Assembly (NCBI GenBank): GCA_016841675.1
Contig: JAENYQ010000021.1
Location: 1-44,513 of the forward strand
Origin: Desulfotomaculum sp.
Lineage (GTDB): Bacteria; Bacillota; Desulfotomaculia; Desulfotomaculales; Desulfallaceae
DNA length: 44,513 nt
Direction of reading: 5' to 3'
Both the position numbers and the translations under genes were made by a program. The notes beneath the pieces are model-generated. The model worked only from the letters and a program-made list of their open reading frames with translations. It did not search any database and was not told the DNA's origin. Positions 1 through 44,513 of the stretch are shown one piece after another (within the stretch, counting starts at the first letter, position 1; every line of letters starts with the position of its first letter).

Positions 1-142
1 CCACCCCTAGTTAAATGCGCCCATACAGTGGTTGGATTCATAGCAATGACACGACACTGTACCACTTACTGAGTTAACGGTATAATCATGTTATATAATT
101 TAGGCCAAATTGTTCTAAGACAAAACGCTCCCTTGAGCTAGT

Positions 143-1669
143 TTATATAATCGGTTTGACCGGTTGGTGCACTACTGTGTCTTGCTGTTTACCCGTCCTT
201 TTAATCCCGTCCAGGGCCCGGGCCAACCGGCGAGTACCTTCCTGGAGCGGCTTTTCAGCATGGGTGGCAAAGCACAGACGCAGCTCTTTTTCACCCTCGG
301 GCGGGTGCACATAAAACGCCTCACCCGGCACGAAAGACACTCCCTCACTAGTAGCCTGGTGTAACAAACGGCTAGACGAAAAAAGCCGGTTAATACGGCA
401 CCAGATGAAGAACCCGCCCCCGGGAATCTCAAAAGACAGGTCTGTTCCGCAATACCGATGTAGAGCTTTTGCCAAAGCATCCCGGCGTTTTTTGTATTCA
501 CTGCGTACCAGTGCCAAATGTTCATCCAAAGCGCCGCAGGCCAAAAATCTGCACAGCAGCCACTGGGACAGGTTGTTGCTGTGTAGGTCAATAAATTGTT
601 TTTCCAGGGCCATTCGGTTGATCAGGGCCGGGTTGGCGACCACGTAACCGGTGCGCAGCCCGGGGAAAAGAACCTTGGAGTACGTGCTTAAATACACCAC
701 CCCGCCATAAGTATCCAGCGCCTTAAGAGACGCGGGCGGCTTTTCTCCGTAATACAGGCTGCTGTAAGGATCGTCTTCCACCACCACCAGCCGGTGCCGG
801 GCAGCCAGCCTGAGTAACTCCCGACGTTCGGATGCAGACATCACCCGCCCCGTGGGATTGTGATAGGTGGGTATCAAATAAAGCAGCTTGGGCCGATAGC
901 GGACCAGGTAATCCTCCAGCATGTTAAAATTAGACCGTCCTGTTATCGGCAGGCCCAGGATCCTGGCGCCCGAGGCGCTGAATACTTGGTGAGCACCGAT
1001 AAAAGTAGGTGATTCCACCACCACGTAGTCCCCGGGCTCCAACAGTGCCTTACTGAGCAGGTACAACCCCTGCTGGGAGCCAGCGGTAATCATCACGTTC
1101 TCTCCAGTTGATTCAATGTCCCGGTCCGCTAGCAGGCGGGCCACCAAACGGCGCAGCGGACCGTAGCCCTCGGTGGGGATGTGACCCAGGTCAATCGGGT
1201 TAATGCTGTTATCGCTTCCGCCCATAATGTGCTGCAGAAGCTCGACCGGGTACAGAGCGGGGTCGGGCATACCCGCGGCCAGTGAAATAGTGTCACCGGA
1301 AAAGTCGATATCGAGGATTTCCCTCAACATTGTGGACAACGGCAGCCGGGGGAAAGGGGTCATTAACTGGATCCAGGGCACCGCACTGCCTTCCTCCGCC
1401 GTCCCGTTGGGCAATTCGGCCACGTAAGTGCCACTGCCCACCCTGGTGACCACCAGTTCCTGTTGTTCCAAATAACGGTAAGCGTTGATAGCCGTGGTGC
1501 GACTGACCCTAAACAATGCCGCCAGTTCCCGCTCCGGCGGTAACTTGGTACCGGAGGTTAAAATTAAACCCCGAATTTTCTCCCCGATAATCCCGGCTAT
1601 CTGCAAGTACATGGGTTGCCGGGACTGCGGTTCCACTTGTGCACCGGTTAGTATTTTGGATATATCCAT
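143..1669 (-). CDS. MocR/GntR-family PLP-dependent transcriptional regulator
   Basis: This 508-aa protein has the two-part MocR layout. Residues about 15-85 form a GntR-type winged helix (PPERELA, then VSRTTAINAYRYLE, then GSGTYV). Residues about 110-500 form a class I/II aminotransferase fold. PLP-site features are visible: NPTG at 271-274, the DDPY motif at 299-302, and the Schiff-base lysine K332 in the STYSK context, so it probably binds PLP. MocR proteins usually sense a PLP-linked metabolite and regulate a neighbouring gene rather than act as enzymes. It diverges from a GNAT-like gene and azlCD, and a perfect 13-bp inverted repeat lies in the shared promoter region, so control of those genes and of itself is a reasonable inference. 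The ligand cannot be read from sequence. A free-standing aminotransferase role is less likely because of the DNA-binding domain. Confidence 0.9.
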   Translation of the reverse strand: MDISKILTGAQVEPQSRQPMYLQIAGIIGEKIRGLILTSGTKLPPERELAALFRVSRTTAINAYRYLEQQELVVTRVGSGTYVAELPNGTAEEGSAVPWIQLMTPFPRLPLSTMLREILDIDFSGDTISLAAGMPDPALYPVELLQHIMGGSDNSINPIDLGHIPTEGYGPLRRLVARLLADRDIESTGENVMITAGSQQGLYLLSKALLEPGDYVVVESPTFIGAHQVFSASGARILGLPITGRSNFNMLEDYLVRYRPKLLYLIPTYHNPTGRVMSASERRELLRLAARHRLVVVEDDPYSSLYYGEKPPASLKALDTYGGVVYLSTYSKVLFPGLRTGYVVANPALINRMALEKQFIDLHSNNLSQWLLCRFLACGALDEHLALVRSEYKKRRDALAKALHRYCGTDLSFEIPGGGFFIWCRINRLFSSSRLLHQATSEGVSFVPGEAFYVHPPEGEKELRLCFATHAEKPLQEGTRRLARALDGIKRTGKQQDTVVHQPVKPII

Positions 1670-1688
1670 TCTATTAAAATCGCCCCTT

Positions 1689-1727
1689 AATATCCAATTA
1701 GATGAACAATATTACTAATTGGATATT
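1689..1727. promoter_or_regulatory. Perfect 13-bp inverted repeat, candidate operator
   Basis: The arms AATATCCAATTAG (1689-1701) and CTAATTGGATATT (1715-1727) are exact reverse complements separated by 13 bases. They lie between the start of the MocR-type regulator and the divergent GNAT/azlCD genes. There is no T-run on either side, so an operator is more likely than a terminator. Binding by the neighbouring regulator is an inference. Confidence 0.6.
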
Positions 1728-1786
1728 TACGATGTTTTTCCTGCCGGTTAAGATATAAAAAGTTTATAGAGAAGGATGTGGTCAAT

Positions 1787-2155
1787 ATGGAAAGCAATGC
1801 AATTACCATCCGCAAAGCCATCCCCGCCGACGCACAAGCAATCTGGCATTTATTACGTTGTGAAAATAAGGTTTGGGATGTTGATCACATCATTAAAGAA
1901 ATTAATTCCCTTCACATCTTGTCTTTTGGGAAAAAACTGGTCGGCGTTTCTCATAGCACCGTTACTCCCGGGTGTGAAAAAATAGCCTGGGTAGTCATCC
2001 ATCCAATGTATCCGGAAGGCTCCGGATATGCATTTTTGGCGTATGGGTTACTGGGAGTTATCTGCCGTCTGCCCAAGGCTGAGGTAGAACAAAGGATGAA
2101 ATCGCATCTCAAACTAGGCCATCCTAAACAGAATATTGGTTTTGGGATTAGGTGA
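1787..2155 (+). CDS. Short GNAT-like acetyltransferase domain protein
   Basis: This is a protein of about 122 aa. Its first 25 residues (ITIRKAIPADAQAIWHLL) match the usual opening of GNAT N-acetyltransferases, and WVVIHPMYPEGSGYAF looks like a degraded acetyl-CoA binding motif A, where a typical protein has a RGxGxG/A pattern. It is shorter than a full GNAT domain (about 140-160 aa) and its C-terminus does not look like the family. The ATG at 1787 is preferred over the GTG at 1778 because GAAGG lies 10 bases upstream of it. It precedes azlC by 21 bases and is probably co-transcribed with it. It may be a non-catalytic or decayed GNAT protein. Substrate unknown. Confidence 0.55.
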   Translation: MESNAITIRKAIPADAQAIWHLLRCENKVWDVDHIIKEINSLHILSFGKKLVGVSHSTVTPGCEKIAWVVIHPMYPEGSGYAFLAYGLLGVICRLPKAEVEQRMKSHLKLGHPKQNIGFGIR

Positions 2156-2176
2156 GCAATACCGGGAGGGACGCAG

Positions 2177-2905
2177 ATGAGCATGGCGAGAATACTGCCC
2201 AGCCGGGGCAACGTAATGACGATAGAATTACAGTCCGGAATCCGGGACAGCCTGCCAGTTATCGTGGGCGTGGTGCCCTTCGGGCTGGCCTGCGGCATTA
2301 TGGGCATTACCATAGGTATGACGCCCCTGGAAACAGTGCTGATGTCGGCTCTGGTTTTCGCGGGTGCCTCCCAGTTTGTGGCCATGACCATGTTGGGCGC
2401 CGGTCCCGCTGGATGGGGGTTAATTGTGCTGACAACGCTGCTGATTAACCTGCGCCACTTGCTAATGGGGGCCTCACTGGCACCTTACATGAACCGCCTG
2501 CCCGTACCCATGCAAGCTCTACTGGCCTTTGGCATGGTGGACGAAACCTACGCGCTCACCATAGACCGCGTGCGGCAAAAAGGATACCACCCTGGTTACC
2601 AGTTAGGGTGCAACCTGTCATTTTATATAGCCTGGGTCGCCTCAACCGCGGTTGGCGTTTTTATGGGGGAGCGCATCGCCGACCCCCTGGCCTGGGGATT
2701 GGACTTCGCCATGCCGGCTATGTTCTTGGCTCTTCTAATGCCTCGCCTGATGGACAGAACCGGCGGCCTGGTCTGTATTCTGGCAGCAGTAGTTTCGGTA
2801 GTCGGAGCCATGTACCTGCCGGGAAAATGGTATATTATTATCGCCTGCCTGGCGGCCAGCGCCGCCGGCGGCCTACTAGAGGGGAAAAATGATGCTAAAC
2901 AATGA
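2177..2905 (+). CDS. azlC: AzlC-type branched-chain amino acid permease large subunit
   Basis: The 242-aa hydrophobic protein has several predicted membrane segments and the AzlC family opening (IRDSLPVIVGVVPFGLACG), together with the conserved region GASQFVAMTMLGAG and a DETYAL segment after the middle. AzlC works with the small subunit AzlD to export branched-chain amino acids, including toxic analogues, across the cytoplasmic membrane. The ATG at 2177 follows GGGAGG (2163-2168) with 8-base spacing. The azlD start lies 17 bases inside the end of this gene, which is the usual translationally coupled azlCD arrangement. The upstream MocR-type regulator takes the place of the Lrp-like AzlB found in Bacillus subtilis. 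The assignment is firm for the family; the actual substrate is inferred. Confidence 0.88.
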   Translation: MSMARILPSRGNVMTIELQSGIRDSLPVIVGVVPFGLACGIMGITIGMTPLETVLMSALVFAGASQFVAMTMLGAGPAGWGLIVLTTLLINLRHLLMGASLAPYMNRLPVPMQALLAFGMVDETYALTIDRVRQKGYHPGYQLGCNLSFYIAWVASTAVGVFMGERIADPLAWGLDFAMPAMFLALLMPRLMDRTGGLVCILAAVVSVVGAMYLPGKWYIIIACLAASAAGGLLEGKNDAKQ

Positions 2906-3218
2906 AATCCTGCTGATTATCGCCGGTATGGCCGCGGCCACCTTTTTCACCCGGTTCGCCTGTCTGGCCCTGTTCAGCCGCAACGGGGTGCCCGAGTGGA
3001 TGGGCAAATGGCTGAAGCACGTACCCACCGCCATCTTAACAGCCCTAATCGCCCCCGCCCTTTTACTGCCCCAGGGCAGCCTGGATATCAGCACCGGCAA
3101 CCATTATCTACTGGCGGGCTGCGTGGCGGCGGCGACCGCCTATAAAAGCCGCAGCGTTATCGCCACCATGACTTTGGGCCTGGCAGTTATGTTTGCCTTG
3201 CGCTGGCTCAATATATAA
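2889..3218 (+). CDS. azlD: AzlD-type branched-chain amino acid transport subunit
   Basis: A 109-aa membrane protein with about four hydrophobic segments. It starts ILLIIAGMAAATFFTRFACLA and carries the family's conserved WLKHVPTAILTALIAPALL region. It overlaps azlC by 17 bases, and the small size and pairing are diagnostic of AzlD. It would form the two-component exporter with AzlC in the cytoplasmic membrane. The gene ends 18 bases before the end of the convergent DUF169 gene, and no hairpin terminator is visible in that short gap. Confidence 0.88.
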   Translation: MMLNNEILLIIAGMAAATFFTRFACLALFSRNGVPEWMGKWLKHVPTAILTALIAPALLLPQGSLDISTGNHYLLAGCVAAATAYKSRSVIATMTLGLAVMFALRWLNI

Positions 3219-3236
3219 TATCCTAAGGCAGCCTCT

Positions 3237-4016
3237 TTACCTATTCCGCACCAGAATATTTTGCCACACATCCCTGTCCAGGAAGCTGCCCTCTACGTTG
3301 GACTCCATCTCTAGAAACATTTTGTACGGTACGGTAAAAGAAAGCATGTCCTTCTCAAATGATTTCCGCACGGATATATCGGTGAGCCCGACGACTGCCC
3401 TGGGTTGATCCGACTCGCCTTCACGGAGAGGAATTATGCCGATTTGGTGGCAGCCCGCCCCGAATTGCATCACTACGTTGTCATTGGTCTCCCGAGCATA
3501 GTTAGCCAACACATTCAAGGCTGACAGCTGATCAACATTGACCAGGAAAATAACGCTTTTGGGTTCTTCATTGTCAGTCACTTTGTCTAATGGTTTTAGG
3601 ACCACGTATTTTTCAGGAATGTCCCTTATGGGCAGGGACTCAACAAATTTACGCGCCAGTTCAGGAGTTTTTTTGTATCCCTCGCCGTGTTCTAAAGCAG
3701 GCATATTCCTGACGATATTTTTGCCCATCTCAGTACTGCAAAACTCCTGATTACCGGTGGAAAGAAAGTATTCAATGCCGCCGGGAATTCTTCCATCATA
3801 GTTGCCGAATCCCAATCCCACCGCGCCCCCACCACAGCCAAAAGTTTTTCTGTCAAAGACCGCTGTTTTTCCTCTGGCTGCGCCGTTAAGCATGGCTGCG
3901 ACGCAGCCCCACAAATTTTCTTTAAACTGAAGCGCTCCTTCCGGTTTTTCGTCGGTCAGCAACAACACCACCGGCGTATACTTCATTTCAATAGCCTTTG
4001 CAATTTTGCTTTGCAT
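3237..4016 (-). CDS. DUF169 family protein
   Basis: The 259-aa soluble protein matches the DUF169 family. It opens with a short region ending KYTPVVLLLTDEKPEGALQF, followed by WGCVAAMLNGAARGKTAVFDR, and then a Cys/Gly-rich stretch, FGCGGGAVGLGFG. The conserved cysteines suggest a cofactor or metal, but the function of the family is not established. A Gly-rich RBS (GGGGGG) lies 6 bases before the ATG. It stands alone, convergent with azlD, and its upstream neighbour ends at a hairpin terminator. DUF169 genes are frequent in anaerobes, which fits the rest of the window. No function is proposed. Confidence 0.8.
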   Translation of the reverse strand: MQSKIAKAIEMKYTPVVLLLTDEKPEGALQFKENLWGCVAAMLNGAARGKTAVFDRKTFGCGGGAVGLGFGNYDGRIPGGIEYFLSTGNQEFCSTEMGKNIVRNMPALEHGEGYKKTPELARKFVESLPIRDIPEKYVVLKPLDKVTDNEEPKSVIFLVNVDQLSALNVLANYARETNDNVVMQFGAGCHQIGIIPLREGESDQPRAVVGLTDISVRKSFEKDMLSFTVPYKMFLEMESNVEGSFLDRDVWQNILVRNR

Positions 4017-4062
4017 ACCTTTCCCCCCTGTTTTAATTAATGTTTACTTGCCGTCAAACAAC

Positions 4063-4091
4063 AAAAGAGTCCAGAAAAATAGGGCTCTTTT
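4063..4091 (-). terminator. Intrinsic terminator after the pentapeptide-repeat gene
   Basis: A 10-bp stem (AAAAGAGYCC arms, with one G-T pair) and a 9-base loop, ending in TTTT and followed by GTTGTTTG on the minus strand. It lies between the end of the pentapeptide-repeat gene and the start of the DUF169 gene, so the two are probably transcribed separately. Confidence 0.55.
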
Positions 4092-4185
4092 CATCGTAAG
4101 AGAGCATGGTTCTACTATCATTTTACACAATAAGCCCCAAAGATATAAATTGCAATTTTATTCCATAACCTAAATATTCAACTTT

Positions 4186-4842
4186 TCATTCCTGATTAAC
4201 AATAACACCCCAAAGGCCAATCAAATCTGCTGCTTGAAACATATTAATAATAGCTCCTTTTAGCTCAATGGGAGGGGTGGAAACCATTGGTGCAACAAAC
4301 TTATTATTGGTAAAGTCTACTGTTGCCAACATCGTTTTGAAAAAGTTATTCCTCACAAATTTGGAATCCATTGCGACAAATCTTTTTAGTTTTGATTCAA
4401 CCATAGACGATTTAGTAAAATCAATGTGATCAAATAAGACATCAGTCATTTTCGTTTTATTGAAATATGAATACTGAAAATTTGATTGTTCAAAAGCTGT
4501 TTGCTTTACAACCGTATCGCTCATATCGATGCCAATACATTTACAGGATACAAACCTGCATCGTTCAAAATAGACTCCTGCAAATTTACTGTTTGACAAG
4601 TCGCAAGATTGAAATACAACATCAACAAAACTTGCTTTTTCAAAGTTGCAATTACGAAAGGTGCAATTCTCGAAAATACTCTTTCGGATTTCAACTTTAA
4701 AAAATTCCTCGCCTTCAATTCGTTCTTGACAACTTTTAATTTTATTAATTGGCAATTCTTCCAATAAAAAACTCTGAACATAGGAAGAAAAATCATCAAT
4801 ATGAATGAGTTCTTTTGATATTTTTGGACGTATAATATTCAT
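4186..4842 (-). CDS. Pentapeptide-repeat protein
   Basis: The 218-aa protein has about 20 consecutive A(D/N)LXX-like units from about residue 50 to 180: [31 protein letters not shown], then [15 protein letters not shown] and [10 protein letters not shown]. These would fold into a right-handed quadrilateral beta-helix. Such proteins include DNA-gyrase-protecting factors and many of unknown role. The gene is clearly more AT-rich than the 12-kb operon upstream of it, and an AAAGGA RBS precedes the ATG. A weak hairpin separates it from the giant gene, so it is probably not part of that operon. No signal peptide is visible. Confidence 0.85.
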
Positions 4843-4903
4843 ATTGTTATTTCCTTTTAGATTAACGAGCTGACCTCGCTATAGTTTTCATGCATTACAA
4901 AAC

Positions 4904-4918
4904 CCGGGTATTACCCGG
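4904..4918 (-). terminator. Weak hairpin after the giant beta-rich gene
   Basis: CCGGG and CCCGG arms with a 5-base loop lie just after the stop codon of the giant gene and are followed on the minus strand by GTTTTG. The stem is short and the T-run poor, so termination here is possible but not certain. Confidence 0.3.
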
Positions 4919-4929
4919 TAACATGTCTA

Positions 4930-7900
4930 TCAGACCATTAAAAACCTTATTTCCGCCTGCTCAGGTTCAGAAATCCCGCCCACAGTTAGTACGGGCAGGT
5001 CCGCAGCCGCTTGGCGGGCGAAATCAAACTTAATTCTCCAGTACCCGGGCTTCAGAGGCACATTCGACAGTAAAAAGGCTTTAGTGTGATCCCCATTGGG
5101 GAGCGGTGAGGCAAGGTTCTCGCTAAAATAGTCGGAATTAGGCAGGAACGCTGTTTCATGCCGGACTTGGCCATTTGGATCCATAAGCTGCAGCACTACC
5201 CCTGCGGGCGGAACATCTCCGCTCAAACCACCAAAATAAACATCCACCCCGGCATCATACATGCCTGAAGCCAGCCCGCCGTAGACCCTGGCAATGCGGT
5301 TGGCTTTTATATTGCCGCCGTTAAAAACACGATAAACGAATTTTTGTTCCGGCTGTAAGGCCGCGTAGCCCCGGATTATCCAGCCGGTAAGGTCTGTATC
5401 CTCGTAAGCAAGCAGATCCACGCAATGCCGGGTATCCGCAGTGGTGAGCGGCAATTTGGCCGCAAGCAGGCGTAGCGGCCCAAAAGTCGGTGCCGGCATG
5501 AATTGTTCCACAAGGCGAATAGCTAAAACCATGATACCCGAGCCGCTCAATGTCACAGCCTCCAGATTAGCAGCGGTGACCGTTAAAGTCGTCGTTTGAG
5601 ACACACCGGCCGCCGCGGCAGAGACATCTGCCGAAACCGATGCTCCCTGCCCGTGCAGAGTGGCCGTACCGCCGGCGTCCAGCGTCAAGTCAACTTCCAC
5701 GCCGACAGTATGCTTAACTTGCAAGCTCAATGTCCACGGCTGGGCCAAGCGGGTGCGCATAACGTTGTTTTTGGCTTCCAATTCCAAATTTGTGCTCCAT
5801 TCCAATCCGGCATATGTAAAATGACCCATATCCGGCCCGCCGAAATCCGCGCCAAAGGTAATCTCACGGTGCCGGAGCGGCATCGCGGCACTGCGGGATA
5901 CCGATACGGACAACCGTTCAAAATGCATTGGTTCCGGGCTTTGCAGCATGAATCCTGATTCAAGGCCGGTCAATTCCAGCCGTTCTGGCAAATCGGCGAT
6001 GCCACCCAGGGCACACCGATCCCACAGTTCTCCAAAGGCCTCTTGTTCAGCCTGAAACAAAGCAGCGTGTGCCGGCACAAGGTCGGCTTCAGCTTTATGG
6101 TATTTCTCAAATTCCTCGGCCAGCGGATTGCCGGTATTAATCGCTTCCCGAGCATCACTATAAGCTTGCCGGGCCTGGGCCACCTGCAGCCGGGCTTGAA
6201 AAACTGCGTCCGGGATCATGGCCGCGGTGATTGCCCCGGCCGCTGTCCGGTACTGGCCGTCAAAATCGTTGATGTGGGCCCGGAAATCCGCATACCGGGA
6301 GGTGGTGAATTCAAACCGGTATAAGGTTTTCCCATTAGACGAAACAATACCGGTATGAAGCATGGCCGGAGCCAGCAACTCGCCGCCACCCAGACTGGCG
6401 TTTTCAGCGCGCACCACATCTTCCATGTTGATGGACGCGCATTGACGGCTGCCGTCATTATGCAGGGTTTTCGTCCATACCTCCTCTTCCGCTGACAGGG
6501 ATACCGAATGGCCGCTGCCCCAAATCACCGGAGCGGCCGGTCGGCGCTCTTGTCCGCCGGAGTCAAACACCTGGATCTTTAATGGAGCTTTGGCGCCGAG
6601 ATACATGCGGGTGATATAATTTTCATTAAACTCTACCGCCAAATCATAGCTGCGGTAGAAAGGCCGCTCGCCGTCGGCGGGCTTGGTTTTATCTACATAA
6701 AGGCGGAGGTCGGCCAGCGGTCCGCCTTCGGGATACTTCTGAGGCACGGTTCCGGGTGTCGGTTCCCCGGGCTTCGGTCGCAGTTGCGGAACAGCACCCA
6801 GACCGGGCGGCGGCCCGACTGTAAAGTGAGCGGAAGACAAAACCGTCTCGGGCGGTTTGGAATCATTCTCATCATCCCAGGCCGTTACCACATCCAGCCG
6901 GTACTGGCCTGGAGACAGGACAGGGTCTTCCCGGTAAAAGGCTTCAATGGAATGCAGCGTGCTCATCCGCCAGCTCCATTGCTCAAACCGGCGCCAGCCA
7001 AACTCGCCCGCATCATAACAAACACGTTTCAACACCAGGTGAGCAAGGGCAACCACTACCACCCGTCCGATCCATCCGTTGCGGGCCCGCAAAATCAGCG
7101 ACTGTCCACCTAAGCCATGGGCGCTGTCCATTACCGTGTTACCGGCATAAGCGGTGGCGGACGCCGAAGAAGCCAAATTCAGGCGCACCCGGGTGACCGG
7201 CTGCGGCAATTCGATGGTCAAAGACACAAATTTAATGGGCGGCCTCAGGGGTCCATCCGGTAAGCCCGGCAAATCCACATCCAGAGACGGTGTAACGCGT
7301 TCCTGGATCGTAACGGTCTTGGTCAACGCCAGGGAAGTTTTGCCTAAACCCGGAATATCCAGCAGTCTGCCCTGCTGCTTCTGAACCACCGGTGCCCATG
7401 GAATTATAGGAGGTTTTAGTGCTAGGCGCGGTTTTACCTCCAGTTCACCATTGGCTGCCGTCATGGTCCCCCGAGTGTCCCAGTACAACCCAGCATAGCT
7501 TTGCCGGCCAGTGGATTGCTGCGGGAAAGATTTTTCATCAAAGTCAACACAAGTCCACCCGGGTAGAAAACAAACCCGATGCCAGTAAACCAGTGTTCCT
7601 TTAACCACAATAGTATCGATAGCACCGGAAAAATCAAGCACGCTTATCGTATGGTCGTGAGGCACCCAGGCGGAGCCCAGCAATTTTTCCTGGGACCATA
7701 CCTCCACAACCCCACCCTCATCTGTGCGACAGTGCACCCAAACCCTTTCCACCGGCGGATCGAAGCGAACTGACACTGAGCCGTGGCCACCGGTTATGGG
7801 TTGCCCATACCTCACCCCTACACCCAGACATGGCTTGGAATAAAAAAGCCCATCCATCACCACACAATTACATTCCTGCGCCTCACCCGTTAAAAGCTCA

Positions 7901-10900
7901 GTGGCAAAGGGCCCCGAAAGCTCGCCCGGGGGCAGGTCGTCAAAATCGGCGCAGATCGGCTCCTCCTCGGCTTGCGGGCCGCAGGCGTAGTCCGGATTAT
8001 GCAGGTCAAACCCTTCCATTACCTCGGTAAAGCTGTTGCGGAAGTAGGTAAAGGGCGTTTTCGCCCACAACATGAGTTTGGTAGCTTCCGGATGCTCATC
8101 TTTAGCCGGCAGCCAAACGCCTTCCAGGGCGGACGATTGTTGTGCCTTCAGGATGGCGGCGCCTGACGGCGGTAAAACGCCTTCCACCCGCACAATAACC
8201 TCGGTTCCCCGGTGTGTCACTACGGTCCATCTTTCATTTCCCGCGCTCAGGATACCGCCGGAACAACTATCATCATCCAAACCAGGATCTGTGCCCAGGG
8301 TCACCTCGGCTGTACCGTAACCGGCAAATTTAGCGGAAACAATGGTCACATTGGCTTGAGGCATGGGCCCGGTCATTTGATAGGCGTATTTTCCATTGGG
8401 CAATACCGTTGATAAAACAAACTGTCCGTTTTGATTGGATACAACACGTAATCCGGGATACCCGTCAATATTGAGCAGGCTACCGCCCGCATCCGGCAAT
8501 GTGTTTACGCCTGGCAGGGAGGCCACTCCGCTACTGACCTGTAGCACGCCGGACGCGCCCACCAGCTGTTCTCCCCGACTGTCTTGGCGCACTAAAACCA
8601 GTTGGCACAGTTGATAGGAAAACTTTCGTTTGCCCACTACTTCCGCGGGCAAATTGGGAATCCCGGGCGCGCCCAAACCAGCCAAATCCCGCACCGGCCG
8701 GCCGAACAAAATAACCGGCCGGGCATCCGGCGGAATCACTGCTCCATCCAATACCGCCGGTTGGCCGTCCGCGCGTTCAATCACCTTGGGATGCTCCCAA
8801 GCAATTTGGGTTACGATGGGCTGAACCGGCTGGGGCAGAGGCAAATTTTCATTGCCCCAGGTGAGGGGCAGATCTTTTTTCCAGCTCCACGTATCAATCC
8901 AAAAATCTATACTAATCTCCAGATGGACGGTCATGGAGAGGAACCAGGGCGTGGGTCCCTTGGCCATCGCCTTGGCATCAAGCACCACACTTAACCCTGC
9001 TCCAAAAACCTTCAGACCCGCGCTGCCGCCCAGGTGCAGGTATGCCTCGAACTGAATGGCCCGCTCGGTGGAGGGCGGCACGGCTATATAACGAACATCG
9101 GCCTCTCCATCCAGGGACGCCTTAACCCAGGCATGAACGGGCCCGAAATGCCAATCTTTTTCAATCCCGATCCAGGCGCCCAGGAGCATGCGGTCGCGCC
9201 AGAGCTGGAAATAGGAATAACCTTGCACGATGGACAACAGATTCGCCCGGCAACGCTTTTCAGACGGGCTTTTTTCACCCATATAAACATGCCACCAGTC
9301 CGCAGGCGGGGTGGGAGCCCAGGAGAAGGCGATATCCGTGCCGGCTGTCACATCCAGCAAGTCCTTGATCTTAAATGTAACCGCCAAGTTGAACTGAAAC
9401 AGCCTGGCGCTGAAATCCAACGCCAGGAGAGCTTCAAAGGCGCCTTCCATGGTATTGCCGCCGCGCTGCTTGACGAAATTGCCTTTGCCTTCCAGAAGCA
9501 AGCGCGGGCCGGGAAGCACGATTACCAGGAGCACCCGGACGTGCACGATAAAACCGTTGTCGGAATTGGTGCCAATGGTGGTGCCCAGCCCCACGGCAAA
9601 GGCATCGCGCTCAAATCCCCATTTCTTTCCGGAGGTGGCACCTTTGGGCGCACGCAGATACCAGCCGTAATACCACTGCTCATCGGCACGCTTGTTGGGT
9701 GCCATGTGCCGGGCAAGCAACCCCTGAAAACCAAAGAAGGCGGCTCCGGTATTGCCCAGTGGGATGCCGGTGGGCAGATCCACTGACAAATAGAAGTAAA
9801 AGAAAGGAATATTGTCCTGGCTGCGACCAACCACGATCTCCGCATCCACGGTGAGTTTAAGCTGTATCAGGCTTAGCTTGACATGACCGCGGAATCCTTT
9901 TCCCTGGTCATCATTGAAAAAGGCCACCTCACCTACAAATGAAAACACATTTTGAACCGTAAGTTCCAGCCCGATGCCGTCGAGACTTACGGAAAGAGTT
10001 TCAAAAGGCCTGGGTGCTTTCGGATCCCACGAAATTCGCAGTCCTTCCACCGAAGCGCCCATGGGCAGGCCCTGGGCCAAATGCAATCCGCCGTTCAACC
10101 CGATCCAGTAGCGACCGTTGTCAAAAGCGCCGAAACCGATTTTGGAAATTTCCAAAGAGAAGCCATTGAAATTAATTAACTCCTGGCGTTCCAGATCCAG
10201 CCAGCCGCCGTTGATCGAGACATGGCCATCACTGTCGATGCGCAGACCTTTGAAGGAAACAGGCGGGGTTTTTTCGCTGAATTTGATTTGCGTCCGGCCG
10301 CTCAACTCCACCGCGGCGGGACCTTGGGAAGGCACTTCAAATTTGAGGGTAGAAACGTCAAATTCAAAGAAATCACCCAGTTTGACGCTAATCAGATATT
10401 CATCGGTGTCAGGCGCCTGGGCCGCTGAATCGTCATCTGGATCCGTGCTGGTGGAAAATGGCACACCGGCCGCCGCGGTCAATCCGCCGTTCCCGGTGAG
10501 GCCCAGGGTCAGACCCACCCGTTTTTCCAGATAAGGTATATAAACATCGCCCGTAATATTACAGCCGGTGGGAGTGCTCTGCTTGAATTCCAGGACGACT
10601 TCCTTCAGCCCACCCTTGAATCCAAACAGCTCTCCAGCCAGGTCACCCTGAAATTCTTGTTCGGCGCTGTCCCAGGCAAGGGTCAAGTTAGTTAGCGAAA
10701 TTCTGCCGGAGAAACCGCCCGTGCCGATGAAAGCGTCATCCAGGCGGAACGTGCCGGGGAGCCCGGGAATAATGACTTCCACATCATCTAGGAATAGGCC
10801 GGTGAACCAGGCAGGTGTATTGGGCGGCAGGTTTGTTGAAGAGGAGGAAAGCCAACGTGCCCGTGAAATCTGGAGTATCACGCCCGAAGAGCCCAGCATG

Positions 10901-11352
10901 CACCGAGGGACACTGACGGCACCGTGAAAATCAAGAAAAAAATCCCCATCCGCATTCACACCGACGTCCAATACACCTAAGACAATATCTAATGTCTTAG
11001 CTTCAGGTAATGGGTGGTTATCCGCATCAACAGGATGGAGTATATCTGCATCAATACGTAGGACCACTGAGGATTGCTTGATAAAAAAACCAAGGGGTGA
11101 GGCAGTTAAGAGCAAATCCAGGGCCGTTCCCCCTTGTACGGGTGCTAAAACCACCGACATGAAATCAATCCCCGGCAGCTTTAAACCCAGCTCCTGTTTT
11201 AGCAGGACACTGATTTCGAGTGTTTTCGCACTGCAATCCGGAACCGGGGATGTCACCCAAACATGCTGCAGATTTTCCGGAAGACAACTGGCCAATGGCC
11301 AGCCATCCAGCTCAACAATTTCATGCAACGGATAAAAAATTCGGTCAGCCAT
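4930..11352 (-). CDS. Giant beta-rich protein (about 2140 aa), resembling DUF6603-type proteins
   Basis: There is no signal peptide and there are no clear membrane segments. Residues about 1-830 are long alternating beta-strand sequence with repeated phrases such as VSINGGWLDL, YWIGLNGGLHL, LPGPRLLLEGKGNF and a closing LHLGGSAGLKVFGAG. This recalls the uncharacterised DUF6603-type proteins (from memory, not searched). Around 1140 and 1270 two jelly-roll-like units begin CADFDDLPPG and CVDFDEKSF. A helical, Ala/Glu-rich stretch lies near 1720-1780, and the last 350 residues are again beta-rich. I prefer the ATG at 11352, 16 bases after the upstream stop and behind GGGAG. The frame is also open to an ATG at 11433 inside the PLD gene, which has no RBS. 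Last gene of a three-gene operon. Function unknown; a scaffold, lipid-handling or effector role is speculation. Confidence 0.75.
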   Translation of the reverse strand: MADRIFYPLHEIVELDGWPLASCLPENLQHVWVTSPVPDCSAKTLEISVLLKQELGLKLPGIDFMSVVLAPVQGGTALDLLLTASPLGFFIKQSSVVLRIDADILHPVDADNHPLPEAKTLDIVLGVLDVGVNADGDFFLDFHGAVSVPRCMLGSSGVILQISRARWLSSSSTNLPPNTPAWFTGLFLDDVEVIIPGLPGTFRLDDAFIGTGGFSGRISLTNLTLAWDSAEQEFQGDLAGELFGFKGGLKEVVLEFKQSTPTGCNITGDVYIPYLEKRVGLTLGLTGNGGLTAAAGVPFSTSTDPDDDSAAQAPDTDEYLISVKLGDFFEFDVSTLKFEVPSQGPAAVELSGRTQIKFSEKTPPVSFKGLRIDSDGHVSINGGWLDLERQELINFNGFSLEISKIGFGAFDNGRYWIGLNGGLHLAQGLPMGASVEGLRISWDPKAPRPFETLSVSLDGIGLELTVQNVFSFVGEVAFFNDDQGKGFRGHVKLSLIQLKLTVDAEIVVGRSQDNIPFFYFYLSVDLPTGIPLGNTGAAFFGFQGLLARHMAPNKRADEQWYYGWYLRAPKGATSGKKWGFERDAFAVGLGTTIGTNSDNGFIVHVRVLLVIVLPGPRLLLEGKGNFVKQRGGNTMEGAFEALLALDFSARLFQFNLAVTFKIKDLLDVTAGTDIAFSWAPTPPADWWHVYMGEKSPSEKRCRANLLSIVQGYSYFQLWRDRMLLGAWIGIEKDWHFGPVHAWVKASLDGEADVRYIAVPPSTERAIQFEAYLHLGGSAGLKVFGAGLSVVLDAKAMAKGPTPWFLSMTVHLEISIDFWIDTWSWKKDLPLTWGNENLPLPQPVQPIVTQIAWEHPKVIERADGQPAVLDGAVIPPDARPVILFGRPVRDLAGLGAPGIPNLPAEVVGKRKFSYQLCQLVLVRQDSRGEQLVGASGVLQVSSGVASLPGVNTLPDAGGSLLNIDGYPGLRVVSNQNGQFVLSTVLPNGKYAYQMTGPMPQANVTIVSAKFAGYGTAEVTLGTDPGLDDDSCSGGILSAGNERWTVVTHRGTEVIVRVEGVLPPSGAAILKAQQSSALEGVWLPAKDEHPEATKLMLWAKTPFTYFRNSFTEVMEGFDLHNPDYACGPQAEEEPICADFDDLPPGELSGPFATELLTGEAQECNCVVMDGLFYSKPCLGVGVRYGQPITGGHGSVSVRFDPPVERVWVHCRTDEGGVVEVWSQEKLLGSAWVPHDHTISVLDFSGAIDTIVVKGTLVYWHRVCFLPGWTCVDFDEKSFPQQSTGRQSYAGLYWDTRGTMTAANGELEVKPRLALKPPIIPWAPVVQKQQGRLLDIPGLGKTSLALTKTVTIQERVTPSLDVDLPGLPDGPLRPPIKFVSLTIELPQPVTRVRLNLASSASATAYAGNTVMDSAHGLGGQSLILRARNGWIGRVVVVALAHLVLKRVCYDAGEFGWRRFEQWSWRMSTLHSIEAFYREDPVLSPGQYRLDVVTAWDDENDSKPPETVLSSAHFTVGPPPGLGAVPQLRPKPGEPTPGTVPQKYPEGGPLADLRLYVDKTKPADGERPFYRSYDLAVEFNENYITRMYLGAKAPLKIQVFDSGGQERRPAAPVIWGSGHSVSLSAEEEVWTKTLHNDGSRQCASINMEDVVRAENASLGGGELLAPAMLHTGIVSSNGKTLYRFEFTTSRYADFRAHINDFDGQYRTAAGAITAAMIPDAVFQARLQVAQARQAYSDAREAINTGNPLAEEFEKYHKAEADLVPAHAALFQAEQEAFGELWDRCALGGIADLPERLELTGLESGFMLQSPEPMHFERLSVSVSRSAAMPLRHREITFGADFGGPDMGHFTYAGLEWSTNLELEAKNNVMRTRLAQPWTLSLQVKHTVGVEVDLTLDAGGTATLHGQGASVSADVSAAAAGVSQTTTLTVTAANLEAVTLSGSGIMVLAIRLVEQFMPAPTFGPLRLLAAKLPLTTADTRHCVDLLAYEDTDLTGWIIRGYAALQPEQKFVYRVFNGGNIKANRIARVYGGLASGMYDAGVDVYFGGLSGDVPPAGVVLQLMDPNGQVRHETAFLPNSDYFSENLASPLPNGDHTKAFLLSNVPLKPGYWRIKFDFARQAAADLPVLTVGGISEPEQAEIRFLMV

Positions 11353-11368
11353 TATTCGCCAGCTCCCA

Positions 11369-12913
11369 TCAGGGTGAAATCCGGACCAATGCAGGCCCGG
11401 GTGCAGTAAACCGAATTCCCGTTCCCCATTCATGGCGCCATAGGGACAAGGCTCGGCTTAAATCCTGTAAATCCGGTATTAAATAGCTGTAAGAGGGATC
11501 CGCTGGATCCAGGTAAACGTGTTCTTTCCAAAGCTGCACCCTAAAGTCCCGTATAAGTGTGCCGGCATCCACTATAAAAGCATGTACTTCGCTTTCCAAA
11601 CCCTTCATCGAGGTATCCCAGAAATTAGCTGATCCGATAGCCAGAAAAACATCATCAATCAAGATAATCTTGGCGTGGACAATTAAATCATTTAGACGAT
11701 ACATGACAAAATTGTTATTTCCGGGCTGAATTTGATTAATAATACTTTGTTGTATTTCAGCGCTGGGCGCTGTATTGTAGGGACCATCAGGCAAAGGAGC
11801 GTCAGGCGCTTTATACCCGGAAGTGACGAAAATAACCTTTACACCCCTGTTGATTGCAGCTACAAGGCTAGGAAACAAACTTTCATGCATTTGGAAAAGA
11901 GAATTGCCAAGGTTAAGGGTCTGGCATTCAATGTAGATATAATTTTGTGCTTGACCAATCGCCTTTTTCATGCCGGCCATTATTTCTTTGACTCCCCCAA
12001 CAGGTAGATACTGCCAGGGAGTGTTTCTACCTTCCCCCCACATTTTTAGTATTTTCTCTTTAGGGTACGATCTTAAAATTTGAACACTGGTCATAGAAGA
12101 AAATTGTGGTTTGGGAACGGGCACAGGAGCAGGTGCTACAGCTGCGCCGTTGAACAACTCGGGGCCGATTTCCTCTTCCAACTGCATAAAAATGCCCGGC
12201 AGCGACGCGCATTCCTGCCAACGGTTTTGAAAATCTTTCCAAAAACTCAAGGCGGCCTCTCCATGCAGTTCGACTCCCGCATCATGCCATCCCGGGATAT
12301 ATGGATGCTCAGGCACATCCAAGCGGTCGGGTTTAAAATCCATGCCGCTGGTAAAAGCAGTCAGCCCATCCCCGGTTTTAACGATAATGTATTTTGCATG
12401 ATGGGATTGAAGACCGGACCAATCCATGAGCACGCGACCGGAAAGCGGACAGGAAGGCGGACCCAACTGGCGCAGGCGCCGGGCAGCTCGTGCAGTCGCC
12501 TGGACTTGATGGCGAACAAAACCTGGCAGCGCCGTATCAGCCATCCAGTTAAAAATATTCAATAAGGTTTCGCTCAGATTTGTAGCGCCGGCGGTCATAT
12601 TCCCAATAAACCAGCGCGGAACAGAAACCAGCACCCGGACATCCACACCCTTCCCGGCCTGAGCAACGAGAAATTGTCCTAAAACCTCATCATCTGGAGG
12701 CAGATGGAATAAATCGTCAAACACCCAGTTAACTATATAAATGGCATCCTGGGAATTCCGGCAAGCCTGCATAGCCGCATATACGCGCGTAAAATAAGGA
12801 ATCCCATCAATGAGTGGTGTCACTACGGTGTTTCCTGAATGGATGGGAAACACTGTGGACACCTCAGAGGGCTGTAGCAAAAACTTGTTTTCCAGATCAC
12901 TTAATATAGACAT
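11369..12913 (-). CDS. Phospholipase D-like protein with two HKD motifs
   Basis: The 514-aa protein has a duplicated PLD fold. The first catalytic motif is H172-A-K174 followed by D182 (HHAKYIIVKTGDG). The second is H413-A-K415 with D420 (HAKIILIDD), followed by the conserved IGSANFWDTSM. Both HKD centres look intact, so it should catalyse phosphodiester transfer or hydrolysis on phospholipids or nucleic acids; cardiolipin synthase and nuclease relatives share the fold. Unlike cardiolipin synthases it has no N-terminal membrane anchors and no signal peptide, so it would be cytoplasmic unless exported with partners. A linker rich in Ala, Pro and Val lies near 257-270. The ATG sits 10 bases after the upstream stop, and its GAGGT RBS overlaps that TGA, so translation is coupled with the Fn3 gene. 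Substrate unknown. Confidence 0.85.
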   Translation of the reverse strand: MSILSDLENKFLLQPSEVSTVFPIHSGNTVVTPLIDGIPYFTRVYAAMQACRNSQDAIYIVNWVFDDLFHLPPDDEVLGQFLVAQAGKGVDVRVLVSVPRWFIGNMTAGATNLSETLLNIFNWMADTALPGFVRHQVQATARAARRLRQLGPPSCPLSGRVLMDWSGLQSHHAKYIIVKTGDGLTAFTSGMDFKPDRLDVPEHPYIPGWHDAGVELHGEAALSFWKDFQNRWQECASLPGIFMQLEEEIGPELFNGAAVAPAPVPVPKPQFSSMTSVQILRSYPKEKILKMWGEGRNTPWQYLPVGGVKEIMAGMKKAIGQAQNYIYIECQTLNLGNSLFQMHESLFPSLVAAINRGVKVIFVTSGYKAPDAPLPDGPYNTAPSAEIQQSIINQIQPGNNNFVMYRLNDLIVHAKIILIDDVFLAIGSANFWDTSMKGLESEVHAFIVDAGTLIRDFRVQLWKEHVYLDPADPSYSYLIPDLQDLSRALSLWRHEWGTGIRFTAPGPALVRISP

Positions 12914-12923
12914 TGATTATACC

Positions 12924-15900
12924 TCATGAAATGGCAGGCAATTGAACAAGGGGACAATCACCGGCCATTTGTCCAAAATGATCACGCACTCGCAAACGAT
13001 ATTCCCACGCCAAAGCGATATCCGGCGGAGTATCTTCAAAGTTATAAACACCACGGGGAAGCCAGCCGGATATACCCGTCCATAAACTGCCTCCGGCCAC
13101 GCGCCGTTCCACCAGGCAGGCCAGCCGGGGATCTTTATTAATTACTTCAACCGTCCAAGATAACATTACTTTATCCGGGTTGCTTCCCGAAACACGCACA
13201 GGCGGGTTCCACACCGGAGGCGTCGGCGGCACTAGCAAGGCCCGGCCGCGCAGGATATCCGAGGGCCGGGAACAGTTGCCGGAATCATCCTCGGCCACGA
13301 TCCGGTAAAACCAGTCCTTCCCACCCGGAGCGGGATCGGCGTATTCCCGCCAGGTAGGATGTCCGGAAACACTCGAGGGTGTGGTTACCCGTACTACCTC
13401 CTGCATGCTGCGCACATCAGCGGCAGCGTTTTCGTCGCCGCTGCGGTAAATGCGATAGGCCACTACATCCGGTTCGGGCGAGCGTTGCCACTGCAGCCGC
13501 ACCGCCCCTTCGGTCGCCAAAGCCATCTGAATTTGCGGAGCGGAAGGCGGCACCACATCCGGGCAGCAGATGGGCGGTGTGGGCTCTGTCTTGGCGCTTT
13601 CCACCCCGGATACAGAAATAGCTGTGACCCGGTAAAACCAGTGCGCCCGGGAGCGGCCGTCAAATTCATCTGCAAAAGGTACTTGTTCGGTAGTCAGCGG
13701 ATGACCATGCCGCAGTGAATAGGCGGATTCCACACAAGCTTGTCCTGCCAGAAGACGCTGAGTGTCGGCATGTAGTTCACGGTAGATATTCCGGATATCC
13801 GCATCAATCCCGCTGCGCAGAGCATCATCCAGCAGCGCGAAATCATCCTGTACTATTCTTTTACAATTAGGGTCTGAGATAATATCGGCATAAACCTCTG
13901 CCGGCCAAACCAGATCCGGATCATTGGGGAAAGGATGCGCTGTGGCATTCGGCCCCTCCCCATGGTCTTGCCGGTCGAGCGCAAATACGGCTTCATGCAA
14001 AGCGCGATAAACCAGATAGGTTTCGCCAGGTCTGGTTTCCCAACTTAGAGTAAAACGCGAAATACCGTACCAGTCCGCCCTGGTGGCCAGCTGCGCACAG
14101 AAAGGCCCGCAAGGCAGGGAGTCCATTTGGGGCGGATTGGGCTTTGCGCAGTCCACCGCGCTTAAGATCCCGGGCCGGCTAAAATCCGAAGTCAGTGGCC
14201 GCTGCTTCCAGCGTCGCACCGAGCGCACCGCTACCTGGGCGTAAGCCACTGGTAACCCTGTGCCTGCCGGATCCGGACCGAAATTGTTGTCCTTGATGGC
14301 TATCAGGTAGGCTGGAAACCAGGCGATGCAGTCCCCTGGTGCCGGCAGATTGTCACCCAGGCAAAGAAAGCGGCCGGATTCCTGGTACAGGACCGCCCAG
14401 CGCTGCTCTTCTTTTACCAAGACCCCGCTGATACGCCGGTGAAACTGATCCGGGTCCAGGGGCTCGGCTTGAATGTTTGTTTCTATTGTAAAAAACTTGC
14501 CGCTTCCCTGAGCAAGAGTATAAGTTTCAGGTTCGGGCGGTTGGTTTTCCGAATGTTCCAGAGTAATCATAATGCGCGGGCCTTCTCCATGTCCCACAAT
14601 CATGCCCGCAGTATCACCATTAGCTGTTGTTAGTAAAGCTCCCAACAATGCTCCCCGGCCCAGATCCAGGGAAATATCGGTTTGGTAAACCGTATGGGCC
14701 GTATCGACCGTCTCGACGACCGTAAGCGTAACCTTTGGAATACCATTAGAGACGTGCTTGACTTCTCCTGCAAGGCAGGTTGCAACTGGAGCCAATGCCG
14801 CGCGAACCGGCCCCCAGGATGTGGGGTCGTCAGAATAGGCAGCCACAATTGCTTGAGGCCGCCGTACATATACCTGGAAACAATCCACATCCGGCCAGTC
14901 CAGTGCAATCTCCGGCGTCCAGCCCCAGCCAACCACCACTGCCTGTCCGCCGGGATGCGCCTCCAACCAGGCCCGGCCAAAGGCAGAATACCCGGCGAGG
15001 CTCTGCTGACCGGCCGTCAGTCCATGCTGAACATACTCCGCCAACAGTAAAGAGGGGGCGGGTGGCAGTGCATTATCTATAATCTGCGCGAGTCCCGGCA
15101 CGGATGGTTCGCTTACGCGCCCAAACAGGTCTACACCCCTCACCCACCAGCAACGCCAGCCTTCAACCAGGGGCTGGTCGATAAAAAAGCAGGGCTGCTC
15201 CGCAGCGGCGGCCTGGGGTGAAACCATCAGCAACTCGTCTTGATGAAGGAAAAACTTTCGACTGAAGCCGGGAAGTTGAGGAGCGGGTTGGTCCGGGTCG
15301 TCACTAAGCTGGACCCCCGCCATTTGGTAAAATACCGGGCTGATTTCAGAAATCGCCCCGGACGAGGCCAGTGACAAAGGCCAATGCAGGTGCGCTTCCA
15401 AGGAGCGCACGGCATTCCCGGCCTGAAGGACTTCCTTGTACAGATGCTGCGGTCCGGATGGCGCCCCGGGTTCCTGCGCCACTACACAGGGAAGCAGCGC
15501 GACGCGCTCCACCGGCGGAGCCTGCAGTCGCAATTGCGTCAAATTAAATTCGGCCGGGCCGAGCAATTGGAGCTGGTATAGCCTGTCGCCCCGAACCTTC
15601 AGCTCGGCCGAGCGCTTCAAGGCCTTAAAAACACCCCGGTCAATCAGCCGGCCCTTTTGATCAATGGTCTGCCAATGCAAATCATTTGCGGTGGTGAGCA
15701 TCAGCGACAGATGCGTGCACGGCTTTTCCACCATAATCGCCATTCTCCCCCGGACCGGCAGAGAGACGTTCCATCCGCTTCGACCTGGTTTTTTCTCATA
15801 AAGGGTATTAAGAATGTCAATGTGGACACCATTATCAGCCAGCACATTCAAAATCTTGGGCGATCTGAAGAGCCACTGGTGCAAAGTTCCCTGCCAGCTG

Positions 15901-16817
15901 CCCACAACCTTATAAGCATAAGATTGGCCATCCAGCTTTCCCCCCAGCGGATCATCCCAGGCGGTACCCAACATGCGCGCTACATGGGGGTTCAGCATGG
16001 CGGTCTCAATAGCCTCAGCTACAGTAAGATTTAGCGAAGGTACATCTAGCCCGGTTTGCGCCGCGGGTGGCAAATCAGGCAGCGGCTTCCCCGTGGCAAG
16101 ACATTGCAAATAAGGATAAAGTTCTTTAAAAGCCTGGCCGTAACGGCCGTTCCAATCTGCTTTGGGAGGCAGGCGGCGTTGGGCCTCGTCCTCATCAGAC
16201 CCGCTCCAACTGGATCCACTCACGTAAGCAGGAGCGGTCACCGGCAAACAGGCATGATGAACCAGCTGCCAGCCGGTTATGGAGGTGATTAATTGATAAG
16301 TAAACTTTGTGCAAATACCCTGACCGGACAATTCCACCCGGTCAATCCCTCGCGTGCGCCAGGTTGCCCCGGGATTGACGGCATTCAAAACGCATGTTTC
16401 ACGGACCGTACCGGCTACGAATAGTTTCACTACAATTTCACTGCCCGACACTGGGGCTGTCTGAATGGACAGAAACCAAGCGGAATCAGGAAAAGTAAAG
16501 GTAACCGGATTGTCTGGAGTAATTTTAAGCCCGAGAAGGCCTTGATAACCGGCAAATTGAAATCCCTGCCGGCAGGTTAAAACAAGCCCATCCGGGCTTT
16601 TATAGCTTTCCTGACCGAAAATACGTTCAGCCAACTGAGCCCAATCAAGTACGGTATAATCCGTAATTTTGGCCCGAAAAACATCATAGCCGAATTGCGG
16701 GAAACCCAGGGAGCCATGGAACCAGCGCAACAGAATGCCTGGCGGCGTGCTCAACCCATCCCATTGTTCCACCGAGCCGTCCGAGGCCACGCCTATTACA
16801 ATTAATTCATTGTTCAT
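12924..16817 (-). CDS. Large fibronectin-III-containing protein (about 1297 aa), first gene of the PLD operon
   Basis: A long soluble protein without signal peptide. The C-terminal 210 residues are two clear Fn3-like modules: PPSAPQIQMALA...VRLQWQRSPEPDVVAYRIYRSG from about 1090 and PPTPPVWNPP...KVMLSWTVEV from about 1200. Earlier Fn3-like units appear near 590-655 (FQVYVRRP) and 890-950 (FTLSWETRPGETYLVYRAL). Residues 1-590 are beta-rich and not recognised. I chose the ATG at 16817 (MNNELIVIG), behind AAGGAG, over the GTG at 16889. Fn3 arrays in bacteria usually serve as surface or carbohydrate-binding spacers of secreted proteins, but no export signal is visible here. It leads an operon with the PLD and giant genes with only 10-16 bases between genes, so the three products probably act together. 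Confidence 0.75.
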   Translation of the reverse strand: MNNELIVIGVASDGSVEQWDGLSTPPGILLRWFHGSLGFPQFGYDVFRAKITDYTVLDWAQLAERIFGQESYKSPDGLVLTCRQGFQFAGYQGLLGLKITPDNPVTFTFPDSAWFLSIQTAPVSGSEIVVKLFVAGTVRETCVLNAVNPGATWRTRGIDRVELSGQGICTKFTYQLITSITGWQLVHHACLPVTAPAYVSGSSWSGSDEDEAQRRLPPKADWNGRYGQAFKELYPYLQCLATGKPLPDLPPAAQTGLDVPSLNLTVAEAIETAMLNPHVARMLGTAWDDPLGGKLDGQSYAYKVVGSWQGTLHQWLFRSPKILNVLADNGVHIDILNTLYEKKPGRSGWNVSLPVRGRMAIMVEKPCTHLSLMLTTANDLHWQTIDQKGRLIDRGVFKALKRSAELKVRGDRLYQLQLLGPAEFNLTQLRLQAPPVERVALLPCVVAQEPGAPSGPQHLYKEVLQAGNAVRSLEAHLHWPLSLASSGAISEISPVFYQMAGVQLSDDPDQPAPQLPGFSRKFFLHQDELLMVSPQAAAAEQPCFFIDQPLVEGWRCWWVRGVDLFGRVSEPSVPGLAQIIDNALPPAPSLLLAEYVQHGLTAGQQSLAGYSAFGRAWLEAHPGGQAVVVGWGWTPEIALDWPDVDCFQVYVRRPQAIVAAYSDDPTSWGPVRAALAPVATCLAGEVKHVSNGIPKVTLTVVETVDTAHTVYQTDISLDLGRGALLGALLTTANGDTAGMIVGHGEGPRIMITLEHSENQPPEPETYTLAQGSGKFFTIETNIQAEPLDPDQFHRRISGVLVKEEQRWAVLYQESGRFLCLGDNLPAPGDCIAWFPAYLIAIKDNNFGPDPAGTGLPVAYAQVAVRSVRRWKQRPLTSDFSRPGILSAVDCAKPNPPQMDSLPCGPFCAQLATRADWYGISRFTLSWETRPGETYLVYRALHEAVFALDRQDHGEGPNATAHPFPNDPDLVWPAEVYADIISDPNCKRIVQDDFALLDDALRSGIDADIRNIYRELHADTQRLLAGQACVESAYSLRHGHPLTTEQVPFADEFDGRSRAHWFYRVTAISVSGVESAKTEPTPPICCPDVVPPSAPQIQMALATEGAVRLQWQRSPEPDVVAYRIYRSGDENAAADVRSMQEVVRVTTPSSVSGHPTWREYADPAPGGKDWFYRIVAEDDSGNCSRPSDILRGRALLVPPTPPVWNPPVRVSGSNPDKVMLSWTVEVINKDPRLACLVERRVAGGSLWTGISGWLPRGVYNFEDTPPDIALAWEYRLRVRDHFGQMAGDCPLVQLPAIS

Positions 16818-16889
16818 CAGGAAGTTGCTCCTTACTTGTCTTGCAATTGAACGCCAACGTGCCGCCCGGCGCATCGGCGTATTGCTCAC

Positions 16890-17244
16890 TCTTTTTACTA
16901 TTTAGTAATTACAGAACAAAGAAAAGTATAAAACTGATTGTCCGATTAAAGGGCTGATTCCTCAATTTACAAGCAGGAAAGCCCGGCATGAGGATGTCAA
17001 TGTGGTTGAAATGTTGTCACTGATAGTTAATAGAAAAAATGCCATTAACGTTAAAAGATACAACAGATTGTTAAAATATCCTTCAATTGTACAAAAAAAG
17101 TATTTAAATCTACCGACTCGTCAATGCCGGCATGCGCCGGCTTGCCGCTTCCGGGTGGCCGCGTCGCCGGAAAGATATAAATAACCCCTGCGCTGCGCAG
17201 AGGTAGGTGGTGCTGCGGGGAGCATATCAATATGCTCCTTAGTT
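16890..17244. other. Intergenic stretch upstream of the PLD operon
   Basis: AT-rich sequence without a convincing gene. It contains a perfect 9-bp hairpin with a 2-base centre, GGAGCATAT/ATATGCTCC (17219-17238), followed on the plus strand by TTAGTTTTG. The promoter of the PLD operon should lie here, but I cannot pick a convincing -35/-10 pair. Confidence 0.4.
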
Positions 17245-17370
17245 TTGACCGGATGAGTCATTTGGCCCTTTGGCCATAGTTTTATCGCAACCAGCATGGC
17301 TATCGTGCTTATGGCCGCGCATCATCAGTAAATACATTATCGGCATAACAGAAATAGTAACAGGTACCAT
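17245..17370 (-). pseudogene. Possible small membrane protein, perhaps frameshifted (DUF2933-like)
   Basis: An open frame of 41 codons reads MVPVTISVMPIMYLLMMRGH and then continues with a His/Cys-rich tail (KHDSHAGCDK). In the next frame the DNA just upstream reads WYLLLFLLC. Inserting one C in the run TTATGCCGATA would fuse the two into LLLFLLCPIMYLLMMRGHKH. That resembles the small one-helix proteins with a His-rich tail annotated as DUF2933. It lies 38 bases after the MFS gene on the same strand. The SD (GGAG) is only 2 bases from the ATG. It could be a frameshifted gene, a sequencing error or chance. Confidence 0.3.
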
Positions 17371-17408
17371 ATCTCCACATTAAAATTTCATGACTTGTAG
17401 GTCATATT

Positions 17409-18707
17409 TTATACTTTTTTGCTAAGTGTGTTCCTCACTACCATGGACTCACCACTAATTTTTGGTGTATCAGGAACTAGCCTTACTAACAATCCACTTC
17501 CCCATAATAGAATTATGGAAATTATAAATACAATTGAATATGAACCAGTTAGGTCGTATAATACACCAGGCACTAAAGAACCCACGGCTGCACCAAGCTG
17601 ATGACTCACTGACACAAAACCAAAAACTGCTCCAATGGAATATTGCTTAAATAAATGGGCACATAAGGAACTAGTAGGTGCGATTGAAGCCATCTCTGTA
17701 GCCCCGTATAACACTGCAAAAACATATAAGGCTGCTGGACTTTCGGCAGTTATGACCAGAATAAACATTACTCCACGAATCCAATAAATCGTTGCCAATA
17801 ATTTACTGCGATTTAACCGATCGGAAAGATACCCCGTGCCTATTGTTCCTACTATATTAAAAGAGGCAATAATAGCCATTACAGTACCAATAATTATAAT
17901 CGGAAAATCTTTTTCCTCAGCAAAAGGGATAAAATGAGTACCTATCAGTCCAACATCTGTAAACCCACAAATAAAATATGGTATTGTTAACAGCCAAAAA
18001 GCACGTTCTTTCATAACAGCAAAAATTGAGTCACTATTAATTTTCCCTACAGATGAGGATGAAGCTTGTTCGGCTACAGCTTCATCTTTTTCTCCGTATG
18101 GTCGTAAACCTATATCCTCAGGCTTTGATCTTACAAACATATAACAAACAGGTAGAATAATTAAAATAATAAGACTAATTACAAACATACTTAATCGCCA
18201 ATCATAGTTTGCAATTAAATAAAGCGAAACTGGTGTCACAACAAGTTGACCTACTGCCATACCCGAGAGAACAAGACCCATAGCAAGGCCTCTTTTTTCA
18301 ACAAACCAATGAGCAACGATAGCGCTGGCCGTCACATTAGAAGCACCAGCTAGTCCAATTGAAGCGACGATTCCATATAATAATACTAGCTGCCATAACT
18401 GGTTAGCCACACTGGCCAAAACTAGGGCAGTTCCAGCTAAAAATAAGCTAACTGCTAAAATAAGCCTAGTACCATATCTATCACTGAGCTTCCCTGCAAT
18501 AGGTTGAAAAGCTGCATAAGTTATTAAGCTTAACGTTGAAATGAAAGTAACAGTAGTTCTACTAGTAGCAAATTCTTGTTCCCAAGGTATTACATAGGCA
18601 CCAAATGAAGCACGGATACCAAAAGTTGCAAAAAGACCTAAAAAGCTTAAACCAAGTACAACCCAACCATAAAAAAACGGTAATTGCTTTAGTCTTTCTA
18701 ATAGAAT
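17409..18707 (-). CDS. MFS transporter (oxalate/formate antiporter-like), probable ATT start
   Basis: A start at the TTG at 18419 would give only 336 aa and lack the first three helices. The frame is open upstream without interruption and encodes the missing N-terminus, including FFYGWVVLGLSFLGLFATFG and the MFS loop motif GKLSDRYGTRL. A strong AAGGAGG (18714-18720) lies 7 bases before ATT at 18707, with no ATG, GTG or TTG in a better place. The full protein is about 432 aa with 12 helices; the second half has GYLSDRLNRSKLL. The DRYG and SKPEDIGLRPYG features fit the monocarboxylate/oxalate:formate antiporter-like group. Substrate unknown. A mutated ATG would explain the same picture. It stands alone, divergent from the FeS oxidoreductase. 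Confidence 0.8.
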   Translation of the reverse strand: MLLERLKQLPFFYGWVVLGLSFLGLFATFGIRASFGAYVIPWEQEFATSRTTVTFISTLSLITYAAFQPIAGKLSDRYGTRLILAVSLFLAGTALVLASVANQLWQLVLLYGIVASIGLAGASNVTASAIVAHWFVEKRGLAMGLVLSGMAVGQLVVTPVSLYLIANYDWRLSMFVISLIILIILPVCYMFVRSKPEDIGLRPYGEKDEAVAEQASSSSVGKINSDSIFAVMKERAFWLLTIPYFICGFTDVGLIGTHFIPFAEEKDFPIIIIGTVMAIIASFNIVGTIGTGYLSDRLNRSKLLATIYWIRGVMFILVITAESPAALYVFAVLYGATEMASIAPTSSLCAHLFKQYSIGAVFGFVSVSHQLGAAVGSLVPGVLYDLTGSYSIVFIISIILLWGSGLLVRLVPDTPKISGESMVVRNTLSKKV

Positions 18708-19156
18708 AACGACTCCTCCTTGATTATTCAGTTGTTATAATTCTGTGCTCCTATAATCGGCTCTCAAAACCCAATCATTTCCTTTTCATAACTTATAAAT
18801 CTACTTATCAGTCCATAAACAACTTGAGTTTTTCTCCTTCCATCCAGTGCGGGTACCTTTTCGATGGTCAAAGGTTGATGCAAAGGTTTTAATATCCAAA
18901 CTGTCTACAATGTCATTTTCGCTGATATGTAGAATATTACCTTCTATGCGTGCGTATTTTCACTTCGGACAAACCAATTAGATTTAATCCCATCCTGGGG
19001 AACCATCAAATTGGGGTAGCCATCAAATTGATTTTTTGTCGGTTACTTGCTATATGTTTAATTTATTAACCATTAAACTGGAACGGGTAGTAATATACTG
19101 TGAATTAATGAAATGGAAAAAGTAATAGAAAAATATTTGGTGAGGTGTGGGTCAAC
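18708..19156. other. Intergenic region between two divergent genes, with a short orphan frame
   Basis: On the minus strand, 18801-18959 is an open frame of 52 codons without a start (YARIEGNILHISENDIVDSL...). It may be a decayed gene; I do not recognise it. CCATCAAATTG is repeated twice about 16 bases apart near 19003-19030. No convincing promoter pair was found for the downstream FeS gene, although TATACT at 19094-19099 could be its -10. Confidence 0.35.
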
Positions 19157-21127
19157 ATGTTAACTGTAAAAATTGTTGTATTTGTATTGATGACTGTTTT
19201 TGCTATGTATTCTTTTGTCATGGGCTTGAAGGAACGTTACAACATATTGGCTTTAGCAAAGCCCGAAAATAGGTTTGACCAACCGGGGAATAGAGTATCA
19301 GGGACTCTTGCTATTGTGCTGGGCCAGAGAAGATTGCTTAGAGAGCCCGGTGCAGGCTTAATGCACATCATGATTTTCTGGGGGTTGGTAATTTTTTCTT
19401 TAGGTATTATTCAATTTATATTAGAGGGGTTATTCCCCGGGACAACATTGCCTTTTTTAGGCCAAAGTCCTTATTTTTATATGTTTGTTGATGTGTTTGG
19501 CGTGCTGGCCGCGGTTGGCATGCTTGTTTCAGCATATCGTAGATACGTAGCCAAAGTACCCCGGTTGGGAGTTGGCGATTGGTCTGAAGAAAGGGTCATT
19601 GTAGCCTTAATAGCGGGCATAGTTTTAATGGTATTGAGCTATTTTATATCTAGCGGCGCAAACGCAGTTGCAGTTGGTGAAGGGCGTTATGCTCTGGCAC
19701 CAGTTTCAGGCACCCTGGCTGTTCTTTTAGAAACCATGAACCAATCCTTGCGCCAGGGATTATATGAAATATTCTGGTGGGTAAATGTGGCTTTAGCACT
19801 TGGTTTAATGGTATTCTTCCGTTATTCACATCTTGTGCACCCCTTAGCGGCACCGATAAACATTTACTTGCGTAACCTGCAACCCAGGGGTGGTTCCATA
19901 AGGGATCTGGACTTGGAAAATGAGGAAGAAGATAATTTCGGGGTTAGCAAGGTAACTGATTATACATGGAAGCAATTACTTGACTGTTTTGCATGTGCGG
20001 AATGCGGACGTTGCCAGGATAACTGCCCGGCTTACCTGAGCGGAAAACCATTATCGCCAAAGCAATTAATTGCTGCAATTAAAGAAAACCTGCCCAGCCC
20101 TGGAGGCGAGCAAGTTGATTTACCGGAACTGGCTGGTAATGCAATTAGCGAGGACATCATTTGGTCTTGTACGACATGCTATGCCTGCCAGGAGCACTGT
20201 CCTCAGCTAAATGAACATATTAACAAAATTATAGATTTAAGGCGTAACCTAGTTTTAGACCAAAGCGAATTTCCTGCGGAAGCTCAATTGGCCTTTACTA
20301 ACCTTGAACGTAACTTCAACCCGTGGGGAATTAGTTGGTCAAATAGGGGCGATTGGGCCCTAGAGCTGGGTGTGCAAACGTTGGAAGAAAACAAAGATGT
20401 AGAATATTTGCTTTATGTAGGATGCGCCGGTTCCTTTGATGACCGCATTAAAAATGTAACTGCTGCTCTGGTCAAAATATTAAAAGCAGCCGGAGTAAGT
20501 TTTGCTATTCTGGGCAGCGAAGAAAAATGCTGCGGCGACTCAGCCCGGAGGTTAGGCAACGAGTATTTATTCCAATCCTTGGTGGAAGAGAATATTGAGT
20601 CGATTAACGAGTATGGGGTTAAAAAGATCATTACCGCCTGCCCCCATTGTTTTAATACCTTGAAAAATGAATATCCGCGTTTCGGCGCTAACTTTGAGGT
20701 CATCCATCATACTCAGTTTATTAATAACCTACTTAATGAACAAAAGGTTATATTGTCGGGTGCTAATGAACCAATAAAATTAACTTATCATGATTCCTGC
20801 TACCTTGGTCGCTATAACAACGAATATGAAGCTCCGCGTCAAATTATAAAAGGTTTATCCGGTGTTTCGATGGTGGAAATGGATAGAAACAAAGAGAGGG
20901 CGTTCTGCTGTGGCGCAGGTGGAGGCAGGATGTGGCTGGAGGAAAGCATTGGTACGCGTATTAATGTGATGCGAACCGAGCAGGCTTTGGCAACCCAACC
21001 GGAAGTTATAGCTGTAAACTGCCCGTTTTGCTTAACCATGATTGAAGATGGTCTTAAGGAATGTGAGCAAACCGAAAACATAAAGGCGAAAGATATCGCG
21101 GAACTTGTGGCTGGATACTTAAAGTAA
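19157..21127 (+). CDS. Membrane-bound heterodisulfide-reductase-type FeS oxidoreductase
   Basis: The 656-aa protein (numbering from the GTG at 19145) has an N-terminal membrane domain of about six helices to residue 240, similar to the cytochrome b subunit of nitrate reductase. H74, H229 and H232 are possible haem ligands. Two 4Fe-4S motifs follow, C284/C287/C290/C294-P and C342/C345/C348/C352-P, then two CCG domains (KCCGDSARRLG and FCCGAGGGRMW, each with an upstream Cys). This matches the quinone-linked oxidoreductases often paired with electron-transfer flavoprotein in syntrophic and sulfate-reducing clostridia. It would move electrons between ETF or a cytoplasmic donor and menaquinone. 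No etfAB genes are adjacent. ATG at 19157 is preferred: GAGGTG lies 9 bases upstream. The GTG at 19145 overlaps that RBS. Confidence 0.85.
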   Translation: MLTVKIVVFVLMTVFAMYSFVMGLKERYNILALAKPENRFDQPGNRVSGTLAIVLGQRRLLREPGAGLMHIMIFWGLVIFSLGIIQFILEGLFPGTTLPFLGQSPYFYMFVDVFGVLAAVGMLVSAYRRYVAKVPRLGVGDWSEERVIVALIAGIVLMVLSYFISSGANAVAVGEGRYALAPVSGTLAVLLETMNQSLRQGLYEIFWWVNVALALGLMVFFRYSHLVHPLAAPINIYLRNLQPRGGSIRDLDLENEEEDNFGVSKVTDYTWKQLLDCFACAECGRCQDNCPAYLSGKPLSPKQLIAAIKENLPSPGGEQVDLPELAGNAISEDIIWSCTTCYACQEHCPQLNEHINKIIDLRRNLVLDQSEFPAEAQLAFTNLERNFNPWGISWSNRGDWALELGVQTLEENKDVEYLLYVGCAGSFDDRIKNVTAALVKILKAAGVSFAILGSEEKCCGDSARRLGNEYLFQSLVEENIESINEYGVKKIITACPHCFNTLKNEYPRFGANFEVIHHTQFINNLLNEQKVILSGANEPIKLTYHDSCYLGRYNNEYEAPRQIIKGLSGVSMVEMDRNKERAFCCGAGGGRMWLEESIGTRINVMRTEQALATQPEVIAVNCPFCLTMIEDGLKECEQTENIKAKDIAELVAGYLK

Positions 21128-21171
21128 AAAACAAAAAGGGGACAGAAGGGCATTGAAAAAGTCTAGGTCCG

Positions 21172-21255
21172 TGTCATTCTGAATGAAACGAAGTGAAATG
21201 AAGAATCTCTAAAGCCGCTTAAAAACTTAGATTCTTCGCTGCGCTCAGAATGACA
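21172..21255. repeat. Dispersed palindromic repeat, copy 1
   Basis: Outer arms TGTCATTCTGA and TCAGAATGACA flank AAGAATCT and AGATTCTT. It is the longest of four family members in the window (others at 30810, 34315 and 37194). It sits after the FeS oxidoreductase gene. Confidence 0.8.
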
Positions 21256-21299
21256 ATCTTGGCTACTTGCCATACTAATTAAATTTTTCAGTGTCCTCG

Positions 21300-21342
21300 G
21301 GGACAGGCATGTTTTTTCAAAAACCGAAAAGCAGCCTGTCCC
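21300..21342 (+). terminator. Hairpin with 9-bp stem and T-run, candidate terminator
   Basis: GGGACAGGC (21300-21308) pairs exactly with GCCTGTCCC (21334-21342), and ATTTTTGG follows. It lies between the FeS oxidoreductase and the spore protein gene and would end the former. The loop is long (25 bases), which weakens the call. The rest of 21128-21524 holds only repeats and AT-rich sequence. Confidence 0.5.
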
Positions 21343-21524
21343 ATTTTTGGTCTACTTTCTGATTCGCTAAAACAGTTGTTTCGGCATAACCTGGTTTTTT
21401 TAACCAGTTAAATGTCAAATAATATCTTTAATTTTTAGCATAATTATTTTTTAAATAGGAATAATAATAATGAATTTTGGTTATTCTAAAATTTCTTTAA
21501 AAAAAATACCGAGGTGAAACTATT

Positions 21525-21857
21525 ATGGAAAATGGACTGGTAGCTACAGTAGACAAGCACACCATAACGGACCTCATGAAAATAACTTCCAGCACCAGTT
21601 TGGTTCCCCGGGAACTGCGGCCCTTTGTTAAACCAGCCCTGGATGAGTTTAAATATGATATGGCCGCTGAGTTGGGGCTGCCTGATTATGAGTTTTTAGA
21701 TAAAGGTGCGTTACCCAGCAGGCAAAACGGTGAGGTTGGCGGGGGGATGACCAAAAAAATGGTCACCTTTGCCGAGGCAGTACTGGCCTATTACTACCGG
21801 GAAAGAATGTTGGAGGCCACTAATAACAATGCAGAGCCGATTAAATTGCAAAGCTAA
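21525..21857 (+). CDS. Alpha/beta-type small acid-soluble spore protein
   Basis: A 110-aa protein whose core, FKYDMAAELGLPDY followed by GALPSRQNGEVGGGMTKKMV, matches the alpha/beta SASP family: the K-Y-x-x-A-x-E-L-G region near the germination-protease site and the G-x-V-G-G-x-M-x-K-x-M DNA-binding part. Such proteins coat and protect DNA in dormant spores. It is longer than a standard SASP (60-75 aa) because of a 35-residue N-terminal extension and a short C-terminal tail, so it may be a divergent branch. A GAGGTG RBS lies 9 bases before the ATG. It is monocistronic, with a strong terminator. It implies that the organism sporulates; forespore (sigma-G) expression is expected from the family, not read here. 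Confidence 0.85.
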   Translation: MENGLVATVDKHTITDLMKITSSTSLVPRELRPFVKPALDEFKYDMAAELGLPDYEFLDKGALPSRQNGEVGGGMTKKMVTFAEAVLAYYYRERMLEATNNNAEPIKLQS

Positions 21858-21888
21858 ACTCTGACCCTGGCATGGTTCCCCCAAAGGG

Positions 21889-21934
21889 GCAGGTAACTTT
21901 TTCGCCAAGCGAAAACAGTAGCCTGCTTTTTTTT
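21889..21934 (+). terminator. Intrinsic terminator of the spore protein gene
   Basis: GCAGG (21889-21893) pairs with CCTGC (21922-21926), with a perfect inner stem TTTTCGC/GCGAAAA, followed by eight T residues. Confidence 0.85.
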
Positions 21935-21996
21935 CGTGGCCGGGGTCATGAATTTTATGAGCAATAGCTTAACCCGTGAACCGATGGAGGTGCTAT

Positions 21997-22596
21997 TTAA
22001 TTCGGTTTATGTACACATCCCAGGCAATGCTCCCCCCAAAAACGATCTGACCAAGTAAGCTTTTGGTAATTTATTGTTTCACCGGGGTCAGCATGAATAA
22101 TTTCTTCTAAGCAATGTGGGCAAACCTTTTTTCCCGCAGCATTAATTAAAGTTTTAGAAAGACCCAATTTACTTAACCTTAGTTCCCGATCCGGAACATT
22201 AATTTTTTCTACGTCCACGGCATCTCTGCTGACCACGGCCAACCCGGTTTCCCCTTTAAGCTCCGGGTCATGCACCACTGTGTATGATTTTCCCAATCCC
22301 CGGGCCAGAGCCTCGTATTTTTCAACAAAACTATCCACAATATCGCCACTGATGACCAGCCTGACGGCCCTTTTGTCCTTTAGAGCCTCAACTATTTCCG
22401 GGTAAACGGCAGGTTCGGCTACCTGCTTCCTGGTCAGCAGCCTGATAACCCGTTCCTTGAATTCCCCCAGGTAATGAGTTTTTTCATCATGTTTAAGTTC
22501 CGGAGGCCCATACATACCAATGGACAGATTTTTTTCCAGCTCATTTTTGTTCATCCATGTGCCGATTGCTTCCGTTTGTATATCTTGTCCTGTCAT
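21997..22596 (-). CDS. YueI family (DUF1694) protein
   Basis: About 199 aa from the ATG at 22596. The frame is open further upstream to 22671, but only this ATG has an RBS (AAAGAGG). The body has the YueI hallmarks: LGEFKERVIRLLTRKQV, then a beta-strand VRLVISGDIV and the closing VVSRDAVD. The family is a small alpha/beta fold of unknown function common in Firmicutes. Unlike the B. subtilis protein, it has a C-terminal Cys cluster, CPHC...HCLGC, that could bind zinc. It is separated from recQ, which lies upstream on the same strand, by about 180 AT-rich bases. Confidence 0.75.
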   Translation of the reverse strand: MTGQDIQTEAIGTWMNKNELEKNLSIGMYGPPELKHDEKTHYLGEFKERVIRLLTRKQVAEPAVYPEIVEALKDKRAVRLVISGDIVDSFVEKYEALARGLGKSYTVVHDPELKGETGLAVVSRDAVDVEKINVPDRELRLSKLGLSKTLINAAGKKVCPHCLEEIIHADPGETINYQKLTWSDRFWGEHCLGCVHKPN

Positions 22597-22773
22597 GTTT
22601 AAACCTCTTTCATTATTTATTTTAAAATATGGCCGACCATAGAAGCCGGCATTGCTTGCAAATGCATACAACTATTTAAGCCACATTTATAGCATTGAAA
22701 ATTGAAAAACCAAATATGTGCCAATACCGAGCCATAGATAAAACTAAAACCTTAAACCATAATAATATTTAAT

Positions 22774-24834
22774 TTATAAGTACCGCCCAATAATAGACAG
22801 CAGCTCATTTCCGTAGGCGGAGACTTTTTTTTCGCCCAGCCCTTTGATGGCCTGCAGCTCCGCCAGGGTGCCGGGCCGAACCCTGGCTAATTCCTCAAGC
22901 ACGCTGTTGTGAAAGAATACGTAGACCGGCTTTTGCTCTTCCCTGGCCAGATTGCTGCGATACTCTTTCAGTGCGGACAACAGCCGCTCTTCATCCAATG
23001 TCAGTGATTCACTTTTTTCTACATCAGCAAGCACAGGTGGGGATTTTTTCTTAATCATTATCGGCAGGGGTTTACCGCTTTTTAGTGCTTTTTTGCCCTG
23101 CGCAGTTAAAACCACCACCGGGTATTCTGTGCCGTTTAAAGCCAGAAAACCATCCGCCAGAAGGCAGTCTATCAAGGACAGGATCGTTTTTCCGCTTTGG
23201 CCGGCCAGACTGCGGTAATAAATCATCCTGTCATACCCAAAGGCCGACACATTAGCGGTGGCGGCGCCCCGGAGAATATCTGCCAGTTTTTTGCGTCCCA
23301 CTCCCCGTCGCAGTTCAGCCACGCAGGCCAGTATCATCAGCGGGTCCTTGGAGTATTCAAGGTCACCTGCTGCACTGGCCAGGCAATTGTCACAGCAGGG
23401 CTGGGCCTTGCCTTCCGGCTCTTCTCCAAAGTAATCCAACAACATTGTTCTTCTGCAGAAAGTGGTATTGGCCCAGTACACCACGGCAGTGAGTTTATCT
23501 TTGCGATAGGCCAAACGGTTTTCCACTTCCAGCAGGGCATCCTGCACCGCCCCGGCCGCCGGGCGCTTCCCCGGTTCCAAATAAAGGTGCTCTTCGTCCC
23601 GATCGGTCAGCCTGAGAGCCTGCAGCCGTTCAAGCATGCTGACAACCAGCCGCAGTTTAGTTTCGGTCATGCCCTCCCGTTCCAGTTCAACCAGCGGCAC
23701 CGCAGACCCGCTGCCGTTGGCGTTTCTGGCGCAGGCCCGCCAGAAAAGGGCCAGGTCCTCCCGGGTAACAGTATCGTTTTCAATAATCCATTCCTGCAGT
23801 CTTTTATCTTTTAAGGAAAACAGCAGCTTACATTGGGCCGGCATACCGTCCCGCCCCGCCCGGCCAATTTCCTGGTAATAGGCTTCCAGGGAGGCCGGCA
23901 GGTTGTAGTGGACAACAAAACGGATATTGGCCTTGTCGATACCCATACCAAAAGCATTGGTAGCTACCACCACTTTGAAATCTTCCTTAATAAATGCGTC
24001 CTGTACCCTGGCGCGCTGGGCGGGTGCCAAACCGGCATGGTAGCAGCCCGTAGCAATCCCCAGCGAGTCCTTAACCCAGGCGGCTACTGCCTCAGTCTCT
24101 TTCCTAGTGGCGGCATATATAATGCCGCTGCCGCTCTGTTCGCTGAGAAAAGCCCGCAGTGTCGACTGCTTGGCCGTCTCGCCGTCAACCCTTTGGGCGG
24201 TTATGTAAAGATTGGGCCGGTCACTGCCTGCCGACACTTTCTTGGCGTCGGATATACCCAACTGTTCCAGAATGTCTCGCTGGACAGTGGGCGTGGCCGT
24301 AGCGGTAAGAGCCATAATCCGCGGGCGCTGTTTAAGTTGCCCATAAAAATTCCCAATCCAGAGGTAGTCCGGCCTAAAGTCGTGACCCCACTGGGATACA
24401 CAGTGGGCTTCATCCACCACTAGCAGATCCACCACTAATTCTTTGATTAGCTCGTTGAAATATTTGTTGCGCAGCCGCTCCGGCGCTACATAAACAATTT
24501 TATATTCGCCGCTGCGGATACCGCGCATCCTCTGCCGGTACTCTTCGGCGTTAAGTTGGCTGTTAAGCAGGGTAGCTTGGAAAAATTCCTTTTCATGCAA
24601 ATTATCTACCTGATCCTTCATCAGTGCCACCAGGGGGGAGATAACCAGAGTTAGGCCCGGAAGCAGCAAGGCCATAAGCTGGTAGCAGAGGGACTTCCCG
24701 CTGCCGGTGGGCATAACTGCCAGTACGTCGTCCCCGGCCAAAGACGCCTCAATCACTTCTTTTTGCCCCGGGCGAAAGTTTTCAAAGTGAAAGTGATTGG
24801 ACAGGGCTTCATTTAAATCCAGTTCCGTTCCCAT
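22774..24834 (-). CDS. recQ: ATP-dependent DNA helicase RecQ
   Basis: The 686-aa protein has all RecQ parts in order. The motif 0 region FRPGQKEVI is near residue 20. Walker A GSGKS is at 44-48 and DEAH at 141-144, followed by the RecQ aromatic loop CVSQWGHDFRPDY. Motif VI, QEIGRAGRD, is near 330. A zinc-binding RQC region has Cys at CRRTM and CCDNC, and a C-terminal HRDC domain (ending GLGEKKVSAYGNELL) covers about 610-686. RecQ unwinds 3'-5' at stalled forks and recombination intermediates. A GGAGG RBS lies before the ATG. The family and intact catalytic residues make this secure. It has no close operon partner here. Confidence 0.95.
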   Translation of the reverse strand: MGTELDLNEALSNHFHFENFRPGQKEVIEASLAGDDVLAVMPTGSGKSLCYQLMALLLPGLTLVISPLVALMKDQVDNLHEKEFFQATLLNSQLNAEEYRQRMRGIRSGEYKIVYVAPERLRNKYFNELIKELVVDLLVVDEAHCVSQWGHDFRPDYLWIGNFYGQLKQRPRIMALTATATPTVQRDILEQLGISDAKKVSAGSDRPNLYITAQRVDGETAKQSTLRAFLSEQSGSGIIYAATRKETEAVAAWVKDSLGIATGCYHAGLAPAQRARVQDAFIKEDFKVVVATNAFGMGIDKANIRFVVHYNLPASLEAYYQEIGRAGRDGMPAQCKLLFSLKDKRLQEWIIENDTVTREDLALFWRACARNANGSGSAVPLVELEREGMTETKLRLVVSMLERLQALRLTDRDEEHLYLEPGKRPAAGAVQDALLEVENRLAYRKDKLTAVVYWANTTFCRRTMLLDYFGEEPEGKAQPCCDNCLASAAGDLEYSKDPLMILACVAELRRGVGRKKLADILRGAATANVSAFGYDRMIYYRSLAGQSGKTILSLIDCLLADGFLALNGTEYPVVVLTAQGKKALKSGKPLPIMIKKKSPPVLADVEKSESLTLDEERLLSALKEYRSNLAREEQKPVYVFFHNSVLEELARVRPGTLAELQAIKGLGEKKVSAYGNELLSIIGRYL

Positions 24835-24893
24835 AAAATTACCTCCGGCGCACTAAATACTCATAGATTTTTTAGGTTACAGATCAACAAATA

Positions 24894-24925
24894 AGCGGAC
24901 TGTCTGTACACCTAAACAGTCCGCT
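24894..24925 (-). terminator. 10-bp hairpin after pepF
   Basis: AGCGGACTGT and ACAGTCCGCT are exact complements with a 12-base loop. On the minus strand TTATTTGTTG follows. It lies 137 bases beyond the pepF stop. The weak T-run makes this a moderate call. Confidence 0.4.
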
Positions 24926-25062
24926 CCAATGCTGATACTGCCAAATTGCCAATTATCTCGAATTAACGGAGTGTCAAGCACTTATTAAATATTTCCTAGA
25001 TGTTGTACTAGATGTAGACGTTTACCTTTATATTTCGGCACGGTTTTTTTAATTCCTTTAGT

Positions 25063-26856
25063 TTAGGCTAACAGTTCTTCAATTTCATCCAGCAGCTGCG
25101 CAAATTTATCCAGCCCTGCTTGCACCGGCTGCGGCGTGGTCATATCCACACCGGCTGCCTTTAATAGGTTAAGCGGGTAATCCGAACCCCCACTTTTAAG
25201 GAAACTGAGATAGCGGTTTACCGCCGGCTCCCCCTGCTCAAGAATTTGTTTGGTTAAAGCGGTGGCTGCCGAAAAACCGGTGGCATATTTGTAAACATAG
25301 AAAGCCGAATAGAAGTGTGGAATCCGAGCCCATTCCATTTCAATTTCCTCGTCCATAACTATTCCGGTTCCATAGTAATCGGCATTAAGCTGACGGTATA
25401 CATCACAGAGCAGGCGGGGAGTCAGGGCTTCCCCGGTTTCTACTTTGTGATGAGTGATGCTTTCAAACTCGGCAAACATGGTTTGCCTGAAAACAGTGCC
25501 GCGGAACTGCTCCAGGTAATGGTTCAGCAAATACAGTCTTTTATCCCGCTCGGTGACCGTTTTAAGCAGGTGGTCCATCAGCAATGACTCGTTTACCGTG
25601 GAAGCAACTTCAGCGGTAAAAATTTTGTAATGGGCGTATATATAGGGCTGTTCGCCAGATGCGTAATTTGAATGCATGGCATGCCCCATTTCATGGGCCA
25701 GGGTAAAAACATTGCTTAAGTTTTCCTGGTGGTTTAACAATACATAAGGATGCACTCCATAGGGGCCCCAGGAATACGCACCGCTGGTTTTACCCTTGTT
25801 TTCGTACACATCCACCCAACCATTATTTATTCCCTGGCTCATGGTTTCCACATAGGAATCCCCCAGTGGGGCTAATCCTGCCTTAACTAATGCAACTGCT
25901 TCATTATAGGGAATGCTCCATTGCACATCTTTAACCACCGGGGTATACAGGTCATAGAAATGCAGTTGATCCAGTTGGAGCAGTTTTTTACGCAGGGCCA
26001 GATAGCGGTGCATCTGATCTAGATTGCGGCGCACCGTTTGAATCAAGTTTTCATAGACCTGGGGCGGGATATTGTCGGCAAAAAGCGATGCTTCCAAAGC
26101 CGACGGGTACTTACGCACCTGGGCGTAAAAAACATCTTTTTTAACGCCGGAGCCCAGCGTTGCAGCCAAGGTGTTAGTAAGATTCCGGTAGGAACTAAAA
26201 AGAGACTGGAAGGCGTCCCGGCGAACCCGGCGGTCAATGTTTTCCAGGAACTGAATAAACCGGCCGTTGGTAACCTGCACCTCTGCACCAGTTTCATTTT
26301 TGATGGGCGGAAAGGTCATATCGGCATTGTTAATCATCCTGAAGATGTTTTCCGGGGCCTGGGTAATTTCTTCCGCTCGGGCAATGATCTTCTCTTCGGC
26401 AGCGGATAGGGTGTGCGGTTTTTGCCGGTAAATTTCTTCCAAAGCAAAATGATAAAGGTCCAGTCCCGGATCATCCTGTCGGAAACGCTCCAGAGTCCCC
26501 TCCGGCAAGTTCAGCAGTTCGGGCACGAAATAAGAATTAGCCGCCTGCAGCCGGGTACTTAAACTTTCCGCCCGGTCGGTTAATGCCTGGTAGGTGGGGT
26601 TGGCATTGTCTTCGTCCCGTCTCATCCGGGCATAGGTATATACCTTTTCGTTAATTTGTTCAACCTGTTCCTGGGTCCGAAAAGCCTCCAGCATAATCTG
26701 AGCCGATTCTCCGAGCCTGCCCCGGTAGGCCTCAACTGCACCAATCATCTTTTCAACGTGGCGGAAGTCCTGTTCCCATAGTTCATCAGATGGGTAGATA
26801 TCCTCCAACCGCCACTTATAATCTTCGGGAATTTCCTTTCGGGTGGGCAAATTCAT
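25063..26856 (-). CDS. pepF: Oligoendopeptidase F (M3B family zinc peptidase)
   Basis: A 597-aa protein with the M3 zinc site HEMGH at H388/E389/H392 and a downstream glutamate in the following helices (around FTAEVAS). It opens with the PepF-type sequence RKEIPEDYKWRLEDIYPSDELWEQ. It would cleave short peptides of about 7-17 residues in the cytoplasm. The ATG at 26856 is preferred because GAGGGAGG lies just upstream; the ORF is open to 26883 but that start has no RBS. Length is normal for PepF (about 600 aa). Monocistronic by position. Confidence 0.93.
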   Translation of the reverse strand: MNLPTRKEIPEDYKWRLEDIYPSDELWEQDFRHVEKMIGAVEAYRGRLGESAQIMLEAFRTQEQVEQINEKVYTYARMRRDEDNANPTYQALTDRAESLSTRLQAANSYFVPELLNLPEGTLERFRQDDPGLDLYHFALEEIYRQKPHTLSAAEEKIIARAEEITQAPENIFRMINNADMTFPPIKNETGAEVQVTNGRFIQFLENIDRRVRRDAFQSLFSSYRNLTNTLAATLGSGVKKDVFYAQVRKYPSALEASLFADNIPPQVYENLIQTVRRNLDQMHRYLALRKKLLQLDQLHFYDLYTPVVKDVQWSIPYNEAVALVKAGLAPLGDSYVETMSQGINNGWVDVYENKGKTSGAYSWGPYGVHPYVLLNHQENLSNVFTLAHEMGHAMHSNYASGEQPYIYAHYKIFTAEVASTVNESLLMDHLLKTVTERDKRLYLLNHYLEQFRGTVFRQTMFAEFESITHHKVETGEALTPRLLCDVYRQLNADYYGTGIVMDEEIEMEWARIPHFYSAFYVYKYATGFSAATALTKQILEQGEPAVNRYLSFLKSGGSDYPLNLLKAAGVDMTTPQPVQAGLDKFAQLLDEIEELLA

Positions 26857-26948
26857 ATTATTATCCTCCCTCTTAAAAATCATTTACCTTCCGATAACAC
26901 CATCATGCCGCTGTAACTACACCATTAGTGTGTATGAAAATAACGTCT

Positions 26949-27017
26949 TGCCAAACACAACAAGTAGAATTGCAAGAGCGACCGGAGCGATACCACCGGA
27001 CCGCCAGATACGCGTAA
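26949..27017. repeat. 69-bp dispersed repeat, copy A (inverted partner at 36906)
   Basis: This segment is nearly identical (about 3 differences) to the reverse complement of 36906-36974. It contains the palindromic core ACCGGAGCGATACCACCGG. It lies in the intergenic region upstream of pepF and carries no gene of its own. Confidence 0.75.
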
Positions 27018-27173
27018 GTTTTTTAGCTTATTTTGACAAAAGGAAGGAAACCGGCAAACTTCTATTGAATGCTATTATGCCCTTCTTTTGTAACGTCTTG
27101 CCATAAATAACTCCCTCGTTATAAAAAGGTTCGGCTATGAAAAGATTAGTATCGAGGACGGTGATTATAACCA

Positions 27174-27824
27174 TTGAGAACAGTCGGACTGTTTTTAATT
27201 ATTTCTCTGCTGCTGCGCAACCCATTACTGGCACTGCTAATTATTATATTAATTTATATTTTCCTTGACCGCAGATTTATTGGTATCCTGCCTGATTTTA
27301 TGGCCCCCCTGCGACGCAGGAGAAATATGGCAGAACTAAAGCGTCAAGTTCAGGTTAACCCACATAACGCCAATGCGCAACTAGAACTTGGTGAAATTTA
27401 TTTTTTAAATGGTCAATATAAGCAAGCCGTTGAATACCTAGAAAAAGCCCTGGTAAAAATGGATGATTCGGCCCTGGCCCGGTTTTACATGGGTGCAGCC
27501 CTTTTTAACCTTGGCCAAAGGGATGAAAGCCTGCAGCAGTTAAAAGAAGCGATCAGTCTAAACCCTAAAATTGCCCACGGCTACCCTTACCTATACCTGG
27601 TAAAGCATGAGTACTCCGAGGAATTAGTCGCAAATCTATTACGGTATGGCGCGGTAAAAACTTTTTATGATGCCGGCAAGTATTTCAAACAAGTCGGCAA
27701 CCGGCACCAAGCCAACCAATTCTTTGATGAAGTGCTGGATGCTTACCGCTTATCCTCACCTACAATGCGGCGCCAATTCAGAAATATGGCCATTTACGCC
27801 AGGCTATTCGGCAAAACCAAATAA
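27174..27824 (+). CDS. Membrane-anchored TPR protein
   Basis: A 216-aa protein with two closely spaced N-terminal hydrophobic segments (about 1-32), then a basic RRRR patch near 47-50 (positive-inside rule). At least two TPR units follow: NAQLELGEIYFLNGQYKQAVEYLEKAL and ARFYMGAALFNLGQRDESLQQLKEAI. A third helical pair lies at the end. TPR repeats mediate protein contacts; no partner is evident. The start appears to be the TTG at 27174; no ATG lies before the hydrophobic region, and the best SD (GAGGAC) is rather far away. The stop codon lies within the terminator hairpin. Confidence 0.75.
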   Translation: MRTVGLFLIISLLLRNPLLALLIIILIYIFLDRRFIGILPDFMAPLRRRRNMAELKRQVQVNPHNANAQLELGEIYFLNGQYKQAVEYLEKALVKMDDSALARFYMGAALFNLGQRDESLQQLKEAISLNPKIAHGYPYLYLVKHEYSEELVANLLRYGAVKTFYDAGKYFKQVGNRHQANQFFDEVLDAYRLSSPTMRRQFRNMAIYARLFGKTK

Positions 27825-27860
27825 ATGGGTCAGGGGAGTCTTCCTTGACTCATTTTATTT
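27819..27860 (+). terminator. Intrinsic terminator of the TPR gene
   Basis: AAATAAATGGGTCAGGG (from 27819) pairs with CCTTGACTCATTTTATTT, using a few G-T pairs. The gene's own stop codon is inside the 5' arm. Confidence 0.65.
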
Positions 27861-28048
27861 GTGCCAAAGGAATAATAAGGGGCCTTAAGGTCATAAAATC
27901 AAATGAGATTGCTATTGGCCTGACTGGGGCGGGAATTTTTTACCCTGTATGGAAGGGCTGAACCCAATAACTTTATCACAAACCCTAAGGCAAACAGGTA
28001 CCACCGGTACTGCGGTAAAGGGGGCGAGGTTATAACAATGGCCTTGAT

Positions 28049-28078
28049 ACGGTCTGTTTCCCTATGGGAACAGACCGT
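28049..28078 (+). terminator. Strong hairpin in the leader of the hydrogenase-maturation genes
   Basis: ACGGTCTGTTTCCC and GGGAACAGACCGT pair almost perfectly with a 3-base loop, followed by TTGGTATTTTA. It sits 66 bases upstream of the TM1266-like gene. It may end any transcript from upstream or act as an attenuator. A smaller hairpin, CAGGTACC/GGTACTG, lies about 50 bases before it. I did not recognise a known riboswitch in 27860-28048. Confidence 0.5.
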
Positions 28079-28144
28079 TTGGTATTTTAACCAGGGCATG
28101 AATGCTATGCAACATCAGCTGGATTAACAAAGGGAGGTACTTAT

Positions 28145-28396
28145 ATGGGCGTGGAACGCCGCATCGGGGTAATTGGCCTGGTGGTGGAACAGAGGGAAAA
28201 AGCCAACTCCATCAACGCCATTCTTAGCGCCTACGGGGAAGTAATCGTGGGGCGCATGGGCATTCCATACCGGGAAAGAGGTTTATCAGTTATCTCGTTG
28301 ATTGTGGATGGCAGCACCGATGAAATAGGCGCCCTGACAGGCAAACTGGGCCAAATTGGCGGGGTGCGGGTAAAAAGCGCACTGGTAACGCGGTGA
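28145..28396 (+). CDS. TM1266-family putative iron-only hydrogenase system regulator
   Basis: An 83-aa single-domain protein (RRIGVIGLVVEQREKANSIN ... RERGLSVISLIVDG) of the ACT/NikR-C-like ferredoxin fold found beside [FeFe]-hydrogenase maturation genes and annotated as a putative regulator. It has no DNA-binding domain of its own. A GGGAGG RBS lies before the ATG. hydF follows after 21 bases and hydE after one more base, so the three form one operon. The biochemical role in the family is unproven; small-molecule sensing is inferred from the fold. Confidence 0.85.
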   Translation: MGVERRIGVIGLVVEQREKANSINAILSAYGEVIVGRMGIPYRERGLSVISLIVDGSTDEIGALTGKLGQIGGVRVKSALVTR

Positions 28397-28417
28397 GATT
28401 AGGACAGGAGTGTTTGC

Positions 28418-29698
28418 ATGGAAAATTCTTACTCCAACTTGCAACAAATCCAACTTGCAACACCTGGCACCATGCACGATACGCCCCGGGGTGGCAGGTT
28501 GCACATTGCTTTGTTGGGCCGGCGCAATGTCGGTAAATCGAGTTTGATTAACGCTCTGACCGGTCAGAATCTGGCCATCGTCTCCCCCGTGGCCGGCACC
28601 ACCGCCGACCCGGTGTACAAATCCATGGAGATTCTGCCCATCGGCCCGGTGGTGCTCATTGATACCGCGGGGCTTGATGACACCGGGGAACTGGGGCGGA
28701 AACGGGTAGCCAAGAGCCTGGCCGTGCTGGAAAAAACTGACTTGGTGTTGCTGGTGGTGGATCCACTGCAGGGCTTCGGGGAAGTGGAGCAACAGGTAAT
28801 GGACACTGCCACCCAAAAGCGGGTGCCCCTGCTGGCGGTGATTAACAAGACCGACCTGCTGTCCGAACCGGATACCTTTTCGCTTGGGCTGCCGGATGTG
28901 CCCCGGATGGCGGTGAGCGGTCTTACCGGCCAGGGCATCGGCGAGTTGAAACAGACCTTGGTCAAACTGGCCCCCAAAGACTGGACGGCACCCGCCATCG
29001 CCGGCGACCTGGTGCCCCCGGGGGAACTGGCGCTCCTGGTGGTGCCCATCGACCTGGCGGCCCCCAAGGGCAGGCTAATCCTGCCCCAGGTGCAGACCAT
29101 CCGGGATCTTTTGGATCATGACTGCCTGATCATGGTGGTCAAGGAAACAGAACTGCAAGCAGCCTTGCAAAGGCTGCCACAGCCGCCTGCCCTGGTGATT
29201 ACCGACTCCCAGGTTTTTGCCAAGGTGAACGCCGACACCCCGCCCGGCGTACCGATGACTTCATTCTCTATTCTGTTTGCCCGTTATAAGGGCGACCTGG
29301 CCACCTTGGTGGACGGAGCACTGGCGGTGGATGACCTGCGGCCCGGCGACCCGGTGCTAATTGCCGAGGCCTGCACCCACCACCGAATGGCGGACGACAT
29401 CGGCACCGTAAAAATTCCCCGTTGGCTGCGTCAGAATGTGGGCGGGGAGCTGGATTTCCATTGGTCCAGCGGCATTGAGCTGCCGCCCGGTCTGGCCAGA
29501 TACAAGTTAATTGTCCACTGCGGTGCCTGCATGATTAACCGCCGAGAAATGCTCAGCCGGATGATGACCGCCCGGGCCGCCGGCGTGCCCATAGTCAACT
29601 ACGGGGTCTTGATTGCTTATATGCACGGCATCCTCAGGCGAACCCTGGATCCCTTCCCCGAGGTGCTGGCCATGCTGGACGAAAAAGGAATGAATTAA
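28418..29698 (+). CDS. hydF: [FeFe]-hydrogenase maturation GTPase HydF
   Basis: The 426-aa protein has an N-terminal GTPase domain (P-loop GRRNVGKSS at 34-42, G3 DTAGLDD near 72-78, NKTD at 143-146). The C-terminal half has the cluster ligands C319-T-H321 and H367-C368-x-x-C371. HydF is the scaffold that receives the 2Fe subcluster made by HydE and HydG and passes it to HydA. Start: ATG at 28418 behind AGGAG. Known HydF proteins begin close to the DTPRGGRLHIALLGRRN stretch. Here about 18 extra residues precede it, and most of that DNA (28435-28472) is a copy of a dispersed repeat also found at 32624, so the extension looks acquired. hydG and the hydrogenase are not in this window. Confidence 0.95.
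   Translation: MENSYSNLQQIQLATPGTMHDTPRGGRLHIALLGRRNVGKSSLINALTGQNLAIVSPVAGTTADPVYKSMEILPIGPVVLIDTAGLDDTGELGRKRVAKSLAVLEKTDLVLLVVDPLQGFGEVEQQVMDTATQKRVPLLAVINKTDLLSEPDTFSLGLPDVPRMAVSGLTGQGIGELKQTLVKLAPKDWTAPAIAGDLVPPGELALLVVPIDLAAPKGRLILPQVQTIRDLLDHDCLIMVVKETELQAALQRLPQPPALVITDSQVFAKVNADTPPGVPMTSFSILFARYKGDLATLVDGALAVDDLRPGDPVLIAEACTHHRMADDIGTVKIPRWLRQNVGGELDFHWSSGIELPPGLARYKLIVHCGACMINRREMLSRMMTARAAGVPIVNYGVLIAYMHGILRRTLDPFPEVLAMLDEKGMN
28435..28472 (+). repeat. 38-bp dispersed repeat inside the start of hydF
   Basis: Matches 32624-32661 at 36 of 38 positions. It begins CAACTTGCAACAAAT and ends CAACACCTGGCACCA. Here it is translated in frame as part of the HydF N-terminal extension. A shorter piece (CAACACCTGGCACCAGG) occurs at 30917-30933. 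Confidence 0.85.
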
Positions 29699-29699
29699 A

Positions 29700-30776
29700 A
29701 TGAACTTCTTTAGCGCCAACCTGAATAAAATCCTGGCGGGAAAAAGCCTGGGGCAGCCTGGGTTAGAAACCCTGCTGGGCGCCCGGGGAGAGCAGATTCG
29801 GGATCTATTTGCCGCCGCCAACCGGGTGCGCCGCTCCGGCGTCAGGGACGCTGTGCACCTGCGGGCCATTATTGAGTATTCCAACTACTGCCGCAAGAAC
29901 TGCCTTTACTGTGGTTTGCGGCGGGATAATAAGACCCTGCCCCGCTACCGTCTGGCGTTGGCAGATATTTTGGACGCCGCAGGCCGGGCCGCCAGCCTGG
30001 GTTACCGCACCGTGGTGTTGCAGTCAGGCGAAGACCCGTATTATAGCGCCGCGGACATAGCCCGGCTGGTGGAACAAATCAAGGACCGGCAGGACCTGGC
30101 CGTCACCCTGTCCCTGGGGGAATACAGCCGGGAAACATACCGAACCTGGCGGGAGGCCGGCGCCGACCGCTACCTGTTAAAGCAGGAAACCAGCGACCCG
30201 GTATTGTTCAAGTACCTAAAACCCGACGGCAGTCTGCAAAACAGGCTGCAATGCCTGCATTGGCTGAAGGAACTGGGTTACCAGACGGGCAGCGGCAACA
30301 TGGTGGGCCTACCGGGGCAAACCTCGGCCACTCTGGCCGGTGATATTGCCCTGATGCGCGAACTGGACGTGGAAATGGCGGGCATCGGGCCCTTTCTGCC
30401 CCACCAGGACACCCCCCTGCGGAGCGCTGCGCCGGGCAAACTGGAAACCACGCTGGTGACACTGGCGGTAGCTAGGCTGTGCCTGCCCCGGGCCCACCTG
30501 CCGGCCACCACGTCATTGGGTACCCTGACCCCCGAAGGCTATAAATTGGCCCTGGGCTGCGGCGCTAACGTGATTATGCCCAATTTGACTCCGGCCGAAG
30601 TGCGGCATAAATATATGATTTACCCTCAGAAAGCCGATATCAGGGATGACCCGGTGAAAGCCAAAAAAAACATTGAAATGCTTCTGGCCAGCCTGGCCAG
30701 GCCCCTGGCCGCAGATTACGGCCATGCCCCTGAATGTTGTCGTAGGGACACCCTTGCGGGTGCCCCTACGAACTAA
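29700..30776 (+). CDS. hydE: [FeFe]-hydrogenase maturase HydE (radical SAM)
   Basis: A 358-aa radical SAM enzyme with the 4Fe-4S motif C64-x3-C68-x2-C71 (CRKNCLYC), preceded by the family stretch LRAIIEYSNY. A TIM-barrel with VVLQSGED and VTLSLGEYS segments follows. HydE acts with HydG and HydF to build the dithiomethylamine-bridged subcluster of the H-cluster. It starts one base after the hydF stop, so it is translationally coupled. The last dozen codons lie in a palindromic repeat (30741-30770), so the C-terminus beyond about residue 345 (ECCRRDTLAGAPTN) is probably not ancestral. Confidence 0.95.
   Translation: MNFFSANLNKILAGKSLGQPGLETLLGARGEQIRDLFAAANRVRRSGVRDAVHLRAIIEYSNYCRKNCLYCGLRRDNKTLPRYRLALADILDAAGRAASLGYRTVVLQSGEDPYYSAADIARLVEQIKDRQDLAVTLSLGEYSRETYRTWREAGADRYLLKQETSDPVLFKYLKPDGSLQNRLQCLHWLKELGYQTGSGNMVGLPGQTSATLAGDIALMRELDVEMAGIGPFLPHQDTPLRSAAPGKLETTLVTLAVARLCLPRAHLPATTSLGTLTPEGYKLALGCGANVIMPNLTPAEVRHKYMIYPQKADIRDDPVKAKKNIEMLLASLARPLAADYGHAPECCRRDTLAGAPTN
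30741..30770. repeat. Palindromic repeat forming the 3' end of hydE
   Basis: Arms CGTAGGGACACCC and GGGTGCCCCTACG (one mismatch) around TTGC. A related piece ends GTGCCCCTACG at 36863-36873. Both are followed within 10-20 bases by CTATGACYACCCTGAAAATAG (30780-30800 and 36883-36903), showing that the two sites share a longer repeat module. Confidence 0.75.
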
Positions 30777-30809
30777 ATCCTATGACCACCCTGAAAATAG
30801 ACTTCAGGT

Positions 30810-30865
30810 TGTCATCCTGAGCGTAGCGAAGGATCTAGATTCCTCACTTCGCTCGGAATGACAAT
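30810..30865. repeat. Dispersed palindromic repeat, copy 2
   Basis: Arms TGTCATCCTGAGCG and CGCTCGGAATGACA around a GATCTAGATTC centre. Same family as 21172, 34315 and 37194. It lies between hydE and the convergent MFS gene. Confidence 0.85.
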
Positions 30866-30933
30866 CCAAGCAGATTTTCATCCTTCTAATGGTGCCACGA
30901 CAGCGGCATGGTGGGCAACACCTGGCACCAGGT

Positions 30934-32157
30934 TTACAACTCGGAATTTGAAATTGGTTTTCCAGCTTCAATTAACACTTTACTGCCCAGCAGGAAGAAG
31001 CCCTGGATAAAAAGCAGCAGCCCGGTTCCAATGAGCAGCCATTCTATTTTTAGGGAATCGGACACCGGCCCGAACACCAGCATGCCCAAGGGCATCATGG
31101 CACTTGCGATCATCCCGAAAACACCAAATACCCGGCCCAGATAATTCACATCCACCTTCTCCTGGATTAAAACTGTGGACGGGGTGTTGAAGATAGGCAT
31201 GGCAATGCCAACCAAACCCATGAAAATTAAATAGATCCAGAAAACAGGCACCAAACCCAGGGCAACGGTGCAGGCTCCGGTAATAAGCATTGACAGCGTC
31301 ATGGTATGCACTCTGTTTTTAAAGCCGCCCCAGGTAGTCATAATTAATCCCCCTACCATCATGCCGACGGAAAAGGTGATTTCAATTGCTGTCAGCCGCC
31401 ATACATCGCCGCCAAAACTGCGCGCCACTTGAAGCGGCGTCAGAAACGCCGCCGGGGCAACTAAAAAAAAGAAAAAAGCGCAGAATAAAAAGAATTGTTT
31501 AATGTAGGCATTATTTTTGATATATAGAATACCTTCGCGCATATCGCTAAAATAGCTAATCGTTTGCTTCTCCAAAGCTTTGGCGTGCACAGGCACATGC
31601 AAAAACACCAGCAGTACCAGGACCGCAATGGCCGCTGTGAAAACATCGATAAAGAATATAATTTCAATGGTGGACATGGTCAGCAGTGCACCGCTAACCA
31701 TGGGAGATATCAGCGCAACCATAGCCTGGATGCTCCCGTTTGTGGCGTTCACTTTAGTCAGCTTATCCTGTGGCACAAGCTGTGGTAGAAAGGCTCCTAC
31801 CGCCGGCAGTTGTATTCCCGCGCCGATAGCGCGAATGGCAGCCATCAAAAAGAGCAACCACAGCGCATCGTATCCCATAATAAACATAATGGCTAAAAAT
31901 AATGTGGACAGTGCGATCATGGAATCAGAGAACACAATAAGCAGTTTCCGGTTATAACGGTCAGCCCATACCCCCGCAAAGGGAGACAGGAAAAAGGTGG
32001 GCAAAAATCCGCAAATAATAAATATAGTCATCATTACACCGGACTGGGTGGTTAATGTGATATACCATAAAATTGCGTATTGCACCAGCGAGGTGCCAAA
32101 AAGCGACAGGGTCTGACTTGTCAAAAAGAGTATAGTATTCCTTTGCCAATTACTCAT
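30934..32157 (-). CDS. MFS efflux transporter (macrolide-efflux/MFS_3-like)
   Basis: A 407-aa membrane protein with about 12 helices. It opens WQRNTILFLTSQTLSLFGTSLVQ and has the loop motif FAGVWADRYNRKLL near residue 60. Later segments (GAFLPQLVPQDKLTKVNA, FNTPSTVLIQEKV) are typical of the MFS_3 group that includes macrolide efflux pumps such as MefA. Drug efflux is therefore likely, but the substrate is inferred. Its leader holds two short ORFs and two terminators (see those entries), the layout used for ribosome-targeting antibiotic sensing, which supports the efflux reading. The RBS GGAGAG is modest. Its last codons reach the edge of the CACCTGGCACCAGG repeat. Confidence 0.82.
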   Translation of the reverse strand: MSNWQRNTILFLTSQTLSLFGTSLVQYAILWYITLTTQSGVMMTIFIICGFLPTFFLSPFAGVWADRYNRKLLIVFSDSMIALSTLFLAIMFIMGYDALWLLFLMAAIRAIGAGIQLPAVGAFLPQLVPQDKLTKVNATNGSIQAMVALISPMVSGALLTMSTIEIIFFIDVFTAAIAVLVLLVFLHVPVHAKALEKQTISYFSDMREGILYIKNNAYIKQFFLFCAFFFFLVAPAAFLTPLQVARSFGGDVWRLTAIEITFSVGMMVGGLIMTTWGGFKNRVHTMTLSMLITGACTVALGLVPVFWIYLIFMGLVGIAMPIFNTPSTVLIQEKVDVNYLGRVFGVFGMIASAMMPLGMLVFGPVSDSLKIEWLLIGTGLLLFIQGFFLLGSKVLIEAGKPISNSEL

Positions 32158-32185
32158 GCTTGTCCATTCTCTCCATTCACTAAAA

Positions 32186-32278
32186 TTACACTAAAACTAA
32201 AGAATGAAATAAAAAATGCGTAGACCACAACCCGCGTTTGGGGCAGTTATTTACGCAAAATGGCATAAAGGCAGACAT
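32186..32278 (-). CDS. 30-aa leader ORF spanning a terminator, upstream of the MFS efflux gene
   Basis: It reads MSAFMPFCVNNCPKRG and ends in a hydrophobic tail; the stop lies 28 bases before the MFS ATG. The whole terminator 32208-32257 falls inside this ORF, so translation would open or close the hairpin. This recalls leader-peptide attenuation of tet(M)-like resistance genes in layout. No good SD is visible before its ATG, so translation is uncertain. Confidence 0.45.
   Translation of the reverse strand: MSAFMPFCVNNCPKRGLWSTHFLFHSLVLV
32208..32257 (-). terminator. Leader terminator 2 of the MFS efflux gene
   Basis: TGCGTA and TACGCA arms (+ strand 32252-32257 and 32217-32222), with an inner CCC/GGG stem, followed on the minus strand by TTTTTTATTTC. 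It lies within the 30-codon leader ORF. Confidence 0.55.
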
Positions 32279-32350
32279 CCGTATTTTATGAGGCAAAACT
32301 ACGGGATCCTAAGCATGCCCTTATAATACTTTACCTGCACCAAACTGCAT

Positions 32351-32375
32351 AAAAAATAAAACCCTGCCTCCAGGG
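32351..32375 (-). terminator. Leader terminator 1 of the MFS efflux gene
   Basis: CCCTG-GAGG-CAGGG followed by TTTTATTTTTT on the minus strand, a compact intrinsic terminator. It lies 34 bases after the stop of the MYSLFL leader ORF. Confidence 0.7.
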
Positions 32376-32408
32376 TGCCGTCAAACAGTTATATGAAACA
32401 GGTGAATA

Positions 32409-32429
32409 TTATAAGAACAATGAATACAT
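32409..32429 (-). CDS. 6-aa leader peptide MYSLFL
   Basis: A minimal ORF, ATG to TAA, with an ideal SD (AAGGAG, 7-base spacing). It precedes terminator 1. Upstream of the SD, TGCGTCAA can pair with TTGACGGCA just before the terminator, giving an alternative structure that encloses the ORF. A -10 hexamer TATAAT lies at 32493-32498. The layout is that of ribosome-mediated attenuation. Confidence 0.6.
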   Translation of the reverse strand: MYSLFL

Positions 32430-32559
32430 TGTAAATCTCCTTGAATTAGACTTGACGCATTAACATAGTACTACTGTTTTAATTCCGGGTCAATTATAGA
32501 TTAAAGCATTCTTGATAAATGCAAGCAGCTTACAAATTATGCCAACACTTGACACCAAA

Positions 32560-32601
32560 CCGGGGTCAGAATATATTTTAATAAAAATATACTGACCCCG
32601 G
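32560..32601 (-). terminator. Long perfect hairpin after glnA
   Basis: The arms contain CCGGGGTCAG and CTGACCCCGG plus an inner ATATTTT/AAAATAT stem, making one long palindrome. It lies 69 bases beyond the glnA stop, with TTTGG following on the minus strand. It may end glnA transcription or be a repeat element. Confidence 0.5.
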
Positions 32602-32623
32602 TTAAATTTACATATTATGTTAT

Positions 32624-32661
32624 CAACTTGCAACAAATTAAACTTGCAACACCTGGCACCA
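32624..32661. repeat. 38-bp dispersed repeat (second copy of the hydF-start repeat)
   Basis: 36 of 38 bases match 28435-28472. Here it is intergenic, just after glnA. Confidence 0.85.
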
Positions 32662-32669
32662 AATTAATA

Positions 32670-33992
32670 TTAGAATCTGGACAGGTACTGGTCTACTTCC
32701 CACTGGTGCACCTTGGTACGGTAGTCGTCCCATTCCTTCATCTTGGCTTCCACGAGTTTTTCATAGATGTGCACGCCAAGGGCATCCTTAATTACTTCGT
32801 CCTTGGCCATCTCCGCGTAGGCTTCCTGCAGATTTTCCGGCAGGGATACGATGCCCAGTCCGTCCAGTTCGGACTGGGTCATCTGGTAAATGTTCCTGTC
32901 GCAGGCCGGCGGTGGTGCAATTTGGTTGTTGATGCCGTCCAGGCCGGCGGCCAGGCAGGCAGTCAGGACCAGGTACGGGTTGCAGGACGGGTCAGGATTA
33001 CGTAATTCAACCCGGGTGCTGGAGCCGCGTTTGGCCGGGATGCGAATTAGGGGACTGCGGTTGCGACCACTCCAGGCCAGGTAAACAGGAGCTTCATAGC
33101 CGGGCACCAGCCGCTTGTAAGAGTTTACAATGGGGTTGGTGATAGCGGCAAACGACCGGGCGTGCTTCAGCAGGCCGCCAATATAATAAAATGCCTCTTT
33201 GCTCATTTGCATTTCACCTTCGGGCTCATAGAAGGCGTTCTGATCACCCTTGAACAGTGACATGTTGGTGTGCATGCCGCTGCCGTTGATACCGAAAATC
33301 GGCTTGGGCATAAATGTGGCATGTAAACCATGCCGCTGGGCAATGGTCCGGACCACGAACTTAAAGGTCATAATCTTGTCGGCGGTATCCAGAGCATCGG
33401 AATATTTGAAGTCAATTTCATGCTGACCGGGGGCCACCTCGTGGTGAGAGGCCTCAATTTCATATCCCATTTGCTCCAGGGTAAGCACGACTTCCCTGCG
33501 GGCCTGCTCGCCAAAATCTACCGGTGAAAGGTCGAAGTAACCGGCGTTGTCGTGAGTTTGCAAGGTGGGTAAACCGTTTTCATCCAGCTTAAACAGAAAG
33601 AATTCCAGTTCCGGTCCCACCTGCATGGAGTAACCCAAGTCGGCCGCTTTGGCCAGGGCACGCTTTAAATTCAGCCTGGGGCAACCTGCAAAGGGAGTGC
33701 CGTCGGGATTGTAAATGTCGCACATTAGCCTGGCTACGCCGCCATCACGGGGTCGCCACGGAAACACCACGAATGTGTCGGGGTCCGGGCGCAGGTACAT
33801 GTCGGATTCTTCGATTCGGGCAAAACCGTCAATGGATGAACCGTCAAACATTAATTCCCCATCCAGGGCTTTTTCCAGTTGTTCAATAGTTATGGCTACG
33901 TTTTTCATAACGCCTACGATATCAGTGAACTGCAAACGGATAAACTTAACGCCCTTTTCCCTTGCCTCTGCTATAACACTTCTCTTGTCCAT
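32670..33992 (-). CDS. glnA: Glutamine synthetase type I (alpha subclass)
   Basis: A 440-aa protein from the ATG at 33992, chosen because AAAGGTGG lies 6 bases upstream (the frame is open to 34022 without an RBS). It has the beta-grasp N-terminus ([18 protein letters not shown]) and a catalytic domain with the metal and ATP motifs [25 protein letters not shown] and [16 protein letters not shown]. Length and the RNIYQM region fit GSI-alpha, so adenylylation at a NLYDLP-type tyrosine is not expected. It makes glutamine from glutamate, ammonium and ATP. Expression is likely controlled by the leader at 34055-34156: a sigma-A type promoter, two hexaloop hairpins and a terminator. It neighbours amt-glnB, forming a nitrogen block. 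Confidence 0.95.
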
Positions 33993-34054
33993 GAGAAACC
34001 ACCTTTCATTTTTTAAAATCATAATTTATTTTGCTAATGCGCCATAATTATCTC

Positions 34055-34156
34055 GGAAAAACACAAAGCCCTCGAAACAAGTTGTAAACCAACCTGTTTC
34101 GAGGGCATCTTTGCCTCTGCTTGGAATTGCAGTTTAATACACCGTTGTATTAAACT
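34055..34156 (-). promoter_or_regulatory. ANTAR-type antitermination leader of glnA
   Basis: Reading the minus strand, hairpin P1 (34156-34131) has a perfect 10-bp stem, AGTTTAATAC/GTATTAAACT, and hexaloop AACGGT. Hairpin P2 (34117-34101) has stem GAGGC/GCC(C)TC and hexaloop AAAGAT. Both loops have A1 and G4. The P2 3' arm overlaps the 5' arm of a 13-bp terminator (34105-34093 with 34081-34069, arms CCCTCGAAACA/TGTTTCGAGGG) followed by CTTTGTGTTTTT. Two such loops and overlap with a terminator is the target signature of ANTAR-domain antiterminators. Confidence 0.8.
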
Positions 34157-34173
34157 ATTTAATTGATGACTAC

Positions 34174-34202
34174 ATTATAATTTAACCCAGTATAAAAATC
34201 AA
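34174..34202 (-). promoter_or_regulatory. glnA promoter
   Basis: TTGATT (34202-34197), a 17-base spacer, and TATAAT (34179-34174) on the minus strand. Transcription would start near 34167, just before hairpin P1 of the antitermination leader. Confidence 0.7.
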
Positions 34203-34314
34203 TATAAATTATCGAATTTATAGGGCTGGAGAACCCCGAATACTCATCCACTGTGGGCACAATTTGATGAGAGAAGCATTTTTCATCAACAATTGTGCAC
34301 CACAAAGGGAAGCA

Positions 34315-34368
34315 GTCATCCTGAGCGTTAGCGAAGGATCTAGATTCTTTACTGCTTTCAGAATGACA
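34315..34368. repeat. Dispersed palindromic repeat, copy 3
   Basis: GTCATCCTGAGCGTTAGCGA ... AGAATGAC. Same family as 21172, 30810 and 37194. It is more decayed on the right arm (ACTGCTTTCAGAATGAC). Confidence 0.8.
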
Positions 34369-34420
34369 ATCCACAATAAATGGCTATTTCTTCTTCTGGT
34401 CATTAAACCTAGTGACTACA

Positions 34421-34564
34421 TTAGTAACTTGAGTTTAGTTCAGAGCCGGTAACGACGCCTTGAAGTCTTTCCCGGTCTATAGATGCTTTCTGAAAGGGCT
34501 GCCTACGCATTCTGTGCTGCAAGGCAAGATTAACCGTCCCATTTGTACCATAGCCGACCTCCAT
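34421..34564 (-). CDS. Possible 47-aa ORF, unrecognised
   Basis: Reads MEVGYGTNGTVNLALQHRMR and continues with a basic, polar tail. No convincing SD is present; TTGACA lies about 50 bases upstream. It might be a remnant of a mobile-element gene. No function is proposed. Confidence 0.25.
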   Translation of the reverse strand: MEVGYGTNGTVNLALQHRMRRQPFQKASIDRERLQGVVTGSELNSSY

Positions 34565-34649
34565 AGAAGTTACTGGCGGGTCATTTAAAACTGTTATGAA
34601 CTATTGTCAATTTATTTTAATGTTTCCAATATGCTATAAAAGCGGGAAA

Positions 34650-34692
34650 AACATAAAAATGCCCGGCGTTCCCCTGGGGGGAATCCGGGCAT
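34650..34692 (-). terminator. Intrinsic terminator of amt-glnB
   Basis: ATGCCCGG (34692-34685 on minus) pairs with CCGGGCAT (34666-34659), with an inner CCCC/GGGG stem, followed by TTTTTATGTTTTT. It lies 16 bases after the glnB stop. Confidence 0.85.
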
Positions 34693-34708
34693 CCTAGTTA
34701 TAAATCTA

Positions 34709-35047
34709 CTACACTGCTGCATCGCCTTTTTCGCCGGTGCGGATCCGAACAGCATTATCAATTTTAGTGATGAAAATTTTGCCGTCACCAATTGCCCCGG
34801 TTCTGGCCGCTTTTATAATCACCTCAACCACTCCGTCAGCATCCTGATCAGCTATAACAATTTCAATTTTTACCTTGGGCAGCAAGTTAATGCTGTATTC
34901 AGTACCGCGGTATACTTCTTTTCGCCCTTTTTGCAGCCCACAGCCCATTACCTGAGACACCGTCATGCCGTGAATCCCATGCTGGGACAGGCCCTCCTTG
35001 ATGTCCTCCAATACGCCGGGTCTGACAATAGCTTCTATTTTAACCAT
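34709..35047 (-). CDS. glnK: Nitrogen regulatory PII protein (GlnB/GlnK)
   Basis: A 112-aa PII protein. It begins MVKIEAIVRPGVLEDIKEGL, has the T-loop RGTEYSINLLPKVKIEIV with the conserved tyrosine at residue 51 (site of uridylylation in other bacteria), and the C-terminal signature GAIGDGKIFI. PII trimers bind ATP, ADP and 2-oxoglutarate, and the GlnK branch blocks AmtB when ammonium is high. The ATG at 35047 follows AAAGGA; a start at 35056 has no RBS. It lies 46 bases after amt on the same strand, the classic amtB-glnK pair, so control of Amt is the likely role. The symbol glnK is chosen from context; glnB is equally possible by sequence. Confidence 0.92.
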   Translation of the reverse strand: MVKIEAIVRPGVLEDIKEGLSQHGIHGMTVSQVMGCGLQKGRKEVYRGTEYSINLLPKVKIEIVIADQDADGVVEVIIKAARTGAIGDGKIFITKIDNAVRIRTGEKGDAAV

Positions 35048-35093
35048 GATCAGCATCCTTTCCCTTGAATTTTTAATATACTAACACATCTTA

Positions 35094-36377
35094 TTAAACG
35101 GAGTAAGCTTTTTCACTGTGCTCGTTAACGTCCAGGCCCATGGCCTCGCCTTCATCATCAACCCGCAGAGTGGTAATTGCGCCAACTACCTTAAGAATAA
35201 CAAAGGTCGCCACGCCAGCCAGCACGATGGTAGCACCTACACTGACAGCCTGAATGCCTAACTGTGTGGCATTGCCGTAAAATAGACCCTCGACACCTTC
35301 AGCCACAGAGAACAGCCCGGTAGCCAGGGCGCCCCATATGCCGCCAAGACCGTGAATGCCAAACACATCCAGGGCATCGTCGTAACCAAATTTAATTTTG
35401 ACCTGGCTAACCGCAAAGTAACAAAGTGCACCGGCCACAAAGCCGATAACCAGTGAACCCATGGGAGTTACGAAACCGCAGGCCGGTGTAATGGCTACCA
35501 GACCGGCGATAGCGCCGGAAGCCGCACCCAACATGGTAGGCTTGCCGTGCCGCAGCCACTCCGCCAATACCCAGGACATCACAGCCGCGCCGGCGGCAAC
35601 CTGGGTGTTTACAAATACACTGGCCGCCAAACCATTGGCACCCAGCGCGCTACCGGAATTGAACCCGAACCAGCCGAACCATAGCAAGGCTGCACCAATC
35701 ACCACGTAGGGTATATTGTGCGGCACCAAGCGTTCGGTGCCGTATCCTCTACGTTTACCCAACACAAGGGCGGCCACCAGGGCCGAAACACCGGAGGAAA
35801 TGTGCACCACGGTGCCGCCGGCGAAGTCAAGCGCGCCCAGTTCCATTAACCAACCGCCGCCCCAGACCCAGTGGCAGACCGGGTCATAAACCAGGGTGGT
35901 CCACAGTACCAGGAACAGCAGGTAAGCGGGGAAACGCATCCGCTCCACGATAGCGCCGGTAATCAGCGCCGGGGTAAGGATAGCAAACATCATTTGGAAT
36001 ACCATGAACAACTGGTGCGGAATGGTTCCGGATGGTTCCAGTCCCACACCGTTTAACGCAAAGAAACTCAGGTCGCCGATAAATTTACCGATATCCGAAC
36101 CAAAAGCCAGGCTATAACCATAAATCACCCACTGAATGGTAATCACGCCCAGGCAAATAAAGGACATCATCATCGTGTTGAGCACGTTTTTCTGGCGCAC
36201 CATGCCGCCGTAAAATAGGGCTATTCCGGGCACCATTAAAAAAACCAGGGCCGTTGAAATGATCATCCACGCTGTATCACCCGTATCGATGACTTCCTCA
36301 GCGGCCCAAGCAGACATGGGGAATATAAAGAGCATAATTAGTGCAAATAATGTAACTAAACCAAACCTGTTATTCAT
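35094..36377 (-). CDS. amt: Ammonium transporter Amt
   Basis: A 427-aa membrane protein with an N-terminal signal peptide (MLFIFPMSAWA-AEE, cut near residue 25) followed by about 11 helices. It has the family sequence DTAWMIISTALVFLMVPGIALFYGGM at the first helix and the pore histidine regions HWVWGGGWL and HGLGGIWGALATG. It conducts ammonium across the cytoplasmic membrane. The RBS AGGAGG is strong. glnK follows. Three tandem antitermination modules and a sigma-A type promoter precede it, so expression is probably induced under nitrogen limitation by an ANTAR regulator not present in this window. Confidence 0.95.
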   Translation of the reverse strand: MNNRFGLVTLFALIMLFIFPMSAWAAEEVIDTGDTAWMIISTALVFLMVPGIALFYGGMVRQKNVLNTMMMSFICLGVITIQWVIYGYSLAFGSDIGKFIGDLSFFALNGVGLEPSGTIPHQLFMVFQMMFAILTPALITGAIVERMRFPAYLLFLVLWTTLVYDPVCHWVWGGGWLMELGALDFAGGTVVHISSGVSALVAALVLGKRRGYGTERLVPHNIPYVVIGAALLWFGWFGFNSGSALGANGLAASVFVNTQVAAGAAVMSWVLAEWLRHGKPTMLGAASGAIAGLVAITPACGFVTPMGSLVIGFVAGALCYFAVSQVKIKFGYDDALDVFGIHGLGGIWGALATGLFSVAEGVEGLFYGNATQLGIQAVSVGATIVLAGVATFVILKVVGAITTLRVDDEGEAMGLDVNEHSEKAYSV

Positions 36378-36419
36378 TGGTATACCTCCTGTACGAATGA
36401 AGACCTAAAATGAAAACTC

Positions 36420-36491
36420 TTAAATATAAAACCCGTACCGCCACCAGTCGGCATCATCCCCTTGCCTTAAATAACTATGTAAACCTTTCAA
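36420..36491 (-). CDS. Possible 23-aa ORF between the attenuators and amt
   Basis: Starts TTG 10 bases after AGGAGG (36507-36502) and reads KGLHSYLRQGDDADWWRYG, ending in FYI. The SD is excellent for a non-coding region, so this may be a translated leader peptide. It lies after terminator 3 and 42 bases before amt. A spurious SD is the alternative. Confidence 0.4.
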   Translation of the reverse strand: MKGLHSYLRQGDDADWWRYGFYI

Positions 36492-36508
36492 TACGGCCTC
36501 ACCTCCTC

Positions 36509-36568
36509 AAAAAAATAAAGGCGCTTCAGTTAGGACATCAATGCCCTAAATAAAGCGCCTTTGCTTTA
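36509..36568 (-). promoter_or_regulatory. ANTAR-type antitermination module 3 of amt
   Basis: P1 (36568-36551): stem TAAAGC/GCTTTA, hexaloop AAAGGC. P2 (36548-36531): stem TAGGGC/GTCCTA with one G-T pair, hexaloop ATTGAT. Both have A1 and G4. Terminator: AAAGGCGCTT (36562-36553) pairs with AAGCGCCTTT (36526-36517), then A and seven T. The terminator uses the P1 loop and 3' arm and encloses P2, so the two folds exclude each other. Confidence 0.75.
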
Positions 36569-36571
36569 AAA

Positions 36572-36643
36572 TATAAAAAGGGGCTTGCGGTATGTTAATA
36601 CTTTACCGAAAAGGCCCCTCTGCCTGCCGCCCAACGTTGGACG
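36572..36643 (-). promoter_or_regulatory. ANTAR-type antitermination module 2 of amt
   Basis: P1 (36643-36628): stem CGTCC/GGGCG, hexaloop AACGTT. P2 (36625-36612): stem AGGC/GCCT, hexaloop AGAGGG. Both have A1 and G4. P2 overlaps the 5' arm of a terminator formed by GGGGC/GCCCC (36618-36614, 36584-36580) and CGGTA/TACCG, followed by TTTTTATATTTT. Confidence 0.75.
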
Positions 36644-36656
36644 AAAATATGTAGTT

Positions 36657-36735
36657 AAAATAAAAATACCCTTTGAGGTATATATCTTTAAACCTCAAAC
36701 GGCATCGTCGCCAACTGGATACAACAATGTATCCA
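36657..36735 (-). promoter_or_regulatory. ANTAR-type antitermination module 1 of amt
   Basis: P1 (36735-36716): stem TGGATAC/GTATCCA, hexaloop ATTGTT (A1, G4). P2 (36713-36700): stem TGGC/GCCG, hexaloop GACGAT (G4 kept, position 1 is G). Terminator TTTGAGGT/ACCTCAAA (36699-36692, 36679-36672), extendable by CC/GG into P2, followed by GGGTATTTTTATTTT. Confidence 0.7.
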
Positions 36736-36746
36736 AACTTGAATGA

Positions 36747-36775
36747 ATTATACAGTAGTCAATTATTAATGTCAA
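36747..36775 (-). promoter_or_regulatory. amt promoter, consensus sigma-A type
   Basis: TTGACA (36775-36770), a 17-base spacer and TATAAT (36752-36747) on the minus strand, a perfect match to consensus. Transcription would start near 36740, just before hairpin P1 of module 1. Confidence 0.85.
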
Positions 36776-36792
36776 CATCTAATTCATATTTC

Positions 36793-36903
36793 GCAGGAGC
36801 ACCCCTCGCGGGGGTCTGAATTAATGCTGGAGGGGTACGGGAAAACCAGGCATCCGCAAGGAGTGCCCCTACGTTTGGAATGCTATGACTACCCTGAAAA
36901 TAG
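36793..36903. repeat. Repeat cluster related to the hydE 3' end
   Basis: Contains GGAGCACCCCTCGCGGGGGT, a GTGCCCCTACG end (36863-36873) and CTATGACTACCCTGAAAATAG (36883-36903), which recurs at 30780-30800. No gene is evident here. Confidence 0.6.
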
Positions 36904-36905
36904 CG

Positions 36906-36974
36906 TTACTCGTATCTGGCGCTCCGGTGGTATCGCTCCGGTCTCTCTTGCAATTCTACTTGTTGTGTTTGGCA
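36906..36974. repeat. 69-bp dispersed repeat, copy B
   Basis: Near-identical to the reverse complement of 26949-27017. It directly follows the repeat cluster at 36793-36903, so several repeat modules are stacked between the amt leader and nadE. Confidence 0.75.
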
Positions 36975-37193
36975 TTGCTGTTGGTGAACGCGCCAGACAA
37001 ACTACCTAACCGTTCTTACGCCCTAAACAGCCGTAAATTCGGGGCTATGACGGGCCAGACAACGCAGTCAGGTGCACCGTTCCCTCCGGATACCACCGGA
37101 TCGCCTCCAAACGTTTGCTTTTTCATCCTTCTGATGGTGACGCGTTAGCGGCATGGTGGTCTACCCTGTAAATACTCTAGGGGTGTCATCCTG

Positions 37194-37240
37194 AGCGTTA
37201 GCGAAGGATCTAGATTTTTTCGCTAACGCTCAGGATGACA
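37194..37240. repeat. Dispersed palindromic repeat, copy 4 (perfect)
   Basis: The 22-base arms, starting TGTCATCCTGAGCGTTAGCG and ending CGCTAACGCTCAGGATGACA, are exact reverse complements around GGATCTAGATTTT. It is the best-preserved member of the family in this window. Confidence 0.9.
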
Positions 37241-37326
37241 TAATACAATTTATTTGGTCTGCTCGACTCTGCTAGAAAATTAGCATATAATTTTACGGTA
37301 ACCATAATAACAAACGAGGTGAAATA

Positions 37327-38955
37327 ATGTATATCGCACTGGCCCAGATTAATCCCGTGGTGGGGGACTTACATTACAACACTGCTAAAATTATTGAATA
37401 TGCAGAAAAGGCCAAATCGGCCGGGGCGGAACTAGTGGTCTTCCCGGAACTGACCATGACCGGGTATCCGCCCAAGGACCTTTTATTTTGGGACAAGTTT
37501 CTGGACGCCGTGGAAGCCCAAGTGGAGAAATTACTGCCGCTAAGCAAGGATATTGGCATCCTAATTGGTGCCCCCCACCGGCATGCCGACTCACTGTACA
37601 ACGCGGCGCTGCTGCTGCATGAGGGTAGAATTGCCGGTGTGCAGTATAAAAGCCTGATTCCTTTTTACGACGTTTTTGAAGAACAGCGGTATTTCACTCC
37701 CGTCAAAGAAAGGAATTGTATCAATTTCAAAGGCCTCAAGCTGGGGGTCACAATTTGCGAAGACATCTGGAACGACAAGGACTTCTGGTTCCAGCGGCGC
37801 TATGAGATTGACCCGGTGGAGGAACAGGTGCAAAAGGGAGCGGAGCTAATTATCAACCTGTCCGCTTCCCCTTACAGCTACGGAAAGCACCGTCTGCGCT
37901 GTGACATGCTGGGCAAAGCAGCTGCCAAACATAAAGTGGGTATTATTTATGTAAATCAGGTGGGCGGCAATGACCATTTGCTGTTTGACGGGTCCAGTTG
38001 CGTGGTAACCAGTGCCGGCACGATTTGTCTGCAGTTGGAGAACTTTAACGAGGATTTTGCTGTTATTGATACCCAAACCATGCAGCAAAAAAACGAAGAC
38101 AACTGCAGCATGGAGGATATCAGCTGGATTTATAAGGCGCTGGTTACCGGCACCCGTGATTACCTACATAAAAACGGTTTTAAAAGTGCCGCCGTTGGAC
38201 TCAGCGGCGGGATTGACTCCGCAGTAACCGTCGTTGTAGCGGCCGATGCCCTGGGCCCGGACAACGTAATCGGCGTTTCCATGCCTTCCCGCTACTCTTC
38301 ACAGGGCAGCAAAGACGACGCCCGGGATCTGGCCCATAACCTGGGCATTGAATACCGGGTGGTACCCATTGAAAACATGTTCAAGGCCTATGTGCAAGAA
38401 TTAAACCCCGGCGGAAAAGCCCTAATGGACCTGGCTGAGGAAAATGTACAGGCCCGCATCAGGGGCAACATCCTGATGTATTTTTCCAACCGGGAAGGCC
38501 CCATGGTACTGGTCACCGGCAATAAATCGGAAATGGCCATGGGCTACAGCACCCTTTACGGAGACATGTCCGGCGGACTGGCGGTGCTGGCGGACGTACC
38601 CAAGGTAATTGTTTATGAACTGGCGGAATACATCAACCGGCAGCGCGAGATTATTCCCCGCAGCATAATTACCAAGCCGCCATCGGCCGAACTGCGCCCG
38701 GACCAAAAGGACGAAGACAGTCTGCCGCCGTACGACGTACTGGATGCTGTCTTGAAGGCCTATATAGAAGAGATTAAGTCCATTGATGAAATAGTAGCCT
38801 TGGGATATAAAAGAGATCTGGTGATCGATATTGCCCGCCGGGTAGACCGGGCTGAATACAAGCGTCAGCAAGCACCCCTGGGTCTACGGGTAACCTCCCG
38901 AGCCTTCGGGCCGGGCCGCCGCATGCCTATCGCCCACCGCTGGCGCCTGGAATAG
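37327..38955 (+). CDS. nadE: Glutamine-dependent NAD+ synthetase
   Basis: A 542-aa two-domain enzyme. The N-terminal nitrilase-type glutaminase has its triad at E41 (FPELTMTGYPP), K108 (QYKSL) and C144 (TICEDIW). The C-terminal NAD synthase domain has the ATP-pyrophosphatase loop SGGIDS at 293-298 and the later GNKSEMAMGYSTLYGDM signature. It converts nicotinate adenine dinucleotide to NAD+ using ammonia from glutamine, which is carried through an internal tunnel. GAGGTG lies before the ATG. The TauE/SafE remnant follows 24 bases after its stop. Its dependence on glutamine gives a loose link to the nearby nitrogen genes, but nothing shows co-regulation. Confidence 0.95.
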   Translation: MYIALAQINPVVGDLHYNTAKIIEYAEKAKSAGAELVVFPELTMTGYPPKDLLFWDKFLDAVEAQVEKLLPLSKDIGILIGAPHRHADSLYNAALLLHEGRIAGVQYKSLIPFYDVFEEQRYFTPVKERNCINFKGLKLGVTICEDIWNDKDFWFQRRYEIDPVEEQVQKGAELIINLSASPYSYGKHRLRCDMLGKAAAKHKVGIIYVNQVGGNDHLLFDGSSCVVTSAGTICLQLENFNEDFAVIDTQTMQQKNEDNCSMEDISWIYKALVTGTRDYLHKNGFKSAAVGLSGGIDSAVTVVVAADALGPDNVIGVSMPSRYSSQGSKDDARDLAHNLGIEYRVVPIENMFKAYVQELNPGGKALMDLAEENVQARIRGNILMYFSNREGPMVLVTGNKSEMAMGYSTLYGDMSGGLAVLADVPKVIVYELAEYINRQREIIPRSIITKPPSAELRPDQKDEDSLPPYDVLDAVLKAYIEEIKSIDEIVALGYKRDLVIDIARRVDRAEYKRQQAPLGLRVTSRAFGPGRRMPIAHRWRLE

Positions 38956-38979
38956 ACATAACTTGCTGGAGGCAGACAG

Positions 38980-39137
38980 ATGAACTTGTTAATTGGATTG
39001 GCGGCAGGATTCTTTGGCGGGCTTGTAGGCCTGGGCGGGGGGCTCGCTATGCCAATGCCCTTCCGGAATGGAAACTCAAGAAATCATTTGGCGAATTTTT
39101 AATTCTGGTTGCCGTGCTGTTACTCTTGCTGGGATAA
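38980..39137 (+). pseudogene. TauE/SafE-family permease remnant with internal deletion
   Basis: An ATG with GGAGG upstream opens NLLIGLAAGFFGGLVGLGGG, the start of a TauE/SafE (sulfite exporter-like) permease. Within 25 codons, in a shifted frame, the DNA reads YANALPEWKLKKSFGEF and then LILVAVLLLLLG-stop, the usual C-terminal end of the same family. About 200 codons in between are missing, and the join (near 39045-39055) is out of frame. The original gene was probably co-transcribed after nadE. Confidence 0.75.
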
Positions 39138-39293
39138 TGGTAAAGACGGCTTTGCACATGACTATGTTACTCATTCTGGAGCTAATCTAGATAATCCTAA
39201 TTACATAGTTAAAGAGGCTGTTCTTTTAGGCAAAACTTCGCTTAGGTATTCTCGACCTTTATAGATATATGTTAAACGCGATTAATATTGCTG

Positions 39294-39349
39294 TTGTATT
39301 TAACGAATAATAAGGGTACAATAATAACAGCAATGAAAGGGGCTGTTAT
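39294..39349 (+). promoter_or_regulatory. Promoter and operator of the toxin-antitoxin pair
   Basis: TTGTAT (39294-39299), 17 bases, TACAAT (39317-39322). The inverted repeat ATAACAGC/GCTGTTAT (39324-39331, 39342-39349) begins right after the -10 and encloses the SD AAGGGG. Autorepression by the antitoxin or the complex is typical for this type; here the repeat could also hide the RBS in the mRNA. Confidence 0.65.
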
Positions 39350-39351
39350 CT

Positions 39352-39606
39352 ATGCCAAATATTAAACCCATCTCCGATTTAAGGAATTACAATGAAGTCC
39401 TGCGTGATATCGCCATAGGCGAGCCAGTGTTTTTAACTAAAAATGGCAGAGGGAAATTTGCCATTGTCGATATTAACGAATATGAAAGATTAAAGGCTTC
39501 GCTGAAGCTGATGTCACAGCTTGCCCAGGGAGAGCAGGCTGGAAAAGAAAAAGGGTGGATGACTATCGAGGAAGTGACAGCAGAACTGGGGATTGAGAAT
39601 GTATAA
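39352..39606 (+). CDS. Phd/YefM-type antitoxin
   Basis: An 84-aa protein with the Phd/YefM opening: IKPISDLRNYNEVLRDIAIG, then GEPVFLTKNGRGKFAIVDINEYERL. The N-terminal part would form the DNA-binding dimer and the C-terminal tail (GWMTIEEVTAEL) would wrap the toxin. It overlaps the toxin gene by 8 bases. It neutralises the RelE/ParE-type partner and probably represses the operon at the inverted repeat just upstream. Confidence 0.88.
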   Translation: MPNIKPISDLRNYNEVLRDIAIGEPVFLTKNGRGKFAIVDINEYERLKASLKLMSQLAQGEQAGKEKGWMTIEEVTAELGIENV

Positions 39607-39931
39607 GCTGAAAATTTCGCCTGAAGCCAAAGATGATTTGGCAGAAATAAAAGGCTACGTATCTCAAGAACTTTGTAATCCGCAGGCGGCTGTAAATTTG
39701 GTTTCTAAAATCACGGAAAAGATACGCGGGCTGTCGGAGCATCCTGGAATTGGTGCGCCGCTATCTTCCGTCGTGGATATTCAGACAGCCTATCGTTTTC
39801 TTGTCTGCGCCAACTACCTGATATTTTACAGGTACGAAGATGGATTTGTTTTCGTGTCGAGAATCTTATACGGCAGGCGGGATTATACACATATCCTGTT
39901 CGGTGATTTACCGGAGGATGAAGAAAAATAG
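39599..39931 (+). CDS. RelE/ParE-superfamily toxin
   Basis: About 110 aa from the ATG at 39599 (a TTG two codons earlier is less likely). It has the RelE/ParE fold pattern: YKLKISPEAKDDLAEIKGYV, then the core GIGAPLSSV and the C-terminal YLIFYRYEDGFVFVSRILYGRRDY. The Arg and Tyr residues near the end (R-I-L-Y-G-R-R-D-Y) are typical. RelE members cleave ribosome-bound mRNA, while ParE members inhibit gyrase; the sequence favours the ParE/YoeB-like branch but does not decide. Overlap with the antitoxin supports coupling. Confidence 0.85.
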   Translation: MYKLKISPEAKDDLAEIKGYVSQELCNPQAAVNLVSKITEKIRGLSEHPGIGAPLSSVVDIQTAYRFLVCANYLIFYRYEDGFVFVSRILYGRRDYTHILFGDLPEDEEK

Positions 39932-40096
39932 AATACAGCGTTACCTTGACAAACTAAATACATATTGATTTAGGCTTTCCGGTTTATCAGCAAACCCGTG
40001 AAAACTATCCCTTGTAAAAATGCCAACCCCCGGATTTGTCATGGCTTGTTTGATTGTGCGCACATTTTGGCACGTGAGTCTTAGCCAATTCCGATA

Positions 40097-40348
40097 TTAT
40101 TTCATAACTGAAAATTGTAAGTTTGTAGTTTTACCTGTAATTACAGCAAAGGGAGTAACTTCGCTGCCAGTGCCGGCTGTCGTAGGAATGGCAACAATAG
40201 GCGCCACGGGCTCTTTTACTTTATGGGCCCCTTCGTATTCCTGCACCCTGCCACCGCCAAACACCAGTATTGAAATTGCCTTGGCCGTATCCATGGGGCT
40301 GCCGTCTCCCAGGCACACTATGGCCTCAAGGGCATTTTTAAAAGCCAA
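40097..40348 (-). pseudogene. Iron-containing alcohol dehydrogenase fragment
   Basis: The 83 codons match an internal part of Fe-ADHs: CLGDGSPMDTAKAIS (the NAD-binding GGGSPMD loop, here with D for G), then PIVAIPTTAGTGSEVTPFAVIT. A whole Fe-ADH is about 380-400 aa, so both the N-terminus and the metal-binding C-terminal half are absent. It begins directly after the GGDEF gene stop. It is a remnant, presumably left by a rearrangement. Confidence 0.85.
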
Positions 40349-40357
40349 AGCTATGGA

Positions 40358-41197
40358 TTACTCATCAACGCATAACAAGTATTCCTTACCGAGCCGTTTC
40401 GCTTTTGTTGAAGCAAGACTGGCCCTATTAATAAGATTCTCAATCACTTTATTAGTGCTATTTCTCGCGTGTTTTCTTTGACCGCCACAAACCCCGGCTG
40501 AAATAGCAAGCGGCTTCCCCATCTCTATACTTTCTTTTTTTACCGCCACAACAACCCTTTGTACCATAATTTTTACTTCATTTACCTTTCTTAATGACAC
40601 AATTACAAATTCATCCCCACCATACCTACATAAAAAGTCTCGATTAACATCAATATTTTTTGTGATAATTTCCGCAATAATTTTTAAGCATTTATTACCA
40701 TAAACGTGACCATGCTCCTTGTTAATGCGGCCAAAATCATTGATATCAAAAAAAATCACCGAAATCTCATGACCCTCTGTTACCAACTTGTCGGCCACCT
40801 GGTAAATGTAAATAGAATTATGTATGCCAGTTAATGGGTCATACTGATTACCCATATATTTTACAACGGTTCCCTTAGTTAACAATCCGACCAGATGACC
40901 TCTATTGACCACAGGAAGCCTTTTTATATTATTTTTAGTCATCTGAGTAACCGCATCCCATATGGTATCGTCTAGTGAGCAATAAATAACTCTTTTGGTC
41001 ATTGAATCTGCAACAAGTCGGTTCGGGTGACTGAAATATATATCACTTGAAGTTATAATTCCGACCAGTTTATCGTTATTAATGACAGGCAGTCCCCCAA
41101 ACCCGAGTTTTCTCATGTAGCTGGCCGCCTGAAAAACGCTTTTATCTGTACAGATGGTGTGAACAGGGCTTGACATTATATCCTGTACCTCGAACAT
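40358..41197 (-). CDS. CBS-pair diguanylate cyclase (CBS-CBS-GGDEF)
   Basis: The 279-aa protein has two CBS domains (about 1-115: VQDIMSSPVHTICTDKSVF and VADSMTKRVIYCSLDDTIW) followed by a GGDEF domain with an intact active-site YGGDEF near residue 211 and DPLTGIHN at its start. It should make c-di-GMP from GTP; the CBS pair would bind an adenine nucleotide and tune activity. No obvious RxxD inhibitory site is seen 5 residues before GGDEF. The ATG overlaps the stop of the upstream 118-aa gene (TAATG), so translation is coupled. Third gene of a c-di-GMP operon. Confidence 0.88.
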   Translation of the reverse strand: MFEVQDIMSSPVHTICTDKSVFQAASYMRKLGFGGLPVINNDKLVGIITSSDIYFSHPNRLVADSMTKRVIYCSLDDTIWDAVTQMTKNNIKRLPVVNRGHLVGLLTKGTVVKYMGNQYDPLTGIHNSIYIYQVADKLVTEGHEISVIFFDINDFGRINKEHGHVYGNKCLKIIAEIITKNIDVNRDFLCRYGGDEFVIVSLRKVNEVKIMVQRVVVAVKKESIEMGKPLAISAGVCGGQRKHARNSTNKVIENLINRASLASTKAKRLGKEYLLCVDE

Positions 41198-41553
41198 TAA
41201 ATATCAACTTCCCTGGTAATTGAAACGGTAATACTGAGTTTGGCCTTTAAAAGGGACTTATCACAAGTAAACATATTCACCTCTCCCAATATCATATCAA
41301 CCAGTCTTTCACGTTTTACCCAGTTAAATAGATCCACCCTTACGGCTATAGCCTCTATGTGTCCGTTTTCCATTTCTATTACTTCGTACTGGCCTGGGGC
41401 AAGTGCGTCAACCATTCTTCGAACAGCTTCCGGGCCTATGGCAGCACGCCTGCCAATCAGTAATACATCCTGCATCGGCGGGATTTCAAAATCGGAAAAA
41501 CGTATTTTCACATCCGCTTTTCTACTTCCCCGGTCTTCGATGATATTTTTCAT
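41197..41553 (-). CDS. Unrecognised 118-aa protein in the c-di-GMP operon
   Basis: A soluble alpha/beta protein with no family I recognise. It has a stretch RFSDFEIPPMQDVLLIGRRA, then GPEAVRRMVDALAPGQYEVI and a final beta-rich KAKLSITVSITREVDI. It lies between HD-GYP (16 bases upstream) and CBS-GGDEF (1-base overlap), so it is likely part of the same signalling unit. It may be a c-di-GMP effector or partner; there is no RxxxR-type PilZ motif to support that. Confidence 0.7.
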   Translation of the reverse strand: MKNIIEDRGSRKADVKIRFSDFEIPPMQDVLLIGRRAAIGPEAVRRMVDALAPGQYEVIEMENGHIEAIAVRVDLFNWVKRERLVDMILGEVNMFTCDKSLLKAKLSITVSITREVDI

Positions 41554-41569
41554 ACATTATAACCTCTTT

Positions 41570-42283
41570 TCAGAGCGGAACATTGAAAACCTGACACTTT
41601 TTAATCTCACTTTGAGGCAAATTTGAGCCTTTCAGATGCTTAATAATATAATCCTCAAAAGCTTCAACAAACTGGGGCGCAAATTGGGTACCCTTGTTCA
41701 GGTTTAATTCAGTGAGAGCTTCAAACATTGTTTTTCTCTTTTGATATGGCCTGGGAGCGGTCATCGCGTCAAAAGAGTCAGCAATTGTTATAATACTCGC
41801 CAGCTCCGGTATTCCATCGCCGGATAGCCCCTCATAACCTGTACCGTCCCATCGCTCATGGTGATACAGTATAAGGGGCAGGTACTCCCCTACTCCCTCA
41901 ATATGTTCGAGCATTTTTTTCCCCAGAATCGTATGGGTCTTAATCAAACGAAATTCACTGTCAGTTAATCTGTCAGGCTTGTTAAGTGTTCTTTTGTTAA
42001 TACAACTTTTCCCTATATCATGCAGCAAAGCCCCGTAACCCAGCGTTTTTAACTTTTGTTGGCTCAAACCGGCATGTTGGGCAATTTTTATGGATATACT
42101 ACAAACATTACATGAATGTGTATATAAGTCATCGCTAAACCCACTCAATATGATGCCGACAAGTTTTTCAATGCACAACTTAATTGTAACCCCCAAAAAG
42201 TTCAAGGCATTCATTGACATCGAAAAGGGGTGTGGTAGGAAAATAAAAAACACTGTTTTCCCCGCAGCCTGGCAATCATGCAC
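41570..42283 (-). CDS. HD-GYP domain c-di-GMP phosphodiesterase
   Basis: The domain from about residue 45 has the HD-GYP order: HSCNVCSISIKIA, LLHDIGK (the HD), a THTILGKKML helix, HHERWDGTGYEG (GYE in place of GYP), IPELASIITIADSFDAM and a C-terminal FAPQFVEAFEDY. Known HD-GYP enzymes hydrolyse c-di-GMP with a two- or three-metal centre; E in place of P in GYP also occurs in active members. No N-terminal sensor is present. Start uncertain: GTG at 42283, GTG at 42253 (after GGGG) or ATG at 42220. It leads the operon with the 118-aa and GGDEF genes, so synthesis and breakdown are encoded together. Confidence 0.85.
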   Translation of the reverse strand: MHDCQAAGKTVFFIFLPHPFSMSMNALNFLGVTIKLCIEKLVGIILSGFSDDLYTHSCNVCSISIKIAQHAGLSQQKLKTLGYGALLHDIGKSCINKRTLNKPDRLTDSEFRLIKTHTILGKKMLEHIEGVGEYLPLILYHHERWDGTGYEGLSGDGIPELASIITIADSFDAMTAPRPYQKRKTMFEALTELNLNKGTQFAPQFVEAFEDYIIKHLKGSNLPQSEIKKCQVFNVPL

Positions 42284-42387
42284 CTAAAGTGCTTTAGACC
42301 CATGGCTTTGCGCCCTACTCTTTCGATGTAGTTTGCCTTTTAAAAACAGATTATTTAGAAATACGACAATATTATACAACCATATGG

Positions 42388-42429
42388 ATACATTAATCAA
42401 TGTATTTAAACTGGTGGTATACATTGATT
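42388..42429. promoter_or_regulatory. Three half-site operator between HD-GYP and XRE genes
   Basis: AATCAATGTAT (42395-42405) and ATACATTGATT (42419-42429) form a perfect 11-bp inverted repeat with a 13-base spacer, and ATACATT (42388-42394) gives a third half-site in a nested 7-bp palindrome. The position between divergent genes suggests binding by the adjacent XRE regulator. Confidence 0.6.
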
Positions 42430-42453
42430 TAATAACGTTGAGGTTTTTGAAAG

Positions 42454-42774
42454 ATGTTAAAAACAATACTGGGTAAAAATATTCGTTATATCAGAGAATC
42501 GAGAGGGGTTTCCCAAAAGGATTTGGCCTTACTGGCCGGATTTACACCCGCGTATCTGGGATACCTGGAAAGAGGACAAAAAAACCCTTCTGTCGATTTG
42601 GTGCAAAAGATAGCCGCCGTGCTCGATACTGAAGCATATAGATTGTTTTTAATAAAAAACGATATACCAACTGAATTAACACAACTGATTCACTCAATAC
42701 GGGATTTGGGTCCAGAGCATACGGAGTTTATAACTACCGTAATAAAAGCCTACATAATAACAATAAATGGTTGA
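42454..42774 (+). CDS. XRE-family helix-turn-helix regulator
   Basis: A 106-aa protein with an N-terminal lambda-repressor-type HTH: LGKNIRYIRESRGVSQKDLALLAGFTPAYLGYLERGQKNPS, residues about 6-47. A C-terminal helical tail of about 45 residues may mediate dimerisation or ligand sensing. It diverges from the c-di-GMP operon with about 170 bases between, where an 11-bp inverted repeat with an extra half-site lies. Control of the operon and of itself is inferred. The SD is weak (GAGG, about 10 bases upstream). Confidence 0.85.
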   Translation: MLKTILGKNIRYIRESRGVSQKDLALLAGFTPAYLGYLERGQKNPSVDLVQKIAAVLDTEAYRLFLIKNDIPTELTQLIHSIRDLGPEHTEFITTVIKAYIITING

Positions 42775-42945
42775 AGCTAAGAGAACGTCTGTTATGATAA
42801 CCGAAGCCAGTTATGGCCGCAGTTACTTTAATCCTCCGTATAGATACACTGTACGTTGTCTATTCACCCCTCTGGTTCGGGAAAACGCTGGTTAACTATA
42901 ATGGGGACTGAAAATGACGAGTAACAAACTAATTTAGGGCAACCT

Positions 42946-43050
42946 ATGTTGCTGTTGGTAATCATTTCAATCCTTGTCGGTTTGTTAACACCAGGAATTT
43001 GTTATACATTAATTCTTTATCCGATAAGCAAATATTTTTTTGGTTGGTAA
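42946..43050 (+). CDS. Possible 34-aa membrane peptide
   Basis: An ORF with one long hydrophobic helix: MLLLVIISILVGLLTPG, then LILYPISKYFFGW. No good SD. It may be a real small peptide or a fragment of a larger membrane gene broken in this scrambled area. Confidence 0.25.
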   Translation: MLLLVIISILVGLLTPGICYTLILYPISKYFFGW

Positions 43051-43069
43051 CAATTTCAACTCTCCTTCC

Positions 43070-43216
43070 TTAAATGTCTGTGAAAGCGTCAATGTCGAAA
43101 TCCGCCTTCGGGGGCTCTTTATTTGGTTTAGTCTCTCTGGCTTCAATATTGCCTGAGATTATTAACCCTTCCACACGCTCCAGCCTCTTATCTATTTCAA
43201 CCAGGTGCTCGATCAT
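43070..43216 (-). CDS. Small coiled-coil protein or gene fragment
   Basis: Reads MIEHLVEIDKRLERVEGLI and ends PPKADFDIDAFTDI. The open frame reaches back about 14 codons before the ATG (LEIAFGLKEQLQT), so the ATG may not be the original start. Heptad spacing of Leu and Ile suggests a coiled coil followed by an acidic tail. It lies next to another minus-strand fragment. Function unknown. Confidence 0.4.
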   Translation of the reverse strand: MIEHLVEIDKRLERVEGLIISGNIEARETKPNKEPPKADFDIDAFTDI

Positions 43217-43302
43217 GGTTTGAAGTTGTTCTTTCAACCCAAAAGCAATTTCCAGTTATTCTCTTACTGTTTGGCTGCGCTTGCAGGTAAACGTATACCC
43301 CA

Positions 43303-43419
43303 TTAACCTTCCAGCACCTTATCTAAATCCAACACCCGGTAAATCTGCTCACTGTCCCCTTTACAGCGAAGGTCACGCCTCAAGTACCAATAATGCTCAC
43401 GGCGACCACCTGACGGGCT
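43303..43419 (-). pseudogene. 3' fragment of an unidentified gene
   Basis: Open minus-strand frame without a start, reading SPSGGRREHYWYLRRDLR and ending YRVLDLDKVLEG-stop. The HYWYLRR pattern recalls short conserved domains found beside transposase and phage genes. Its 5' part is cut off where the methylase fragment begins on the other strand. Confidence 0.35.
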
Positions 43420-43426
43420 TAAATAA

Positions 43427-44224
43427 AATGGAAAGAAAAGCAAAGCGAGGCAAGACGGTGCTTATTATACTCCGCCAGTGCTGGTAGAATTGGTTCTATC
43501 CCGGTCATTGACAGCAAGGGAACTGCAAAAAAAACCCCGTGTGCTTGATCCAGCCTGTGGTTCAGGAATCTTTCTGGTTGAATCTTTCAGGCGGATAGTG
43601 CGCTATGAATGGTACAAGAATCAAAAGCGACTTGATTTCGATAGACTTAAGCAGATTCTTCATGAACAGATTGCCGGTATTGAGGTGAATGAAGAGGCGG
43701 CTAGAATTACGGCGTTTAGCCTTTATCTCGCAATGCTTCATTATCTTGATCCGCCTGCAATTACAGAACAAATCAAACAGGGTAATAGGTTGCCGAACCT
43801 TTTAGTCTCCGAAAGCAAGTCAAAGAACCACTGCAATTGTATTTGGGTGGGAAATGCTTTCGATACTGCATCGATAAAATCAAATGCGCTGTTATCGTCA
43901 CGTTTTGGCAAACACTGTGCGGATATTGTTGTAAGCAATCCTCGATGGGGAGCGCCAGGAAATCAGGCGGATGCCGCAACAAAAGCCCGCGAAAAGGCCA
44001 TGCTTGAATGGTGCCATGTTAATAACAAACCTATCGGTGATAAGGAACCTTCACAAGCGTTTCTTTGGCGCTCTCTCGATTTTTTGAAAGATGACGGAAA
44101 AGCGGGGATGTTAGTTTCTGCCGGGGTGTTGTTTAAACACAGCGCCACAACTAAGGAGTTTCGTAAACAATGGATGGGCAGGGTCAGGCTTAATGAGGTT
44201 TTTAATTTTACTCACGTGAGGTAG
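43427..44224 (+). pseudogene. Truncated N6-adenine DNA methylase (type IIG/BREX-like), ends in TAG
   Basis: The frame, open after a TAA at 43424, starts with ARQDGAYYTPPVLVELVL, the entry of N6-adenine methylases. SAM-binding motif I, DPACGSGIFLVE, follows, then EVNEEAARITAFSLYLAML (motif II) and the catalytic motif as NPRW in place of NPPY/NPPF. It stops at TAG 44222 after FNFTHVR, within the region where relatives continue (KEAISPFVVF is readable just after the stop in the same frame). The large N-terminal region of such enzymes is missing. Only a GTG at 43478 could serve as a start and it would cut into the domain. A non-functional remnant is likely. Confidence 0.8.
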
Positions 44225-44513
44225 TTTTTCTTTAAGGAGGCAATTTCTCCTTTTGTGGTATTCGGTCCCAAAGCAACAGATAAGAAACTAAATCGTCTGC
44301 ACGAGACGGAGGGTGTAAGTATAGCCAGTGAAATACTGAAAAATGTTGGCTACGATAATGATAAAACGAGCGAAATCCTGGCTATTATAGACGGGCATGA
44401 TTCCAGGCTTGAAGCTATATCACAAAATGATCAAATTGTAAAAGATGCTGACAAACTATCAAAGCTGAAGCATCAAAATACTTTAAACATTAAACCCTTG
44501 CAATTTTCCATCT
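44225..44513 (+). pseudogene. In-frame continuation: methylase tail joined to an HD-domain fragment
   Basis: After the TAG the frame stays open to the window edge. The first 15 codons look like methylase (FKEAISPFVVFGP). From about 44270 the sequence reads TDKKLNRLHETEGVSIASEIL, then EILAIIDGHDSRLEAIS and IVKDADKL, which fits a small HD-superfamily phosphohydrolase (GHD and DAD metal residues). It has no start codon of its own. The chimaera probably arose by deletion joining two genes. It runs off the window. Confidence 0.55.

Follow-up and report, generated by a model that had tools for sequence, protein, structure and literature searches.

The leader of the amt-glnK transcription unit in the window (the whole 44.5-kb stretch of Desulfotomaculum DNA that was analyzed) most probably consists of three serial ANTAR-controlled transcription attenuators, the third of which is order-reversed, with one of its hairpins nested in the terminator loop (Table 1). 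We assign a probability of about 85% to this reading, which covers predicted protein binding, termination, read-through and signal. Antitermination of the ANTAR type, proposed in a preliminary description of this DNA, is backed by the loop signature, the covarying stems, the conserved overlap of hairpins with terminators, two ANTAR regulators and a nitrogen-gene regulon.

Table 1. Features of the amt-glnK and glnA units in the window (hexaloops are set between hyphens)
Feature	Position	Strand	Remarks
amt-glnK promoter, sigma-70-type, TTGACA-17-TATAAT	36747..36775	minus	12/12 consensus match
Module 1 P1 hairpin, GGATAC-ATTGTT-GTATCC	36717..36734	minus	sequence
Module 1 P2 hairpin, GGC-GACGAT-GCC, loop G1/G4	36701..36712	minus	sequence; A1 in relatives
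Module 1 intrinsic terminator and T-run	36657..36705	minus	P2 3' arm within terminator 5' arm
Module 2 P1 hairpin, CGTCC-AACGTT-GGGCG	36628..36643	minus	11/11 family leaders, covarying; covariance model match
Module 2 P2 hairpin, AGGC-AGAGGG-GCCT	36612..36625	minus	11/11 family leaders
Module 2 intrinsic terminator and T-run	36567..36621	minus	terminator 5' arm starts within P2 loop
Module 3 antiterminator-type hairpin, TAAAGC-AAAGGC-GCTTTA, first in order	36551..36568	minus	covarying
Module 3 partner hairpin, TTAGGGC-ATTGAT-GTCCTAA, within terminator loop	36530..36549	minus	covarying stem; nested class enriched; R3 match
Module 3 intrinsic terminator, AAAGGCGCTT/AAGCGCCTTT, and T-run	36509..36562	minus	5' arm starts in loop of first hairpin
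amt, ammonium transporter, controlled gene	35094..36377	minus	PF00909, E 1.3e-137
glnK, P-II protein, one unit with amt	34709..35056	minus	PF00543
Separate ANTAR-type attenuator before glnA	34068..34154	minus	weak covariance-model match 34117-34151
glnA attenuator P1, TTTAATAC-AACGGT-GTATTAAA	34154-34133	minus	
glnA attenuator P2, GGC-AAAGAT-GCC	34115-34104	minus	
glnA attenuator terminator	34106-34068	minus	
glnA, glutamine synthetase, target of the attenuator	32670..34022	minus	PF00120/PF03951

For comparison, amt loci were drawn from 60 genomes of the window's order, with 11 orthologous leaders in the window's family. The perfect promoter claimed earlier is confirmed, and its -35 and -10 elements are retained, or nearly so, in 10 of the 11 family leaders. 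The six hexaloops, listed in 5' to 3' order in Table 1, all carry G in position 4 (G4) and a C-G closing pair, and five carry A in position 1 (A1); each of the three terminators overlaps a C-G-closed hexaloop hairpin. The loops, stems and T-runs had been described previously and were all found in place on the minus strand, and the earlier count of G4 and A1 is borne out. About 130 nt separate the third terminator from the amt start. A TTAACA-17-TATATT promoter-like match that lies over the module 2 terminator (36598-36570) is probably coincidental. A strong Shine-Dalgarno-like stretch follows directly 3' of the last terminator in each of the 11 family leaders (window 36508-36429, minus strand, and L005-L014; e.g., GAGGAGGTG). 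In most of them, a short ORF of 3-26 codons opens with TTG 5-9 nt further on; it reads MKGLHSYLRQGDDADWWRYGFYI in the window, and the initial residues are alike in several leaders. This element may encode a leader peptide or serve as an mRNA-stabilizing ribosome site ahead of amt.

The hairpins of the amt leader are not explained by chance. The 276-nt leader contains two strict pairs of A1/G4 hairpins, a number reached in none of 3000 dinucleotide shuffles, and five strict hairpins, where the shuffles average 0.13; on neither strand does the window hold a further strict pair. A scanner for hairpin-terminator units detects three units in this leader, compared with 0.005 per shuffled leader (among 600 shuffled leaders, three contained a unit, never more than one each). 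A structured leader with terminators would also suit a small-molecule riboswitch or a T-box that is not the target of any ANTAR protein; however, the conserved positions are those of the ANTAR loop signature, and no Rfam family matched the amt leader at its gathering score in a search with the Rfam covariance models, which makes this alternative highly improbable. The matches obtained at relaxed thresholds (sok, miRNAs, telomerase RNA) were far below the gathering scores, belonged to irrelevant families and were rejected.

The preliminary description had proposed, as checks, an alignment of the amt leaders of relatives and a covariance-model search, and both turned out in favor of ANTAR-type antitermination. 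Compensatory stem changes were found in the pooled module alignment and in the orthologous alignments of modules 2 and 3; covariation of the module 1 terminator is weak among the orthologous leaders. In the pooled alignment, which was fitted to its model, 94.3% of the cells are paired and covariation is 0.549, compared with 0.205 for shuffled alignments and at most 0.151 for slid partners; the orthologous alignments were not fitted to structure. Modules 2 and 1 rank first and second in the 3.84-Mb genome in the search with model R2, the training set of which contained these two modules; model R1, trained without module 2 of the window, nonetheless detects it. In folding calculations that stop before the 3' arm of the terminator, each module, taken alone, forms its hairpins. 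With the 3' arm included, the terminator prevails in each case, with predicted energies of -29.0, -25.4 and -28.5 kcal/mol for modules 1, 2 and 3, the respective two-hairpin states being at -12.4, -12.2 and -12.7 kcal/mol. Such predicted competition is the geometry expected of a protein-stabilized antiterminator, although energies alone are no proof of function.

Modules 1 and 2 display the published order of elements, with P1 upstream and P2 downstream, the latter overlapping the intrinsic terminator. Module 2 is canonical and intact in all 11 family leaders, with compensatory changes, and the earlier claim that one of its loop hairpins overlaps the terminator arm holds. In module 1, the overlap had likewise been recognized but was thought to span only 2-3 bases, whereas the terminator helix actually penetrates further into P2 (ATGCC-G-TTTGAGGT/ACCTCAAA-G-GGTAT, with a single G.G mismatch); in the relatives, this pairing is unbroken or nearly so. 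Position 1 of the P2 loop is G in the window and A in all eight aligned relatives. A P1 hairpin with a comparable A1/G4 loop is found elsewhere only in L005 and L012, so that three family leaders have a good P1.

Module 3 is organized differently. Here, too, a loop hairpin overlaps the terminator, as claimed earlier, but the supposed canonical hairpin pair did not hold up: it is the first hairpin that overlaps the terminator, and the second one lies wholly inside the terminator loop, such that the P1-P2-terminator order is absent. The reversal was revealed by misplaced stems in a joint MAFFT alignment of all module types, in which the first hairpin of module 3 was placed on the P2 of the others; canonical and nested modules were then modeled separately (R1 and R2 versus R3). 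Because the terminator-sharing hairpin precedes its partner and this partner sits in the terminator loop, we class module 3 as a variant rather than a canonical member of the ANTAR RNA family, with a geometry that appears to be new. The first hairpin, the inner hairpin and the terminator all show compatible variation among the orthologous leaders. The loop of the first hairpin has G1 in 7 of 10 relatives. In five leaders of one genus (g4), the inner loop is AATTAT and lacks G4, with the stem retained; a general requirement for the inner hairpin is therefore less well supported.

This retention of the stem, along with the fact that stable inner hairpins can strengthen terminators, would agree with the nested hairpin merely stabilizing the terminator loop and having no ANTAR role. 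We consider this explanation rather doubtful in view of the distribution of the nested form. When 56 units were sorted by the position of the partner hairpin, 24 were canonical, 7 nested, 1 both, and 24 had no strict partner; nested units with a C-G-closed R1/G4 hexaloop (R, A or G) thus account for 8 of the 56, far above chance given that just 0.43% of shuffled terminator loops qualify. The nested-form covariance model R3 recovers such hexaloops in several more leaders. They precede Amt copies in four genomes (G002, G029, G047 and G057), a sarcosine-oxidase-like gene in G010, and a urea or branched-chain-type ABC transporter gene in G055 (gene names assigned by eye), so that the form recurs across several families and, beyond amt, at further nitrogen genes. 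All of these nested units follow an earlier unit, and in every leader with preceding units the nested one comes last (in L015, the earlier unit was spotted by eye only); the chance of this is about 0.002, as a rough estimate from the count of separate lineages, many of the leaders being related and the cases not independent.

The differences in conservation between the modules raise the alternative that ANTAR switching is confined to module 2, with modules 1 and 3 being mainly plain terminators or decaying copies. Module 2 is indeed the most conserved, module 1 is largely gone from L011 and L014, and the loss of G4 from the inner loop of module 3 points in the same direction. Against this, nine family leaders maintain the G4 hexaloop of module 1 P2 together with its overlap with the terminator, the AAGC/GCTT pairing of the first hairpin of module 3 is retained even though its 5' side is outside the terminator, and other families, too, have nested as well as serial units; hence, a switch confined to module 2 seems quite unlikely, and three ANTAR-controlled modules remain the preferred reading.

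In this order of bacteria, amt is as a rule preceded by serial ANTAR-type units, and the three units in the window are a good example of a common arrangement. At least one hairpin-terminator unit is present in 29 of 30 order-level amt leaders, at least two in 21, and three in 6; the 11 family leaders retain the three-module array wholly or partly. As a control, among 80 listed amt loci across bacteria and archaea, 72 have no unit. The preliminary description had considered a run of three unusual, which is not borne out by the frequency of leaders with two or more units, nor by the regulon of Desulfotomaculum acetoxidans, for which the main text of the original study gives at least 13 ANTAR sites over six transcription units (Ramesh 2012, PMC3369931), an average above one site per unit. 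According to the same text, the predicted targets include ammonium transporter, P-II and glutamine synthase genes, so that both the multiplicity of sites and the nitrogen targets are shared with the window; triple arrays, nested geometry and the position of nested units are not described in that main text. In the 30 leaders, 42 units have A1/G4 loops and 14 have G1/G4 loops; scanned for all other letter combinations together, the leaders yield very little, 12 in total. Retention of G4 with A or G in position 1 fits the structure of EutV, in which G4 stacks on Tyr164 and A1 makes no specific contact (PMC8934654).

An ANTAR protein encoded in the same genome was also to be expected under the earlier reading, and two response regulators that combine a REC with an ANTAR domain were found, both on contig C106 and each followed by a glutamine synthetase (GS) gene, in the order asnB ... 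regulator 1 - GS - glutamate synthase core - regulator 2 - GS. Hexaloop-terminator units were identified by eye on this contig before asnB, in the gap between regulator 1 and GS, before regulator 2, and in the gap between regulator 2 and GS; another unit precedes a NifV-like homocitrate synthase gene on contig C73 (identified by eye from the sequence). ANTAR genes are present in 56 of the 60 relatives. Just 5' of amt in L025 lies the tail of an ANTAR gene, with a hexaloop-terminator unit in the gap. In G029, canonical and nested units precede amt (L152, L164); no ANTAR domain was found in this assembly, which is possibly incomplete. In two relatives, two serial ANTAR-type units were also observed before a nifH-like gene, the product of which starts with MRRQVAIYGKGG or MRQIAIYGKGG (L023, 3390-3560; L159, 2000-2190). 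Near-palindromic repeats (TTCTGAGCGCAGCGAAGAATCT...AGATCCTTCGCTACGCTCAGGATGACA) are interspersed in intergenic DNA at about 34370-34300 of the window, in the glnK-glnA gap, and in L003 (5650-6130 and 11000-11280).

The closest solved structures to the regulators are Rv1626 (1s8n) and EutV (6wsh). By alignment, the residues of EutV that contact the hexaloop appear to be mostly kept in regulator 2 (R142, K143, K149, E160, M172, N173 and R175), with substitutions of F for Y164, R for K147, Q for R168 and S for R177; regulator 1 lacks R175 and R177 (EutV numbering). The receivers of both regulators have a D-x-D motif in place of D-D-E, with Asp at the acceptor position and the second acidic residue absent. 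Among homologs in other genomes, the receivers in L126, L132 and L134 have H or E at the phospho-acceptor position, which suggests phosphorylation-independent control in a part of the regulator family. A search of the genome with the HisKA_2 family, typical of the sensor kinases PdtaS and EutW, gave no match. Given these atypical receivers and the lack of a HisKA_2 match, a kinase-independent input to the regulators, perhaps through the adjacent glutamine synthetases, would be a fair guess, no more.

As the polymerase passes each module, a hexaloop hairpin is predicted to fold that incorporates the 5' arm of the terminator ahead. If no active ANTAR protein is present, the terminator 3' arm would displace the hairpin and transcription would stop; with the protein on the hexaloop, the hairpin would be held and the polymerase would read through. 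Expression of amt and glnK would then require passage of all three gates, of which modules 1 and 2 would work as the published P1-P2-terminator type and module 3 as the nested type. A steep, low-leak switch is a plausible outcome of such an arrangement. The best candidates for the regulator are the two ANTAR proteins encoded in the genome, acting singly or both, and the switch would answer nitrogen status and would also cover glnA, asnB, nifV and the regulator/GS cluster.

Structural work showed that a single ANTAR dimer is unable to contact the two loops simultaneously, and in the recruit-and-hand-over model (Walshe 2022, PMC8934654), P1 is proposed to recruit the protein and hand it over to P2, which requires a recruitment hairpin ahead of the antiterminator hairpin. 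The nested form has no such hairpin of its own, which suggests that upstream modules serve it or else that the model is incomplete. It is conceivable, if speculative and on present evidence unlikely, that the array functions as a relay, in which ANTAR dimers are loaded onto the nascent RNA at the canonical modules upstream, and the nested module at the end takes over the protein already bound upstream or traveling with the polymerase; with no upstream recruitment hairpin belonging to the nested module, its inner hairpin would keep the dimer while the 3' arm emerges, and the regulators might be set through direct contact with glutamine synthetase or another partner, with no kinase. Such a relay would explain why the nested form is always last where other units precede it and, if true, would add a new mode to the ways in which ANTAR antitermination works.

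Antitermination by ANTAR proteins at nitrogen genes has precedents: the nasF leader of Klebsiella and the amiE leader of Pseudomonas are reportedly subject to terminator read-through under the control of NasR and AmiR, respectively, and AmiR is said to have a non-phosphorylated pseudo-receiver. In published descriptions, each of these leaders has a single module, and the sensor domains of NasR and AmiR differ from those of the regulators described here. With the eut RNAs of Enterococcus faecalis, modules 1 and 2 and the glnA leader share A1/G4 hexaloops and a second hairpin that overlaps the intrinsic terminator (PMC3369931, PMC8934654), and the genome likewise encodes an ANTAR response regulator. 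In contrast to the eut system, the amt leader has three modules, with module 3 reversed and nested, and the regulators differ from the EutVW pair in the receiver motif and in the lack of a HisKA_2 match. The tandem attenuators of the Salmonella mgtCBR operon resemble the amt leader in that more than one attenuator stands in series before one operon, but those rest on translation of leader ORFs (PMC3641672), whereas the attenuators described here are predicted to rely on protein-bound hexaloops.

A natural module with the reversed order, located behind upstream modules wherever these exist, permits a direct test of the hand-over model for the use of two hairpins by ANTAR proteins. The amt leader is also a compact natural case of three like attenuators in series, suited to measuring leak and steepness, and the units found across the order indicate a wide RNA-level nitrogen regulon that includes amt, glnK, glnA, nif, urea-type transport and sarcosine genes.

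Elsewhere in the window, a c-di-GMP-I riboswitch (Rfam RF01051, 69.7 bits; 42347-42260, minus strand) is located directly 5' of an HD-GYP-like gene, which is followed by a CBS-GGDEF-like gene (both named by eye).
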